NCBI RefSeq assembly: GCF_016859125.1
Contig: NZ_CP069338.1
Span: forward strand, 4,961,501 to 5,025,500
Direction of reading: 5' to 3'
Length of the DNA stretch: 64,000 nucleotides
Origin: Archangium violaceum
GTDB lineage: Bacteria; Myxococcota; Myxococcia; Myxococcales; Myxococcaceae
The notes below the pieces were generated by a model, which was not told the DNA's origin, ran no database searches, and saw only the letters and a list, made by a program, of their open reading frames with translations. Position 1 is the first letter of the stretch. Each line of letters begins with the position of its first letter. Both the position numbers and the translations under genes were made by a program. Shown here piece by piece: positions 1 to 64,000 of the stretch.

Positions 1-2
1 CG

Positions 3-335
3 GCGCTCTCCTCGGCCAGACGGCCCAAGTCCAAGTACCGGGGGCAGCCGCCCGTCCAGCGCGCGGTGTCCATCGACGCCTTCGCCAACAACGAGGTACG
101 CCTGTTGCTCAATGCCCTGGCCTACAACCTGGTGCACGCCGCGCGCGTGCTGATGGAGCAGGCCACGGGCGAGGGCTGGGGGCTGCTCCGTGTGCGCGAG
201 CGGGTGCTCAAAGTAGCCGCGCGGGTGCTGTTACACGCCAGAAGAGTGGTGCTGGTCATTGGCCGGGAGTCGGCCAGCCTCTGGCAGAAGCTGTGGACGA
301 AGCTGGGCTCGCTGAGCACAGCGCAAATCACGTAG
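3..335 (+). mobile_element. C-terminal end of an IS1380-type transposase, cut by the window edge
   Basis: The frame is open from base 3 to a TAG at 333-335, so only about 110 C-terminal residues are inside the window. The sequence has the pattern of the last helical part of IS1380-group DDE transposases: FANNEVRLLLNALAYNL, then a leucine- and arginine-rich segment (LLRVRERVLKVAARVLL) and a closing Ser/Trp-containing stretch. The catalytic DDE residues would lie upstream, outside the window. No terminal inverted repeat was recognised after the stop, so whether the element is intact cannot be judged. The family call rests on pattern recall only. Confidence 0.55.
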
Positions 336-470
336 CTGCCTGGAGTCAATTGCAGCTCACGTGTCGCACTCTCCCCACTCCCCTCTCCATCTCCTCCTGC
401 TTGCTACCCGCTGCCCCGGGGCGGGCTTCCTCTGCCTTGTGCCCGATAACTCAACCCAACGCGCTCGACC

Positions 471-3400
471 TCAGCCTTCATGCATGTCTTGAGCCAGTCG
501 TCGCGAATATGGTGGGCTCACGCGCTCTGCCTCTGGAGCGCTCTCTAGCGCCACGGAGAGGGTGGCTGCTCCCGCCGCGGCACGGATGCTTGGGAATGCC
601 ACGAGCGTTCCCCTCTGAGAGAGGGGTATCACCTCCGCTTCGACGGGGGCCACGCTCCAACCATCAAGTCCGGGAGTGAAGCGGACGTGGAACGCCGTGC
701 CCGGCAGACCCACCGTGGGACCGAACCAACGCCGCAGCAGGTCCGGCAATGTGTTGCGATCCGTTCCCACCGGCCGTGCCACATTGCAGAACTCCTTGGC
801 CATCCGGAATCGCCAGGGACTGCCATCCGGCAGCCTCACGTCCGTCTCGCCCTCTGGCAGGTCCGTTCGTTTCGTGCGTGATGGCAGCTTGATGATGGGG
901 TCTCGCGCGTTTCGAATGATCTTGGCTTCGAAGGCAGACCCGAGCGTCTCCATGCGCTGCCGGGCGCGGTACTGCGCGAGACGGTAGTCCACCAGCTCGC
1001 GTGTCAGGTTCAGGAATGCTTCCCCCTCACTCTCGGAGATGGGGAGACGTGGAACGAACCGATTTGCCTCCACCCGGAACCACGGGCCTCCAACCCACGC
1101 CTGGACCGGATTGTCCTTCCAGTATTTGAGGAAGGTTTCCGGCTTCGGGTTGCGCCAGTCCTCTCCCAGCGCCTTGACTCCTTCGATGTCCCTCAGCAGC
1201 TCCGGCGAACGCCGCAGGATGGCCAGGCTGCGTTCGGCCAGTTGCGGAAGCGGCATGCCCACTGCCAGCGCTCCGGCTTCGAGCAGCGCCTCCAGCGACA
1301 CCATCTTGAAGCTCTTGGTCATCTGCGTGGTTTCGAGCTCATCGAACCACTTCGCTCCGGCTTCCAGGGCGCGGGTCTCCTCCGGAGTCAGGTCTCCCTC
1401 GCTCCGCACGAAGGGCAGCCATCCCCCATGTTCGTCACGCAACGTGGCAGGTCGATACCCCATCCGGTACAGCTCTCCCGCGGTGGGCCTCCTCCCCCAG
1501 GTCTCCCTCAGTTCGCGGTACACCCGCTCCACTTCACCGCGCCCGCTCGGCAATAGCTTCGCCAGCAGTTCCTTGGCCTCCAATTCCACCTGAACCGAGC
1601 AGCCCGGAGGTAGTTCGGGAGCCTTTCCATCCACGAGGAAGTCGCGCAGCGATAGCCGTTCCGTTGCATTCGCCAGTACCAGCAGTGCGCGCACCCGTTC
1701 CAGGAACACCCGGTGGTTGCCGACGAAATCGATGACCGTGACCGCTGGTTTGCCCTCGACCTTGCGGAGCCCGCGTCCGAGTTGCTGCAGGAACACCACG
1801 GGCGATTCCGTGGGCCGCATCATCACCACCCGATCCACGCTCGGCACGTCCACGCCCTCGTTGAAGAGGTCTACCGAGCAGACCGCGTCCAGCTCGCCAC
1901 CCGCCAGCTTCCGAAGCGCCTCCGCCCGGTCATCCGAGCCTTGCGCCGAGTGCACGGCCATGACCCGAATGCCCCTGCCCTTCAGCCAATCCTTGACGTA
2001 GTTGGCGTGCGACACCGAGCAACAGAAGACCAGGGTGCGCGTTGCACGGTGCTCCTCCCATGCCGACCACATCCGCTGCATGCGCGCCTCCGTCTGCACT
2101 GCGGCCGCGAGCATCTCCGGGTCGAAACGCCGGTTGCGCCAGGGAATGTTCTCGTACGCCACATCGTCCTTCAGGCCGTAGTACGTGAACGGCACCAGGA
2201 GTCCGCGAGCGATGCCCTCGCCCACATCCGCGCGATAGGCGAGATGGTCGTCGAACAGGCCCAGCACATCACCCTCGTCCGCGCGCTCCGGCGTCGCCGT
2301 CAGCCCGACCAGGAACTCCGATTTCAGGCTCGCCAGGATGAGCCGGTAGCTCGCCGCCGCCGCGTGGTGCACCTCGTCCACGACCACATAGTCGAAGAGG
2401 GGCGCTTCCCGGAGCCTCGTGAGCCCCTCGGGCCGAGACAGTTTCTGCACCGAAGCGAAGACCACGTCCCCTTCGAGACTCGACTGGTCCGCGACGAACC
2501 ATCCGAAGCGCGATTCAGGGAACTGCCGGCGGAACGTCTCCGCCGCTTGCGCCAGCAGCTCCGCCCGGTGTGCGAGAAACAGTACCCGTGCCCGTTGCTT
2601 CCGAGCCTTCTGGAACGCTTCCACGTCCAACGCCGCCAACAGCGTCTTTCCCAGCCCCGTTGCCAGCACCACCAGTGCTCGCTGCCGCCCTTCGAGCCGG
2701 CTTCGTGCCAGTGCCACGAGCGCCTCTTGCTGGATCGCATGAGGCTGGCGAGGTCGCTCCGGGAGCTCCACCTCCGCGTCATCCGATGGGGGGCGGTAGG
2801 TTTCCCGCCGCGCTCGGGTCGCGTATCGCTCCACCCAGGCCGAGTCGAAGCGCAGCGCCCGCGCCCACCAGCTTTCGAACGCCTCCACCACCTGTTGCCA
2901 GGCTTGTGGATCCCGATCGCGCTCGACGCGCAGGTTCCACTCCACACCCGTTCGCAAGGCCGCATGCGACACGTTGCTCGAGCCCACGAATGCCGCCGCG
3001 AACCCCGGTCCCTCGAAACGCCAGGATTTTGGATGGAACGAACACCCCAACGCTCCCGTTTCCACGACCCGCGCCTCGAAGGAGCCCCGGCTCGTCGCGG
3101 AGCGAGCTTCGCCCTCGTCGAGGCGCGCCTCGCTCTCGTTCATCCAGTCCAGCAACCGGCGCAATGCCGTTGCCTGGGTAATGGCGAGGTAGTCCCCTGT
3201 GAGGATTCGCACCCGAGCGCCTCGGGCCAGCGCTGCTTCCACGGATTCGCGCAGCACCTCCAACCCGCTGTCCTGGACGAAGGCCGCCAGTACCGCCACC
3301 TCCATGGCTCGCGCGAACAGGGGTTCCAGGTGCCGGAGGAATGGATCCTCCAGGCCTCCCGTGGCCAGGGGCTTCGCCGAGGTCGCGAGATAGTTGCCCT

Positions 3401-3755
3401 TGCCTGGAATGACGTGACGGACTCCTCCACGAGGATCCGCCATGTCCCCCCGGTAGCGAGGAATCACGTGCACGTGGAGGTGGAACACCGTCTGTCCGGC
3501 CGCTTCCCCCACGTTGATGCCCACGTTGTACCCGTCCGGCTTGTGGCTCGCGTCCAGGCCGCGCTTCACCTCGTCCACCAGATCGAAAAGGGCCCGCTGC
3601 TCCTCCTGTGTGGCCTCGAACCATGTGGCCACGGGCCGGCGCGGAATCACGAGTGTGTGCCCCGGGCTCACCGGGTAGCGGTCCCGGATGGCGAAGCCCA
3701 ACGCGTTGGAGGCCACCCACTCGGCTTCAGGGATCTTCAGGAAGGGGGAACTCAC
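471..3755 (-). CDS. HIT-PLD-superfamily 2 helicase fusion protein
   Basis: A 1094-residue multidomain protein starting at GTG. Residues 1-120 form a HIT domain with the nucleotide-hydrolase triad motif HLHVH (His92, His94, His96). Residues 140-300 look like the N-terminal phospholipase-D-like domain found on some helicases (HPK at 241-243, then GSSN at 258-261). Residues 335-700 are a superfamily 2 DEAD/DEAH helicase: Walker A ATGLGKT at 365-371, DEVHH at 460-464, TATP at 486-489 and a conserved QLGRGLR arginine-finger motif. About 350 C-terminal residues are unassigned. HIT enzymes cleave nucleoside phosphate conjugates, and PLD-helicases act on nucleic acids. A role in phage defence or nucleic acid repair is inference from architecture. 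It lies alone beside a transposase remnant. Confidence 0.85.
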   Translation of the reverse strand: MSSPFLKIPEAEWVASNALGFAIRDRYPVSPGHTLVIPRRPVATWFEATQEEQRALFDLVDEVKRGLDASHKPDGYNVGINVGEAAGQTVFHLHVHVIPRYRGDMADPRGGVRHVIPGKGNYLATSAKPLATGGLEDPFLRHLEPLFARAMEVAVLAAFVQDSGLEVLRESVEAALARGARVRILTGDYLAITQATALRRLLDWMNESEARLDEGEARSATSRGSFEARVVETGALGCSFHPKSWRFEGPGFAAAFVGSSNVSHAALRTGVEWNLRVERDRDPQAWQQVVEAFESWWARALRFDSAWVERYATRARRETYRPPSDDAEVELPERPRQPHAIQQEALVALARSRLEGRQRALVVLATGLGKTLLAALDVEAFQKARKQRARVLFLAHRAELLAQAAETFRRQFPESRFGWFVADQSSLEGDVVFASVQKLSRPEGLTRLREAPLFDYVVVDEVHHAAAASYRLILASLKSEFLVGLTATPERADEGDVLGLFDDHLAYRADVGEGIARGLLVPFTYYGLKDDVAYENIPWRNRRFDPEMLAAAVQTEARMQRMWSAWEEHRATRTLVFCCSVSHANYVKDWLKGRGIRVMAVHSAQGSDDRAEALRKLAGGELDAVCSVDLFNEGVDVPSVDRVVMMRPTESPVVFLQQLGRGLRKVEGKPAVTVIDFVGNHRVFLERVRALLVLANATERLSLRDFLVDGKAPELPPGCSVQVELEAKELLAKLLPSGRGEVERVYRELRETWGRRPTAGELYRMGYRPATLRDEHGGWLPFVRSEGDLTPEETRALEAGAKWFDELETTQMTKSFKMVSLEALLEAGALAVGMPLPQLAERSLAILRRSPELLRDIEGVKALGEDWRNPKPETFLKYWKDNPVQAWVGGPWFRVEANRFVPRLPISESEGEAFLNLTRELVDYRLAQYRARQRMETLGSAFEAKIIRNARDPIIKLPSRTKRTDLPEGETDVRLPDGSPWRFRMAKEFCNVARPVGTDRNTLPDLLRRWFGPTVGLPGTAFHVRFTPGLDGWSVAPVEAEVIPLSQRGTLVAFPSIRAAAGAATLSVALESAPEAERVSPPYSRRLAQDMHEG

Positions 3756-3993
3756 GCGCGCACCGTATCGCAGGCGGACCCTTCTTCAGAACCACCGCGG
3801 CAGGTCTCGTTTCGGGGTGTAGCAGGGCATTGCGAGGTGCGCTCGCCCGAGACACCACCGAGGAAGCACTCGGGGCGTCATCGAGAAGTTCGACTTCATT
3901 GCCTACGAGACCTGGACGGTCTGTATGACGGCGGACGTCAACTCACGGAGGTGACTTCTCAAGTCGCTTCTCGAGGTGCATCCTCCGGCCGCC

Positions 3994-5142
3994 ATGAGCA
4001 CCTACCAGTACTACGAGTTCAAGGCCGTGGACCGGCCGCTCACCTCCGCCCAGCAGGCCGAGCTGCGCAAGCTCTCCTCTCGCGCGAAGATCTCCGCGAC
4101 CCGCTTCGTCAACTTCTACAACTATGGAGACTTCCGCGGGGACCCGGATCGCTTGATGGAGCGGTACTTCGATGCCTTCGTCTACGTGGCCAGCTGGGGC
4201 TCCCGCGAGCTTCAGTTCCGCCTACCGCGCAGGCTGTTCGACCCCGCTCTCGCTCAGCCCTATCTGCGCGAGGACTTCGTCTCCCTGCGCACCAAGGGCG
4301 AGCACGTCATCCTCAAGTTCCGTGTCGACCAGGATGATGCAGACTGGGAAGAAGGGGAGGGATGGCTCGACGAGCTCCTCCCCTTGCGCGAGGCGCTCCT
4401 CGCTGGCGACCTGCGCGCCCTCTATATCGGGTGGCTCGCTGGTGCGTCCGGGAGTGGGGACGAGAATGAGGATATGGATGAGGAGGACGAAGGGGACGAG
4501 GAGTTGGAGCCACCCGTGCCGCCCGGTCTGGGCGCGCGTTCCGAGGCGCTCAATGCCCTCGCCAACTTCCTCTTCGTGCCCCAGGACGTGATCGCCGCCT
4601 CCGCGAAGGCCAATCCGGCCCCCTTCTCCGAGTCCGTGCCGAAGCAGGCGCTGGCACAGTGGCTCTCCACCCTTCCCACCTCCGAGAAGGACTCGCTCCT
4701 CCTGCGCGTCATCGAGGGCTCGGAGCCTCTGCTCGGCGCGGAGTTGCTCCATCGGTTCCGGGCGGCTCATCCCCGTGAGCAGGTCGCCCAGGGCAGTGGG
4801 GCGCGGCGTACGGTGGGGCAGCTCCGGGCCGAGGCCGCTGCTCATGAGGTCGAGCGCGAGAAGAGCGAGGCCCGCAGGGCGGCCCGGGCGAGAGCTCGGG
4901 AGCTCGCGGCGCTCGCCGCGCGCGAATCGGAGGTCTGGCGCGAGGTGGACTCGCTCTTCTCCACCCGAAGCCCCAACGATCATACACGGGGCGTCCAACT
5001 CCTCGTGGACCTGAGGGACCTGGCCCAGCACCGGGGAACCCTGGCCGATTTCCAGAGGAGGTTCGCGGACATCCGGGATCGGAACGCACGCAGGCAGGGG
5101 CTGATGCGGCGGATGAATGAGGCCGGGCTTGGGTTGAGCTGA
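3994..5142 (+). CDS. Conserved protein of unknown function with an acidic linker
   Basis: The frame encodes 382 residues from the ATG at 3994, read as MSTYQYYEF; an in-frame GTG at 3976 is an alternative start. Residues 1-150 look like a compact folded domain rich in aromatic residues. Residues 150-175 are a strongly acidic linker (EDMDEEDEGDEELE). The C-terminal third is charged, probably helical and coiled-coil-like (RAEAAAHEVEREKSEARRA). No signal peptide or membrane segment is visible, so it is probably cytoplasmic. No catalytic motif was recognised. It is convergent with the next gene, 20 bases away. Confidence 0.7.
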   Translation: MSTYQYYEFKAVDRPLTSAQQAELRKLSSRAKISATRFVNFYNYGDFRGDPDRLMERYFDAFVYVASWGSRELQFRLPRRLFDPALAQPYLREDFVSLRTKGEHVILKFRVDQDDADWEEGEGWLDELLPLREALLAGDLRALYIGWLAGASGSGDENEDMDEEDEGDEELEPPVPPGLGARSEALNALANFLFVPQDVIAASAKANPAPFSESVPKQALAQWLSTLPTSEKDSLLLRVIEGSEPLLGAELLHRFRAAHPREQVAQGSGARRTVGQLRAEAAAHEVEREKSEARRAARARARELAALAARESEVWREVDSLFSTRSPNDHTRGVQLLVDLRDLAQHRGTLADFQRRFADIRDRNARRQGLMRRMNEAGLGLS

Positions 5143-5162
5143 TGCCTCCTCGTGGTTCTCGT

Positions 5163-5639
5163 CTATGGCGAGGAGGGGTAGTAGCGAGCCAGGACTCTTC
5201 CTTCTGGCGACACCGCATACAGCTCGAACCAATCGAACCCGATGGCGCCTTCCGGGAACTTCACTCCGCATCTGTCCGCTCGCCGGTTGATGCGGACGAA
5301 ATAGAGACCTGCTTCCTGTCCGATCACCACTTCCATGGCCTTGGCCGAGTAGTCACACGTCCCGACGTACTCCTGTGGGACGCGGGCCAGGAGATGCTGG
5401 AGCGCGGCATTGGCGGCGAGGATGGCGGACGCGTCCAATGTCGCCAGTGGTCGTACCTCCTCCGGCCAGTGGATTGTGTCCTGGGTGGGAGGCGGTGGCG
5501 TCGTGGTGACGGGGATGGATTCCGTCGTGAAGGGAAGTGGAATCCTGATGCTGGAGATGAGTTCCGTGGCGTTGGCTCGGGGGCTCATTGTCCAGGCCAA
5601 CAGCAACACGGACAGCATGACGCGATGCGGTTTGCGCAT
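5163..5639 (-). CDS. Small secreted protein of unknown function
   Basis: The ATG at 5639 is preferred because it begins a clear signal peptide (MRKPHRVMLSVLLLAWTMS), giving 158 residues; an upstream in-frame start would add ten residues before it. The mature part has a Thr/Pro-rich linker (TTTPPPPT) and a C-terminal region with two cysteines (GTCDY and DRCGV) that could pair. No known domain was recognised. The gene begins 57 bases after the stop of the JAMM-type lipoprotein gene on the same strand, so the two are probably co-transcribed and may act together in the envelope. Confidence 0.6.
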   Translation of the reverse strand: MRKPHRVMLSVLLLAWTMSPRANATELISSIRIPLPFTTESIPVTTTPPPPTQDTIHWPEEVRPLATLDASAILAANAALQHLLARVPQEYVGTCDYSAKAMEVVIGQEAGLYFVRINRRADRCGVKFPEGAIGFDWFELYAVSPEGRVLARYYPSSP

Positions 5640-5696
5640 GTAGGGTCTCGAGCGGAAGGGGTTGCTCACGTGTCCGGACAGTTCCTGGCTTGTCAG

Positions 5697-6458
5697 CTAT
5701 CGCATTTCGGGTGAGCAATCCGGCAGGACACCCTTGGGACTGAGAATGCTGGACGAGCGCGGCCTGCAGGTGGTCTGGAACTCCCATCGTTTTTCGTTCT
5801 CGTTCCACTTCCACACCTTTCCCTCTTGATTCCACTTATAGAAGCGAGGCTGGCTCTTGTGTCCGGTGGCGAGCCACCCCCACGCTGGAATCAACTCTCC
5901 TTGGGAGTCACGGAGCACCTTGCCACTGGGGCTGACTCCGTAGGCAACCATCACCCAGCTACCTTCGCTCGTCTTCAGCATGGGCCAGACGCTCAAGTCC
6001 TGGCTGCTGAGGCCGGACCCACAGGGGTGATTGTGGGCGTAGCCGAGGACAGGCACTTCCCGTCCGAAGTCCGAATCGTCGACCCCTCCGAACGGAGGCT
6101 GACACGAGCTGGCTCCTTCGAACACCTGCCGGATGGGCCAGGATACGCGCCAGTCCTGCGGGGTTCGGTAGATGGCGGCACAGTATTCGGATGCGTCCTG
6201 GCGCGGACGTTTCGTATTCGGATCGCAGGCATCCGACGCTCCTGGCAAATTCATCAGTCCCGTGAGGGTGGGGAGCACCAGGTCATCCGGGACGCTGGCC
6301 GTGTCCGAGATGACGGTGGGCACCTCCGGCCAGGGTCCTGGGACCACCGCCAGGAACAGGTTGCCCTCTAGCTTGGGGAGTTCAGTATGCAGGTAGTACC
6401 GTCGGGGGCCCGAGCACGCTGCCGCGAGGGTGAGCACGAGAACATGGAGGTAGCGCAT
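5697..6458 (-). CDS. Lipoprotein with a JAMM (JAB/MPN) metalloprotease-like motif
   Basis: The ATG at 6458 begins a lipoprotein signal peptide (MRYLHVLVLTLAAACSG), giving 253 residues. Residues 140-154 read GYAHNHPCGSGLSSQD, which fits the JAMM pattern His-x-His-Pro...Ser-x-x-Asp: His142, His144, Ser151, Asp154. In that family these residues bind zinc, and the enzymes cut isopeptide bonds or peptides. A catalytic glutamate upstream cannot be fixed by eye. The C-terminal part is rich in Trp and Lys (KWNQEGKVWKWNENEKRW). The family match rests on the short motif only. It is followed by the small secreted gene, probably in one transcript. Confidence 0.6.
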   Translation of the reverse strand: MRYLHVLVLTLAAACSGPRRYYLHTELPKLEGNLFLAVVPGPWPEVPTVISDTASVPDDLVLPTLTGLMNLPGASDACDPNTKRPRQDASEYCAAIYRTPQDWRVSWPIRQVFEGASSCQPPFGGVDDSDFGREVPVLGYAHNHPCGSGLSSQDLSVWPMLKTSEGSWVMVAYGVSPSGKVLRDSQGELIPAWGWLATGHKSQPRFYKWNQEGKVWKWNENEKRWEFQTTCRPRSSSILSPKGVLPDCSPEMR

Positions 6459-6583
6459 GCAGTACCGACTCCTGGCCGTGGCGGAAAGGATGCCCGACAG
6501 CGGGAGGGCTCTGCCCACAAGCATACTTCACGGTGGGAGGATTCTTGGTTCGGGGCGGGCTGCTTTCAGGGGACGGCGAGGCA

Positions 6584-6624
6584 GGTAGACCCTCACCCCC
6601 GCCCCTCTCCCAGAGGGAGAGGGA
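6584..6624 (+). repeat. Dispersed hairpin repeat, copy a
   Basis: The motif GGTAGACCCTCACCC leads into a 9-bp perfect stem CCCTCTCCC (6603-6611) / GGGAGAGGG (6615-6623) with a 3-base loop. The same order of motifs occurs at 17170-17206 and 27430-27467 (both inverted), and a shorter copy lies at 31611-31643. It lies in the 309-base gap between the divergent JAMM lipoprotein and monooxygenase genes; the rest of that gap shows no convincing promoter or other feature. Confidence 0.7.
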
Positions 6625-6767
6625 GGTACGCCCAGTGTAGGCGGTCCGCCCCTCGTCCGGATGACCGCTGGGTAGCCCTGTGACAACGAACGTGGTGGGA
6701 CGCTTTCCATCCGGTAGATTCTCCCCCGCCAGGGTTCCCTCCCCTGCGCATCGAGGTTGGGAGTTCC

Positions 6768-8420
6768 ATGACGCCACTGGTGGAAGATACGGACGTGCTC
6801 ATCTCCGGCTGCGGCCCGGTGGGCGCGCTGACGGCCAACCTCCTCGGTTTGTACGGAGTCCGCACCGTCGTCCTCGAGCGCGATCTCACCCCCCACAGCC
6901 AGCCCCGCGCCATCACCTGTGACGACGAGGCCATGCGCATCTACCAGGCCGCCGGCCTCGCCGACGTCCTCGATGCCCATATGTACACCTGTCCCGAGGT
7001 GGAGCTCGTCGGCGCCTCCGGCGAGCTCTTCGCCCGGCTCGTCATCCAGGGCACCGACTTCGGCTACGGCTACTCGGCCCTCCGCTTCTTCAGTCAGCCC
7101 TACCTCGAGCGCATCCTGCGCCTCGGTCTCTCGCGCTTCCCCCATGTCTCGCTGCGGCTCGGCCAGCGCGTCGAGGCCTATTCGCAGGATTCCCAGGGCA
7201 TCTCGGTCACCGTCAGCGATGCCCGTGATGGTTCCGAGCGCACCGTCCGTGCCCGCTACCTCCTGGCCTGTGACGGGGGCCGCAGCACCCTGCGTCAGCT
7301 CGCCGGCATCGACATGGTGGGCGCCACCTACGACGAGGGCATGCTCGCCATCTCCCTCCTCCTTCCCGAGCCGCCTCCGCCCCTCTGCCGCATGGTGTGC
7401 GACCCCCATCGTCATGTCTTCGTCGCACGCTGTGCCGGTAACGAGCTGCGCGTCGAATGCATGATCCGCGCGGACGAGAAGCCCGAGGACCTGCTCAAGC
7501 CCGAGCGCATCCGCGAGTTCATCTCCCCCTACGTGGACCCCGATCGCGCCACCGTGCAGCGCGCCGCCGCCTACATCTTCAACCGCCGCGTGGCCTCTCG
7601 TTGGCGCGACGGGCGCCTGTTCCTGCTCGGCGATGCCGCCCACCTCATGCCGCCCGTCCTCGGCCAGGGGCTCTGCTCCGGCCTGCGCGACGCCGCCAAC
7701 ATCTCCTGGAAGCTCGCGTCCGTCGTCCACGGCCACGCCGACGAGCCGCTCCTCGACACCTACGAGCTGGAGCGCCGCCCCCACGCGGAGGCCATGCTCG
7801 AGGCCAGCGTGAACATGGGCCGCATCGTCCTCACCGGCAGTCGTCCGCTCGCCTTCGTGCGCGACAACGTCTTCCGGGCGCTCGACCGGATTCCCCGCGT
7901 GCAGCGCTTCATCCGCAACCTCGAGTTCAAGCCCCGGCCCCTCATCCCTCGGGGCTTCATGCTGGGTGGCTCCCGCGGCCACTCCCAGGCTCCCGAGGGC
8001 ACGTACTTCCCCCAGCCCCGCGTGGGCGCTCCGGGTGGCAAGGAGGTGCGGCTCGACGAGCTGCTGGGCCCCGGTTTCTCCATCCTGGTGCACCCGGAAA
8101 CCCGCGAGGCCTCGCTCCGGGCCGCGCAGGTGCTCGCCGAGGCCATTGGCGCCCGCTGCCTGCGCATCATCCCTCCGCGTTCCGGCCACGCCCAGCCCGG
8201 CGAGGTGGTGGATGTCGAGGGCAAGCTCGACACGTGGTTCCGTGAGCACCGCGTGGACATCGCCGTGCTCCGCCCCGACCGCTACCTCTTCGGCGCGGTG
8301 CGTGGCTCGCACCTGGCGTGGCTCTCCGCCGCGCTGCGCGGGTGGATCCACGGGCCCCTGCGCACGGTGGAGCCGGGCGCCCTCGAGTCCGCGCCCGCCT
8401 TCATCTCCTCGGTGGGCTGA
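6768..8420 (+). CDS. FAD-dependent aromatic monooxygenase (PheA/TfdB/MhpA class)
   Basis: A 550-residue flavoprotein hydroxylase. The N-terminus carries the dinucleotide-binding motif ISGCGPVGA (about residues 12-20). A DG motif appears as LLACDGGRSTLRQLAG near residue 168 and the FAD ribityl-binding GD motif as LLGDAAHLMPPVLGQG near residue 290. This arrangement fits class A monooxygenases such as 3-(3-hydroxyphenyl)propionate hydroxylase, which use NAD(P)H and O2 to hydroxylate phenolic rings. The last 150 residues fit the thioredoxin-like C-terminal domain of that group. GGGAG lies just before the ATG. No pathway partners are adjacent, so the substrate is unknown; a secondary-metabolite tailoring role is equally possible. 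Confidence 0.85.
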   Translation: MTPLVEDTDVLISGCGPVGALTANLLGLYGVRTVVLERDLTPHSQPRAITCDDEAMRIYQAAGLADVLDAHMYTCPEVELVGASGELFARLVIQGTDFGYGYSALRFFSQPYLERILRLGLSRFPHVSLRLGQRVEAYSQDSQGISVTVSDARDGSERTVRARYLLACDGGRSTLRQLAGIDMVGATYDEGMLAISLLLPEPPPPLCRMVCDPHRHVFVARCAGNELRVECMIRADEKPEDLLKPERIREFISPYVDPDRATVQRAAAYIFNRRVASRWRDGRLFLLGDAAHLMPPVLGQGLCSGLRDAANISWKLASVVHGHADEPLLDTYELERRPHAEAMLEASVNMGRIVLTGSRPLAFVRDNVFRALDRIPRVQRFIRNLEFKPRPLIPRGFMLGGSRGHSQAPEGTYFPQPRVGAPGGKEVRLDELLGPGFSILVHPETREASLRAAQVLAEAIGARCLRIIPPRSGHAQPGEVVDVEGKLDTWFREHRVDIAVLRPDRYLFGAVRGSHLAWLSAALRGWIHGPLRTVEPGALESAPAFISSVG

Positions 8421-8452
8421 CGGCCGGACGGGCCCTCGGGGAATTCACGCCG

Positions 8453-8476
8453 GCCCCACCGGTTGGGTGGGGCTTT
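8453..8476 (+). terminator. Rho-independent-like terminator after the monooxygenase gene
   Basis: An 8-bp perfect stem GCCCCACC (8453-8460) / GGTGGGGC (8466-8473) with a 5-base loop is followed by TTT. It lies 33 bases after the monooxygenase stop and before the M16 peptidase gene. Confidence 0.6.
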
Positions 8477-8508
8477 CGTACGAGATTCGAGCCACATAGG
8501 GAGAGTGG

Positions 8509-9900
8509 ATGCTCAGACAGAAGTTGCTCGTCACGGGAATGCTTGTGCTGGCCGGAACGGCCGCGTGCGCCCAGGGGCGGTCCTCGAGGACCGAGACGTC
8601 GGCCACCGCCGCGTCGAAGCCTGGCGCCCAGGTGAAGACGAAGACGCTGAAGAACGGGTTGAAGGTCATCGTCTGGTCGGACCCGGACAACCCCAGCGTC
8701 TCCCTCTTCAACTTCTTCCGCGTGGGCAGCCGCAACGAGCGCCCCGGCATCACCGGCCTGTCCCACTTCTTCGAGCACATGATGTTCAACGGCGCGAAGA
8801 AGTATGGCCCCGGTGAGTTCGACCGCGTCATGGAGGCGCACGGCGGCCGCAACAACGCCTACACCTCCGAGGACGTCACCGTGTACCAGGACTGGTTCCC
8901 TCGCTCGGCGCTGGAGACCATCTTCGACCTGGAGGCGGACCGGCTGTCGAGCCTCGCCATCGATCCCAAGGTGGTGGAGAGCGAGCGTGGGGTCGTCTAC
9001 TCGGAGCGGCGCTCCAGCGTGGACAACAACAACGCCGGCCTGCTCATGGAGCAGGTGCAGGCCACCGCCTTCGTGGCCCACCCCTACCAGATTCCCGTCA
9101 TCGGCTGGCCCTCGGACATCGAGAGCTGGAAGCAGGAGGACCTGGAGCGCTACTTCCGCACCTACTACGCGCCCAACAACGCCACCCTCATCGTGGCGGG
9201 CGCGGTGACGCCCGAGGAGATCTTCTCGCTCGCGGAGAAGTACCTGGAGCCCATCCCCGCCCAGCCCGCGCCCGAGCCGGTGCGCACCGTGGAGCCGCCG
9301 CAGCAGGGCGAGCGCCGGGTGGTGGTGCGCAAGCTGGCGCAGGCGCCTCTGCTGCAGATGGCCTTCCACGGCCTGCGCGGCCGGGACGAGGACGCTCCCG
9401 CGCTCGATCTGCTGGTGCGCATCCTCACGGAGGGGGACTCCTCGCGGCTGCACCGGCGGCTGGTGGAGGAGGAACAGGTGGCCATCGCCGTGGGTGGCTA
9501 CCAGGGGGCGGGGTTCGATCCGTCGCTCACGTGGGTGTTGGTGGACCTGCCGCCCGGAGGGGACCTGGGGAAGGCGGAGAGGCTGCTCGACGAGGAGCTG
9601 GCGAAGGTGGTGTCCGAGGGCATCACCGACGCGGAGCTGCGCAAGGCGAAGAACATCGTCGTGGCGGACTTCTGGCGCAGCCTGGAGACCAACAGCGGCC
9701 GGGCGCAGGCGCTCGGCACCTACGAGGTGTTCCACGGGGACTGGCAGAAGCTCTTCGGCGCGACGGACCGCTATGAGGCGGTGACGCGCGAGCAGGTGCG
9801 GAAGGTGGCCGCGAAGGTATTCGCGAAGAACAACCGCACGGTGGGCGTGCTGGTACCCGAGGCGGGCTCGGACGAGGCGAAGAAGGAGGCGGCGCGATGA
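8509..9900 (+). CDS. M16 family zinc peptidase, catalytic subunit
   Basis: A 463-residue exported pitrilysin-type metallopeptidase. The first 23 residues form a signal sequence ending GTAACAQG; a lipoprotein cleavage at that cysteine is possible, but the -3 residue is not typical. The inverted zinc motif HFFEH is at 86-90 (His86, Glu89 as base, His90), and the downstream glutamates in [10 protein letters not shown] (Glu159, Glu166) fit the third ligand. The C-terminal half is the second M16 domain. GGAGAG precedes the ATG. The stop overlaps the next start as ATGA, so both peptidases are translationally coupled, as expected for an active/inactive M16 heterodimer in the periplasm or on the outer membrane. 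Confidence 0.92.
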
Positions 9901-11372
9901 CGGTGCTCAACGGGAAGGTGGCGCTCGCGGCGCTGCTGATGGCCTCCACGGCGGGGGCCCAGGACTCGAAGGCGGGGCAGGCTCCCACGGCGCAGCAGGC
10001 GCGCAAGGCCTCCGTGCAGGACGCGGTGAAGCTGCCCAAGGCGACCGTGTTGCAGCTGAAGAACGGCGCGAAGCTGCTCCTGGTGGAGAAGCACGAGGTA
10101 CCGCTGGTGGCCTTCAGCGCGATGGTGCGCGGCGGAGCCCTGGGTGACCCCGAGGGTAAGGAGGGGCTGGCCGCGCTCACCGCCGAGCTGCTCCAGAAGG
10201 GCGCCGGCAAGCGGGATGCCTGGCAGTTCGCCGAGGCGGTGGACAGCGTGGGCGGCTCGCTCTCGGTGAGCCCCGGCCGCGAGGCGCTCGATGTCCACGG
10301 ACAGTTCATGGCGCGCGACACCGCGCTCATGGTGGAACTGCTCTCGGACATGCTGATGCGGCCTCGCTTCGACGCCGCCGAGCTGGACAAGATGCGCGAG
10401 CGGATGGTGTCGGAGCTCGCCGCGCAGAAGGACGGCGACCTGCGCGGCCTCATTGGCACCTACTTCCAGGCGTTCCACTTCGGCGCGCACCCGTACGGGC
10501 GGCCGATGAGCGGCAGCGAGTCGTCCCTGGCCACGCTCACGCGTGAGGACGTGCTGGCGTACGCCAAGGCTCAGATGGGAGGAGATCGGCTCATCCTCTC
10601 GGTGGTGGGTGACTTCGACGCGAAGAAGCTCGCGAAGCAGCTCGAGGCGGCGCTCGGAGGATGGGCGCGCGCGTCCGCTCCGGCCCCGGTGGCCCCGCCC
10701 ACCCAGCCGGCGAAGGGCCGGCGTGTGCTGCTGGTGGACAAGCCGGATGCCACGCAGACGTACTTCTGGGCTGGCAACACCGGCATCTCGCGCACGGACC
10801 CCTCGCGCGTGGACGTGAGCCTGGCCAACACGGTGCTCGGCGGCCGTTTCACCTCGCTGCTCAACACGGCGCTGCGCGTGAAGTCCGGCCTCACCTACGG
10901 CGCCGGCTCGCTGGTGCTGGCCAACACCCAACCCGGGCCGTTCGCCATCTCCTCGTACACGAAGACGGAGTCCACCGGGCAGGCGCTGGACATGGCGCTG
11001 GACGTGCTCGCGAGCTACCGCCAGCAGGGCATGGACGACGCCACGCTCGCCTCCGCCAAGGCGTACGTGCTGGGCCAGTTCCCTCCCACCCTGGAGACGG
11101 GCCTGCAGATCGCCTCCAAGCTGTCCGAGCTCGCCTTCTACGGGCTGGACGCGAGCGACGTGGACGAGTTCGCCGCGAAGGTGGGCGGCGCGGACAAGGC
11201 GCGCATCCAGGCCGCCATCCAGCGCGTGGTGCCCTCCCGGGAGGACCTCACCCTGGTGCTCATCGGCAAGGCCTCGGACATCCGCGAGGTGGCGCGCAAG
11301 TACGGCACCGTCACCGAGATGAGCATCACCGACCCGCACTTCGCGCCCCAGGCCTCCGCGGCGAAGAAGTAG
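9897..11372 (+). CDS. M16 family peptidase, inactive partner subunit
   Basis: A 491-residue exported M16-fold protein with a signal peptide ending ASTAGAQ. Where the active partner has HFFEH, this one reads [10 protein letters not shown], so the zinc ligands are absent and it should be catalytically silent. The R-x...GLTYGAG element (about residues 325-335), which in two-component M16 peptidases contributes the substrate-binding Arg/Tyr pair, is present ([10 protein letters not shown]). The gene starts inside the stop of the catalytic subunit (ATGA), which supports one complex. Its expected role is shaping the substrate chamber for peptide degradation in the envelope. The natural substrates are unknown. 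Confidence 0.9.
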
Positions 11373-11396
11373 CGCCGCGGTCGTGCCGGACGTCCG

Positions 11397-11425
11397 CCTC
11401 CGCCCTCTCCCTCGGAGGGCGGAGG
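11397..11425. terminator. Bidirectional terminator hairpin between convergent genes
   Basis: A perfect 11-bp stem CCTCCGCCCTC (11397-11407) / GAGGGCGGAGG (11415-11425) with a 7-base loop sits between the stop of the M16 partner gene and the stop of the VOC gene. The symmetry suits termination from both sides; no long T tract is present. Confidence 0.6.
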
Positions 11426-11429
11426 TCGA

Positions 11430-11813
11430 TCAGCCCTGATAGAGCTGGATGAGATTGCCACACGTGTCGTCGAGGACGACGACGATCGTCGGCCCCATCT
11501 GCGTGGGCTCCGAACGGAACGCCACGCCCAGCTTCTTCATCCGTTCGTACTCCTTGTGGACATCCTCGACCGCGAAGGCCGTCAGGGGAATTCCCTGCTC
11601 ATGAAGTGCCTTCTGATATGTCTTCGCGGCCGGGTTCTCGTTTGGCTCGAGGAGTAGCTCGATGTCATCCGGGCCCTCGGGCGAGACGACGGTCAGCCAT
11701 TTGAACTTCCCTACCGGAAAGTCGTTCTTCTTCTTGAAGCCCATGACCTTCGTGTAGAACTCGAGGGCCTTGTCCTGATCATCGACCAGGACGCTCGTCA
11801 GCTTGATCTTCAT
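11430..11813 (-). CDS. VOC (glyoxalase/bleomycin-resistance) superfamily protein
   Basis: The frame encodes 127 residues with two beta-alpha-beta-beta-beta modules typical of the vicinal oxygen chelate fold. The first opens KLTSVLVDDQDKALEFYT and the second carries AFAVEDVHKEYERMKKLG and ends with VVLDDTCGNLIQLYQ. The fold binds a divalent metal and acts in isomerase, dioxygenase or drug-sequestering roles. This short form is the common single-domain type with no assigned substrate. Typical metal ligands (His, Glu) are only partly visible: Glu at IELLLEP, but no clear His on the first strand. It is cytoplasmic, with no evident operon partner. Confidence 0.85.
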   Translation of the reverse strand: MKIKLTSVLVDDQDKALEFYTKVMGFKKKNDFPVGKFKWLTVVSPEGPDDIELLLEPNENPAAKTYQKALHEQGIPLTAFAVEDVHKEYERMKKLGVAFRSEPTQMGPTIVVVLDDTCGNLIQLYQG

Positions 11814-11852
11814 GACTGGCTCCGTTCCATTGTCTGCTTCTGGTTCTGGCTT

Positions 11853-13124
11853 CTACTTCTGTAGCGCCGCGTAGCGGCCCATGCACCGCTGGAAGCGCTT
11901 GTTCACCGATTGGGCGAACCAGGCGGTGGAGCGATCCCCGCTGAGCTTCGGGCTCCGGATGGTCACCGTGGGGAGCTGGGCGTACTCAGGGGCCTGGCCC
12001 GTCACCTCCTGGTACGTGTTCTTGATGGCGCTCCAGGTGTCCGTCTCCTCGAAGTCGAGCTCCTTCTCCTTCCGCACGTCCTTGCGCACCCGCCGCTCGC
12101 TCAGGTCCGGCGCGTATCGCCGCCGGAAGGCGAGGATCGCCTTCAATGAATTGCTGTCCTCGTCCAGCGGCTCGCCCTGCTTGTCGTAGGCGAGCAGGTC
12201 CCCATCCGGCACCAGCTGGATTCCCGTGAGGCGGCTCACCTGCCGTTGTATCGCCGCGTTGCGCGAGGCATAGAAGCCCGCGTTGTAGTCCGCGAAGCGG
12301 TAGATGGGGTCGTTGTAGTGCGCCTCGTAGCCGAGCAGCCGCGCCGTGCCGTAGTACACCCCACCGCCCCGTGTGTAGAGCTCCTCTCGCACCCGCTGCA
12401 GCGCGCGCTCGTCCCCACCGGCCAGCTCCTCCGAGAAGCGCACGCTCACCTGCATGGAGCCGGCGGTGGTGATGGGGTTGAGGTCCTCCAGCCGCGTGGA
12501 CTTGAAGAGGCGGCTCGCGAGCTCCGCCGCGGTGTACGTCTTCGGGTACTCCGTCTCGTAGTACTCCAACAGCTCGCGGAAGATGCGGTCCAGATCCCTC
12601 TCCGTTCTCACCTGTGCCAGCCGCTGCTCGAAGGTCCGCGTCTGCCCCGGCGCCTTGCCCTCGAGCAGGGCCTTCACCGCCGGAGGCCCGAGTGGGCCCA
12701 GCTTGTCCGCGTAGGCGTCCAGCCGCTGCTGGACGATGCGTGCCAGTCCCTTCACCGGAGGGTTGGCCTGGAAGCCCGACTCCTGCTCGATGACGGCGAA
12801 CACCGAGCACACCGCCTCCGCCGAGGGGTGCAGCCGATGCGCGTCCAACGCGGCCAGCACGTCCTCCGCCCAACCCTCCCGGTCCTTCACGTCCGGAGGC
12901 ACCAGCTGTGTCGCCTGCTCCACGGTGACGCGCGGGGGCAGGGGGGGCGTGGGGCGCACGTTGCGGCTGCAGGCGCTCAGCACCAGGAGCGCGCACAGCG
13001 GCAGCCACCCGAGGCCGCGCCCTACAATTGACAACCGTGCCCGGTTCCCCGTCCCCCGGAGTGAGACGAGTGGAGAGCAATCGACGTTCATTGCTTTTGA
13101 ATCAGATACAGAACTGAAATCCAT
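11853..13124 (-). CDS. DUF1615-type lipoprotein
   Basis: The frame gives 423 residues from the ATG at 13124, which has AAGAGG seven bases upstream. ATG 13091 and a TTG further in would give a more ordinary signal peptide, so the start is uncertain. The lipoprotein signal ends CALLVLSACS (lipobox LSAC). The mature part contains FAVIEQESGFQANPPVKGL and later SMQVSVRFSEEL and YGTARLLGYEAHYNDPIYRF, which match my recollection of the DUF1615 family. Its glutamate-centred VIEQESGF resembles lytic transglycosylases, so peptidoglycan cleavage is a reasonable but unproven role. It is divergent from the M4 protease gene. Confidence 0.7.
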   Translation of the reverse strand: MDFSSVSDSKAMNVDCSPLVSLRGTGNRARLSIVGRGLGWLPLCALLVLSACSRNVRPTPPLPPRVTVEQATQLVPPDVKDREGWAEDVLAALDAHRLHPSAEAVCSVFAVIEQESGFQANPPVKGLARIVQQRLDAYADKLGPLGPPAVKALLEGKAPGQTRTFEQRLAQVRTERDLDRIFRELLEYYETEYPKTYTAAELASRLFKSTRLEDLNPITTAGSMQVSVRFSEELAGGDERALQRVREELYTRGGGVYYGTARLLGYEAHYNDPIYRFADYNAGFYASRNAAIQRQVSRLTGIQLVPDGDLLAYDKQGEPLDEDSNSLKAILAFRRRYAPDLSERRVRKDVRKEKELDFEETDTWSAIKNTYQEVTGQAPEYAQLPTVTIRSPKLSGDRSTAWFAQSVNKRFQRCMGRYAALQK

Positions 13125-13193
13125 GACGGCCTCTTGGGCATGGCCTTCTTTGTATGTCAAGGAATGCGCGCCTTCTTTCAGAGAGGTAGTGCA

Positions 13194-15413
13194 TTGGCTA
13201 ATCGGGTTCTGAGGACGTTCTGTGTGGCGTGGCTGGGTGCGAGTCTCGCTGCCTGTGGTTCGACGGTGGAAGTCAACGAGGAGGCGGTTCGGGCGGGTGA
13301 CAAGGATGTGGACATCCAGGCCGCGCTGGCGCGCTTCAAGGACGTGCGCGTCGTGGGCAGCGAGGCCGGTGTTCCGTACGCCGTGACGGGCAGATTGGGC
13401 CGGCTGTCGGCGGCGGGGGAGGTGGGGGAGCTGCGCGCCAGGGACGAGCTGCGCCAGGTGGTGACGGACATCGCCCCGGCGTTCCGCGTGAGCGGCGAGG
13501 ACCTGGTGTTCAAGCGGGCCTCGGTGGATGCACAGGGTCACCGGCACCTGCGCTTCCAGCAGACCCTCAACGGGCTGCGCGTGGTGGGCGGCGAGCTCAT
13601 CCTGCACGCGGATGGCGAGGGGCTCATCTACGCCGCCAACGGCTCGGCTCGGACGGGTGAGCAGGTGTCCGCCGAGGCGAAGGTGGCTCCCGAGGCCGCG
13701 CTGAAGGTCGCCGTGGAGGGGTCCTCCGCGCGCGGCGCCGCCGCTCAGGGCGATGCACAGCGGGTCTACCTGCGCACCGAGCACAGCGCGGAGCCGCGGC
13801 TGGCGTACGAGGTACGCGTGAAGGGCGAGCGCGACGGCATGCCCGCCGACGACCTCGTCTACGTGGATGCGCAGCGCGGCGACATCCTGCTGGTGAACCC
13901 ACTCATCCACTCGGCCCTCAATCGCAAGGTGTACTCGGCCGAGAACGGCTCGAGCACGCCGGGTACCCTCAAGCGCAGCGAAGGCAGCGCCGCCACGGGC
14001 GACAACCACGTCGACACCAACTACGACAAGCTCGGCGACACCTACAACTGCTACAAGACGCTGTTCGGCCGCGACTCCATCGACAACGCGGGCGGCGCGC
14101 TCATCAGCACCGTCCACTACGGCAGCAACTACGTCAACGCCTACTGGGACGGTACCCAGATGGTGTACGGCGATGGTGACGGCGTGAACTCCATCGAGCT
14201 GGGCCTGGACCTGGACGTGACCGTGCACGAGCTCACCCACGCCGTGACGGACGCGGAGTCGGACCTCATCTACTCGGATGAGTCCGGTGGTCTCAACGAG
14301 TCCATGTCCGACATCTTCGCCGGCGTGTGCGAGAGCTGGATGCGCGACTGGGCCACGACTCCCGACATCTTCATGGTCGGCGAGGACATCTGGACGCCGG
14401 GCACCGCCGACGATGCGCTGCGCTACATGGACGATCCGGCGAAGGACGGCGACTCGCTCGACTACTTCCCGGACTACTCCTCGGGCGTGGACGTGCACTA
14501 CAGCTCCGGTATCCCCAACCTGGTGTTCTCGCTGCTGTCCAAGGGTGGCACGCACCCGCGCGGCAAGACGAGCAACGCCGTACCGGCCATTGGCCCGGAG
14601 AAGGCCGGCCGCATCTTCTACAAGGCCAACACGGATCTCTTCACGTCCAGTACCACGTTCGAGCAGGCCAAGACGTACACGGTGCAGGCCGCCGAGGCGC
14701 TCTTCGGCGTGGGCTCGGCCGAGGCCGCGGCGGTCACCGAGGCCTGGAAGGCCGTGGGGGTGCCCGCGCCGCCGCCGGTGACCACTCCGCTGAGCAATGA
14801 CGTCGCGGTGAGCATCGCCGGCAGTACCGGCAACAAGCAGTACTACACGCTGGAGGTCCCCCCGGGTCATACCAACCTGGTGTTCAACACGAGCGGCGGC
14901 ACGGGTGATGTGGACCTGTACGTGAGGTTCGGCGCGGCGCCGACCACCGGCACCTTCGACTGCCGTTCGTGGGCGACTGGCAACACGGAGAGCTGCACCT
15001 TCGCCAACCCGGCCGCAGGGACCTGGTACGTGTTGGTCAACGCGTACACCACGTACTCGGGTGCCTCCCTCGTGGGCACCTACAGCGGCGGCAGTGGCGG
15101 CGGTACGGGCACGCCGGTGTCCACCTCGGTCAGCGGCAGCGTGTCCAGGAACGATAACGTCCATCACGGCCCGTATAACGTGTTGGCGGGCTCCACCTTC
15201 AAGGTGGTGATGACGGGCTCGGGTGACCCCGACCTGTACGTCCGCTTCGGCTCGGAGCCCACCACCACCAGCTACAACTGCCGTCCGTACCTCTCGGGCG
15301 CCTCCGAGACGTGCAAGCTGACGGTGCCGGCGGGCCAGAGCAGCGCGTACATCATGGTGCGCGGCTACACCTCGGCCACCTACAGGCTGGCCATCGACTA
15401 CACGCGGCCGTAG
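13194..15413 (+). CDS. Secreted M4 (thermolysin-like) metalloprotease with two PPC domains
   Basis: I prefer the TTG at 13194 because GAGAGGT lies six bases upstream and it opens a compact lipoprotein signal with a perfect LAAC lipobox; ATGs at 13140 and 13164 are alternatives. From 13194 the protein has 739 residues. An FTP/PepSY-like propeptide (about 30-220) precedes the M4 catalytic domain with HELTH at 345-349 and GGLNES, whose Glu369 is the third zinc ligand. Two C-terminal prepeptidase (PPC) beta domains (about 540-640 and 650-738) each contain DxDLYVRFG-like cores. It should digest extracellular protein, as in predatory feeding. Lipidation together with a PPC tail suggests surface display before release. 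Confidence 0.92.
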   Translation: MANRVLRTFCVAWLGASLAACGSTVEVNEEAVRAGDKDVDIQAALARFKDVRVVGSEAGVPYAVTGRLGRLSAAGEVGELRARDELRQVVTDIAPAFRVSGEDLVFKRASVDAQGHRHLRFQQTLNGLRVVGGELILHADGEGLIYAANGSARTGEQVSAEAKVAPEAALKVAVEGSSARGAAAQGDAQRVYLRTEHSAEPRLAYEVRVKGERDGMPADDLVYVDAQRGDILLVNPLIHSALNRKVYSAENGSSTPGTLKRSEGSAATGDNHVDTNYDKLGDTYNCYKTLFGRDSIDNAGGALISTVHYGSNYVNAYWDGTQMVYGDGDGVNSIELGLDLDVTVHELTHAVTDAESDLIYSDESGGLNESMSDIFAGVCESWMRDWATTPDIFMVGEDIWTPGTADDALRYMDDPAKDGDSLDYFPDYSSGVDVHYSSGIPNLVFSLLSKGGTHPRGKTSNAVPAIGPEKAGRIFYKANTDLFTSSTTFEQAKTYTVQAAEALFGVGSAEAAAVTEAWKAVGVPAPPPVTTPLSNDVAVSIAGSTGNKQYYTLEVPPGHTNLVFNTSGGTGDVDLYVRFGAAPTTGTFDCRSWATGNTESCTFANPAAGTWYVLVNAYTTYSGASLVGTYSGGSGGGTGTPVSTSVSGSVSRNDNVHHGPYNVLAGSTFKVVMTGSGDPDLYVRFGSEPTTTSYNCRPYLSGASETCKLTVPAGQSSAYIMVRGYTSATYRLAIDYTRP

Positions 15414-15435
15414 TCCTGGTGAATCGGTGCGGCGA

Positions 15436-15472
15436 ACGGCGGGCGGCTGTCCTCGTGGGGGCCGCCCGTCGT
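15436..15472. terminator. Bidirectional terminator hairpin between convergent genes
   Basis: A 12-bp stem (ACGGCGGGCGGC at 15436-15447 with GCCGCCCGTCGT at 15461-15472, one G-U pair) and a 13-base loop lies between the M4 protease stop and the stop of the opposing lipoprotein gene. Confidence 0.6.
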
Positions 15473-15486
15473 CTTCCAGGGAGGCC

Positions 15487-16146
15487 TCAGCGCCGCAGCA
15501 CGATGTCGCGCGCGAGGCTCTCCCCACGGCCCACCAGGTCGAACGAGGCCCGCACGGGAGTGCCCTCGGTGATGTTCTTCAGCGGGATGCGGCGGCCCCG
15601 GCTCAGACCCCGGCTGCGGCCGTCGATGCGCAGCTCGTAGACGTTGCCCTCGTCGTCGCTCACCTCGATGGTGCCGGAGCGCACGCGCTTCACCCGGCCA
15701 TCCACGGTGCCGGTGGCGATGGTGATCTCCTCCACGGGCGCGCTGGCGGAGATGCGCGTGTTTCCCGCTCGCGCCGACTCCGCGGTTTCGCTCAACCAGA
15801 TGCGGTCCTCATCCTCCAGCAGGGGGCGGGTGGCCCGGCGCTCCTCCCGCTCCCAGGTGCCGGAGTCCGTCTCCAACAGTCGCGAGGTCTCTTCCTCCGC
15901 GTGAGTGACCGTCGCGGCCAGCGTGGGCTCGGGTTCGGGTGGAGGCTCGGCGTCCCGGGTCTCCGTGGGAGGAGGCTCCGGCAACTCGACGAAGGCGGTG
16001 GGACGGGCGGGAGGTGACTCGCGTGGGGCCTCGGAGACGGCCGAGCGCGCGGAGGCGGCCGTCACCGCGACCTCCGGCTTCTGGCATCCCGTTGCACAGA
16101 GGACACACCAGCTCACCCACCCCAACCCCGCCGCCCATTTCGACAT
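15487..16146 (-). CDS. Lipoprotein of unknown function with a Pro/Glu-rich linker
   Basis: The ATG at 16146 opens a lipoprotein signal (MSKWAAGLGWVSW...CATGCQ), giving 219 residues. Residues 25-90 are a low-complexity Pro/Glu/Thr linker (PEPPPTETRDAEPPPEPEP). Residues 140-215 form a small beta-rich domain starting TIATGTVDGRVKRVRSGTIE and containing YELRIDGRSRG, which reads like an OB- or KOW-type barrel holding a modified-value pattern seen in DUF-type envelope proteins. No catalytic residues are visible. It lies 91 bases downstream of the M48 peptidase gene on the same strand and could be co-transcribed with it. Confidence 0.65.
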   Translation of the reverse strand: MSKWAAGLGWVSWCVLCATGCQKPEVAVTAASARSAVSEAPRESPPARPTAFVELPEPPPTETRDAEPPPEPEPTLAATVTHAEEETSRLLETDSGTWEREERRATRPLLEDEDRIWLSETAESARAGNTRISASAPVEEITIATGTVDGRVKRVRSGTIEVSDDEGNVYELRIDGRSRGLSRGRRIPLKNITEGTPVRASFDLVGRGESLARDIVLRR

Positions 16147-16237
16147 CCCACGCTCCCCTCGCTCGCCTGCTTGGGGAAGGTGGTGCTCCGGGGCCGGCAC
16201 GGCAAGCCACGCGCCCGGAGGTCTGTCCAGTGGTGGC

Positions 16238-17077
16238 TCAGCGCACGGCGCCGCCGACCTGGGCCTGGATGTCCTGGAAGTCCCGGCTGACGATGGCCTG
16301 CTGGCCGCCGCCATAGCCGCGCGACTGGATGAGGGAGTTCACCTCTTTCGCGCGGGCTCCGGGGTCCGGGTGGGTGGCGAAGAAGGACGCCACGAAGTTG
16401 GGGCTGGAGCCCTGCATCTTCTCGAGCTTGCTGAAGAAGCGCGCCATCGCGGCCGGGTCATAGCCCGCGGTATCCAGGTACTGCAGGCCGCGCTTGTCCG
16501 CCTCGCGCTCCATGCCTCGGGTGTACGCAGAGAGGTAGCCCTGGGCGGCGATGGCGCTGCCGACCTGGGCGAGGAGGTTCGGATCCTTACCGAGCAGGAT
16601 TTGTTGCAGGGTGCCCAGGCCCACCTGGCTGGCGAGCTGTTGCCGCGCATGGCCCGAGGTGACGTGGGCGATCTCGTGACCGAGCACCGAGGCGAGCTCC
16701 GCTTCGTTGCTCGCCGCGCGGATGAGGCCCGAGTAGACGAAGATGTGACCACCGGGCAGAGCGAAGGCGTTGACGGTGTCGGGTGCGTCGATCACGGTGA
16801 ACTGGAAGTTGAACGGCCGCTCTTCCTTGGGGGACTGGGCGACGAGGCGCTGGCCGAGGGTTTCCACATAGCTCTGCACCTGTGGATCGTTGAGGACCTT
16901 CTCCTGCTGCTTCACCTCGGCGGCGAGCTGGTCTCCAATCTTCTTCTCTTCTTCGGGGCCGAGGACGAGCTCGCCGACGGCGCGGGTGGCGGGGCGGGTA
17001 GCCGAGGCCACGGTGCTGCAACCCGAGCCGAGCAGGAGCCCTAGCAGGGCGGTGGCGGGAATCAGATACAATCTCAT
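16238..17077 (-). CDS. M48 family zinc metalloprotease lipoprotein
   Basis: The ATG at 17077 opens a signal peptide with lipobox-like GSGC; 279 residues. The zinc motif HEIAH is at 134-138 and the third ligand lies in MEREADKRGLQYL. The ...NAFALPGGHIFVYSGL segment before it is characteristic of the BepA/LoiP/YfgC branch of M48. These periplasmic peptidases check outer-membrane protein assembly and remove misfolded proteins. The BepA-type TPR tail is absent, so this is closer to the short LoiP-like form. The next gene on the strand is the Pro/Glu-rich lipoprotein. Confidence 0.92.
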   Translation of the reverse strand: MRLYLIPATALLGLLLGSGCSTVASATRPATRAVGELVLGPEEEKKIGDQLAAEVKQQEKVLNDPQVQSYVETLGQRLVAQSPKEERPFNFQFTVIDAPDTVNAFALPGGHIFVYSGLIRAASNEAELASVLGHEIAHVTSGHARQQLASQVGLGTLQQILLGKDPNLLAQVGSAIAAQGYLSAYTRGMEREADKRGLQYLDTAGYDPAAMARFFSKLEKMQGSSPNFVASFFATHPDPGARAKEVNSLIQSRGYGGGQQAIVSRDFQDIQAQVGGAVR

Positions 17078-17169
17078 GCGAGTCCAGATGCGCACCGGAC
17101 ACAGGAGGAACAACGTTTCGCCTGTCCTCCGGGAGAGGGTCATGCGAGCGGCCGAGCGCCCGTGCAGGT

Positions 17170-17206
17170 CCCCTCTCCCCCTGGGAGAGGGCTAGGGTGA
17201 GGGTAT
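17170..17206 (-). repeat. Dispersed hairpin repeat, copy b, supplying a stop codon
   Basis: On the minus strand the copy reads ACCCTCACCCTAG followed by the stem CCCTCTCCC/GGGAGAGGG (plus-strand arms 17171-17179 and 17183-17191, 3-base loop). The TAG inside the element is the stop codon of the adjacent membrane hydrolase gene, so the repeat overlaps its last codons. Confidence 0.7.
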
Positions 17207-18199
17207 GCCCTTCACCGAGCGCCAGCGCTCGAGCAGTTCCCGCGCACTGCCACCGCGCTCGAGCCGGGCCTCCCTCACCGAGAGGTCTGGCTCCACCTCC
17301 AGGACGAACGTGAGCGTGGGCTCGCCGTGCAGGTGGTAGCGCAGATCTCCAATGCGCACCGACGTCCGTCCCCCCTCACCGGGAGCCGAGGAGACAACGG
17401 GAAAGCGAGCCCAGGCGAGCGCCTCGTGCACGGTGGGCACCGCGCGCAGGGTCGCGGTGAGCACGTCCGGAGCAGGCCGGGCCAGACGGCGCTCCTCGAG
17501 AGGAGGCTCTCCGGGGGACACCGTGCCGGCCACGTACTCGGAAGGGAGGACGGCCACGTAGCGCCAGGTGGTGAGCGAGAGCCACGCGGGGAAGACCTGC
17601 ACGCGCTCGGCGGAGGGCCAGGCCTCGCGGACCCGGGAGGTCAACGTGGCCTGGAGCACGCCGCGCAGGCCCACGTACGCGGCCGAGCACGCGAGCCCCA
17701 CGAGCAGGGCGCGCCGCCAGTGCGTCCGGCGCCGCCAGGCCACCCCCGCCCCCACGAGCAGGGGGAGGGTGACGAGCGGATCCACCACCATCGTCCAGTC
17801 GAGCGTGAGGCGCTGGTCGGAGAAGGGGAGGAGGAGCCGGGTACCCCAGCCGGTCCACAGGTCGGGCAGCAGGTGCGCGACGGCGAGCGCGAGCAGGCTG
17901 GAGACGTAGACGGGGAGGAAGCGGGCGCGGCGGAAGAAGAGCAGGGCGAGCCCGGTGGCGGCGAGTGCCATGACGGGGGCGAAGGCGAGCGCGTGCGACA
18001 GGCCCCGGTGGGCGCGCAGGGCGTGGTCGACGGAGTTGGCGGCGGGCAGGAGGGTGTCGAGGTCGGGCAGCTCGGCGGCGAGGACGGAGCCGAGGAGCAC
18101 GGCCTTGTCGGTGGGCGAGAGGGGCGAACCGGCGGGGGCCTCGGGGCGGCGCAGCGCGCCGAGGGCCAGGCCCAGCAACCCATGGGTGAGGTTGTCCAT
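17192..18199 (-). CDS. YdjM/DUF457-like inner-membrane metal-dependent hydrolase
   Basis: A 335-residue membrane protein starting MDNLTHGLLGLALG, which is the signature opening of the LexA-regulated YdjM-like family. Conserved metal-type residues appear as DNLTHG, LPDLDTLLP and HRGLSHAL. Several hydrophobic segments cover residues 30-190, followed by a soluble C-terminal part of about 150 residues. The ATG at 18199 lies 4 bases after the stop of the Cys-rich gene, in the same tight operon as the acyl-CoA dehydrogenase gene. Enzymatic activity in this family is annotated by motif, so the substrate is unknown. The final codons fall in a dispersed repeat. Confidence 0.8.
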   Translation of the reverse strand: MDNLTHGLLGLALGALRRPEAPAGSPLSPTDKAVLLGSVLAAELPDLDTLLPAANSVDHALRAHRGLSHALAFAPVMALAATGLALLFFRRARFLPVYVSSLLALAVAHLLPDLWTGWGTRLLLPFSDQRLTLDWTMVVDPLVTLPLLVGAGVAWRRRTHWRRALLVGLACSAAYVGLRGVLQATLTSRVREAWPSAERVQVFPAWLSLTTWRYVAVLPSEYVAGTVSPGEPPLEERRLARPAPDVLTATLRAVPTVHEALAWARFPVVSSAPGEGGRTSVRIGDLRYHLHGEPTLTFVLEVEPDLSVREARLERGGSARELLERWRSVKGIPSP

Positions 18200-18203
18200 C
18201 GCG

Positions 18204-19016
18204 TCACGAGTCCAGGGCGAGCGCCACGGCTCGCACGTGCGCGTGGACGAGCTCCCGCGCCCGCGTGAGCTCCTCCAACCGGGTGGGGGCATACCCGAGG
18301 CACAGCACCACCTCGTCCTCGGGGGCGGCACGCGCGCCCAGCGCGGCGTAGTCGAGCGTGCGCGAGACGGGCTCGCCCTCGGTGTCCGGGGTGAAGCGGC
18401 CGAACACCGCGGCGTGGGTACCCCGGTCGGGGGCGGTCTCCTTCAACGCGAAGAGCTGGCGCACGGCCTCGAGCGCCTCGGGGCGGACGAGGAGGGCCTC
18501 GGGGTCCACGGGACGCGCCAGCTCCCACTCGAGCAGGCGCAGACAGCCACGGACGAACTCCACGTCGGTGATGACGAGCCCGTACAGGTACCAGTCCGCG
18601 CACGCCGCCTGGATGAGCCGGGCCTGCGCATCCGACAGCCAGGTGAAGGAGGGACAGGTGAAGGTCTCGCAGATGTCGGCGCGGTAGACGCCGCAGTCGC
18701 GCAGGTCCTCGCCGCCCGTCACCTTCGGGTGGCCGAGGCAGCCCACCCGGGTGTGCTCCGCGTCGAGGAAGCCGAGCAGCGGGCAGACGCGCACCGCCGG
18801 GAAGAGCGGAGGCGTGGCCTGACGTGCCTCTCGCAGCGCACGGGCCGCGGCCTGGTACGCCCCGGGCTCCCGGGGGAGCGGACGGAAGGTGGCCGTCTGC
18901 TCGGCGAGGCGCTCGGTGAGCGTGGCGCGCGAGTGGTCGCGGAAGTTGTACAGGCCGCAGCAGGCGCCGCACGAGGCGCCCCGGCCGGGCTGGCACAGGT
19001 GGAGCGAGACGGTCAT
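18204..19016 (-). CDS. YkgJ-like cysteine-rich metal-binding protein
   Basis: A 270-residue protein whose N-terminus reads [19 protein letters not shown], a Cys-x2-CysCys cluster of the YkgJ / Fe- or Zn-chelating type. Further cysteines occur at VCPLLGF, GCLGHP, DCGVY and CETFTCPSF, enough for one or two metal sites. It has no signal peptide or membrane segment. The ATG lies one base after the stop of the acyl-CoA dehydrogenase gene, and the YdjM-like gene follows after 4 bases, so the three are one transcript. The cofactor and role cannot be read from sequence; an electron-transfer or metal-sensing role is possible. Confidence 0.7.
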
Positions 19017-19017
19017 G

Positions 19018-20823
19018 TCAGAACCACTCGGAGCGCATCCGCGTGTACGAGTCCTCCCCCGTGCGGCACAGCGCCACCAGGGTCGACACGCGCGGCAGCT
19101 CCGTGTGAATCCAGTACTGCGCCGCCGCCAGCTTGCCCTCGTAGAAGTCCCGGCTCTCGGAGCCACGCGCCATGCCCTCGCGCGCCGCCGCCGCCTGCGC
19201 CAGCCACCGCCACGCCACCGCCAGTATCGAGAACAGCTCCATGTAGTGCGCGCTGTGGCGCAGCATCCGCTCCACCTCGCCCGCCATGCCCGCCGCGCCC
19301 AGCTCCATCGTCAGCTCCAGCACCTCCTGCATCGCCTTGCCCAGCGCCTCGCCCCACTCCGAGGGCACGTCCGCCCGGCGCGCCCGCTCCACCGTGGCCG
19401 ACACCTCCTCCGCGAAGGCCTGCAGCGCGGCTCCTCCCGCCGCCATCACCTTGCGCCCCAGCAGATCCAACCCCTGGATGCCCGTGGTGCCCTCGTGGAT
19501 GCTGTTGAGCTTCTGATCCCTCAGGTACGCCTCGGGCAGGTACTCGCTCGAGTAGCCGTAGCCGCCGTGCACCTGCACCGCCAGCGCGTTGGCCTCGAAG
19601 CCCTTCTCCGCGGGGAACGTCTTCGCCAGCGGGGTGAGCAGGTCCAACAGCAGCCCCGCGCGCTGGCGCTCCTCCTGCGTCTTGCCGTGGGCCGCGACAT
19701 CCGCCTGGAACGAGGCCATGGCCAGCAGCGACAGGCCTCCCTCCACGATGGCCTTCTGCCGCAGCAGCATCCGCCGCACGTCCGCGTGCTCGATGATGGG
19801 ACGCTGGGGCCGCGCGGCGTCCTTCTCCCAGGCCGGGCGCCCCTGCGGACGGTTCTGCGCGTACGCCAGCGCCTCGTGGTACGCCACCGAGGCCGTCGAC
19901 ACGCCGTTGAGGCCCACCATGATGCGCGCCTCGTTCATCATCTGGAACATGTGGCTCAGGCCCTTGCCCGCCTCGCCCACCAGCCACCCGCGGCAGTCAC
20001 CACCCTCGCCGTAGTTGAGCGCCACGCTGGGGATGCCCCTCCATCCAATCTTGTGGATGACGCCCGCCACGCGCACGTCGTTGTCCACCAGCCGCCCGTT
20101 CTCGGGCCGGCGCGCGGGCACGGCGAAGAGCGACAGGCCCCGCGTTCCCGCCGGAGCGCCGTCGATGCGCGCCAGCGTCAGGTGCACCACGTTGTCCGTG
20201 AAGTCCTGGTCCCCTCCGCTGATGAAGATCTTCGAGCCGGTGATGCGGTACGTGCCGTCTTCCACCGGCGTGGCCCGGGTCCGCACGTCCGCGAGGCTGC
20301 TGCCCGCCTGCGGCTCGGTGAGCGCCATGGTGCCCGTCCACTCGCCCCGGTGCATGCGGGACATGAACTCTTCCTTCAGCCAGGGGCTGCCGAAGGCCTC
20401 GATGAGGTGCGCCGCGCCGCTGGTGAGCCCGACGAAGCCGTACGCGCTCAGGTTGGCCGCCATCAGGTACGCCGAGGCCAGCGAGTACACCGTGATGGGG
20501 AGCTGCTGGCCTCCCGCCTCCGCGGGCACGATGGCCGTCAGCAGGCCCAGCTCGACGAGCTGCGGGTACAGCTTGCGCATCAGCGGGTGCACGTGGACAC
20601 GGCCGTCGCGGAACACCGGCGGCTCGAGGTCCATCATCCGGTAGGTGGGGAAGAGCACGTCCCGCGCGAAGCGGCGCGTGCTGTCCAGGAAGAGGGTGAA
20701 CGTCTCGCGCGAGTGGTCCGCGAAGGCCGGGAGCTGGCAGAGCGATTCCGTGTCCAGCACCTCGTAGAGCTGGAAGTCCACGTCGCGGTCGGAGAGCAGC
20801 GGGTTCGAGGAGGGAGCGGTCAT
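19018..20823 (-). CDS. Acyl-CoA dehydrogenase (FadE/DmdC-like, 601 residues)
   Basis: A long-form acyl-CoA dehydrogenase, about 200 residues longer than the ordinary 380-residue type. It has the substrate/FAD loop [18 protein letters not shown] (about 165-182), the flavin-binding middle beta domain ([15 protein letters not shown]), the helical C-terminal domain with [15 protein letters not shown] and the [18 protein letters not shown] signature. A C-terminal extension of about 130 residues fits the DmdC/FadE5 group. It oxidises acyl-CoA to 2-enoyl-CoA with electrons passed to ETF. It heads the operon with the Cys-rich and membrane hydrolase genes. The exact substrate (fatty acyl or methylthiopropionyl type) is not decided by the sequence. 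Confidence 0.92.
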
Positions 20824-20973
20824 GGGCCGGGGTTATGCCACACGCTTGCCGGTGGGCGGGGGAGGGTTCGAGCGCCGCCCCGGACGTACTGGCTAGAAGT
20901 CCAATGAAAAGATCGGGAGCAACACCCACCCTCCCTGTAACGCGTTGCGCGTCACCTTGCTGGAGGACTCGAC

Positions 20974-22167
20974 ATGTCGCACCTCCCCGACCTCGTCTGT
21001 CTGTCGCACCTTCGTTGGAAGTTCGTCTTCCAGCGTCCGCAGCACCTGATGTCCCGTTTCGCACGCGAGCGCCGCGTCTTCTTCGTGGAGGAGCCTGCCT
21101 GGGGTCCAGGCCCCACGCGCATGGAGGTCTCCCGCTCCCCGGAGGGCGTCTGGCTCGCCGTTCCCCACATCGAGGTGGAGGGGGCCACGCAGGTGACGCC
21201 GGATCCACCGCCGGGCACCCGGATGGACCCGGACGTCCTGGCTGCCATCCAGCGGGAGCTGCTCGAGGAGCTGTTCGAGGACCAGGGCGTGAATGACTTC
21301 GTGCTCTGGTACTACACCCCCATGGCCCTGGCCTTCTCTCGGCGTCTGCGGCCCAGGGCGGTGGTCTACGACTGCATGGACGAGCTGTCCGCCTTCACCG
21401 GCGCGCCGCCCGTGCTGGTGCAGCGTGAGGCGGAGCTGATGCGGCACGTGGACGTCATGTTCACCGGGGGCCACCACCTCTACGAGGCCAAGCGGGAGCG
21501 CCACTCCAACGTCCATCCCTTCCCGAGCAGCGTGGACGTGCCGCACTTCGCCCAGGCCCGCCTGGGGCCAGACGCCCCGCACGACCAGGCCCACCTGCCC
21601 CGGCCGCGCATCGGCTTCTGCGGCGTCATCGACGAGCGGATGGACCTGGCGCTGGTGGAGGGGGTGGCCCGGGCGCGTCCGGACTGGCAGTTGGTGATGG
21701 TGGGGCCCGTGGTGAAGATCTCCCCCGACAGCCTGCCGCGCCTGCCCAACATCCACTACCTCGGGGGCAAGAGCTACCAGGAGCTGCCGGCCTACCTCGC
21801 GAGCTGGGACGTGGCCATGACGCCCTTCGCCCGCACGCCGGCCACCCGCTTCCTCAGCCCCACCAAGACGCCCGAGTACCTCGCCGCGGGCAGGCCCGTG
21901 GTGTCCACCTCCATCCGGGACGTGGTGCGTCCGTATGGCGAGCTGGGGCTGGTGCGCATCGCCGACACGCCCGAGGAGTTCGTCCAGGCGGTGGAGGAGA
22001 GCCTGTCCCAATCCCACGAGGCGTGGCTGCCCCGGGTGGACGCGTTCCTCTCGCGCCTGTCCTGGGACCACACCTGGCGCGGGATGAAGGACCATATCGA
22101 CAGGGCGGTGGAGGCACGCTCCCGGCGGATTCCCGTCTCCACTCCAGAGCCGCGGATGGATGCCTGA
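20974..22167 (+). CDS. Glycosyltransferase (GT4-like, TuaH-type)
   Basis: A 397-residue GT-B fold protein. The N-terminal half opens with LVCLSHLRWKFVFQRPQHLM, a pattern shared by TuaH/WsaF-like transferases, and contains VVYDCMDELSAF. The C-terminal nucleotide-sugar domain begins PRIGFCGVIDERMDLALV and includes the conserved FLSPTKTPEYLAAGRPVVST loop, whose Glu contacts the donor in GT4 enzymes. It is a single gene with GGAGG before the ATG and divergent from the acyl-CoA dehydrogenase operon. It probably acts on a surface polysaccharide or glycolipid; donor and acceptor are unknown. Confidence 0.88.
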   Translation: MSHLPDLVCLSHLRWKFVFQRPQHLMSRFARERRVFFVEEPAWGPGPTRMEVSRSPEGVWLAVPHIEVEGATQVTPDPPPGTRMDPDVLAAIQRELLEELFEDQGVNDFVLWYYTPMALAFSRRLRPRAVVYDCMDELSAFTGAPPVLVQREAELMRHVDVMFTGGHHLYEAKRERHSNVHPFPSSVDVPHFAQARLGPDAPHDQAHLPRPRIGFCGVIDERMDLALVEGVARARPDWQLVMVGPVVKISPDSLPRLPNIHYLGGKSYQELPAYLASWDVAMTPFARTPATRFLSPTKTPEYLAAGRPVVSTSIRDVVRPYGELGLVRIADTPEEFVQAVEESLSQSHEAWLPRVDAFLSRLSWDHTWRGMKDHIDRAVEARSRRIPVSTPEPRMDA

Positions 22168-22182
22168 GCGAGGCGTCTGGCC

Positions 22183-22676
22183 TCACCAGCGATGAGACAG
22201 GCCCGCCCCCGCGTACACCGTGAGGGGCGGCGCCGGCTCGAAGTAGCGTCCCCGGCTCGCGTTCACCCGCACGTTGTCGCTGTAGCGCGCCGACAGCAGG
22301 TTCTGCAGTCCGAGGAAGGGGCTCACCTCGAACACGCCCATCTGGAAGCGGTGCCCCAGCCGCGCGTTCACGACCCAGGCCGTGTGCTCGCGCACCGTGT
22401 TCGCGTCGTCCGCGTACAGCCCGCCCGCGCTGAACACCTCCACCGCCGCTCGCGCTCCGCTCGTGTGCTGGTACACCGCCTCCGCGCTCACCTGGTGCGC
22501 TGGAATGCCTGGCACCTGGTTGCCCCTCAGCTGCCTTCCCTGGGACACGTAGTCGCGGAACGTCGCCTGCAACGCGTTGTAGGCCACCCGCAGCCGCAGC
22601 TCCTCCGTCACCGGGGGGCGGGGGAGGTTTGCGCCAGGGTCGCGGACAGGAGCGCGCAGGGCAGGAGCCAGGACAT
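22183..22676 (-). pseudogene. TonB-dependent receptor remnant: signal peptide joined out of frame to the last 140 residues
   Basis: The ATG at 22676 encodes 22 codons of a signal peptide (MSWLLPCALLSATLAQ...) that end at TGA 22610-22608. A second frame, open from GTG 22611 to the stop at 22183, encodes 142 residues that read as the closing strands of a TonB-dependent receptor barrel: alternating hydrophobic strands, VFEVSPFLGLQNLLSARYSDNVRV and the terminal aromatic SHRW. A normal receptor has 650-800 residues, so plug and most of the barrel are missing. The simplest reading is a large internal deletion that also shifted the frame. It starts four bases after the DUF427 stop and may have been in one operon with it. 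Confidence 0.75.
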
Positions 22677-22679
22677 CCG

Positions 22680-22964
22680 CTAGCGCTCCACCTGGACGCC
22701 CTTCCAGAAGGCCACGTGCCCCCGGATGTTGCGAGCCGCGTCCTTCGGCTCCGGGTAGTACCAGGCCGCGTCCTTGTTCACCTTTCCGTCCACCATCACG
22801 TCATAGTAGCTCGCCACGCCCTTCCATGGGCACGTGGTGTGCGTGTCGCTGTGCCTCAGTGCATCGCGATTCACCGCCTCCAGGGGGAAGTAGATGTTCC
22901 CCTCCACCACTTCGTACGTGGCGCTCTCGGCGAGCACCCTTCCGTTCCACACCGCCCGGGCCAT
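22680..22964 (-). CDS. DUF427 (NTP_transf_9) small protein
   Basis: A complete 94-residue single-domain protein. It has the characteristic VWNGRVLAESATYEVVEGNIYFP opening in two parts, the CPWKGVASYYDV core around residue 45-56 and the DAAWYYPEPKDAARNIRGHVAFW ending. AGGAGGT lies before the ATG at 22964. The family is a small beta fold of unproven function, annotated as nucleotidyltransferase-like on weak grounds. It is followed immediately by the TonB-receptor remnant. Confidence 0.88.
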   Translation of the reverse strand: MARAVWNGRVLAESATYEVVEGNIYFPLEAVNRDALRHSDTHTTCPWKGVASYYDVMVDGKVNKDAAWYYPEPKDAARNIRGHVAFWKGVQVER

Positions 22965-23234
22965 GGGGACCTCCTGTCTCATCACGTGTCCCCGCATCTC
23001 TGCCCGGCCCATGGGCACGGCGCCACGGTCCTGGACTCCTTCCGTCCTCCAGGAGGCACGCGGACGGGGCGTCCCAGGAACGGGGAGGCGGCCGGCCGGG
23101 CGCTCCATGCATCGTTCCCAGGGAGGGGCGGCGCCAGGCGCATGATTGTCGGCTGTTGGAAAGGGAGATGATAGGTGGATGGGGAGGGGCGTTTCGGGCT
23201 GTTCTGGCGCTGTTAACGTCCCACGTCTCCCTTC

Positions 23235-25811
23235 ATGAACCCCACCGAGCGACGCGTCCCGGACGTCCACACGCTTCTGAGCCAGACCTTGAGCAGTCCC
23301 GAAGGGGAAGCTGCCTTCCGGCAACTCGCCGAGGCCATCCCCCAGCTGGTGTGGACGACCCGCCCGGATGGTCACCACGACTACTTCAACCAACGCTGGT
23401 TCGACTACACCGGCACGAGCCCCGGACCGACCTACGGAGAGGGCTGGCGCCTGCCCTTCCATCCGGACGACATCCCCGAGGCCCAGAAGCGTTGGCAGCA
23501 CTCGCTGCGCACCGGTGAGCCCTACGAGGTGGAGTACCGCTGCCGACGCTACGACGGCGTGTACCGCTGGTTCATCGGCCGGGCCAATCCCGTGCGTGAC
23601 GCCTCCGGGCAGATCATCAAGTGGTTCGGCACCTGCACGGACATCGAGGAGCAGAGGCGGGCCAAGGACTCGCTGCAGTTCCTGACGGAGGCGAGCGAGC
23701 TCCTCTCCTCCTCACTGGACTACGAGACCACGCTGGCGGCGCTCACCCGGCTGGTGGTGCCCCGGCTGGCGGATTGGTGCTCGCTGGACATCCTGGGGGA
23801 GGACGGCGTCGTCCGGCTGCTCTCGGTGGCGCACGTGGACCCGGCGAAGGTGAAGCTCGCCCACGAGTTGCGCCAGCGCTACCCGCCCGACCCGAAGGAC
23901 CCCAACGGCCTCCACGAGGTCATCCGCACCGGCCGCTCCTCGGTCATGCCGGACATCTCCGACGCGGCGCTGGTGGCCGCCACGCGGGGAGACAAGGAGC
24001 ACCTGCGCATCGCGCGCACGCTGGGCCTGCGCTCGGCCATCACCGTGCCCCTCACCGCACGGGGCCGCACCTTCGGCGCCTTCGCGCTCGTCACCGCCGA
24101 GTCCGGCCGGCGCTTCACCCCCTCGGACGTGGCGCTCGCCGAGCAGCTCGCCTCCCGCGCCGCCATGGCGGTGGACAACGCGCGCCTCTACGGCAACGCG
24201 GTGCGTGCGGAGGAGCGCTTCCGCTCGCTCATCAACGCCACCTCCCAGGCGGTGTGGGTGACGCGGCCGGAGGGGCATGTGGAGGAGGACTCGCCCTCCT
24301 GGCGCGCCTTCACCGGGCAGACGTTCGAGGAGTACAAGGGCTTTGGCTGGCTCGCCGTCGTCCACCCGGAGGACCAGGAGCGCGTGCGGCGCGGATGGCA
24401 GGCGGCGCGGGCGCTCAAGCAGCCCTACGAAGTGGAGCTGCGCGTGCGCCGGGCGGATGGCAGCTACGCCGTCACCCTGGCCCGCGCGGTGCCCCTGCTC
24501 GATGCGAAGAAGCAGGTGCGCGAGTGGATCGGCACGAGCACGGACGTCACCGCCCAGCGGCAGGCCGAGGAGGCCTCGCGCCGGCTGGAGAGCGAGCAGC
24601 GCGCCCGCGAGCTGGAGGTCCTGCGCGCCCAGGTGAGCGAGGTGCTCTCCCGCGAGGACACGCCCGCGCGGTTGATACAAGCCTGCGCCGAGGTGGTGGT
24701 GCGCAACCTCACCGTGCTGCCCATGGCGCAGCTGTGGACGTGGAACCGGGAGGCCCGCGCGCTGCTGCTGGAGGGCCATGCCGGCATCTCCGTGCCCACC
24801 GCCTTCCAGCCCACCCGCTTCGAGCTGGGAGAGGGCCTGGTGGGGAAGGTGGGCCAGGAGCGCAAGCCCCTGCTCATCAACGACGTGCTGCGGCACTCCG
24901 GCCTGCGCTCTCGCGATTGGATCCAGACGCAGGGGCTGGTGTCCTTCCTGGGCACCCCGTTGCTGGTGCGTGGGCAGCTCGTGGGCGTGCTCGCCGTCTT
25001 CGGCTTGCGGCCCCTGGAGGAGGAGACCCTGGCCACGCTGTCCACGGTGGCGGAGGCGATGGCCCAGGGCCTTGAGCGGCGCCGCGCCGAGCTGGCCCTC
25101 CAGGAGCATGCCCAGGAACTGGCGCGCTCCAACGAGGAGCTGCAGCAGTTCGCCTACGTGGCCTCGCATGATCTGCAGGAGCCCCTGCGCATGGTGGCCA
25201 GCTACACGCAGCTGTTGTCGCGGCGCTACAAGGGCCGGCTGGACACGGACGCGGACGAGTTCATCCAGTACGCCGTGGACGGGGTGAACCGCATGCAGCG
25301 GCTCATCGAGGATCTGCTGACCTACTCGCGCGTGGGCACCCGCGGCCACGAGTTCAAGCCCGTCGACTCGGGGCGCGCGCTGGAGAAGGCGCTGGCCAAC
25401 CTCAAGGCGCTGGTGGACGAGTCGGGCGCCACCCTCGTGCAGAGCCGGCTGCCGGCGGTGATGGCGGACGAGACGCAGCTCATCCAGCTCTTCCAGAACC
25501 TGGTGGGCAACGCGCTGAAGTTCCGTGGCGAGACGCCGCCCCGGGTGGTCGTGGATGCCGAGCGCCAGGGCACCGAGTGGCGCTTCACCGTGGAGGACAA
25601 CGGCATCGGAATCGAGCCACAATACTTCGAGCGGATCTTCGTCATCTTCCAGCGGCTCCATGGCAAGGAGGAGTACCCTGGCACGGGCATCGGGCTCGCC
25701 ATCTGCAAGAAGATCGTCGAGCGGCACGGAGGCCGCATCGGACTGGATTCGCAACCCGGACAGGGGACGACGTTCTGGTTCACCCTGCCCGCGGTTCCCA
25801 CCCCCTCCTAG
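23235..25811 (+). CDS. PAS-GAF-PAS-GAF sensor histidine kinase (phytochrome-like HisKA)
   Basis: An 858-residue soluble kinase. Domains in order: PAS (25-140), GAF (150-305), PAS (320-435), GAF (455-610), HisKA with the phosphoacceptor in [13 protein letters not shown] (His645) and HATPase_c (745-855) with N-box [10 protein letters not shown]1 DNGIGI and G2 GTGIGLA. HDLQEPL is typical of kinases related to bacterial phytochromes, but the GAF domains show no chromophore-binding Cys that I can identify. No transmembrane segment is visible. The gene is followed at 18 bases by an Rcp1-like regulator and then a receiver-kinase gene, forming a three-gene phosphorelay operon. Confidence 0.92.
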
Positions 25812-25829
25812 GACACAGGGCGCTTCCTC

Positions 25830-26279
25830 ATGAGTGACGACACCCGCGGACGGCCCATCGAAATCCTCCTGGTGGAGGACAACCCGGGCGACGTCCGCCT
25901 GACCATCGAGGCCCTCAAGGAGGGCAAGGTGAGCAATCACCTCTCCGTCGCGCGCGATGGGGTGGAGGCGCTGGCCTTCCTGCGCCGCGAGGGCCCCCAT
26001 GCGAACGCCTCGAGGCCGGACCTCATCCTGCTGGACCTCAACCTGCCCAAGAAGGACGGGCGCGAGGTGCTGGCGGACATCAAGGCGGACTCGAGCCTGC
26101 GCCGCATCCCCGTGGTGGTGCTGACCACGTCGAAGGCGGAGGAGGACATCCTGCGCACGTACGATCTGCACGCCAACTGCTACATCACGAAGCCGGTGGA
26201 CCTGGAGCAGTTCATTTCCGTGGTGCGCTCCATCGACGACTTCTGGCTGTCGGTGGTGCGGCTGCCCACGGTGGAGTGA
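25830..26279 (+). CDS. Rcp1-like single-domain response regulator
   Basis: A 149-residue stand-alone receiver with no output domain. It has the acidic pair in LLVEDNPGD, the phosphoacceptor in [13 protein letters not shown] (Asp69), the conserved Thr in VVVLTTSK and Lys in [15 protein letters not shown] and the short tail (FWLSVVRLP) are typical of the Rcp1 group that pairs with phytochrome-type kinases. It sits 18 bases after the PAS-GAF kinase and 7 bases before the receiver-kinase gene, so it probably shuttles phosphate between them. Confidence 0.93.
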
Positions 26280-26286
26280 GGCCTCC

Positions 26287-27423
26287 ATGAGCATCAACGA
26301 GGCGCGGCCCTTGCGGCTGCTGTTGGTGGAAGACCACCCCGGGGACGCCCGGCTCCTGCAGGAGGAGCTGAAGGATGTGCCCTCCGTGCGCTTCGAGGTG
26401 CGTCACGTGACACGCATGTCGGAGGCGCTGGCGGTGGTGGGCGAGCCGGGGTGGGACGTGGTGCTGTTGGATCTGTCGCTGCCGGACGGGCACGGGCTGT
26501 CCAACATCGAGCGGATGTTGCAGGCGGCGCCGGCGCTGCCCCTGGTGGTGCTCACCGGTACGGACGACGAGCAGTTGTCGATGAAGGCCGTGCACGCGGG
26601 AGCGCAGGACTACCTGGTGAAGGGGCAGGTGACGGGCCCGCTGCTGGTGCGCGCGCTGCGCTACGCCATCGAGCGCAAGCGGGCCGAGGAGGGCCTCAAG
26701 CGCGAGGAGGCCGCGCGGCAGACGGCGGTATTCCGCGAGCAGTTCCTGGGGATTCTGGGGCATGACCTGCGCAACCCGCTGCAGGCCATCTCCGGCAACG
26801 CGGCGCTGCTCCTGCGCTACGGAGGGCTGTCCGAGCCCCAGCGCAAGGCGGTCAACCGCATCTCCATCTCGTCGGACCGGATGGCGCGGATGATTGGCGA
26901 CATCCTGGACTTCACGCGCACGCGGCTGGGCGGGGGCTACACGCTGCAGCGCACGTGGATGAACGTGCATGACGTGCTGCGGCAGGTGGTGGAGGAGCTG
27001 GAGGTGGCGCACCCGCAGCGGCGCTTCGAGCTGAGCGTGTCCGGCACCGGCTGGGGCGAGTGGGACGCGGATCGCATCGCCCAGGCGGCGTCGAACCTGG
27101 TGGGCAACGCGGTGCAGTACTCGCCGGAGGACAGCGAGGTGCGGGTGGTGGCGCGCGACGAGGGCGACGGCGTGCGGGTGGAGGTGCACAATGGGGGCAC
27201 GCCCATCCCGGCGGAGCGGATGCCGCACATCTTCGATCCGTTCGTACGGGGAAGGGATGGCGCCCGCTCGGGTTCCCGCTCGGGGTTGGGGCTGGGACTC
27301 TACATCACGCATGAAATCGTGAAGGCGCACGGGGGCGTGGTGCAGGTTCGCTCGACGGAGGCGGAGGGCACCTGCTTCTGGCTGATCCTTCCGCGCCATC
27401 CCTCCTTGGCCGCGAAGGCCTGA
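26287..27423 (+). CDS. Receiver-HisKA-HATPase hybrid kinase
   Basis: A 378-residue protein with an N-terminal receiver (residues 9-125; Asp62 in VVLLDLSLPDGHG, Thr in VVLTGTDD, Lys in DYLVKGQVT) followed by HisKA with His159 in FLGILGHDLRNPLQA and HATPase_c (265-375) with N-box NLVGNAVQY and G2 GLGLGLYI. A receiver placed before a kinase domain suits a relay step controlled by an upstream kinase. It is the third gene of the operon. A dispersed hairpin repeat begins six bases after its stop and could end the transcript. Confidence 0.93.
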   Translation: MSINEARPLRLLLVEDHPGDARLLQEELKDVPSVRFEVRHVTRMSEALAVVGEPGWDVVLLDLSLPDGHGLSNIERMLQAAPALPLVVLTGTDDEQLSMKAVHAGAQDYLVKGQVTGPLLVRALRYAIERKRAEEGLKREEAARQTAVFREQFLGILGHDLRNPLQAISGNAALLLRYGGLSEPQRKAVNRISISSDRMARMIGDILDFTRTRLGGGYTLQRTWMNVHDVLRQVVEELEVAHPQRRFELSVSGTGWGEWDADRIAQAASNLVGNAVQYSPEDSEVRVVARDEGDGVRVEVHNGGTPIPAERMPHIFDPFVRGRDGARSGSRSGLGLGLYITHEIVKAHGGVVQVRSTEAEGTCFWLILPRHPSLAAKA

Positions 27424-27429
27424 GCCAAT

Positions 27430-27467
27430 CCCCTCTCCCCTGGGAGCGGGCCAGGGTGAGGGTCTAC
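27430..27467 (-). repeat. Dispersed hairpin repeat, copy c
   Basis: On the minus strand it reads GGTAGACCCTCACCC then the stem; plus-strand arms are CCCTCTCCC (27431-27439) and GGGAGCGGG (27442-27450), with one mismatch. It starts six bases after the stop of the hybrid kinase and may act as its terminator. Confidence 0.65.
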
Positions 27468-27560
27468 CCTCCGTCTTCCTGCTCGAGCTCCCATACCTTC
27501 CCAGCCCGCCAGCCATGCCCACCCTAGGTGCGAGGGCTGAAGAAGAGGAGGCGCCGACCG

Positions 27561-28199
27561 ATGTCGGAGATCGAGACGCCGCAGGACGGGGCGGGGTTGG
27601 AGCCGCGGCCGTACACCCTGAAGACGAGGAGGGGACCCGTCGACACCCTGCTCTACGAGTCGCTCGGAGCGAAGGCGGGGGCGTTGCTGGCGGGAGGCGT
27701 GGGAGGTGGCTTCGATACGCCGGCCCTGGGCCTGTACCCACGGTTGGGCGAGGAGCTGCTGAGGCATCACCTGTCCACGCTCCGGCTGAAGTATCGCCAC
27801 TCGACGGACCTGGCGGAGGCGGTGCAGGACGTGCTCGCGGGAGTGGAGTTCCTGGTGGAGCACGGGCTGGAGCGGGTGGCGCTGGTGGGGCACTCGTTCG
27901 GCGGGGCGGTGATGATCGACGCCGGGGCGCAGTCTCCCTGGGTGACGACCGTGGTGGGGTTGTCGCCGCAGAGCTACGGGACGGAAGCGGTGTCGGAGCT
28001 GCATCCCCGCTCGCTGTTGCTCGTGCACGGCATGTCGGACGCGGTGTTGCCGCCGAGTTGTTCGCTCTCCATCCACGAGCGGGCTCGGGGACGCAAGGAG
28101 CTGGAGCTCATCCCGGGAGCGGGGCACGTCCTGGACGAGGCCGCCGAGCGCGTCTTCACGCGGGTCCGGGACTGGCTGCTGCGAGAGCTCCGGGCTTGA
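27561..28199 (+). CDS. Alpha/beta hydrolase
   Basis: The frame encodes 212 residues from the ATG at 27561 (GAGGAG upstream). The nucleophile elbow is GHSFGG (Ser near residue 114), followed by an acid candidate in HGMSDAVLP and the catalytic His in IPGAGHVL, in the usual order. The fold is minimal, with no lid domain. The oxyanion strand reads GALLAGGVGGGFDTPA. It should be a cytoplasmic esterase, thioesterase or lipase-like enzyme with unknown substrate. The next gene is convergent; an imperfect stem (CGGGAGG 28205-28211 with CCTCCCG 28230-28236) follows the stop. Confidence 0.88.
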   Translation: MSEIETPQDGAGLEPRPYTLKTRRGPVDTLLYESLGAKAGALLAGGVGGGFDTPALGLYPRLGEELLRHHLSTLRLKYRHSTDLAEAVQDVLAGVEFLVEHGLERVALVGHSFGGAVMIDAGAQSPWVTTVVGLSPQSYGTEAVSELHPRSLLLVHGMSDAVLPPSCSLSIHERARGRKELELIPGAGHVLDEAAERVFTRVRDWLLRELRA

Positions 28200-28246
28200 A
28201 ACACCGGGAGGGGACGCCGTGCGCATCCGCCTCCCGAAGCAGCACC

Positions 28247-28438
28247 TCAACTGTGCTTGTCACTCCCCGCGCTGTCCTTCCTGCTGTTCTGGGAGGGCCC
28301 GCCGAACTCACGCTGACGGTCGGCGTCCTCGGGAGCGCTCTCCTTCTCCGACTTGCCGAATACCTCCTTGCGGGTCTCTTCGCTCATCTTGGCGTCCCCG
28401 TGCATCGTGGGGTTTTCCTCTTGAGGCTTGCGAGGCAT
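28247..28438 (-). CDS. Small hydrophilic protein of unknown function
   Basis: A 63-residue protein from the ATG at 28438, with GGAGG nine bases upstream. It is almost free of large hydrophobic residues and rich in Glu, Lys, Asp, Ser and Gly (EETRKEVFGKSEKESAPEDA). This composition suggests an intrinsically disordered or stress-related hydrophilin-type protein. There is no signal peptide or known domain. The call rests on the ribosome-binding site and codon use, so confidence is moderate. Confidence 0.5.
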   Translation of the reverse strand: MPRKPQEENPTMHGDAKMSEETRKEVFGKSEKESAPEDADRQREFGGPSQNSRKDSAGSDKHS

Positions 28439-28603
28439 GTCGTGCGTCCTCCGGCGCGATGGGTTTGTTGACTTGTGACTCAAGGTCGGGAGTTCGCCGG
28501 GAGACGGCAAGCCCTCCGCGTCCAGGGATGGAGAGCGAGGGAGCGGGCGTCGGCTGCGCGGCTCCGGCTACGGCCCTAGGTTGAGTTGAAAGGAGGTGTC
28601 TCC

Positions 28604-28783
28604 ATGTCGGAATCTTTCGCACTGGCGTTCTTCGTGTTCGCCCTGCTCGTGTTCTTCCTCGCCATCACGCTCACCATCATCCTCGGTGGCGTCAGCAGGA
28701 TTGGCGACAAGCGCGTGGAGACGGAGGGGCGCATCTCTCCGGGCCAGCGTCCGCCCTCGGATAGGGATATCCACGCCTACTGA
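28604..28783 (+). CDS. Small single-pass membrane protein
   Basis: A 59-residue protein with a near-perfect AGGAGGTG just before the ATG at 28604. Residues 5-30 form one long hydrophobic helix rich in Phe and Leu (FALAFFVFALLVFFLA), followed by a polar tail of about 28 residues (GRISPGQRPPSDRDIHAY). It is therefore probably a small inner-membrane protein with a cytoplasmic tail. No family was recognised. Its stop overlaps the convergent FRG gene by seven bases. Confidence 0.65.
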   Translation: MSESFALAFFVFALLVFFLAITLTIILGGVSRIGDKRVETEGRISPGQRPPSDRDIHAY

Positions 28784-29613
28784 CCGGACGGAGCACCGGG
28801 AGGACGCGGGTTGTAGTAGCGCCGCAACCAGCGGGTGAGCCCGTCCAGGCCGGGGAAGAGCACGCGCTCGGTGATGTTGGCCTGGTCGAGCTTGTCCCGC
28901 ACCTCCTGCTTGAGGCGGGCGGGGACGATGAGCCGGCGCACGCCCCGCTTCTGCTTCTCGAGGAACGCGTCCAGCCGCGCCGAGGCGTCGTTCATCACCG
29001 AGAAGAGGGCGAACTGGTTGATGATGCGCTCATCGAGCGAGGGCGGCTCGAAGAAGAGCACGAAGGGGTGGCGGGCGAGCTTGTCGAAGGAGGAGAGATC
29101 CCTGGCCACCTCGGCGAGCATCTCCGCGCTGAAGACATCCGCGCCCTCCTCGCGGAGCTGGGCCTTGAGGGGGCGGGGCAGCAGCCGGTTCGTCTCCCGG
29201 TAGTCCACACACCAGACGACGCCGTCCACGCCGTACTGGCCGGGGTCCTCCGTGAGGAAGTGCAGCGCCACGTAGGGGCTGAATGTCCAGTCGAGCAGGC
29301 GCGTGGGCAGGCCGTGGTGCTGCGCGAGCGACAGCCAATCCCAGAGGGACTCGCAGGGATTGGTCGTGCCGCGCGCGTACTTGCGGAAGGCGCGCAGCAT
29401 GACGTGTTCCTGGCGGGCGTAGTTGCCGCCGCGCCGGTTGAGGCTGGTGGCCAGGTCATGGCGCGAGTCCGGCATGCCGCGGAAGGCGAGGGTCGGGCGG
29501 AAGCGGTGGAGCGCCTCGTTCCACGAGCCCGTGAAGAGTTCTTCCTGGAGCTCCCCCCAGCTGTCGATCCGATGTTCCTGCACGCGGGGGAAGATGGGCA
29601 GCTCGGAGTCCAT
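28777..29613 (-). CDS. FRG domain protein
   Basis: A 278-residue protein from the ATG at 29613, which has GGAGGG eight bases upstream; another ATG six bases earlier sits too close to that site. It has the FRG signature early (LAFRGMPDSRHDLATSLNR), the helical core (LSLAQHHGLPTRLLDWTFSP) and YVALHFL, as in the FRG family named for its Phe-Arg-Gly motif. FRG proteins often occur near toxins, phage defence or mobile genes, and their biochemical role is unproven. Here the gene is the last of a six-gene sugar-type operon, 43 bases after the acetyltransferase stop, which is an unusual setting. Confidence 0.87.
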   Translation of the reverse strand: MDSELPIFPRVQEHRIDSWGELQEELFTGSWNEALHRFRPTLAFRGMPDSRHDLATSLNRRGGNYARQEHVMLRAFRKYARGTTNPCESLWDWLSLAQHHGLPTRLLDWTFSPYVALHFLTEDPGQYGVDGVVWCVDYRETNRLLPRPLKAQLREEGADVFSAEMLAEVARDLSSFDKLARHPFVLFFEPPSLDERIINQFALFSVMNDASARLDAFLEKQKRGVRRLIVPARLKQEVRDKLDQANITERVLFPGLDGLTRWLRRYYNPRPPGAPSGQ

Positions 29614-29656
29614 TGGCATGTCCCTCCTTCAACCGTGCCCTCTCCCCCGGATGGCT

Positions 29657-30685
29657 TCACATCTTCCGCTCGGGGCCGTGCCATATGCAGCGCCAGTGGT
29701 TGCGTGTATCGCTCGCGCCCCAGGCGTATTTGTAGGGTCTGGCACCTCGGAGGAAGTCGAATATCTCCATCCCCCAGTGGCTCGCTTCCTCGAGGGCCTG
29801 GGCCACCAGGAGGGAGCCCACGTCGAGGTGTTGGAGCTCCGGAGCGGAGCCCCCGAGGTAGTAGCGGAGGTGCGTTCCGTCCCGGAAGCCGTAGAAGAAG
29901 GCCACGGGCTGCTCCTTCACGTGCAGCACGAACAGGCGCAGGGCCCTGACGGCGAGCAGCCCGCGCGCGGCCTCGCGGTGGAATCTCTGGAGCGAGGCGT
30001 CCCAGTGCGTGCCCCGCAGTCGCACCAACGTGTCCATCATCGCCTCGAGGTTGCTCGCGTCCGCCTCCTGGAGACGCACCAGGCCCAGTTGCTCCAGGCG
30101 GCGGTGGGCCTGACGCAGTTCGGCCGCGAGCCCTCCCGGCGCCGTCCAGGGGAGGAGGACCTGGGGGCAGACCTCCTGCACCTCGGAGCGCTCGCCCCAT
30201 CCCTCGGGCACGGGCGTCCGCAGGAGCGGCGAGTCCTCCCGGAGCTGCTCGAAGACGCACGTGTCCCAGCGCTCGCCATTGCGGCCGAGCCAGTCGAACA
30301 GGGCCCGCACACCGTGCGGAGCCAGCTCCGGGTCCATCAACACGTCGAGGTAGTCGGAGACGCCCTCGCCGAGCAGCCGCACCACGCGGGCGCCGTTCTC
30401 CTCGCGAATGGTCAACGGCGCGAGCCCCACCAGCCGGCCCTCGCTCCGCAGCGTCACCACCCAGGGCGGTTGCGCCGAGAAGGAGGCGCCGAGGTGCCGG
30501 ACCCAGGACAGCAGCCACTCCGGCCGTTGGAAGGTGGTGGCTCCGGGACAACGGGCCCACAACCAACGCCACTCGCCCCGCAGCTGCTCCAATCCGCGCA
30601 AGGAGACGATCTCCTCCACCTCGAGCGGAGCGGGGGGCCGGGCCGATGGGCGCAGGGGGAGCACGAGGTCCGTCGTCAATGCCAT
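29657..30685 (-). CDS. GNAT-fold acetyltransferase of the BioF2/FemAB-like type
   Basis: A 342-residue protein from the ATG at 30685. It has the double-GNAT arrangement of the BioF2-like (Acetyltransf_6) family, with W-rich FQRPEWLLSWVRHLGA near residue 55 and a C-terminal GNAT core containing LFVLHVKEQPVAFFYGFRDG, YYLGGSAPEL and a final W/Y-rich FLRGARPYKYAWG motif. Such proteins attach acyl or aminoacyl groups to cell-surface sugars or peptides. The start overlaps the PIG-L deacetylase stop by ten bases, so the deacetylated amine made by PIG-L is a plausible acceptor. Confidence 0.85.
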   Translation of the reverse strand: MALTTDLVLPLRPSARPPAPLEVEEIVSLRGLEQLRGEWRWLWARCPGATTFQRPEWLLSWVRHLGASFSAQPPWVVTLRSEGRLVGLAPLTIREENGARVVRLLGEGVSDYLDVLMDPELAPHGVRALFDWLGRNGERWDTCVFEQLREDSPLLRTPVPEGWGERSEVQEVCPQVLLPWTAPGGLAAELRQAHRRLEQLGLVRLQEADASNLEAMMDTLVRLRGTHWDASLQRFHREAARGLLAVRALRLFVLHVKEQPVAFFYGFRDGTHLRYYLGGSAPELQHLDVGSLLVAQALEEASHWGMEIFDFLRGARPYKYAWGASDTRNHWRCIWHGPERKM

Positions 30686-31560
30686 GGTGCCTCCGGGAGC
30701 TTCAGTTCCTCGAGTGCCTGTCGGGCCAGCTCCCGCCAGCGGGTGCCCGTCATCCGCCACTCATGGGTTTCGTATTGGAGCGTTCCCTTGTGCGGCGGAC
30801 GGGTGAAGTCGTAGCGGGGCGCGGCGCGGTAACGCTCCTGTTCCACGGAGAAGGTCTCCAGCAGCCGCGCCTGCGATGCGTGGCACGTGAGCATGCGCCG
30901 CTTGGCGGCATGCTCCGCCTCGGTGAAGGACACCGTGGCGACGAGCCGGCCGTCCGGCGCGGGGAGGAAGTCGCCGGTGACGCGCGCTTCCTGGCGGCGG
31001 TGGTAGGACGTCATTTCCAGCAGTGCCGGAGGGGTGCGCCCCGAGCGGGCCATCAACGCCACGGCCGCATGCGAGACGAAGGCGGCGGCGTCATGGTCCG
31101 GGTGTCCCCCCTCATAGGGGTGGACGACGAGCAGTGTCGGGCGGAGCGCCTTGAGCAGGGCCACCAGGCACTGGGTGAGCGTGACGAGATGCTGCGTGGC
31201 CTCCTGATCCGCCGCGCCCAGCGAGAACAGGTGGTTCGGAGGGACTCCGGCGAGAGCCAGTGCCGCGAGGGCCTCCCTCTCCCGGAGGCGGGCGTAGGCC
31301 TCGCGCGTGTGCGGCGCGTCCGGGGCGCGCAGCGACGCATCCCGCGGTGCTCCGTCGGTGACATGGACGACATGGCAGCCAGGGCCGTGGCGCAGCAGCC
31401 ACGAGGCACCCAGCACCTCGTCATCCGGGTGCGCGGCCACGACGAGAATGGGGCCGCGCAGGGCCTCGGGTTGCAGCAGGGGTCCGAGGACGTCGGCGAC
31501 GGTGCGTCCGTGCTCGTTCTCTCGCTCCCCGAGCTGGATGGGTTCATCAGGAGGCAGCAT
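30676..31560 (-). CDS. PIG-L family N-deacetylase
   Basis: A 294-residue zinc deacetylase. The family signature AHPDDE is at residues 43-48 (His44, Asp46, Asp47), and the third ligand lies in HPYEGGHPDHD near residue 150. AAGGAGGTG stands ideally before the ATG at 31560. PIG-L enzymes remove acetyl from N-acetylglucosamine-type amino sugars, as in GPI anchors, mycothiol, bacillithiol and some antibiotics. Neighbours are a nucleotidyltransferase upstream and an acetyltransferase downstream with a ten-base overlap, so deacetylation followed by re-acylation of an amino sugar is a natural reading. The substrate is not known. Confidence 0.92.
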   Translation of the reverse strand: MLPPDEPIQLGERENEHGRTVADVLGPLLQPEALRGPILVVAAHPDDEVLGASWLLRHGPGCHVVHVTDGAPRDASLRAPDAPHTREAYARLREREALAALALAGVPPNHLFSLGAADQEATQHLVTLTQCLVALLKALRPTLLVVHPYEGGHPDHDAAAFVSHAAVALMARSGRTPPALLEMTSYHRRQEARVTGDFLPAPDGRLVATVSFTEAEHAAKRRMLTCHASQARLLETFSVEQERYRAAPRYDFTRPPHKGTLQYETHEWRMTGTRWRELARQALEELKLPEAPWH

Positions 31561-31610
31561 GCGCGCACCTCCTTCTCGTTGCCCTCGCCATCGCCGCCTC
31601 CCCTTCCGCC

Positions 31611-31643
31611 ACCCTGACTCCCTCTCCCCCCTGGGAGAGGTCC
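31611..31643 (+). repeat. Dispersed hairpin repeat, copy d (short)
   Basis: ACCCTGACT is followed by the stem CCTCTCCC (31621-31628) / GGGAGAGG (31633-31640) with a 4-base loop. It lies inside the operon, between the nucleotidyltransferase stop and the PIG-L start, and lacks the GGTAGAC leader of copies a and c. Confidence 0.55.
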
Positions 31644-31656
31644 TCCACCCGCCGCG

Positions 31657-32436
31657 CTAGTGCGGAGCGGGCGGAGTCACACCTTCGTCCTGCACCGTGA
31701 CGGGGCCTCGTGACGGCCGCGTGCCGAGCAGTTGGATGGCCTCGCGGTAGCCGTTGAGCGTTCCCACGTCCACGTAGGATTCGCCCGCGCGCACCGCCAG
31801 GGCCTTGCCACCCCGGGCCAGCCACTCGTTCACCAGCGTGCCCATGTACGGATCTCGCGGCTCGCGGGTGAGCCACAGCTCGTACAGCTCGCGCATGATG
31901 GCGCCGGTGAGCTTGAAGGCTCCCCATACCCAGTGGCTGGTGGCGCCCTCCTGCTTCACCTGGATCTCCCGCACCGTGCCGTCCTTGTCCGCCACCACCG
32001 CGTCGAACAGATCCGGGCGGGCCACCGGGAAGCAGAGGAACGAGAGCCCCCCGCTCGGCAGCCGGCACAGGCCGTCCTCGGGGAACCAGACGGTGTCCGG
32101 CAGGCCGATGAGCACCTCCTCGTCCGGGTGGATGAGGGGCACGGCGCGGAAGAGTGAATCACACAGCCCCAGGGGCTCCGGCTGCACGGCGTAGCAGATC
32201 TGCGCGCCGCTCACCGAGCCGCCGTAGTACTCGACGATGTCGGACTTACCCGGGGAGATGATGAAGCAGATCTTCTTCGCCCCCGCGAGGACCATGCGGT
32301 CCACCAGGTATTCGCTCACCGCGCGTGGCCGCTCCGTCTTGCCGTCGTAGCGGCCTCCTACGGGCAGGAGCTCCTTGGAGAATGCGAGTGGTTGGATGCG
32401 GCTGCCGATGCCAGCCGCCGGTATGAGTCCCCACAT
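31657..32436 (-). CDS. Sugar-phosphate nucleotidyltransferase
   Basis: A 259-residue enzyme with the pyrophosphorylase signature at its N-terminus: LIPAAGIGSRIQPLAFSKEL followed by LPV. Further family motifs are EYLVDRMVLAGAKKICFI, the metal/sugar region VLIGLPDTVWFP (Asp) and ESYVDVGTLNGY near the end. It belongs to the glucose-1-phosphate thymidylyl/uridylyl-transferase type and should activate a sugar phosphate as NDP-sugar. It lies three bases after the CgeB-like glycosyltransferase stop. The hexose and nucleotide are not determined. Confidence 0.9.
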   Translation of the reverse strand: MWGLIPAAGIGSRIQPLAFSKELLPVGGRYDGKTERPRAVSEYLVDRMVLAGAKKICFIISPGKSDIVEYYGGSVSGAQICYAVQPEPLGLCDSLFRAVPLIHPDEEVLIGLPDTVWFPEDGLCRLPSGGLSFLCFPVARPDLFDAVVADKDGTVREIQVKQEGATSHWVWGAFKLTGAIMRELYELWLTREPRDPYMGTLVNEWLARGGKALAVRAGESYVDVGTLNGYREAIQLLGTRPSRGPVTVQDEGVTPPAPH

Positions 32437-32439
32437 AAA

Positions 32440-33528
32440 TCAGTTCCTCGCATGGTTCGAGATGCGCGCTCCGTCCAACGACGCCACCAACTCCTCCGCG
32501 CGTCTTTCCGCCGTGTGCTCGGTGAGGGCGCGCTCCCGTGCGCGCCTGCCCATCCGGGCCAGCTCCTCTGGCGAGAGCGAGAGCGCCTCCACGGCATCCT
32601 CGGTGGAATGCGCGATGAGGAGCTCCTCGCCAGGGCGGAAGAACGAGTCCAGTCCCTCCCACGCATCGGACAGCACCGGGGTGCCACACGCCGCGGCCTC
32701 GAAGAGGCGCCCCGAGGGGCACCAGCCCATGGCGGCCATGGGGGCGCGGGTGATGTTGAGCGTGAGTCTGGATGAACAATAGAAGGCCGGGTGCTCCACG
32801 GGGGGCAGGTGCCGGACGAAGAAGAGGTTCGGCGTCCAGGCGAAGTCCTGGGGGTATTGCGCCCCACCGATGACGAAGCGCCGCTCGGGCAGCCGCCGCG
32901 CGGGCTCCAGGAAGAGGCGCTCCAGCGCCTGCTGCCGGTTGGCGGCGTAGGTGCCCAGGTACGAGAGGTCCGCCCGGTAGTGCTCCCTGCCGTCCACCGG
33001 GAAGTGCACCCGCGGGTCCACGCTGCCGTAGAGGGGCACGGCATGACGGGCGCCGAAGAGCCGCCTCAGCCCGGTGAGGGCCTCGCCGCCCGTGTAGCTG
33101 AGGACGATGTCGTAGTCGCCCAGTCCCTCCGGGCCGATGTACTCGACGTTCTCCCCGCGCTCGGCCCGCTCCAGGGTGACGGGCGTGTCCATGTCATAGA
33201 AGGACTTCACCGGCACGCGCGAGCCCAGCACCAGCCGGCCCGCCTCGACACCGTCCGCGCAGTAGGACGTCACCATGCCCGCGTCCGCGTCCCGCAGGTG
33301 CAGGCGCGCGCGCGGAAGGATCTCCTCCCACGAGGAGTAGAGCACGAGCTCCGCGCCTGGCGGCAGCTCGAGGAGATCCCGGTGGGAGGCATAGAAGGGC
33401 TGGTCCCGCTCGAAGAAGACCACGCGGTGGCCGCGGCCGGTGAGGGCGGAGATGAGCCCGCGCCAGAGGGTGGCGTGTCCGTTTCCCCAGGAAGAGCTGA
33501 CCGTGAGGCCGAAGATCACCAGCTTCAT
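32440..33528 (-). CDS. CgeB-like glycosyltransferase
   Basis: A 362-residue GT-B fold protein from ATG 33528, overlapping the upstream stop as ATGA. It opens MKLVIFGLTVSSSWGNGHA. The C-terminal half contains YLGTYAANRQQALERLF and the donor-site region TLNITRAPMAAMGWCPSGRL followed by FEAAACGTPVLSD, as in the CgeB / glycosyltransferase 1-like (Glyco_trans_1_2) family of spore-surface and maturation transferases. In Bacillus CgeB acts on the spore crust, so a role in spore coat or surface sugar is attractive for a sporulating myxobacterium but unproven here. Its neighbours support sugar transfer. Confidence 0.85.
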   Translation of the reverse strand: MKLVIFGLTVSSSWGNGHATLWRGLISALTGRGHRVVFFERDQPFYASHRDLLELPPGAELVLYSSWEEILPRARLHLRDADAGMVTSYCADGVEAGRLVLGSRVPVKSFYDMDTPVTLERAERGENVEYIGPEGLGDYDIVLSYTGGEALTGLRRLFGARHAVPLYGSVDPRVHFPVDGREHYRADLSYLGTYAANRQQALERLFLEPARRLPERRFVIGGAQYPQDFAWTPNLFFVRHLPPVEHPAFYCSSRLTLNITRAPMAAMGWCPSGRLFEAAACGTPVLSDAWEGLDSFFRPGEELLIAHSTEDAVEALSLSPEELARMGRRARERALTEHTAERRAEELVASLDGARISNHARN

Positions 33529-34478
33529 GCCGACTCCTGCATCGTGGTGGGAAGGGTGACCGCGCCGAGGGCCTCCTCGAGGAGGCGGCGCACCTGGGGC
33601 GCGAGCCGGATGCGCGCGAGCCGCCAGCGCTGGTTGGGGCGCAGCCGGCCGAGCGTGTAGGCCACCTTGCGGCGGGTGTGCTCGAGCGGGAAGTAGCGCA
33701 CGAAGCCGGAGGCGTTGAGCGAGAAGAAGGAGAGGGCGTCCGCGTCGTTGAGGAGCGTGAGGCACACGTCCGACTCGGGGCGCTCGTGGCGGCCGATGAG
33801 CCAGCGCACGCGCTCGCGGGTGCCCTTGTCCATGCCCACCTCCGCGAGCAGCGCGCACGCCACGTCCGCGCCGCGCGCCGCATGGGCGTCCTTGAAGGCC
33901 TGGTAGTCCCGGGCGTGGTGCTCCACGCGCGCGTCGGATTCGGAGAGCAGGCGCTCCACGTCATGGAAGAGGGCCGCCGTCTGGAGGGCGATGTCCGCCC
34001 GCGGGGCGAGCCGCAGCACCCACTGCCACGCGTCCAGCGCATGCCGGTAGTCCGCGACGACGAGCGGCTTGCTCATGTCATGCAGGGCCCGGTGGCGCGC
34101 GAGGATGGCGTCGAAGAGTGGCCCCTCGGACGCGGCATTGCGGCGGCCGACCAGACCCTGGTAGCGGGTGAGGATCTCCAGGGCCGAGGAGGCGAGCACC
34201 TCGCGCGGGGCGCCGGTGAGTTGCAGGGCGAGACAGTTGCCTTCCGGGCAGGCGTTGGCGGCGCCGAAGACGTGCTCGTCCCAGTCGAACGGGTCGAAAC
34301 CGGGGGCACGCCACTCCTGGACGTCGAGCCGCAGCACGTTCGCGTTGCTGGCCGGAGCGGGCGGCCCCACGGCGATGGAGGGAAACTCCTCGGCCAGCAG
34401 GACGAAGGCTCCAGACGGCGCTGGCGGCGCGTCAGCTGCACGAAGGTCGGGTTCGGACAGCAGCAGCTGTCGGATCAT
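33525..34478 (-). CDS. HD-like (DUF4202-like) protein heading the sugar operon
   Basis: A 317-residue protein from ATG 34478. The C-terminal part (about 130-290) has a histidine pattern resembling an HD hydrolase: ADYRHALDAW, LFHDVERLL, HHARDYQAF and LIGRHERPESD, followed by a conserved NDADALSFFSLN. The N-terminal 130 residues are unassigned (LLLSEPDLRAADAPPAPSG...). HD enzymes are metal phosphohydrolases, so phosphate removal from a nucleotide or sugar is plausible. The stop overlaps the CgeB-like start (ATGA), which places it firmly in the operon. Family assignment is tentative. Confidence 0.65.
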   Translation of the reverse strand: MIRQLLLSEPDLRAADAPPAPSGAFVLLAEEFPSIAVGPPAPASNANVLRLDVQEWRAPGFDPFDWDEHVFGAANACPEGNCLALQLTGAPREVLASSALEILTRYQGLVGRRNAASEGPLFDAILARHRALHDMSKPLVVADYRHALDAWQWVLRLAPRADIALQTAALFHDVERLLSESDARVEHHARDYQAFKDAHAARGADVACALLAEVGMDKGTRERVRWLIGRHERPESDVCLTLLNDADALSFFSLNASGFVRYFPLEHTRRKVAYTLGRLRPNQRWRLARIRLAPQVRRLLEEALGAVTLPTTMQESA

Positions 34479-34676
34479 CGCGTCTCCCGCGGGTGTCCCG
34501 CACGTCGAGGACGCGGCCAAGTTGCTGTCTCGTGGCTCGAAAGGCCAGGGCCCCATGTATGGGCGCGTGGGCCAATGTCCTGGAGGACAGGGCCCACGTG
34601 TGCCAGTGCACGGACGCCGGCTCAGGCCCGTGCGCTGGCACACAGCCGGGTGTCGTTCACCCGGCAACCCCCTGGA

Positions 34677-34919
34677 CTACGGTCGGCCGTTGTCGGCCGG
34701 CTGATCAAAGGCGAACTGCTCCGCGCGAGGCGCGGCGTCGTCGTGGAACAGGGGGCACTTCTGACAGGAGAAGCCCTCCCAGTCCTCACGCACGGCCGCG
34801 TCGATGCACATGGAGTAGAAGCGGCAATGGACGTTGCGGTAGTCCTCGACGCGGTGGTGGTCCGCCCACATGGGTAGGCGGAGCTCGGTGGGATTGGGCT
34901 TCGGTTGCGAGCAGGCCAT
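34677..34919 (-). CDS. Small four-cysteine protein
   Basis: An 80-residue protein from ATG 34919. It contains a cysteine array HCRFYSMCIDAA...FSCQKCPLF: two cysteines six apart and a C-x-x-C pair, plus one near the N-terminus (MACSQ). This is a likely zinc or iron-sulfur site. There is no signal peptide. GGGAG is ten bases before the start. No family was recognised. It lies alone between the sugar operon and the DsbA-like gene. Confidence 0.6.
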   Translation of the reverse strand: MACSQPKPNPTELRLPMWADHHRVEDYRNVHCRFYSMCIDAAVREDWEGFSCQKCPLFHDDAAPRAEQFAFDQPADNGRP

Positions 34920-35055
34920 GTCGCAGATACTCCCTGGTGAAATGTGGGCCCCCCTCGGGAGTCTTCATACCCACTGGTGCGTCGCGTCATTCCCGAGCGG
35001 GAGATGACGGGACGCAGCGCCTTCCCGCGAGCACAACAGGCGAGGAGACGCGCGC

Positions 35056-35664
35056 TCAGCGCCGGGGCCGTGCTCCCGCGCGGCGGGCGGCCTCCGCGAA
35101 CACCTCGTACGGCTGGCAGCCCACCACGCGGACGTCCCCGATGAAGAAGGTGGGGATGCCACTCACGCCCTCCCGCTCGCCCTCCTCATGCTGGGCGTCC
35201 ACGCGGGCCTGGTAGCGGGGCGCGTCCATGGCGCTCCTCGCTTCCTCTCCAGACAGGCTGGCCTGCTCGGCCAGGCGGGCGAGCACGTCCGGGTTCTCGA
35301 GGTCCTCGCCGCGCTGCCAATGGGCCTCCATGGCCGCTTCGTAGAAGGCCTGGAAGCGACCCTGTTCCCGGGCCCACTCCGTCAGCGCGAGCACCCGGCG
35401 TGTGTTGTACAGGTGTCCGGGCACCTGGATGGAGACGCCGAAGCCCCGGGCGAACCGCGCCACCTGGCTCCGCATCATCTCCGTGCGGCCCCCGAAGAGC
35501 CGCTTCAGGGGCACTCCACCCCGGGGCGTTCCCGGGTTCAGCTGGAAGCCCTTCCACTCCACCTCGACGTCGAACTCCTCTTGCAGCCTGACCAGGCTGC
35601 TCCGCTCCGCGATGAAGCAGTACGGTCAGACGAAGTCCGAATACAGCCGGATGCGCACGGGCAT
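35056..35664 (-). CDS. DsbA/FrnE-family oxidoreductase with in-frame TGA at the catalytic Cys (probable selenoprotein)
   Basis: From ATG 35664 (AGAGAGGTG just upstream) the frame is intact for 202 residues if TGA 35628-35626 (codon 13) is read through. The start reads VRIRLYSDFV-[TGA]-PYCFIAERSS, exactly where FrnE-type DsbA proteins have FVCPYC or FVCPWC, so the TGA replaces the nucleophilic cysteine of C-x-x-C and gives U-x-x-C. The rest is normal: a helical insert, then GVSGIPTFFIGDVRVVG with the cis-proline. A perfect hairpin follows the TGA at a SECIS-like distance. There is no other stop or frameshift. Read as an ordinary stop, a shortened product would lack the active site. Function: thiol-disulfide or selenol redox in the cytoplasm; no signal peptide. 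Selenocysteine is inference. Confidence 0.75.
35583..35600 (-). promoter_or_regulatory. SECIS-like hairpin downstream of the in-frame TGA
   Basis: On the minus strand: GCAGCCT GGTC AGGCTGC, a perfect 7-bp stem with a GGUC tetraloop. The loop begins 32 bases after the TGA. Bacterial SECIS elements are described as a short stem whose loop has a G in the first two positions, 16-37 bases after UGA, and E. coli fdhF has GGUC in its loop. The hairpin lies inside the coding frame as expected for bacterial elements. Confidence 0.7.
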
Positions 35665-35754
35665 GGGGACACCTCTCTGTCCAGATGAAGTCACCGCTCT
35701 TCTAGCGCCGTGACGCGGCCGTTTCCAGAAGCCTGCCCGGGGGGCGGGCAAGCG

Positions 35755-37611
35755 ATGAATCAGAACTTCATCCCGGCACGCCTTTCCCGGAAGATACTCC
35801 CCGTGCGTTCCTTGCCTGCCCGCCCCCCGTCATCCCTGGCCCGCCGGCTGGGGTTCATTGTTCTCTCACTCTTCGCCCTGCTCGCGGCCATGGGTTGTTC
35901 GGCCTTCTCGCGCGCGGTGAAGGAAGGCGACCAGTTCACCACCGCTCGGAATTGGGAGCAGGCGGAGGCCGCCTACCAGCGCGCGCTCGCCGTGGAGCCC
36001 GGTGACTCGGAAGTGAAGGTGAAGCTGCGCAACATGCGCAAGCAGTGGAGCGCCGAGGTGTTCCAGGCCGCGCAGGCGAAGCACGCCGAGGGGGACCTGG
36101 CCAGCGCCACGCCGCTGCTGGTGCGCGCCATCGAGCTGGACGACGAGAACGACCCGGCGCGCGCGCTGCTCGGCCAGACGCTGGATGCGCGGGTGGCGGT
36201 GGCGCTCGAGGCGCTGAAGGAGGAGCGGCTGCAGGATGCCCGGACCGAGCTCGACGCGGTGCTGGCGGTGGACGCCGAGCACGAGGCGGCGCGCAAGGGG
36301 GTGGTCGCGGTGCAGACGGCCTGGGCGCGCCGGTGGTTCTCCACCGCGCAGCGGCTGGAGGAGGAGGGCAAGCTGGGCAACGCGTTGCTCGCGTACGTGC
36401 GCGCGGACCAGGAGCGCGTGGGGGTCACCCCCGCCCGGGAGCGCGCCGAGGAGGTGCGTCGCAAGCTCCGGGACGAGATCGCCTTCCTGGTGGTGACGGG
36501 GCCCGCGGAGGACAAGGCGGAGGCGCCGGACGTGGCGCAGCGGCTGTCCCCGGGGCGGCTGTCGGCGCTGCTGCCGCAGGAGGTCCCCATCCGTGTCATC
36601 ACCGCGGATGCGCCGAAGGACCACCCGGGCGTGCGCCTGGGGGTGGCGGTGGAGCGGGTGATGCCGGTGAAGTCGGTGGAGCAGGGCCAGAAGTCGCAGC
36701 GCTACCTGGTGACGAACAAGGCCGTGCCCAGCCCGCGCCGGCTCGAGCTGGAGGCCGCGCTGTTGGAGCAGGAGCGCAAGCTGGAGGACGTGGAGCGCAG
36801 GCTGTCGGGCGTGCTGCGTGACTACCTGCGCAAGCAGGACGAGCTGGCCCAGGCGCGCGAGGTGGCCGCCCGCTGCCGCGAGCGCGAGCGCACGGTGTGC
36901 GCCAAGGGGCTGTCCGAGTGCATCCGGGCCTTCGAAAGGGCCAAGCCGGGGAATGTGCCGAGCGAGTGCAACCCCGCCCGCTGCAACCCGCAGTGCGAGC
37001 AGGAGGAGGGCGCGCTGGCGCAGCGGGCCAACGCGGCGAAGGAGCTGGAGCGCCGGCTGGAGGCGGCGCAGGAGAACGCGGAGCTGCAGCGGCGCGAGGT
37101 GCAGCGGGGCCGGGACGCCTACTACCGCGAGCCCCTCACGGTGGAGGAGCCCGTCTACGCCGACTACCCCTACGACGTGGAGCTGCACCGGCTGTCCATC
37201 ACCGCGAGCGTCACCGAGCGGTTGATCGACCTGGCGAAGGACGCGGCGGGTGCCTCTCCGCGCACCGAGGACTACGCGGCCGTGGCCGAGGACTCGGCCA
37301 ACAAGGCCTATGACAAGGTGGGCGTGCTGGCGGATCCGGTGCAGCTGCGCACCGAGGCGGAGCTGCGGGTGGAGGCGGGCGACAAGGCCATGGCCTCCAT
37401 CGCCGAGCGCGTGAAGGAGCGCTTCGACATCTACCGCCAGGGCAAGGTGGAGGACGCACGGCGGGGCATGGTGCGCCCCAGCGCCGAGGACGTGGTGGAG
37501 ACGGCGGTGCGCGCGCTGCTGCTCACCGCGGACGAGCCTCCCCAGGACATCCTCCAGCCGCTGGCCAAGGCGCGCGGCCTGGAGAATCCCGAGGCCATCT
37601 TCGGGCGTTGA
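35755..37611 (+). CDS. TPR-containing lipoprotein with coiled-coil region
   Basis: The frame encodes 618 residues from ATG 35755; a GTG about 16 codons later has a better ribosome site (GGAAG) and is an alternative. The signal ends LLAAMGCSA. Residues 50-220 are TPR-like pairs (ARNWEQAEAAYQRALAVEP, GDLASATPLLVRAIELDDEN). Residues 330-470 are a long charged coiled coil (LEAALLEQERKLEDVERRL) interrupted by a six-cysteine patch (CRERERTVCAKGLSECIRAF and CNPARCNPQCEQ) that could form disulfides. The last 130 residues are helical. It is probably an outer-membrane or periplasmic scaffold. No partner is next to it on the strand. Confidence 0.75.
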   Translation: MNQNFIPARLSRKILPVRSLPARPPSSLARRLGFIVLSLFALLAAMGCSAFSRAVKEGDQFTTARNWEQAEAAYQRALAVEPGDSEVKVKLRNMRKQWSAEVFQAAQAKHAEGDLASATPLLVRAIELDDENDPARALLGQTLDARVAVALEALKEERLQDARTELDAVLAVDAEHEAARKGVVAVQTAWARRWFSTAQRLEEEGKLGNALLAYVRADQERVGVTPARERAEEVRRKLRDEIAFLVVTGPAEDKAEAPDVAQRLSPGRLSALLPQEVPIRVITADAPKDHPGVRLGVAVERVMPVKSVEQGQKSQRYLVTNKAVPSPRRLELEAALLEQERKLEDVERRLSGVLRDYLRKQDELAQAREVAARCRERERTVCAKGLSECIRAFERAKPGNVPSECNPARCNPQCEQEEGALAQRANAAKELERRLEAAQENAELQRREVQRGRDAYYREPLTVEEPVYADYPYDVELHRLSITASVTERLIDLAKDAAGASPRTEDYAAVAEDSANKAYDKVGVLADPVQLRTEAELRVEAGDKAMASIAERVKERFDIYRQGKVEDARRGMVRPSAEDVVETAVRALLLTADEPPQDILQPLAKARGLENPEAIFGR

Positions 37612-37641
37612 GTCACGCGCCCACGGAGGCGGGGGGCCGCG

Positions 37642-38397
37642 TCAGGCCACCGCCTCCTCGTTCGAGCCCGAGGTCCACATCGCGGCCTCGGCCGAGTGCA
37701 GGCAGTCCCCGAGGAAGCGCAGGTAGATGTCGAGCGCCTCGGCGCCGAGCTCCGCGAGCGTCCGGGCGTTCTCCGGCATCAGGCGGAGCAGCTCCTCCAT
37801 CATCCGTGCGTTGGTGGCCGTCTGCCCCACGTCGATTTGCACGTGCTCCTTGAGGAAGCCGAGCCCCTCCAGCGTCTCCCGGCCGAGCACCCGCGCCACG
37901 TTGGACAGCAGGTGCGGCCCCAGCACCATGGACAGGTTCTTGATCTCGAACTCGATGGCGATCTGCCCCGCGGCGAGCTCGCCGGCGATCGTCTCCTCGT
38001 GGAGCTGCCGGTAGGCGCGCATCGCGTCCGTGGGGTGCTGGGCCAGCAGCCGCTCCACGACGAGCATGGGTGGGTAGCGGATGTTCCAGCGGTGCACCAG
38101 CCGCCGCACGTCGTCGATCATCATCAGGTGGTGGCCGGCCTCCTGCTTCGCGTGCGCGAGCAGTCCCTTGCCGAGCGAATCCAGGCCCTGCATGAGGCAG
38201 CGCTGGCCAGCCCGGCGGATCCACCCCTCCACGGGCTCGGTCATGTACACGCCGAACGAGTGGTACTGGATGAAGAAGCGCTCCAGGAGCGCGGGTGAGA
38301 TGGCGGGGTCCACCAGCGTGCGCATCACGGGGTTCGTGGAGATGCGGGCACGCGCGGGCAGGACGTAGGGCTCGTACAGCTCTTTGACCAGACTCAT
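37642..38397 (-). CDS. Heme-oxygenase-like (TenA-type) iron-containing redox enzyme family protein
   Basis: A 251-residue all-helical protein from ATG 38397. Acid and histidine pairs typical of heme-oxygenase-like diiron oxidases appear as GWIRRAGQRCLMQGLDSL, HAKQEAGHHLMMIDD, LHEETIAGELAAG and LKEHVQIDVGQTATN, the last giving the E-x-x-H...D helix. Enzymes of this fold include N-oxygenases, fatty-acid decarboxylases and thiaminase-type proteins; the assignment to a specific reaction is open. It is convergent with the TPR lipoprotein (30 bases) and 32 bases after the PilZ gene on its own strand, so possibly co-transcribed with that. Confidence 0.75.
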   Translation of the reverse strand: MSLVKELYEPYVLPARARISTNPVMRTLVDPAISPALLERFFIQYHSFGVYMTEPVEGWIRRAGQRCLMQGLDSLGKGLLAHAKQEAGHHLMMIDDVRRLVHRWNIRYPPMLVVERLLAQHPTDAMRAYRQLHEETIAGELAAGQIAIEFEIKNLSMVLGPHLLSNVARVLGRETLEGLGFLKEHVQIDVGQTATNARMMEELLRLMPENARTLAELGAEALDIYLRFLGDCLHSAEAAMWTSGSNEEAVA

Positions 38398-38429
38398 GTC
38401 GACTGACTCCTTACTTCCGGTACTTCTCT

Positions 38430-40523
38430 TCAGGCCGTACGGTGGTTCGCGGGCGTCAGGCGACCCACGGTCGCCTCGCTCACGTACTCCAGGAACTCGG
38501 GCAGCATCCGGGTGGAGAGCAGCCACAGGCAGGGCTTCGCGCCGGGCTCGTCATGCAGCCGGGCGGCGGCGGCGTAGCTGTCATCCTCGTCCTCGCGCAG
38601 GAAGACGAAGGAGGAGCGGCCCCGCCGCGCGTACCAGGCGCGGGCCTCGTCGAGCAGCGCGACGTAGGCGTCCGGGCCCTCGGGGGTGAGCGGGAACAGG
38701 CGGGCCGCGTCCAGCAGGCGGAAGAGGTTCGTCCCGGGCTGTCCCAGCTCGAGGAGGATGGCGGCCACCGCGACACCGCCGCGGCGAGCCACCAGCACCT
38801 GCCGCTCGCGCTCCAGCCCGGCCGCGTGCCACGTCGCCGCCGTGTCCCGCAGATCCATCCGCTCGCGCGAGAGGTCCAGCGCTTCCACGTAGCAGGCGGG
38901 GCGCGTGCGGGTGATCTCCTCCGCCAGGCGCGTCTTCTCCTCGGAGCGGGCCGGGCCGATCTCGAACCCGTCCGAGGGCAGCCCGCTGCGCTCGTCGCAG
39001 TGTACGTCCATGATGCGCACGGGCATGACCAGGGCCTCACCGCCGTCGGCCTGGGCCCGCGCATAGGCCATGTGGACGCGCTCGATGAGGGGCACGGTCG
39101 ACTCGACGTAGGCGACCAGCCAACGGAAGTCGGGATCGCTCTGGGCGTGCTCCAGCGTGCGCACGTGGATGTCGCGGAGGATCTGCCCGGGCGGGACATC
39201 CCCGCCGGGTCTGCCGGGGCGCTTGGCCAGCTGGTGCACCAGCCAGCTGTGGCGGTAGGGCCGCACGGAGGACAGCGTGGCCTCCACGCCCCGCTCCGAG
39301 GGCCACACCGTCTGGCAGAAGAGCCGGGGCAGGTGCGCGGCGCGCTGGCTCGTCTCGAAGAAGCTGGCGCGCAGCTCCTCGAAGTGCTCCGTCCTCTTGC
39401 CGGACAGGTTGAAGTAGCCCGAGTCGACGAGGAGCTCCCACAGCGGCTCGAGCCATTGCTCTCCGCCGCGCGTGGCGGGGCTGAGCGCCTGGGAGACGAG
39501 CTGCACCCAGCGCGACTCGTCCAGCGGCGTGCACGGGGTGACCTGGAGGCCGAACACCCTCTGCCCGTCCTTGTCCCCCACGAAGCGCACCTCGCCGCGC
39601 AGGAGGATGGGCTCCTCGCCCTCGCCCCGGACCTCGAGGGGTTGGAGCAGGAGGCCCGGGAAGATGAGGTCCTCGGCCGGGCTGCGCAGGCACAGGCCGT
39701 TGAAGGACACGTCCACGGCCTCGCGCTCGAGGGTGCCCAGCTCACCCCACAGCGGATGGTGGAAACGGGCGCGGAGGCCGGCCGGGGCGGGCACGCGCCG
39801 GTGCCAGCGGTGGCGCACCTTCCACATCCGCCGCGGAATCGGCGTCACCATCCGGCCGCCCCGCGTCTCGAGCGCCGACACGCGCAGGCGGTAGGCGGAG
39901 TTGTGGCCCACCACCTCGATGTCATAGGGCGCCGCGCCCCACTCCGTCCCCGGCTCCTCCAGCCGCCAGTGCAGCTGGGAGGTCACCACGTCGAAGTACT
40001 CCAGCGACACGCGCAACGTCCGCCCGAGCTGCCGCAGCACGCCCTGGTGCTTCATCACGCACACGGACTTGAGGATGGAGCGGATGCGCTCGGGCTCGAC
40101 GAGGGCCTCCTCGATGGGCTGCGGCGAGACCGCGGGCATGGCACGCCCCTGGCGGACCGCCGCGTCCAGGGTGGAGAGGATCTGCCGGCCCTGCTCCACC
40201 GTCACGTCCACGAGCTGGATGCCGATGGGCGCGTCGTACCGGCGCGGATCGCTCCAGAGGATTTCCCCCCGCAGCGGCCCGATGGTGCGGCCGTTGTCGT
40301 CCAGGAGCAGTTGCAGCGTGCGCTCCCGGGGCGGCAGCTCGGCGCCGGGCTCGGGCAGGGCCCACACCACGGTGGGGCTCAGCCGCGTCACGCGGCTGCA
40401 GCTGATACCGGGCTGGGACAGGATGAGGTTGATGCCCTGCTCGGGCCGGGTGTGCAGCGAATAGCCCGAATAGGTACCCGCGGCGAGGACAGCGCCGGCC
40501 GACGTCTCGAGATCTCCACTCAA
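38430..40523 (-). CDS. Large PilZ-domain protein with GNAT-like C-terminal part
   Basis: I choose the TTG at 40523 because AGGGAGGAGGAG lies directly before it; a GTG 38 codons upstream has no such site. This gives 697 residues. A first PilZ-like barrel spans about 10-110 (RLSPTVVWALPEPGAEL..., IGIQLVDV). A second, clearer one (about 240-350) has the basic lead RHRWHRRVPAPAGLRARFHH and the DVSFNGLCL motif (D-x-S-x-x-G) that binds cyclic di-GMP. The last 260 residues resemble N-acyltransferase or GNAT folds (VLVARRGGVAVAAILLELG, FVFLREDEDDSYAAAARLHD). It is probably a cytoplasmic cyclic di-GMP-responsive protein. The acyltransferase role is tentative. Confidence 0.78.
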   Translation of the reverse strand: MSGDLETSAGAVLAAGTYSGYSLHTRPEQGINLILSQPGISCSRVTRLSPTVVWALPEPGAELPPRERTLQLLLDDNGRTIGPLRGEILWSDPRRYDAPIGIQLVDVTVEQGRQILSTLDAAVRQGRAMPAVSPQPIEEALVEPERIRSILKSVCVMKHQGVLRQLGRTLRVSLEYFDVVTSQLHWRLEEPGTEWGAAPYDIEVVGHNSAYRLRVSALETRGGRMVTPIPRRMWKVRHRWHRRVPAPAGLRARFHHPLWGELGTLEREAVDVSFNGLCLRSPAEDLIFPGLLLQPLEVRGEGEEPILLRGEVRFVGDKDGQRVFGLQVTPCTPLDESRWVQLVSQALSPATRGGEQWLEPLWELLVDSGYFNLSGKRTEHFEELRASFFETSQRAAHLPRLFCQTVWPSERGVEATLSSVRPYRHSWLVHQLAKRPGRPGGDVPPGQILRDIHVRTLEHAQSDPDFRWLVAYVESTVPLIERVHMAYARAQADGGEALVMPVRIMDVHCDERSGLPSDGFEIGPARSEEKTRLAEEITRTRPACYVEALDLSRERMDLRDTAATWHAAGLERERQVLVARRGGVAVAAILLELGQPGTNLFRLLDAARLFPLTPEGPDAYVALLDEARAWYARRGRSSFVFLREDEDDSYAAAARLHDEPGAKPCLWLLSTRMLPEFLEYVSEATVGRLTPANHRTA

Positions 40524-41016
40524 TGGCTCCTCCTCCCTTTTCGGGACGGCAGTGACCGCCGTGCCGTCTCGCCGTGGTCGTGCTCTTCCACGACGAGAAT
40601 AATCCCTTGCATGAAAAGAGAACGCCCCACCCCCCACCTCGTCAAGGCGAACCCCGCAAGTGTTTGCTCTGGATTTCGCGCCGCTCCGCGTGGCTGGAAA
40701 AGTCCGCTCCCTCGGGTCGAGACCCTGGAACCCCTCTTCATCTCAGGGAAAACGGCTCCCGCGTAGAGCCGGGCAATTAAAGACTTGCAGGGCGCGCGCG
40801 GGGCATTGTCAGGCTTTTACCGGGCTGGCGGAGCTGCAGCGACGTCGTAGCCGTGGGCTCCTGGTGTGAAGCCACGGCCGCCGCATGCTTGGGATTGCTG
40901 GGATTGGAGGCTTTTCGCGGAGCCGGCGCGTGGGGGAGGTGTCGCCTCGTGGGCAGAGGGCGGGGCTTTACTGACAGCTGTCCAACGGCGAGGCTGTGAC
41001 GCCACGGAGAACCCAC
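40524..41016. other. Intergenic region of 493 bases
   Basis: This stretch separates the divergent PilZ and TerB-like genes and must hold both promoters. It includes locally AT-richer patches (around 40600-40620 and 40775-40795) and a near-repeat GGGATTGCTGGGATTGG at 40891-40907. No convincing small gene, hairpin or sigma-54 site was found. Confidence 0.4.
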
Positions 41017-41352
41017 ATGGCCAAGCTCACCGCCGAGGACGACTTCAACATCGAGGTGCTCAAACTGATGCTCCAGCTGGCCTGGAGCGATGGTCAGCTG
41101 GACCTGCGGGAGGTGGGGACCATCCTGGGCTCGGCGCGGAGCTGGGGCGTTCCGGAGCCGGAGATCGCCGCGCTCAAGAAGTCGCTGGAGGGCAACGCCA
41201 CCCCACCGGCTCCGGACCTGGCGCTCCTGCGTGACCGCCCGGACGAGGTCCTCGAGGCGGCCCGCGCGCTCATCGCGTGCGATGGCCGGCTCCAGGCCGC
41301 CGAGACGGAGATGCTCGAGGAGCTGCGCATCATCCTGAGCCCCGAGCGCTGA
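41017..41352 (+). CDS. TerB-like small protein
   Basis: A complete 111-residue helical protein from ATG 41017. It shows two TerB-type helical motifs: LMLQLAWSDGQLDLREVGTI near residue 17-36 (with the acidic D-G-x-D) and ALIACDGRLQAAETEMLEEL near residue 83-102. The TerB / DUF533 fold binds divalent metal via such acidic pairs and is linked to envelope stress and tellurite resistance, but short stand-alone forms have no defined job. No partner ter genes are nearby. Confidence 0.78.
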   Translation: MAKLTAEDDFNIEVLKLMLQLAWSDGQLDLREVGTILGSARSWGVPEPEIAALKKSLEGNATPPAPDLALLRDRPDEVLEAARALIACDGRLQAAETEMLEELRIILSPER

Positions 41353-41367
41353 GCCGCGGGGCGCGCG

Positions 41368-42818
41368 TCACGGAGGCCCGGAACCGGTCTCGCCCGCCGG
41401 CAGGCGGATCATGAAACAGGCGCCCCCTCCGGGCTGATTGCTGGCGGAGATGCTTCCGCCATGGGCTTCGACGATCTCCCGGCTCACGTACAGCCCCAGG
41501 CCCAGTCCGCCGTAGTGGCGTATCGACGCGGCGCGCTCGAACCTGCCGAACAGCCGGGAAAGGGCCTTCTCCGGGATGCCGGGCCCCTTGTCGGTGACGA
41601 CGAGGCGCGCATCGGACCCCTCCCTCGAAACCGACGGAGGCGATCCCAGTTCCCCTCGATGGACTGCGCACCCTGGATATGAACCACGCAGGAGGCGTTG
41701 GACGCCGCTTCGCGCAGGCTCTCGGTGACGTCGTTCACCGCGGCGAGCAGGTCGAACCGCTCCAGGTTGAGCGTGAGCTGGCCGCTCGAGAGCCGCGAGA
41801 CATCGAGCAGTTTCTCGATGAGGTCCGACAACCGCTCGGTGCTGTGAACCGCGCGCTCGAGCTTGGCATGGGCCCTCGGCTCGACGGAGTCCAGACGCTC
41901 CCTCAGACTCTGGAGCTGGAGCGCGGTGAGCGGCGTCTTCAGCTCGTGCGAGGCGATGGAGAGGAACTCGTCGCGCATCCGGATCGCTTCCTGGGCCTGG
42001 GCGAGCCGGACCCGCTCGTCCTCCGCGCGCTTGCTCTCGGTGAGGTCGCGCGTCACCTTGGCGAACCCCAGCAGCGCACCCGTCGCGTCATACACGGGGC
42101 TGAGGGTCACTCGGGCCTGGTAGGTCGTGCCATCCTTGCGCAGGCGCCATCCTTCTTCCTCGAGACGGCCCTCCCGCTTCGCGGTCTCGATGTCCTGGGA
42201 TGGCTTCTCCCGGGCCACGTCCCCGGGTGGGTAGAGGAGGGCGACGGGCTCGCCGACGATCTCCTTGGCCGTGTAGCCCGTGATGTTCGCCGCCCCCTCG
42301 TTCCAGGTCAGCACGCGCCCCTCGGTATCCATCATGAAGATGGCGTAGTCCTTCACGCCCGAGACCAGCAGCCGGAACTGTTCCTCGCTCCGGCGCAGCT
42401 GCTCCTCGGCCTGGCGGCGCTCGGTGAGCTCCTTCGTGACCTTGGCGAACCCGCGGAGCCGGCCCGTGGCATCGCGCATGGCGGTGAGGGTCACGCTGGC
42501 CCAGAACCGCTCGCCGTTCTTTCGGATGCGCCAGCCCTCCTCCGCGAAACGCCCCTGCTCCGTGGCGCACCGCAGCGCGTGCTCGCACTTGCCGGCGACG
42601 ATCTCCCCGGGCGGGTAGAAGAGGGAGAAGTGCCGCCCCAGGATCTCCCCCGGGCTGTAGCCCTTGATGCGCTCCGCTCCGCTGTTCCAGCTCGCCACGT
42701 GCCCCGAGGGGTCGAGCATGAAGATGGCGTAGTCGTCGATGCTCTCGATGAGCAGCCGTGCGAGCTCCTCATCCAGGGCCGCGTGTCCCGGCCGGGTCCG
42801 CGAATTCTGTTCGGGCAT
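41368..42818 (-). pseudogene. PAS-PAS histidine kinase with a broken ATPase domain
   Basis: From ATG 42818 a normal kinase runs through two PAS domains (about 15-135 and 145-260; both with AIFMxD..., SFLYPPGE-like LLYPPGDV) and HisKA (IASHELKTPL). In the HATPase domain the frame continues GAQSIEGNWDRLR and then switches: the remaining ATPase code (SREGSDARLVVTDKGPGIPEK, ...GLGLGLYVSREIVEAHGG) is in another frame ending at TGA 41370-41368. Between the two parts the usual N-box (NLLxNAxKY) and about 30 residues are absent. This looks like a short deletion with frameshift near 41640. Without the N-box ATP-Mg binding should fail, so the kinase is probably dead. Confidence 0.75.
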
Positions 42819-42999
42819 CTCGTGGCCCTCAGCTGCGCGCCAGGACGTGCGCCCCTGCCGGACCACGGCGGAGCGTCCCCCGGAGCCCGAGCAGCGGGAG
42901 GAGCACGTGCTCAAAGGTGTTTCTCATCGGAGGGAGAGGTCCGTGCATGGTTCGGTTCACGGGGCGTGTGGCCGACCCTCACTCCGCCCCTCGAAGAAG

Positions 43000-43013
43000 A
43001 ATCGTGAACGATT
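43000..43013. promoter_or_regulatory. Palindrome upstream of ohr, candidate operator
   Basis: AATCGT GA ACGATT is a perfect inverted repeat 98 bases before the ohr start and in the only intergenic region serving the ohr-ohrR pair. OhrR-type regulators bind AT-rich palindromes, though the usual core differs, so this is only a candidate. Confidence 0.35.
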
Positions 43014-43111
43014 TAGTTGCGCGCGGTGTTGTTGGGGTTAGATTCAGTCCATGGCGAGGGGCCAAGGGCTTCACGCCTCGAACGGGACAGGATCCCACCA
43101 GGAGAAAACGC

Positions 43112-43546
<435 letters not shown>

Positions 43547-43571
43547 GCGAGGGCTAGAGTAGGTTCGACCG

Positions 43572-44012
43572 ATGACCGATGTTCTTCGACTCGAGAACCA
43601 GCTCTGCTTCGCGCTCCACGCGGCGTCGCGCGCGATGACGGGGGCCTACCAACCCCTGCTCGAGGAACTCGGCATCACCTATCCCCAGTACCTCGTCCTC
43701 CTCACGCTCTGGGAGGAGGATGGCGCGCGGGTCTCGCGCATCGGGGAGCGGCTCTACCTCGACTCCGCGACGCTGACGCCGCTGCTCAAGCGCCTGGAGG
43801 CGCGAGGGCTCGTCGAGCGTCGGCGGAGCAACGAGGATGAGCGTGTCGTCGAGGTCTTCCTCACCCCCGAGGGCAAGCGCCTCGAACAGAAGGCCCGGGA
43901 CATCCCCCAGGCCCTCTTCTGCAAGACGAAGCTGTCGCTCGGCGAGCTCGCGCGTCTGCGGGCGGCGCTGCAGGAGCTCACGCGAACGCTTCACGAGTCC
44001 TCGGAGGACTGA
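43572..44012 (+). CDS. ohrR: MarR-family organic hydroperoxide regulator OhrR
   Basis: A 146-residue winged-helix protein. The redox-sensing cysteine is Cys12 in [15 protein letters not shown], the position used by OhrR. The wHTH follows with [35 protein letters not shown] and [16 protein letters not shown]. It should repress ohr until peroxides oxidise Cys12. It is the second gene of the pair, 25 bases after ohr, so is probably autoregulated from the shared promoter. Confidence 0.95.
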
Positions 44013-44052
44013 GCTCCGAGCAGGCTGGCGGGGAAGGGGAGGTGCCAGGGGT

Positions 44053-44670
44053 TCATCGGTGCTGGCGGAAGACGACGGTGAAGTTGTTGCTCGGCATGTC
44101 CACGACGCGGTCGAGCTCCAATCCGTTCGCCCGCGCCTCCGCCGTGACGGCGCCCAGCTCGCGCACGCCCCAGGCCGGGTTGCGCTCGCGCAGCGAGGCA
44201 TCGAAGGCGAGGTTGCTCGGCGCGGTGGGTCGGCCCTCGATGAAGTACGCGCCATACAGGATGAGCGGGCCGCCGGGCGACAGCACCCGGGCGGCACCGC
44301 GCATCAATCCCTGGCAGGCCTCCCACGGCGAGATGTGGATCATGTTGATGCAGACCATCGCGTCCGCGGACTCCACGGGCCAGGGGGGGGTGCTGACATC
44401 CAGCGCGAGCGGCGCTCGCAGGTTGGGTGGGCCCTCCTCCTGGCGCCACGCCTCGATGCTCTCCAGGGCGGTGGGGTCCGCGTCCGTGGGCTGCCACACG
44501 AGCTCCGGGAAGGCGCGGGAGAAGAAGACGGCGTGTTGACCGGTGCCGCTGGCCACCTCGAGCACGGTGCCTCGTGAGGGCATCAGCTCGCGGAGGACGG
44601 CGAGGAGGGGGTCGCGGTTGCGCTCGGCGGACGGTGCGTGGCGTTTCATGGGCGCGCGAGCTTCACTCAT
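44053..44670 (-). CDS. DUF938 SAM-dependent methyltransferase-like protein
   Basis: A 205-residue protein from ATG 44670. It has the SAM-binding glycine motif as VLEVASGTGQHAVFF (residues 39-53) and the family-specific HISPWEACQGLMRGAARVL and GPLILYGAYFIEGRPTAPSN motifs of DUF938. The N-terminal SAERNRDPLLAVLRE is also typical. The substrate is unknown. Its start overlaps, as ATGA, a stop in an upstream open frame of doubtful reality (see rejected items). Confidence 0.88.
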   Translation of the reverse strand: MSEARAPMKRHAPSAERNRDPLLAVLRELMPSRGTVLEVASGTGQHAVFFSRAFPELVWQPTDADPTALESIEAWRQEEGPPNLRAPLALDVSTPPWPVESADAMVCINMIHISPWEACQGLMRGAARVLSPGGPLILYGAYFIEGRPTAPSNLAFDASLRERNPAWGVRELGAVTAEARANGLELDRVVDMPSNNFTVVFRQHR

Positions 44671-44904
44671 GACGGGGACGCTGTGAACACGCCGCTGGGG
44701 TGGGACAGCCCGATACCCGGCACGTTCAGCCCCTCGGCTCCGATGGAGGGCGGATGGGCGCGGAGGAACGACAGCACCCCCGCACGGTCCGCCGACCAGC
44801 AACGTCGGAAGGCGTCATTGGCCGCGGCGTAGCCTTCTTCTCGAGGTATGGCGGCGGGCCGGGCGCTGGCGTCACTGGAGCAACCCGGCCGATACGGCCT
44901 CGAA

Positions 44905-45420
44905 CTACTGGACGTGGTCGCCGTCCTTGCACTTCCCCTTCCCGTCCTTCTTGCACAGCCCATCTTCCTTGTGGCCGAACTCGACCTTGTAGCTCTTGTC
45001 CTTGAAGGCAACACAGACCTTCGCATGACGGTCCGGGCCCGGCAGCTCGAACCGGTAGTTCAGGCTCAGTTCCTGGCAGGGCCCGCCCTTGTCCTTCACT
45101 CGGTCGGTCACCTCCTCCCAGCCCCTCTGGTCCGTGTATGAGTAGACCTTGAAGTCCTTCCCGGGTTCGAGGTTCTTCTTGGAAGGGAAGTCGAAGAAGA
45201 CGTGGGTGATGTTCTTGTCGCCGTCGATGTCCTTGCAGAACTTCTTGCTCGGGCACTGATTGTCATCGTCGCCGAGGGCCTCCGTGCCCCGCTCCAGGTA
45301 GCTCGCCAGCGCTGAGGAGCCACTCGACCCGCTCTGCGCCTCCTGCTCGGTGCCTCCACACCCGGCTCCCACGCCCACCACCAGAACGGCCGCCATCAGA
45401 ACCTTGGTCCACGCTCGCAT
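44905..45420 (-). CDS. Lipoprotein of unknown function with Lys/Cys-rich C-terminus
   Basis: A 171-residue protein from ATG 45420. The signal peptide ends VVGVGAGCGG, which can serve as a lipoprotein signal. The mature part has six further cysteines (DNQCPSKKFCKDIDGDKN, GGPCQEL, KVCVAFK, GLCKKDGKGKCKDGD), suggesting three disulfides. Charged Lys/Asp segments dominate the C-terminal third. No known domain was recognised. It is not in an evident operon: the upstream 660-base gap holds no gene. Confidence 0.65.
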   Translation of the reverse strand: MRAWTKVLMAAVLVVGVGAGCGGTEQEAQSGSSGSSALASYLERGTEALGDDDNQCPSKKFCKDIDGDKNITHVFFDFPSKKNLEPGKDFKVYSYTDQRGWEEVTDRVKDKGGPCQELSLNYRFELPGPDRHAKVCVAFKDKSYKVEFGHKEDGLCKKDGKGKCKDGDHVQ

Positions 45421-46080
45421 CTGGATTCTCGCTTCTGGCGCCACGGTGAGAACTCTGGGAAGGGCGCCTCTTCCCGCGGCGAGCCCAGAGCATCGGGAAT
45501 GCCAGCTCGAGAGCGTTGAGCAACGCTCTGCCCACATGACCTGGGAGGCTGCCCATCGTGTGAATCCCATTCGTGCTCCTCGTACCGGGCGAGGGAGATG
45601 GGAACTCGTTTTCCAGGTGTGGGTGGAAAATTCGTTATTACTGGAAATCCGATGCCTCGAAGGGGATGGTTTCCTGCCGTCACGCTCCCATCACGCCCTG
45701 CGGTCTATGTCGGCGCGGTAGTCCATTCCTCCGTGAAAAGGACGAGGCGCTTGTCGAAAGAGTCCGAGAGAGTCATTGCGTTCGCCGTTGCCGCCATACG
45801 GCGAGACCGGGTCCCGACCCGGGGGGCACGTGTGACCTCCGGTATCGTTCAGCACCTTTGTCAGTTCAACGGACTTCATGCGTCACTGCGCTGTGTGAGG
45901 CGCCCCCAACGGGGGTTGCCAACGGGGGTGTGACAGGGCCGTAACGGTCCGTACTCGAGGGGGGCCCCTGTTTTCTTCACTCAACTCCTCTTTGCCGGCA
46001 TGTCAGGGGTCGTGTCTATTGTCGCCATCTACGCCGGGCCGGACGGCGAAGAGGGGGAGTCAGATAAAATGGAGAGTAGA
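45421..46080. other. Intergenic region of 660 bases with short repeats
   Basis: This gap lies between divergent lipoprotein genes. It contains the hairpin CCGGGT CCCG ACCCGG (45807-45822) and an 11-base direct repeat CCAACGGGGGT at 45906-45916 and 45919-45929, spaced by 13 bases and within 175 bases of the right-hand gene. The stretch 45610-45660 is AT-rich. No gene with a convincing start and codon use was found, so it is probably a regulatory region. Confidence 0.45.
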
Positions 46081-47427
46081 ATGAGAGTCGTCGCTCGTGC
46101 GGCATTGCTGTGGGCCGCGTGTGGGGTCCTGGGCGCATGCCAGGCGGGTGTTGGGGAGCAGGCGAACACCGAGGTCATCCGCATGCGGATTCCCCTGACG
46201 GGGGATGTCTGCGGAGTCGTTTCGGCGGATGCTTCCGTGTCGGCCATCGACATGACGCCAATCGGTCCCGTGGCGCTCGAGGTGGCGGACGCCGCCATCA
46301 CGGGTCGCATCCCGTCGGTTCCCGCGGGTACGGGCCGCAAGGTCCAGGTGAGTGCGTACAACACCGCCGGGCTGGAGGTGTATGCCGGCAGCACGGACGT
46401 CACCGTGGAGGCTGGCTCTGCCGTGTCGGCCAGCATCACCCTGTATCGCAACACCAAGAACTGCCCGCTCACCGGCAGCACCGGTGACATCGACATCACG
46501 GGGACGTTGGACACCGGCGGTACGCCTCCTCCGCCCGCGGACGGCGGGGTCGTCGTCCTGGAGGGCGCGGAGTTCGCGTTCACCTTCGAGGATGCGACCT
46601 TGAGCAACAACGGGGTCCTTCACTTCTTCGATAGCACCAACGAGAAGATCCGCCGTCTGGACCTGACCACGCACCGCTTCCTGCCCGCCTTCACGGGCTC
46701 GGCGGACGCTGTCAGCATGGCCGTGGCGCAGGACGGTTCGGCCGCGTACCTGGCCTACTCCGGTGGACGGATCGATTCCTTCAACCCGGTGGATGGGAGC
46801 TCCAGGTTCTTCGGCGCGGCGCCGGCGACGGTGTCGAGCATGACGGTGACCGGGGACTACCTGTTCGCCATTGATGGCTCGGGGGCCTGGGCCACGCACG
46901 CGCTCTATCAGCGGTCGACGGGGGCGCGGGTCGCCTCGGCGGAGTGGCGGGGCACCTCCCGCAGCATGGCGTACTCGCCGGTCAACAAGCGCGTCTACTT
47001 CCTCGACAGTGGTGTCTCGCCCACTGACGTGAACATGGTGGACGTGGAGCCCACCACGGGCACGTTGGGCAACGAGACGGACTCGCCCTACCATGGCAGC
47101 TACAGCCTGCCCAACCCGCTCCGGCTCCTGCCCGACGAGTCGGGGGTCATCGTGGGAAGTGGTCTCATCTTCAACGCCAAGGATCTTACCTACCGCACCA
47201 GCCTGGGCCTGTCGTTCCAGGACATCGCCTTCCACGGTGATCGGCTCTACCTCATCGACACCGTGGGTGACATGACCCAGCTCCGGGTGCTGAGCAGCAC
47301 CTTCGACATCCTCTCGGCTCAGTACTACCCGGGCACCGCCGAGAGGGTGTTCGTGTACAAGAACCAGCTCGTGCTCGTCACCGCGGGCGCGTCGGGCGGG
47401 TTGCAGGTGCGTCTCATCACGCTGTAG
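46081..47427 (+). CDS. Lipoprotein with beta-propeller-like repeats
   Basis: A 448-residue protein from ATG 46081, chosen because GGAGAG is seven bases upstream; the earlier ATG 46069 lacks that spacing. The signal ends VLGACQAG (lipobox LGAC). Residues 35-150 are a beta domain of an Ig or carboxypeptidase-regulatory-like kind (VAGTGRKVQVSAYNTAGLEV, reading partly). A Pro/Thr linker near 170 (TGGTPPPPADGG) leads to a C-terminal propeller-like part with repeated strands (AVSMAVAQDGSAAYLAYSGG, YSPVNKRVYFLDSG, DIAFHGDRLYLIDT). This suggests a surface binding protein. The ligand is not apparent. A strong terminator follows. Confidence 0.75.
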   Translation: MRVVARAALLWAACGVLGACQAGVGEQANTEVIRMRIPLTGDVCGVVSADASVSAIDMTPIGPVALEVADAAITGRIPSVPAGTGRKVQVSAYNTAGLEVYAGSTDVTVEAGSAVSASITLYRNTKNCPLTGSTGDIDITGTLDTGGTPPPPADGGVVVLEGAEFAFTFEDATLSNNGVLHFFDSTNEKIRRLDLTTHRFLPAFTGSADAVSMAVAQDGSAAYLAYSGGRIDSFNPVDGSSRFFGAAPATVSSMTVTGDYLFAIDGSGAWATHALYQRSTGARVASAEWRGTSRSMAYSPVNKRVYFLDSGVSPTDVNMVDVEPTTGTLGNETDSPYHGSYSLPNPLRLLPDESGVIVGSGLIFNAKDLTYRTSLGLSFQDIAFHGDRLYLIDTVGDMTQLRVLSSTFDILSAQYYPGTAERVFVYKNQLVLVTAGASGGLQVRLITL

Positions 47428-47447
47428 TCCGGTTTTGTAGTCTGGTT

Positions 47448-47479
47448 CCGGGCGGCCACTCCGGGGGGTGGCCGCCCGG
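47448..47479. terminator. Bidirectional terminator hairpin
   Basis: A perfect 12-bp stem CCGGGCGGCCAC (47448-47459) / GTGGCCGCCCGG (47468-47479) with an 8-base loop follows the propeller lipoprotein stop by 20 bases. Confidence 0.65.
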
Positions 47480-47485
47480 GTCCGT

Positions 47486-47689
47486 TCAGGGCTCGAACTC
47501 CACGACAAGAGGTGAGCCCGGTGCCACCGCTACCTCTGGAGCCTTCTCGGGGAGCGGCGGTGCGGGTGCGAGCGCGACAGGCTCCTGGGCCACCAGCGGC
47601 GACGTGTCACTTCCCACCGAGGTGAGCACGGCCTGTCGCTCGTCGAGCAGCTCCGCCCACCACTCCACGCGCGTCCCCTTCCTCTTCAC
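47486..47689 (-). CDS. Possible small gene or remnant
   Basis: From GTG 47689 there are 67 codons (VKRKGTRVEWWAELLDERQA...) ending in a Pro/Ala/Glu-rich tail (PLVVEFEP). The sequence composition is protein-like, but there is no good ribosome site and no recognised family. It faces the propeller lipoprotein across a terminator and sits beside the decayed kinase tail at 47750-47803. It may be the last part of a gene whose front was lost. Low confidence. The rest of the 47428-47958 gap holds only that terminator and the kinase-tail copy. Confidence 0.3.
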   Translation of the reverse strand: MKRKGTRVEWWAELLDERQAVLTSVGSDTSPLVAQEPVALAPAPPLPEKAPEVAVAPGSPLVVEFEP

Positions 47690-47749
47690 GGAGGCCCTGC
47701 CCTCCGTGCGCGGCTGCTCCCGCCGGTTCCACCCGGCGCCGTCCTCGCC

Positions 47750-47803
47750 GAAGTGGAGATCCGCGCCGGAAAGACCACGGGGAAGAAGCTGCGGCTCTGA
47801 GCG
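47750..47803 (+). repeat. Decayed copy of the kinase 3' end (54-base direct repeat)
   Basis: These 54 bases match 49702-49755 with two mismatches, by eye. The shared segment encodes the last 16 residues (EVEIRAGKTTGKKLRL here) and stop of the PEGA-tailed kinase. The frame upstream of this copy does not read as kinase sequence, so it is a fragment left by duplication or deletion. Confidence 0.75.
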
Positions 47804-49696
47804 CGCTGTCTCCGCTCCGCTTTTCTCGAAAAGCAATCGAGCACGTGACAGAGGAGGATTGGATGTCTCACCCCCGCACGATTCGATGGAGAGCAACCAC
47901 GGCCCATTGATAGTAATGAAATGACTGGAAAACACTGAATTGACAGGGACCCGGTGGGATGAAGAATGTGAAGCCCGTGCGTGACCTCCACACCTGGACT
48001 TCGGAGAGTGACACCCAGTCCTTCGTCATCTGGGAGCAAGGGCTGACCGTGGGCCGTTACCAGCTGTTGACGAAGCTCGCGGTGGGCGGCATGGCGGAGA
48101 TCTGGCTGGCGCGACAGTCCGGGCCCCAGGGGTTCGAGAAGTTCGTCGCCATCAAGCGCATCGTCGAGAGGTTGAGCTCGGATTCGGAGTTCGTGGGATT
48201 GTTCCTCGACGAGGCCCGGCTCGCCGCGCAGCTCAATCACCCGCACATCGTCCAGATCCTCGAGCTGGGAGAGGAAGAAGGGGCCTACTACATCGCGATG
48301 GAGTACCTGGCCGGCGAGAACTCGGCCTCCATCGCCAAGGCCTGCGCGCGTCAGAAGAAGCCGCTGCCCCTCGCCCTCGCGGTGCGCATCATCGCGGACG
48401 CCGCCGAGGGCCTGGCCTATGCCCACGCGAAGCAGGGACCCGATGGAGCCCTGCTCGGCATCGTCCACCGGGACGTGTCGCCGCATAACATCCTGGTGAC
48501 CTACGAAGGCACGGTGAAGCTCCTGGACTTCGGGATCGCCAAGGCCGCCAACCGCGAGACCCAGACGATGGTGGGCCAGGTGCGAGGCAAGGCGGCGTAC
48601 ATGTCGCCCGAGCAGGCGCGAGGCGAGCCGCTCGATGGTCGCAGCGACATCTTCTCGCTGGGCATCGTCCTCTTCGAGCTGGTGACGGGCACGCGGCTCT
48701 TCCCCTCCACCGATTCGCTTGGCGTGATGAACATGCTGGCCGGTGAGACGCCGCTGCCCCTCGCCCACGAGCGCAACCCGCGCGTTCCCGAGTCCCTGAG
48801 CCGCATCATCTCCCGGGCCCTCGCGCGTCAGCCCGCCCAGCGTTATCCCAGCGCTCGTCACTTCCATGCGGCGTTGCAGGCGTGGCTGCGTGGCCTGCCG
48901 AAGGTGCCGGACTGTTGCGAGCTGGCCCGCTTCATGACGCAGCTCTTCGGTGAGCGCATCCAGGAGCGTGCCCGGCTGCTGGAGTCCGCGCGCTCCGGGG
49001 ATCTCACCCCGTCGAGCGCCCGTCGGGTCGCGGGGCGCAGCCAGTCCTCGCCGTCCATGCCGGGCCATGTCCTCGGGTCCCTGGAGCTCACCGCGAAGCT
49101 GTCCACCCCCCGCCGGAGTCGCTGGCCCTGGCTCGCCGGTGCCTCCGGGGTGTCGCTGCTCGCCCTCACCGGAGTGTTCTTCGCCCTGCGCGCGTCGCCC
49201 GTCGAGCCCTCCACCGTCCAGACGCCTCCGGTCGCCGAGCGCCCGCCCACGCCCGTGGGGCCGCCCGTGCTCTCCATCGAGACGGATCCCCCTGGCGCCC
49301 GGCTCTGGGTGGACGGCCAGGAGGTGGGAGTCTCGCCCCTGACGCTCGAGACGCTCGCGCCGGGCGAGCACCTCGTGAAGGCCTCGCTCGAGGGCAGGGA
49401 GCCCGTGGAACGTCCGGTGAGGCTGTCCCATCCGGGCGAGCGGACCCTGGTGATCCTCGAGTTGGCCGCCCCGCGGCAGCAGCCGCTCCCCCCCGAGGCG
49501 CCCGCGGAGCCCCAGGCCGCCGCGGTGGCTCGCGTGACGAAGCGCGCCAGGGGACGGCTGTCCCTGGACACCACGCCCTGGACCTACGTCTACCTCCGTG
49601 GGCGGAAGCTGGGGGACACGCCCCTCATCGAGTTCCCCCTCCCCGCGGGGCGGCACCAGCTCAAGCTCGTCAATGAGGACAGGAATATCTCCACCG

Positions 49697-52618
<2,922 letters not shown>

Positions 52619-52649
52619 GCCAGGAAGAGGATAGCCGACGTGGGCGGCC

Positions 52650-53351
52650 ATGACGATGAGCGACACGGATCATCAGGAAGAGCGGGCCTTCGCGAGTGCG
52701 TGCGCGCGGGGTGAGGCGGAGGCTCTCTCGGAGTTCGAGACGCGCTTCGTCCCCCAGCTCCGCAAGGCTTTACAGCAGCGGGGGATGGATGTGGCCACGG
52801 TGGAAGAGGCCCTCCAACTCCTGCGCGTGAAGCTCTTCCTCCCCAGTGGAGACCGTCCTCCCCGCATCGCCGACTACTCGGGACAGGGCTCGTTGTTGGC
52901 CTGGCTTCGCGTGGCCGCCCTGCGCACCGCCCTGAACATGATGCGTGAGCGGAAGCTGTCGTTCGACCTGGACGAGGCCCGGCTCGAGGAGGCCGCCGCT
53001 CCCCTCGACGAGGCCGACCGGCGCTACATCAAGGAGCGCTACCGCAAGGACTTCACCGAGGCGTTCCAGGAGGCGCTGACGGCCCTGGAGCCCCGGGGCC
53101 GGACCCTGCTGCGGTTGCACCTGGTGGAGGGCGTGGGGACGGCCCAGATCGCCCGCGCCTACCGCGTGGACCGCTCCACGGTGAAGCGCTGGCTGGCCCA
53201 GTCCCGGGAGACGTTGCGCGAGGAGGTCCGCGTGCGCCTCGCGGCCCGCATCGGCGTGGACACGCCCGCGCTCGGCAGCCTCCTGCTCGAGCTCCAGAGC
53301 CAGCTCGACCTGAGCATCCGCTCCGCCTTGCGCGACCCGACGTCCTCCTGA
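52650..53351 (+). CDS. Myxococcales-type (gmx1) RNA polymerase sigma factor
   Basis: A 233-residue sigma-70 family protein from ATG 52650; ATG 52656 is an alternative. Region 2-like sequence reads LSEFETRFVPQLRKALQQRG and SLLAWLRVAALRTALNMMRE. Region 4 with its helix-turn-helix reads LRLHLVEGVGTAQIARAYRV followed by DRSTVKRWL. This matches the Sig-70_gmx1 family that is characteristic of Myxococcales and often paired with zinc-finger kinases. Here it is divergent from such a kinase. An incomplete stem GGACAC/GTGTCC follows the stop. The target promoters are unknown. Confidence 0.87.
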   Translation: MTMSDTDHQEERAFASACARGEAEALSEFETRFVPQLRKALQQRGMDVATVEEALQLLRVKLFLPSGDRPPRIADYSGQGSLLAWLRVAALRTALNMMRERKLSFDLDEARLEEAAAPLDEADRRYIKERYRKDFTEAFQEALTALEPRGRTLLRLHLVEGVGTAQIARAYRVDRSTVKRWLAQSRETLREEVRVRLAARIGVDTPALGSLLLELQSQLDLSIRSALRDPTSS

Positions 53352-53365
53352 CGGAGGGCCGCGCC

Positions 53366-53382
53366 GGACACCGGAAGTGTCC
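53366..53382 (+). terminator. Short stem-loop after the sigma factor gene
   Basis: GGACAC (53366-53371) / GTGTCC (53377-53382), 6-bp stem and 5-base loop, begins 14 bases after the sigma factor stop. There is no T tract, so its role is uncertain. Confidence 0.3.
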
Positions 53383-53395
53383 TGCTTCCGTGGGG

Positions 53396-53678
53396 TTGGC
53401 GAGCGGCTCGGTCAACCAGTACGCGAAGAAGTACGGCGCGGATCCGAAGGTGGTCGCCGGCATCATCGCGCGGGAGTCATCGTTCAAGAACCACGGCGTG
53501 CACCGCGATGGCACGGGCCACGGGCTCATCGGCCTGGATCGGCTCGTCGTACATCTCCAACGGTGACAACGGGATGATCATCCGGTTCTGGCTGTGCGAC
53601 GACTGCGCCATGACGCTCGGCCCCGGTCTGGGGCCCATCGACAGGGATGAGCCCGAGGCACACCCGCAGCGCGTATAG
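53396..53678 (+). pseudogene. Remnant of a lysozyme / transglycosylase-like gene joined to another fragment
   Basis: Frame one from TTG 53396 to TGA 53564-53566 encodes NQYAKKYGADPKVVAGIIAR then ESSFKNHG...GTGHGLIGLD, which has the look of an SLT or goose-type lysozyme catalytic start (IIARESS with Glu, then a GLIGLD loop). Normal enzymes continue for over 100 residues. A different frame then runs GSSYISNGDNGMIIRFWLCD to TAG 53676-53678, of unknown family. The two pieces meet near 53540. It is best read as decayed gene material. The 336-base stretch around it contains no intact gene. Confidence 0.55.
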
Positions 53679-53687
53679 GGACGGCCC

Positions 53688-54362
53688 CTATGCCATCGTC
53701 ACAGTGGGATCGATCAAGGGCCTCATATCCTCCTTGGGCAGCTCGAGCTTGGGGGCGATGACATCAGGCTTCTTCAGTAGTTGGCTAAGGGGGCCTCGCA
53801 GCTTCTCCTTGTCCAGGCCCTTGTCCTTGGCCTTGTCGATGTCGAACTCCGCCTGCTGCTGGGCGAGCTTGACCTCGGAATTCGAGCCCAGGGGGCCGAA
53901 GGAGAGGGGGCCGCTGGAACGGAGGTCGGCGATGCCCATCTGCTGGGCGCTGAGCTCGTTGAGCTCGTTGAAGCTCAGCGAGCCCTTCTTGGCACCCTCG
54001 GCGATGGATTCGATCTGCCTGGCCTGCGTCGTCCTCGTCGTCTGCGGGCCTCCTCTGATGGGGAGGAAGAGGTCACGCTGGTTGTTGCTGGCGGCCCGAT
54101 CGATGTCGCTGCCGAGAGCCTTCGACAGCTGCTTCAGTTCCCTCGATTCCTGCACGGAGATCTTGCCATCGGCGTTGGCCTGCTGGGCGAGATTGGAGAA
54201 GGTCGCCTCGTTCTTGAGGAGCGTCTTGGCCTCGTTGGCGGTGATGGAGCCGTTGCGCACGCCATCGGAGAGCTTGCTCAGGTTCTCGCCCTGGGCATCC
54301 TTCACGGAGTTCGCGTTGAAGTTGGGGTTGAAGGGGGGGTGAGTGGGAGGGGCGACCTTCAT
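53688..54362 (-). CDS. Protein with EF-hand-like repeats, unknown function
   Basis: A 224-residue protein from ATG 54362, with AGGAG seven bases upstream. It has no signal peptide. Residues 30-90 carry two helical units of the kind LSDGVRNGSITANEAKTLLK and QANADGKISVQESRELKQLS. The second resembles a degenerate EF-hand loop (N-x-D-G-x-I-x3-E), so weak calcium binding is possible. A related unit recurs as IAEGAKKGSLSFNELNELSA. The C-terminus has a Leu/Lys/Asp-rich helix. Secretion by a non-classical route cannot be excluded. No family was recognised. Confidence 0.6.
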   Translation of the reverse strand: MKVAPPTHPPFNPNFNANSVKDAQGENLSKLSDGVRNGSITANEAKTLLKNEATFSNLAQQANADGKISVQESRELKQLSKALGSDIDRAASNNQRDLFLPIRGGPQTTRTTQARQIESIAEGAKKGSLSFNELNELSAQQMGIADLRSSGPLSFGPLGSNSEVKLAQQQAEFDIDKAKDKGLDKEKLRGPLSQLLKKPDVIAPKLELPKEDMRPLIDPTVTMA

Positions 54363-54808
54363 GGGGTTTCTCCTATTCCGGTGACGGAGAGCCTCCAGTG
54401 CACCCGTTGTGCCAGGCTCAGGGCGAGGACAGTTCCCTCTGGGGCCACCCTTTCTCGGGGCCAGGGTGATGACTGCCGTCACCAGTTTCCCTGGAGACAG
54501 CAGTCACCACGGGGGTCTACCGGCTCCACCTCCGCTGCCGGAGGGGCTGCTCTCTCTCATAGGACGCGGGCGACGGAGCGAGCGGAGGTTTCCCGAATTC
54601 TTTGGACGAGTGAATGGGCCGAGGACCGTAGGGAGGCTCGACCTCTCCCTTCTCCTCCGTCCCCCGTGGGGGGCCCGCACGTACTCTCCCCTCCGCACGC
54701 GGACCGCACCAAATTGGAATTGAACAGGGGAGGGGCCGAGGTGCCCTGCTTGGGGGCCGATCCTCGTGTCCCCGCCCGGTGGAGTCCAGGCGTTGGGAGG
54801 TCCATGCG
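54363..54808. other. Intergenic region of 446 bases
   Basis: The region separates the EF-hand-like gene and the multi-PAS kinase, which diverge. It contains a CCCCC GTG GGGGG hairpin near 54660 and an AT-rich spot AAATTGGAATTGAA at 54712-54725. No gene with supported start and codon use was identified. Promoters for both neighbours are expected here. Confidence 0.4.
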
Positions 54809-57800
54809 ATGTCCGAGGATGGCGGTCGAGCTCCTGACTTCCGGGCCTTGTTCGAGGCGGCCCCGGAGCCCTTCCTCGTCCTCTCGCCCGATGCACCGCG
54901 CTTCACGATCATCGCGGTGAGCGATGCATACCTCCGCGCGACCCTGAGACAGCGTCGGGAAATCCTGGGCCGCGGTCTGTTCGAGGTCTTTCCCGACAAC
55001 CCCGCAGAGCCCTCGGCCACCGGTGTGCGGAACCTCCGCGGCTCGCTCGAGCGCGTGCTCGCCCGCCGTGAACCGGATGCCATGGCAATGCAGAAATATG
55101 ACATTCCCCGGAAGGAGGGCGGTTTCGAGGAGAGGTTCTGGAGCCCTCTGAACACCCCCGTGCTGGACGCGCACGGAGAGGTCGCCTTCATCATCCACAA
55201 GGTCGAGGACGTGACCGGGTTCGTTCGCCGTCAGCTCCGCGAGGCGAAGGCGGAGCTCGAGCGGCAGCGGGCCCGGGCCGAAGCCGCCGAGGTGCGCGTC
55301 TCCCAAATCCTCGAGCGCATCACCGACGCGTTCTGCTCCCTGGACACGGACTGGCGCTTCACCTACGTGAACGAGGCCGCGCAGCGGGTTGTCTACGCCC
55401 TGGGAGGAGAGGGGCAGCTGCTCGGCAGGTCCCTCTGGGAGGTCCTGCCCTCTCTGAAGGGCTCGCGCTTCGAGCGCGAATACCTTCGAGCCATGCGGGA
55501 GCAGAGCGCCGCCCACTTCGAGGACTTCTTTCCGCCCGCCGATGCCTGGTTCGAGATTCACGCCTATCCCTCGCCGGACGGACTCACCATCGTCTTTCGA
55601 GACGTGACCGCGAGGCGGCGCGCCGAAGTGCGGCTGCGGAGCCTCGAGTCGGTCGTGACCAACGCGAACGATGCCGTCCTCATCACCGAGGCGGGGCCGT
55701 TGGAGCATCCCGGGCCCAGGATCGTCTACGTCAACGAGGGGTTCACCCGCATGACGGGGTATCGGGCGGAGGAGGTCCTCGGCCAGTCGCCACGCATGAT
55801 GCAGGGGCCGGGCACGGAGCGCGAGGCGACTGCCCGGATCCGCTCGGCGCTCGAGCGCGGGGAGCCCATCCAGGTCGAGCTCCTCAACTACAAGAAGGAC
55901 GGCACTCCCTTCTGGGTCGAAATCAGCATCGCCCCCGTGCTGGACGAGCAGGGGCGCCTCGTGCACTTCAGCTCCGTGCATCGCGATACGACGGAGCGCA
56001 GGAAGGCCGAGGAGGCCGCGCTTCGTCTCGCCCGTGAAGAGGCCGCGCGCACCCAGGCGGAAGACGCGGAGAGGAAGCTCACCGCGGTTCTGGAGAGCAT
56101 CACGGACGCGTTCTTCGCCCTGAATGAGCAGTGGCGGTTCACCTACATCAACCGGCGGACGGAGGAGCTCCTGGGGCGTGGCCGCGAGGAGCTGCTCGGA
56201 AGGTTCTTTCCGGAAGAGTTCCCGGAGGCGTGGGAATCAACGATTGGCCGGGAGTGCCGCCGAGCCATGCGGGAGCAGAAGATGCTCGAGTTCGAGGCCT
56301 TCTCTCCGACGACTCGCAGGTGGTTTCTGGTCCACGCGTATCCCGCGGCCCATGCGCTCTCGGTGTACTTCCATGACGTGACCGAGCGCAGGAGGATGCG
56401 CGAGGTGCTACGTGAGAGTGAGCTCCGCTACAGAGCGATCTTCGACAACAGCATGGATGCGGTCCTCCTGTCGGCACCGGATGGGCGCATCCTCATGGCG
56501 AACCGGGCATGCTCCCAGATGCTCGGTTACACCGAGGAGGAACTGCGGGAGGTGGGCTGGCAGGCCGTGTTCGAGCCCTCCGACCCACGACTGCAGGTCG
56601 CCCTCGAGGAGTGGCGCCGCAGTGGGCGGTTCCGCGGTGAGCTCACGATGAAGTGCAAGGACGGGGGGCACTTCCCTGTCGAGCTCTCCTCCTCCATCTT
56701 CCGCGATGGCCGGGGCGCGGAGTGGACGAGCATGTTCATCCGCGACATCACCGAGCGCAAGGAGCAGGAGCGGGAGCGGGAGCGGCTCCTATCGGCGCTC
56801 GATGAGGAGCGGCGCTGGCTTCAGGTCGTGCTCGAGACCGTGCCTCTCGGCGTCATCCTCATCGAGCCCGGCGGGCGCGTCTACTCCAACCCCCGGACCA
56901 AGGAGCTCTTCGGCAGCGCTCCATCCGCCAACCGCATCCTCCTTCCCGACGGGACACCCGTGCCGCGCGAGCAGTTCCTCTCTTCTCGCGTGCTTCGAAC
57001 CGGTGAAACCATCCTTGGCGCAGAGTTCCTCGCCGAGCGCCCGGACGGCTCGCGGCTCCCCATCCTCGGGAGCGCCGCTCCCATCCGCGATGCCGAGGGA
57101 CGGATCATCGGCGCGATTGGCGTGTTTCAGGACGTGAGCGAACGGATGAAGGCGCAGGAAGCCCTCCGGATGCGTGAACGTCTGTTGAGCGGCATCTTCG
57201 AGATTCTGCCGATCGGGCTCCGGATCGCGGACGCCACCGGACGCATCGTCCGCTTCAACCCCGCGGCCATGCGTATCTGGGGCCGGTCCGGCGCGCTCTC
57301 GTGGGACATGCACGAATACAAGGGCTGGTACGCCGATACCGGCAAGCCGCTCGCCGCGGAGGATTGGCCCCTCACCCGCGCGCTGTCGAAGGGGGATACG
57401 TGCATGGGTGAGCTGATCCGGATCCAGGGCCCCGATGGGACCCAGAAGGTCCTCATGAAGTCGGTGCTGCCGCTCCGTGACGAGCACGGCGGGTCCGCGG
57501 GAGCAATCGCCGTCGACACGGATGTGACGCAGTTGAAGGACACGGAGGAGGCGATTCGTCGCGCGGTGAGATCTCGCGATGATGTCCTGGGCATCGTCGC
57601 CCACGACCTCCGGAATCCACTGAATGGAATCCTCCTTCAGTTGCAACGGCTGCAGCGAGCGGGAACCCCGCTGGAGGGCATCGTCCACAAGGCCCTGGAC
57701 ACGATTCAACGCCAGGCGATGCGCATGAATCACCTCATTCGGGATCTGCTCGATGTGACGCGTCTCGAACAGGGAACGTTCTCGCTCCAACGCGACCGTG

Positions 57801-58279
57801 TCTCGGTGAGGGAGCTCCTGGACGAGGTTCGGGAGAACCAGGAATCCATCGCGTCGGCGGTGTCCGTGGACCTGCAGCCCGAATTGCATGGCGAGCCACC
57901 GGAGGTGTGGGCCGATCGGGACCGGGTCATTCAGGTGCTGGAGAATCTGATTGGCAATTCGGTCAAGTTCACCCCGCCGGGAGGGCGCATCAGGGTCGGT
58001 GCGGCTCGCAGAGGAGACGAGACCCTGTTCTGGGTCGTCGACACCGGCCCGGGAATTCCAGCCGAACACCTCCCGCACGTGTTCGATCGGTTCTGGCAGG
58101 CGAGCAGGACGGACAAGCGTGGCACGGGACTCGGGCTCGCGATCGTCAAGGGCATCATCGATTCACACGGGGGACGTATCTGGGTCGAGAGCCGGGTCGG
58201 CGCGGGGACGACGTTCTTCTTCACGCTCCCCGTCGCGCGTGCACTCGAGTCCCAGCCGGGCGATACGTCCCTCCATTAG
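54809..58279 (+). CDS. Very large multi-PAS histidine kinase (1156 residues)
   Basis: I start at ATG 54809 because GGGAGG stands about eight bases before it. The protein is soluble with six or seven PAS domains in series, several with PAC motifs (HRDTTERRKAEE, FIRDITERKEQE, FQDVSERMKAQE). They are followed by HisKA (VLGIVAHDLRNPLNG; His932) and HATPase_c (about 1035-1145) with N-box NLIGNSVKF, G1 DTGPGIP and G2 GTGLGLA. No heme or flavin signature was established. No adjacent receiver gene is visible, so it must act with a remote regulator. Confidence 0.92.
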   Translation: MSEDGGRAPDFRALFEAAPEPFLVLSPDAPRFTIIAVSDAYLRATLRQRREILGRGLFEVFPDNPAEPSATGVRNLRGSLERVLARREPDAMAMQKYDIPRKEGGFEERFWSPLNTPVLDAHGEVAFIIHKVEDVTGFVRRQLREAKAELERQRARAEAAEVRVSQILERITDAFCSLDTDWRFTYVNEAAQRVVYALGGEGQLLGRSLWEVLPSLKGSRFEREYLRAMREQSAAHFEDFFPPADAWFEIHAYPSPDGLTIVFRDVTARRRAEVRLRSLESVVTNANDAVLITEAGPLEHPGPRIVYVNEGFTRMTGYRAEEVLGQSPRMMQGPGTEREATARIRSALERGEPIQVELLNYKKDGTPFWVEISIAPVLDEQGRLVHFSSVHRDTTERRKAEEAALRLAREEAARTQAEDAERKLTAVLESITDAFFALNEQWRFTYINRRTEELLGRGREELLGRFFPEEFPEAWESTIGRECRRAMREQKMLEFEAFSPTTRRWFLVHAYPAAHALSVYFHDVTERRRMREVLRESELRYRAIFDNSMDAVLLSAPDGRILMANRACSQMLGYTEEELREVGWQAVFEPSDPRLQVALEEWRRSGRFRGELTMKCKDGGHFPVELSSSIFRDGRGAEWTSMFIRDITERKEQERERERLLSALDEERRWLQVVLETVPLGVILIEPGGRVYSNPRTKELFGSAPSANRILLPDGTPVPREQFLSSRVLRTGETILGAEFLAERPDGSRLPILGSAAPIRDAEGRIIGAIGVFQDVSERMKAQEALRMRERLLSGIFEILPIGLRIADATGRIVRFNPAAMRIWGRSGALSWDMHEYKGWYADTGKPLAAEDWPLTRALSKGDTCMGELIRIQGPDGTQKVLMKSVLPLRDEHGGSAGAIAVDTDVTQLKDTEEAIRRAVRSRDDVLGIVAHDLRNPLNGILLQLQRLQRAGTPLEGIVHKALDTIQRQAMRMNHLIRDLLDVTRLEQGTFSLQRDRVSVRELLDEVRENQESIASAVSVDLQPELHGEPPEVWADRDRVIQVLENLIGNSVKFTPPGGRIRVGAARRGDETLFWVVDTGPGIPAEHLPHVFDRFWQASRTDKRGTGLGLAIVKGIIDSHGGRIWVESRVGAGTTFFFTLPVARALESQPGDTSLH

Positions 58280-58328
58280 CGGACTTCCGCTCCTCCCACG
58301 CCATGGGATATTCCTGCCCGCCCCATCC

Positions 58329-59048
58329 ATGCGGCGCAAACACACCACCGGTACCGGAGCCGTGAAGACTCGCGGGCCTCGCACGGGCAAGGCCTCCGCC
58401 GCGGAACCGCGCGAGCGCATCCTCCAGGAGGCCACCCGCCTCATCGCCCAACGCGGCTTCGGCGCCATCTCCGTCAACGACGTGGCCCAGGCCGTGGGCA
58501 TCAGCAAGCAGGCCCTCCTCTACCACTACCCCTCGCGCGAGGCGCTCCACGCCGCCGTCGTCGACTCCCTCATCGAGCACTCCAACCGCCACCTGCTGCT
58601 GCTGCTCGGTGCCTTCACCGGCAAGGGCGAGGAGCGGCTGGAGCGGGCCATGGCGCAGATCCGCCAGTTCTTCGACACGGATCCCCACGCCGCCCGCGTC
58701 ATGCTGCGCGAGCTGTTGGATGGGGACCGCGAGCAGCTCGCGCGCCTGCGCCAGGGGGTGGAGCCGTGGCTGCGCCTCATGGCGGACACGCTGCGCCAGG
58801 GCCAGCAGGAGGGACGCATCCGCCTGGAGTTGGATCCCGAGGCCGCGGTGGCTCACGTGGGCACGTTGCTGGTCTCCACCTTCGCCCTGTTGCCCCTGGA
58901 GGGTTGGGCCGAGGTGAGCGGCGCGGAGTGGCGCGAGCGCCGGCTGGGCGAGGTGGTGCGCATCATCGAGCGCTACCTCTTCACCCACGCCAGCCCCGAG
59001 CCGGGCGGCCCGGGCCGTTCCTCCTCCCCCCGGCGTCAGACGAAGTAG
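58329..59048 (+). CDS. TetR family transcriptional regulator
   Basis: A 239-residue regulator from ATG 58329; GTG 58362 would give a shorter form. The N-terminal HTH is typical of TetR: RERILQEATRLIAQRGFGAI, VNDVAQAVGISKQALLYHYP and SREALHAAVVDSLI. The C-terminal helical domain should bind a ligand; it includes FFDTDPHAARVMLRELLDGD. The next gene downstream (87 bases) is an ion channel, and regulation of it is possible but not shown. Confidence 0.93.
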   Translation: MRRKHTTGTGAVKTRGPRTGKASAAEPRERILQEATRLIAQRGFGAISVNDVAQAVGISKQALLYHYPSREALHAAVVDSLIEHSNRHLLLLLGAFTGKGEERLERAMAQIRQFFDTDPHAARVMLRELLDGDREQLARLRQGVEPWLRLMADTLRQGQQEGRIRLELDPEAAVAHVGTLLVSTFALLPLEGWAEVSGAEWRERRLGEVVRIIERYLFTHASPEPGGPGRSSSPRRQTK

Positions 59049-59135
59049 GCGCGGCGCGGAGGTCGAAGACGTCCAACTTGAATCAGGGTGTTCCGCTCAT
59101 CTGCGCCGGTGAATAATCCGGGCTAGACTGGACGT

Positions 59136-59963
59136 GTGACGCGCCCCTCCGAGCAGATCCCTCCTCCGGGAGTCCGCGCCAGGCTCCACGAGATCATCTT
59201 CGAGTCGGACACCCCGGCCGGGAAGGCGTTCGACGTGGCGCTGTTGTGGGCCATCCTCCTGAGCGTCCTCTCGGTGATGTTGGAGAGCGTGGCGTCCATC
59301 CGCGCGCGGTATGGGGCGACCATCCGGATCGCGGAGTGGGTCTTCACCGTCCTCTTCGCCCTGGAGTACGTGCTGCGGCTCTTCTCCGTGAGCCGCCCCC
59401 TGCGGTACGCATGGAGCTTCTTCGGGCTGGTGGACCTGCTGGCCATCCTGCCCTCCTTCGTGAGCCTGATACTGCCCGGGGCGCAGTCGCTGCTGGTGGT
59501 CCGGGTGGTGCGCCTGTTGCGCGTCTTCCGCGTGCTCAAGCTGGTGAGCTTCCTCGGTCAGGCCGAGGTGCTCCTCACCGCCCTGCGCGCGAGCCGCCCG
59601 AAGATCACCGTCTTCCTCGGCGCGGTGCTGAGCACGGTCGTCATCATGGGCTCGGTGATGTACCTGGTGGAGGGCGAGGCGAACGGCTTCGACAGCATCC
59701 CGCGGGGGATGTACTGGGCCATCGTCACCATGACGACGGTGGGCTTCGGCGACATCACCCCCAAGACGGTCCCCGGGCAGTTCATCGCGTCGGTGCTGAT
59801 GATCCTGGGCTATGGGGTGCTCGCCGTTCCCACGGGCATCGTGTCCGTGGAGCTCGCGGCGGCCTCCCGGCACGGCATCAACCCCCAGGCCTGCCCCGGC
59901 TGCGGCTCCGAGGGCCATGACGTGGACGCGGTGCACTGTAAGTTCTGCGGGACCCGGCTCTGA
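59136..59963 (+). CDS. Voltage-gated K+ channel with C-terminal zinc ribbon
   Basis: A 275-residue channel subunit from GTG 59136. Six membrane helices are visible, including an S4-like helix with regularly spaced arginines (VVRVVRLLRVFRVLKL) and the pore with selectivity filter TVGFGD at 201-206. The cytoplasmic tail ends with CPGCGSEG...VHCKFCGTRL, a C-x-x-C / C-x-x-C zinc ribbon. This resembles KvAP-like prokaryotic Kv channels, but a zinc ribbon at the end is unusual and might sense metal or redox state. The voltage-sensor order and filter make the function clear. Confidence 0.92.
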   Translation: MTRPSEQIPPPGVRARLHEIIFESDTPAGKAFDVALLWAILLSVLSVMLESVASIRARYGATIRIAEWVFTVLFALEYVLRLFSVSRPLRYAWSFFGLVDLLAILPSFVSLILPGAQSLLVVRVVRLLRVFRVLKLVSFLGQAEVLLTALRASRPKITVFLGAVLSTVVIMGSVMYLVEGEANGFDSIPRGMYWAIVTMTTVGFGDITPKTVPGQFIASVLMILGYGVLAVPTGIVSVELAAASRHGINPQACPGCGSEGHDVDAVHCKFCGTRL

Positions 59964-59983
59964 GCGCCGGCCCGGGGTCCGGG

Positions 59984-60412
59984 TCAGAGCAGGCGGTCGG
60001 TCGCTTCATCGGCCTTCCCGCCGAAGAACGCGTCGAGTACTCGCTGGAACACCGGCCGCGACGGGTCGGCGCGGAGGAACAGGGTCATCGACGAGCGGAG
60101 CTTCTGCGCGTCGAGGTCGCCGAAGATCGCCTCCGCGGAGGGGGCGGACGTGTCGGCGACGACCTTCGCGCACTCGATGAGCCGCGGCCCCAGCGTCGGA
60201 TGCGCGAGGTACGCCCGAGCCTCGTCGAGCGACGCGATCGCATACCGCTGGGCCATGGGGCTGCGGCCGAGGCCGGCGATCTGCGGGAACACGAACCACA
60301 TCCAGTGCGAGGTCTTGCGTCCGCGGCGCAGCTCGGCGAGCGCCTTGTCGTAGGTGCCGCCATCCTCCTGGGCACGCACGAAACGAGCGAGGTCGTGGGG
60401 GTCGTCGTTCAT
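59984..60412 (-). CDS. DUF1810 family protein
   Basis: A 142-residue protein from ATG 60412. It matches the DUF1810 pattern: LARFVRAQEDGGTYDKALAE, then GRKTSHWMWFVFPQIAGLG, and MAQRYAIASLDEARAYLAHP. Function is unknown. It is a small helical protein without export signal. It is convergent with the K+ channel (20 bases) and divergent from the DUF3050 gene. Confidence 0.92.
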   Translation of the reverse strand: MNDDPHDLARFVRAQEDGGTYDKALAELRRGRKTSHWMWFVFPQIAGLGRSPMAQRYAIASLDEARAYLAHPTLGPRLIECAKVVADTSAPSAEAIFGDLDAQKLRSSMTLFLRADPSRPVFQRVLDAFFGGKADEATDRLL

Positions 60413-60548
60413 CGCCGTCACACTACACAAGCCAGCGAGCGAGAAGGAGACCTTCTCCGCGCCAGCATGCCCGCCGGGGCATCCATCATGGATGGGGAGA
60501 CGCCTCCCCTCCTGGGCATCTACGATCGGGCTCATTCCTGCCCAACCC

Positions 60549-61340
60549 ATGAACCCTGATTCTCTCTCCACGCTCCTGTCCGCCACGGACGGGCCGCGTC
60601 AGGCGCTGGTGCGTCATCCCGTGTACGAGCGGCTCTCGGACTTGAACGCCTTGCGCATCTTCATGGGCACCCACGTGTTCGCCGTGTGGGACTTCATGAG
60701 CCTGCTCAAGACGCTCCAGCGGCAGCTCACGTGTGTGGAGGTGCCCTGGGCGCCCCCGGCGGACATCGAGTGTGCCCGGGTGATCAACGAGATCGTCCTG
60801 GGAGAGGAGACGGACGAGGTGCGGCCCGGGGTGTACCAGAGCCACTTCGACCTGTACCGGGAGGCCATGCGCGAGGTGGGCGCGGATGATGGCGCGGTGC
60901 TGCGCTTCGTCGAGGCCCTGCGCTCCGGTCACCCGCTGGAGAGGGCGTTGGAGCACGCGCCCGTGGCGGCTCGGGCCTTCGTGAGCCAGACCCTGGCGTC
61001 GACCCGGCTGCGCCCCCATCAGGTGGCGGCGGCCTTCCTCCTCGGCCGCGAGTCCCTGCTCCCCGCCGTCTTCGAGCGCATCCTCACGGCCGTGAAACCG
61101 CTGGGCACCGGGTGCTCCGCGCTGCGGTTGTATCTGGAGCGACACATCCAACTCGACGGCGAGGAGCACGGCGTCCGGGCGGAGCAGCTCCTGTGCCGGC
61201 TGTGCGGAGAGGACCCGGAGCGGTGGCGGGAGGCACGGGAGGCGGCCCTGTCCGCCCTGCGCGCCCGGGCGGAGCTGTGGGATGGCGTGTCGTGGTCACC
61301 GGACGCCACGCTGGCTCGCCAGGTGTCCGAGCTTCCCTGA
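60549..61340 (+). CDS. DUF3050 (heme-oxygenase-like) protein
   Basis: A 263-residue protein from ATG 60549. It matches the DUF3050 family: ALRIFMGTHVFAVWDFMSLL, then NEIVLGEETDEVRPG, and a His-containing LYLERHIQLDGEEHG helix. That family has the heme-oxygenase-like helical fold with a likely diiron site formed by Glu and His residues, such as His46 region and EEHG near 196. The reaction is not known. It forms a one-gene transcript followed by the next lipoprotein gene at 60 bases. Confidence 0.87.
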   Translation: MNPDSLSTLLSATDGPRQALVRHPVYERLSDLNALRIFMGTHVFAVWDFMSLLKTLQRQLTCVEVPWAPPADIECARVINEIVLGEETDEVRPGVYQSHFDLYREAMREVGADDGAVLRFVEALRSGHPLERALEHAPVAARAFVSQTLASTRLRPHQVAAAFLLGRESLLPAVFERILTAVKPLGTGCSALRLYLERHIQLDGEEHGVRAEQLLCRLCGEDPERWREAREAALSALRARAELWDGVSWSPDATLARQVSELP

Positions 61341-61400
61341 AGGCTGCACGGCTTGCCACCAGGCTGAGCATACGCAGCTTCTCGCGGGGGGGACGAAGAC

Positions 61401-62594
61401 ATGCGAATGCGTTGCTTGCTGGCGGTGGGGATGTTCGGCGTGCTGGGCCTCGGTTGTCATGTGACGGCGGCGGAGGCGGGGGCGTGGGAGGACGATTCCC
61501 AGCGTGAGCAGCGCGATGCGATGCTGCCGTTGACCACGAGGGGGACCGGGAATTGCACGTCGCTCCTGCCCGGTCCGCTCGGCGCTCCGACCGGCACCCT
61601 GGATGTGTTCGATCCCGACGAAAGCGTGACCGTCCGGGTCGACGGCGCGGGCAATCTGTTGTTCGCCTTCCACAACGTCGTGACCGAGTCCTTCCGGCTC
61701 GAGCTGCGGCGCATGGACGGCTCGCTGGTGACAAGCATCTTCAGCCTGCCGCCGCAGCACTTCCTGATCGATCAGAGCGAGGGCTTCCACCTGTTGGGCC
61801 CGCGCTCGAGGACCGACCCGACGGTGGTCCTGCACGTATTGACGGCCGCGGGCACCCTGATTCCGAAGCCGCTGACCTTCACCGGACTGCTGGATGCGGT
61901 GCCTCGGGACGGCAATGGGACGCTCATCTCGCGCAGCCTGAAGTTCTCCTCGACCCGGTGGCGCGTGGAGGCGTTCGTGCTCGATGCGGACGGCGAGCTC
62001 TCCGCCGGACCGATCTTCATCGAGAATGGCACCGGTGCGTCGCCGCCTCCGGCGAGGATCGGTTCGAGCGATCCCGAGTCGGCGCTGATCCTGTTCGACT
62101 CGAGCGAGCTCCAGGATGGAACCCGATGGTCGGCGCGCTGGCTCAAGCCCTCGGAGGGCCTCGCGGTCGGCATGCCCTTCGAGGTGGCGGCCAACCTGAC
62201 GAGCAGTCCGTCTCCCCGGCTGATTCCGCTGCTGGATGGCGAGCTCGGGCTGCGGGCCGGAGAGGTCTGGCTGGGTCGGTTCCGGCCATTCCAGAAGCAG
62301 TTGCTGCTCGCCGCGCCGTGGCTCGCCGTACAGCCTGGGTACGAGGTCGCGCCGATCGGCACCGGGCGTGGGTACGGCCTGTTCTCGCCCGGCGGCGACT
62401 TCGCATGCATGAACTTCCTGGTGGTGCGCACGCCAACGGGGGAGGTTTGCGGAGAAGTGGTGCTCCCGACGCCCCCACCCCCGTGTCAGGAGTCGTCGAT
62501 TCGGGTGACGCGCGTGGGGACGCTGCTCCAGTTCGCGCCGTTCTTCTCGGAGCCGGGGAGCCGGATCCGGTGGTGGAGCGGGCTGCTGGATTGA
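61401..62594 (+). CDS. Exported lipoprotein-like protein of unknown function
   Basis: A 397-residue protein from ATG 61401. The signal MRMRCLLAVGMFGVLGLGCH has a possible lipidation Cys (LGLGC). The mature protein is beta-rich with repeated short strands (LDVFDPDESVTVRVDGAGNL, DADGELSAGPIFIE, LIPLLDGELGLRAGEVWLGR), suggesting a propeller or repeated beta sandwich. It contains about four further cysteines near the C-terminus (FACMNF, EVCGE, PPCQES). No known domain was recognised. Confidence 0.6.
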   Translation: MRMRCLLAVGMFGVLGLGCHVTAAEAGAWEDDSQREQRDAMLPLTTRGTGNCTSLLPGPLGAPTGTLDVFDPDESVTVRVDGAGNLLFAFHNVVTESFRLELRRMDGSLVTSIFSLPPQHFLIDQSEGFHLLGPRSRTDPTVVLHVLTAAGTLIPKPLTFTGLLDAVPRDGNGTLISRSLKFSSTRWRVEAFVLDADGELSAGPIFIENGTGASPPPARIGSSDPESALILFDSSELQDGTRWSARWLKPSEGLAVGMPFEVAANLTSSPSPRLIPLLDGELGLRAGEVWLGRFRPFQKQLLLAAPWLAVQPGYEVAPIGTGRGYGLFSPGGDFACMNFLVVRTPTGEVCGEVVLPTPPPPCQESSIRVTRVGTLLQFAPFFSEPGSRIRWWSGLLD

Positions 62595-62743
62595 AGCGGC
62601 CGGGCTGCTGCATTGCGCTGCTGCTCGCGGGGCTCACCGACGTGGACGCCTCCCTCACCAGGGGCGTCATGTTCGCGGTGGTGGGTGGGTGGAACTTCGC
62701 CGCTGGCCGTTGCTCGTGTTCGGTGCCACCCTGGAGGTGGCCC

Positions 62744-63283
62744 ATGAGCATCGAGACGATCTCTTCGAGGGAAGTCTACCGGAACCGCTGGATGACCGTG
62801 CGCGAGGACACCCTCCGCAGGCAGGACGGCACGAGCGGCATCTACGGTGTCGTCCACAAGCCGGACTTCGCGCTCGTCATCCCCTACGAGGACGGCGCGT
62901 TCCATCTGGTGGAGCAGTACCGCTACCCCGTGAAGGAACGCTCCCTGGAGTTCCCCCAGGGCTCCTGGGAGGAGCGGGCGGACGCGCCGCCCGAGACTCT
63001 CGCCGCGGGCGAGCTCCAGGAAGAGACCGGGCTGGTGGCCGGGCGCATGACGTACCTCGGTCACCTCTTCAACGCGCCTGGATACTCGACGCAGGGCATG
63101 CACGTCTTCCTCGCGGAGGAGCTGTCCTCGGGCCCCCAGCGCCTGTCCCCCGAGGAGAGCGACCTGGTGGTCACCCGCGTCACGGTCGAGGAGTTCGAGG
63201 CGCTCGTCCTCGCGGGACGCATCAAGGATGCGTCCAGCGTCTCGGCCTACGGCCTGCTGCGCATGAAGAAGCGCCTGCCCTGA
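62744..63283 (+). CDS. NUDIX hydrolase
   Basis: A 179-residue enzyme from ATG 62744, with GGAGGTGG upstream. It has the Nudix box in a divergent form, FPQGSWEERADAPPETLAAG then ELQEETGL: the E-x-x-E-E core is intact, but the usual Arg before Glu is Gly, a variation that I recall in other ADP-ribose-pyrophosphatase-like members. The N-terminal part has VYRNRWMTVREDTLRRQDG and LVEQYRYPVKERSLEFP, typical of nucleoside-diphosphate-sugar hydrolases. It should hydrolyse ADP-ribose or a related nucleotide. It lies 149 bases after the lipoprotein gene. Confidence 0.9.
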   Translation: MSIETISSREVYRNRWMTVREDTLRRQDGTSGIYGVVHKPDFALVIPYEDGAFHLVEQYRYPVKERSLEFPQGSWEERADAPPETLAAGELQEETGLVAGRMTYLGHLFNAPGYSTQGMHVFLAEELSSGPQRLSPEESDLVVTRVTVEEFEALVLAGRIKDASSVSAYGLLRMKKRLP

Positions 63284-63294
63284 ACGCCTCGCAC

Positions 63295-63999
63295 TCACTC
63301 GCCGAGAAGGATGGCTTCCAACTCCGGGTCCTCGGCTTCATCCGAGACGAGGGGGTTGGAGTCGTCCGGATCGAACCCGTAGATGGAGTAGCCCGGGGGA
63401 ACGGGGCCATCGTTGTGGCACATCACGACGCGAGGAGGAGCACCCACACCATCGCCGTCGTTGTCCGGGTAGAGGACGCGCCAGAGGTAGAGGGCGGGGT
63501 TGGTGTCGTCGCAGTCGTTGCCGGATGCGGTGGAGGCGTAGGGAGGAGGCAGCGTCGAGCCCGTGCACACCTCGCCGGTGGTGGACGCGGTGCGGCCGTC
63601 ACCATCGGCATCCACGTACGCGTAGGCGAGATTCCGCCAGCGTAGAGCGTCATCCGGGGCGCAGTCGGAGCCCTGGAGCGAGTAGCCCGTGGGCAAGGCG
63701 CCGTCCGTGCAGAAGGACTCCACGCTTCCGGCACCCACGCCATCCCCGTCCGCATCCGCGTAGGCCTGGAAGCCCTGGTACACGTCCGCGCGGGAGTCGT
63801 CGCAGTCGTTGCCCCGGGAGGTGTTCGTGTAGCCCGCGGGCAGACTGGCACCGACGCAGAGGGAGCCGCCGGCGGCCACGGTGAAGGAGTCTCCGTCGGC
63901 ATCGCGGTACTGGTAGGTGAGGCCCTGCCAGAGCGAGGCGTCCTCGGGCGCGCAGTCCGTGCCCTTGTCCGAATAGCCGGACGGCCGCGTGGGGCCCGC
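63295..63999 (-). CDS. MopE-like metal-binding repeat protein, C-terminal part (cut by window edge)
   Basis: The frame is open from the right edge to TGA at 63297-63295 and yields about 234 C-terminal residues. Four or more repeats of about 48 residues are visible, each starting DCDD or DCAPDD and containing a D-x-D-G-D-G loop (ADADGDGVG, VDADGDGRTA, PDNDGDGVG) followed by a paired Cys (SFCTDG, EVCTGS, VMCHNDG). This matches the metal-binding motif of MopE-type copper proteins and similar secreted myxobacterial proteins. Calcium binding in such D-x-D-G-D loops and disulfides between repeats are inferred. The N-terminus and any signal peptide lie outside the window. Confidence 0.8.
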   Translation of the reverse strand, partial: AGPTRPSGYSDKGTDCAPEDASLWQGLTYQYRDADGDSFTVAAGGSLCVGASLPAGYTNTSRGNDCDDSRADVYQGFQAYADADGDGVGAGSVESFCTDGALPTGYSLQGSDCAPDDALRWRNLAYAYVDADGDGRTASTTGEVCTGSTLPPPYASTASGNDCDDTNPALYLWRVLYPDNDGDGVGAPPRVVMCHNDGPVPPGYSIYGFDPDDSNPLVSDEAEDPELEAILLGE

Positions 64000-64000
64000 G

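Follow-up and report, generated by a model that had tools for sequence, protein, structure and literature searches.

The locus considered here raises the question of whether a TGA inside a reading frame of Archangium violaceum ends translation or is decoded, and, if decoded, as which residue and in what kind of protein. The window, i.e. the 64-kb stretch of DNA that was analysed, carries on its reverse strand a 203-codon frame that runs from an ATG at 35664 and holds stops only at codon 13 (TGA) and at the terminal TGA (35058-35056). An earlier note on this DNA had proposed that the TGA at codon 13 is decoded as selenocysteine (Sec). The features are listed below, group A being the set of homologues defined further on.

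35056..35664, (-), terminal TGA included: predicted FrnE/DsbA-like selenoprotein gene, 202 residues with Sec at 13 (translation, PF01323, AF2 model, FrnE fold)
35626..35628, (-): in-frame TGA, predicted Sec13 (translation, conservation across loci)
35617..35619, (-): TGC codon, resolving Cys16 of U-P-Y-C (translation; kept in 24/24 TGA and 5/5 Cys forms)
35583..35600, loop 35590-35593, (-): putative bacterial SECIS hairpin GCAGCCU-GGUC-AGGCUGC (fold, synonymous conservation, paired changes)
35672..35678, (-): ribosome-binding-site-like AGAGAGG (sequence, identified by eye)
35152..35154, (-): codon of Pro171 (SGIPTF), the cis-Pro of the thioredoxin fold (translation; cis assignment from knowledge of the fold)
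35116..35118, (-): third Cys codon, Cys183 in VVGCQPYE (invariant in one set of 23 sequences; 25 of the 28 readable group A loci)
34677..34919, (-): 80-aa ORF with Cys 3, 32 and 38 and a CxxC at 52-55 (five Cys), no Pfam match

The residues flanking codon 13 read YSDFV-U-PYCFIAE, and GC3 is 0.92 in the 12 codons upstream of the TGA and 0.91 in the 189 downstream. With the TGA read as Cys, the Pfam domain PF01323 (DSBA) spans residues 5-192 (E 4e-35). The earlier note had described this gene accurately: the frame is intact apart from codon 13, with no further stop before the terminal one; the ribosome site that it saw ahead of the ATG is the AGAGAGG that ends 7 nt upstream; the TGA occupies the place of the first active-site Cys, where relatives carry the first Cys of a CPxC; and the resolving Cys and the cis-Pro are present as Cys16 and Pro171.

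A mechanical ORF call starts at 35562 and gives 168 aa, a piece that is also found as P0003 in the protein database. As the note had expected of an automatic call from this position, the catalytic site is lost, with both Sec13 and Cys16 missing. The corresponding database records from Archangium minus (185 aa) and A. violaceum (176 aa) are likewise pieces without the active site. No full-length NCBIfam model matched the window protein; NF041057 (Rcas_1661 (seleno)lipoprotein) matched the C-terminal half with 42.9 bits, which is below its curated cut-off of 190 bits.

Homologues were searched for in 59 genomes, our own included, all of which gave matches at 1e-3, many of them to other thioredoxin-like proteins, and class-wide in 147 genomes (own included), 105 of which matched at 1e-20. 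Genes with UP[FY]C or CPFC that are 48-74% identical to the window protein were designated group A, and 29 such loci, the window's own among them, were read in 28 genomes; this count leaves out one more TGA match, in G070 (66% complete assembly). Codon 13 is TGA at 24 of the 29 loci and TGC or TGT at the other five. All 29 have 12 stop-free codons ahead of codon 13 and keep the resolving Cys of U/C-x-x-C, 28 start with ATG and 28 reach a normal stop, L063 running off its contig. The alignment of homologues that had been proposed as a check thus places TGA or TGC/TGT at exactly codon 13, and the decayed 5' part in relatives that would have counted against the selenocysteine reading was not seen, this part being free of stops.

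A separate branch, group B (UPWC/CPWC, 29-36% identical), also alternates, with 23 TGA and 12 Cys forms among 35 parsed loci that were hand-picked from a longer list. Within the window's genus, the best match belongs to group A in G000, G003 and G005 and to group B in G001, G002 and G004. A different recurring hairpin, CGGCCUC-loop-GAGGUCG, is present in group B TGA loci (L017, L018, L020, L021, L023, L026, L029, L070-L073, L076-L079, L081 and L082), Cys forms being found in other genomes. Three Cys forms of the UPWC group (L019, L074 and L075) retain the stem.

A scan of named GTDB genomes, some of which repeat genomes already in the set, yielded 30 group A TGA, 5 group A Cys and 45 UPWC TGA forms among the best 80 of 108 loci. 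Because VGCQPYE was among its search patterns, the scan is no census. New group A genes came from MAGs with the labels Chloroflexi, Dehalococcoidia, Gemmatimonadetes, Neomarinimicrobiota and Thermoanaerobaculia. Furthermore, a TGA-bearing UPWC-YLSTVSI branch (L131-L147 without L137, and L149-L175) has a nearly invariant CTCAGTACnGTnAGTATTGA following the TGA; its hosts are gammaproteobacterial and other MAGs, many of them marine by their titles, and the branch perhaps represents the marine DsbA-like selenoproteins of metagenome surveys. Two group A TGA genes were found together in one assembly (JAKLKF010000004.1 and JAKLKF010000018.1; L099 and L121), and also in G051 (C183 and C237; L008 and L087).

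Support for the selenocysteine reading also comes from a feature that the earlier note did not have, a SECIS-like hairpin conserved at synonymous sites. It has a 7-bp stem and a GGUC loop, and 25 nt separate the TGA from the first stem base. Counting both strands, the 64-kb window has a single perfect 7-bp GGTC hairpin, the one in this gene, and a genome-wide search for a longer pattern that joins TGA and hairpin likewise gave this gene as its one match. Codons +10 to +13 after the TGA read AGC CTG GTC AGG in 24/24 TGA forms and in 0/5 Cys forms. AGG makes up 20 of the 576 Arg codons further on in the 29 genes; the Cys forms encode the Arg at +13 by CGG or CGA, never AGG (0/5), and none of them has the GGTC loop. 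Fisher p-values for these codons are not taken at face value, since the rows are related. The folding energy of the hairpin (z -1.70, with 12 of 200 shuffles equally stable) is weak evidence on its own, so the case for a SECIS rests on the synonymous conservation and the pair changes. No Rfam family matched in the window.

The 54 group A TGA rows collected in total reduce to 37 different sequences, from several phyla, when the first 48 nt are compared. The GGTC loop is present in 32 of these and in 0 of 8 distinct Cys forms, and the stem pairs at 7/7 positions in 25, at 6 in 8 and at 3-5 in 4. The SECIS of the 5/37 TGA forms without GGTC, and of the 4/37 that pair at no more than 5/7 positions in register, would thus differ or sit elsewhere. 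Paired changes at three stem positions amount to 8 double-changed cells, compared with 1.7 in shuffles (0/500 as high), and the true register pairs 92.3% of cells, compared with 18-50% in slid controls. The control slid by +3 columns equals the true register in double-changed cells (8) and has 9 pair types to its 8, but pairs 37.5% of cells and has a covariation score of 0.101 versus 0.188.

The genome is equipped for selenocysteine. Searches of its 12.68 Mb gave SelA (485 bits), SelB (326 bits) and SelD (380 bits), and one tRNA-Sec (73 bits, anticodon TCA) above the Rfam cut-off in the whole genome, so that each of selA, selB, selD and selC, which had been named as a check on the reading, was found. 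No tRNA was detected in the 64-kb window. Two further Sec-type TGAs are present in the genome, one in SelD (HCAG-U-AAK; L048 1402-2454 (-)) and one in a formate dehydrogenase-like gene (NQARI-U-HSS; L179 1501-2253 (-)), the match of the latter scoring below its family's curated cut-off. Both are standard Sec sites.

SelA is present in 23/23 genomes holding a fetched group A TGA gene, and SelB (at 1e-65) in 20/23, with none obtained from the 69-79% complete assemblies G051, G080 and G081. Both proteins were also found in the Cys-form genomes G033, G019, G108 and G083. In G107, listed as 100% complete, neither SelA nor SelB was matched, and the codon there is TGT. As only one of the five genomes with a Cys form is without SelA and SelB matches, loss of the machinery is no general explanation of the Cys forms. 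In 15 genomes of f5, the Anaeromyxobacter-type family (G038, G044, G066-G070, G072, G073, G076-G080 and G083), the SelA match is interrupted near profile position 85, which would fit a short insertion there.

The gene is, on the strength of these comparisons, almost certainly a selenoprotein gene in which the TGA at codon 13 is decoded as Sec. The proposal of the earlier note is supported by the Sec machinery, by the TGA/Cys relatives and by the hairpin, and the genomic features that characterise bacterial selenoproteins come together here: a conserved UGA in place of a catalytic Cys, a SECIS hairpin in the coding region just downstream of it whose small apical loop contains a G, and SelA, SelB, SelD and tRNA-Sec. 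At the ribosome, arrival at the UGA of codon 13 would be met by SelB carrying Sec-tRNA(UCA) and bound to the hairpin 25 nt downstream, and Sec would be inserted.

The predicted structure points to the kind of enzyme. The AF2 model has a mean pLDDT of 96 and places Sec13 just before helix 14-21. In a Foldseek comparison with the PDB, five FrnE entries (TMq 0.82-0.86) and SCO1869 (0.84) come out on top, followed by YjbH (0.69-0.77) and by HCCA isomerase and GST kappa (0.71-0.78). A sequence search of the PDB also has FrnE as its best match (E 8e-17), with the first Cys of the Deinococcus radiodurans CPWC aligned with residue 13. Since, of all solved structures, FrnE matches best in both fold and sequence, the protein falls within the FrnE subfamily, and the PF01323 domain with U-x-x-C at a helix start is that of the DsbA-like (COG2761/FrnE) UxxC family. 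The gene product is very probably a FrnE-subfamily (DsbA-like, COG2761) thiol-disulfide oxidoreductase with Sec in a U-P-Y-C active site. It would probably act as a disulfide reductase or isomerase, and is likely to be cytosolic, no signal peptide being seen by eye. Under this mechanism, substrate disulfides would be attacked by the selenolate of Sec13, which lies where helix 14-21 begins, and the resulting selenenylsulfide would be resolved by Cys16.

Other explanations of the TGA have been weighed against its decoding as Sec. Database gene calls, with a 168-aa product here and 176-185-aa products from Archangium relatives, would fit a sequencing error or a genuine nonsense mutation, with the fragment from 35562 as sole product or the gene in decay. 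We regard the probability of this as negligible. The same TGA is present in 24 orthologous loci from 23 genomes, each of which has 12 codons free of stops ahead of it, and this is more than chance; no other stop lies inside the frame, 23 of these loci end normally and one runs off its contig; and at its synonymous sites the hairpin is invariant among TGA forms but not among Cys forms. Judged by the AF2 model, the 168-aa fragment would lack strand 3-9 together with Sec13 and Cys16. Decay or sequencing error was rejected on the conservation of the TGA and of the stop-free 5' part. A second alternative, also very improbable, is that translation continues past the UGA with Cys, Trp or some other near-cognate residue inserted in most cases, and that the hairpin promotes readthrough in general instead of serving as a SECIS. 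Cys does function at codon 13 in 5/29 loci, and some systems are known to insert Cys at Sec UGA codons when selenium is scarce. Against this stand the SelA, SelB, SelD and tRNA-Sec of the genome with its two further Sec-type sites, and the observation that the sole Cys-form genome without SelA or SelB matches has TGT at the codon.

A selenoprotein could also follow the chemistry of the kappa glutathione transferase/2-hydroxychromene-2-carboxylate isomerase branch, where a glutathione-dependent isomerase or transferase reaction takes the place of disulfide exchange. HCCA isomerase and GST kappa were indeed among the Foldseek matches (TMq 0.71-0.78), and the name FrnE is traced to a polyketide biosynthesis cluster (PMC8945050). 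Nevertheless, this alternative is unlikely to hold: FrnE and SCO1869 come first in structure (TMq 0.82-0.86) and also in the sequence search, and a resolving Cys in 29/29 loci fits disulfide exchange.

The predicted Sec-containing FrnE-type oxidoreductase can be set beside known systems. DsbA-like UxxC selenoproteins have appeared in surveys since 2005, when nine of them were reported under COG2761 in the Sargasso Sea selenoproteome (PMC1088965). A table of 2006 lists a DsbA-like selenoprotein of Anaeromyxobacter dehalogenans (PMC1794560), a TGA-containing DsbA-like cluster was listed in 2007 (PMC1914089), and DsbA-like UxxC selenoproteins are listed in the GOS survey of 2008 (PMC2398784) and in 2022 (PMC9312934). 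A review of 2026 lists the kind as well, with DsbA-like form 1 equated with PF01323, and describes the functions of these selenoproteins as largely uncharacterised (PMC13188914). The kind is thus already known, and the window gene is a further, misannotated member. It shares with the COG2761 DsbA-like family the PF01323 fold, the U-x-x-C, a bacterial SECIS right after the UGA and widespread Cys homologues. Its counterpart in the GOS survey is perhaps DsbA 1 (PMC2398784), the comparison with the selenoproteins of 2005 and 2008, which come from marine metagenomes, being one of description. The window's branch has UP[FY]C, then CF/Y-I/V-AE and, mostly, the third Cys. The A. dehalogenans selenoprotein is also myxobacterial, and is likened to ours by its table description, not by accession (PMC1794560); the loci of three named Anaeromyxobacter species (L125, L126 and L128) have the same TGA and hairpin as the window, their family (f5) differing from that of the window (f1). 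Literature joining selenoprotein, DsbA and myxobacteria was searched for and none was found, and FrnE is absent from the titles and abstract openings of the literature retrieved for selenoprotein and FrnE.

Among characterised proteins, D. radiodurans FrnE (DR_0659; PDB 5cnw, 5co3 and 5xwh) has the same fold (TMq 0.85-0.86) and a CPxC in the same place, with Cys where the window protein has Sec. It is described as a cytosolic disulfide reductase, predicted cytoplasmic, whose C-terminal CXXXXC (residues 239-244) is said to regenerate the active site (PMC8945050). This regenerating pair is absent from the 202-residue window protein, which in this respect is not of the Deinococcus type; the CXXXXC is reported to be missing from some FrnE too (PMC8945050).

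A third Cys may be relevant here. Of the 24 group A TGA forms, one is cut off by a contig end, and 20 of the 23 that can be read have Cys at position 183, as do 5/5 Cys forms. All 35 parsed group B genes have Ala at this position. Cys183 stands at the start of the last helix, presumably where glutaredoxin-like folds hold glutathione, and the fold suggests that it is near Sec13. We speculate, with considerable doubt, that this is an FrnE branch with a three-part redox centre of Sec13, Cys16 and Cys183, where the last of these would substitute for the Deinococcus CXXXXC and either resolve the selenenylsulfide or shuttle it. Sec and Cys alternate, within a single genus, at a syntenic locus. The Ala at position 183 in 3/23 readable TGA forms (L052, L054 and L059) speaks against such a centre.

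The gene is located head to head with a 633-aa ORF (35710-37611), for which no Pfam match was found, and is followed downstream by the Cys-containing 80-aa ORF. The latter is kept just downstream of the selenoprotein gene, being 91-93% identical within the genus and 51-60% in another genus. The three-gene set is conserved in G003 and G005 of the same genus and in G109, G107, G108 and G033 of another, neighbouring genus, where the syntenic orthologue has TGA in G109 and Cys in G107, G108 and G033. From the shared three-gene neighbourhood it follows that species differ in whether the orthologue at this place has TGA or Cys. The neighbour genes were not found around the gene in two more distant genomes examined (G044 and G028), and they give no hint of the substrate.

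A tree built by a quick method from 80 rows, six of them group B, and including 45 of the 84 eligible Cys database proteins, requires at least nine U/C changes; only three of these are forced by well-supported branches. The Cys form L055 is sister to the TGA form L058 (support 99) inside a five-row set with four TGA forms (98), and one Sec-to-Cys change is well supported there. The remaining changes are undirected, and with many deep forks loosely placed the ancestral state may have been Sec or Cys.

These results correct a recurring annotation fault, the Archangium minus and A. violaceum records and the mechanical call all lacking the active site. Moreover, they bring out natural pairs within one genus, a TGA form and a Cys form of the orthologue sharing a locus, with and without a SECIS and in one case without SelA or SelB matches. 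Such pairs are suited to measuring what selenium buys a FrnE enzyme.
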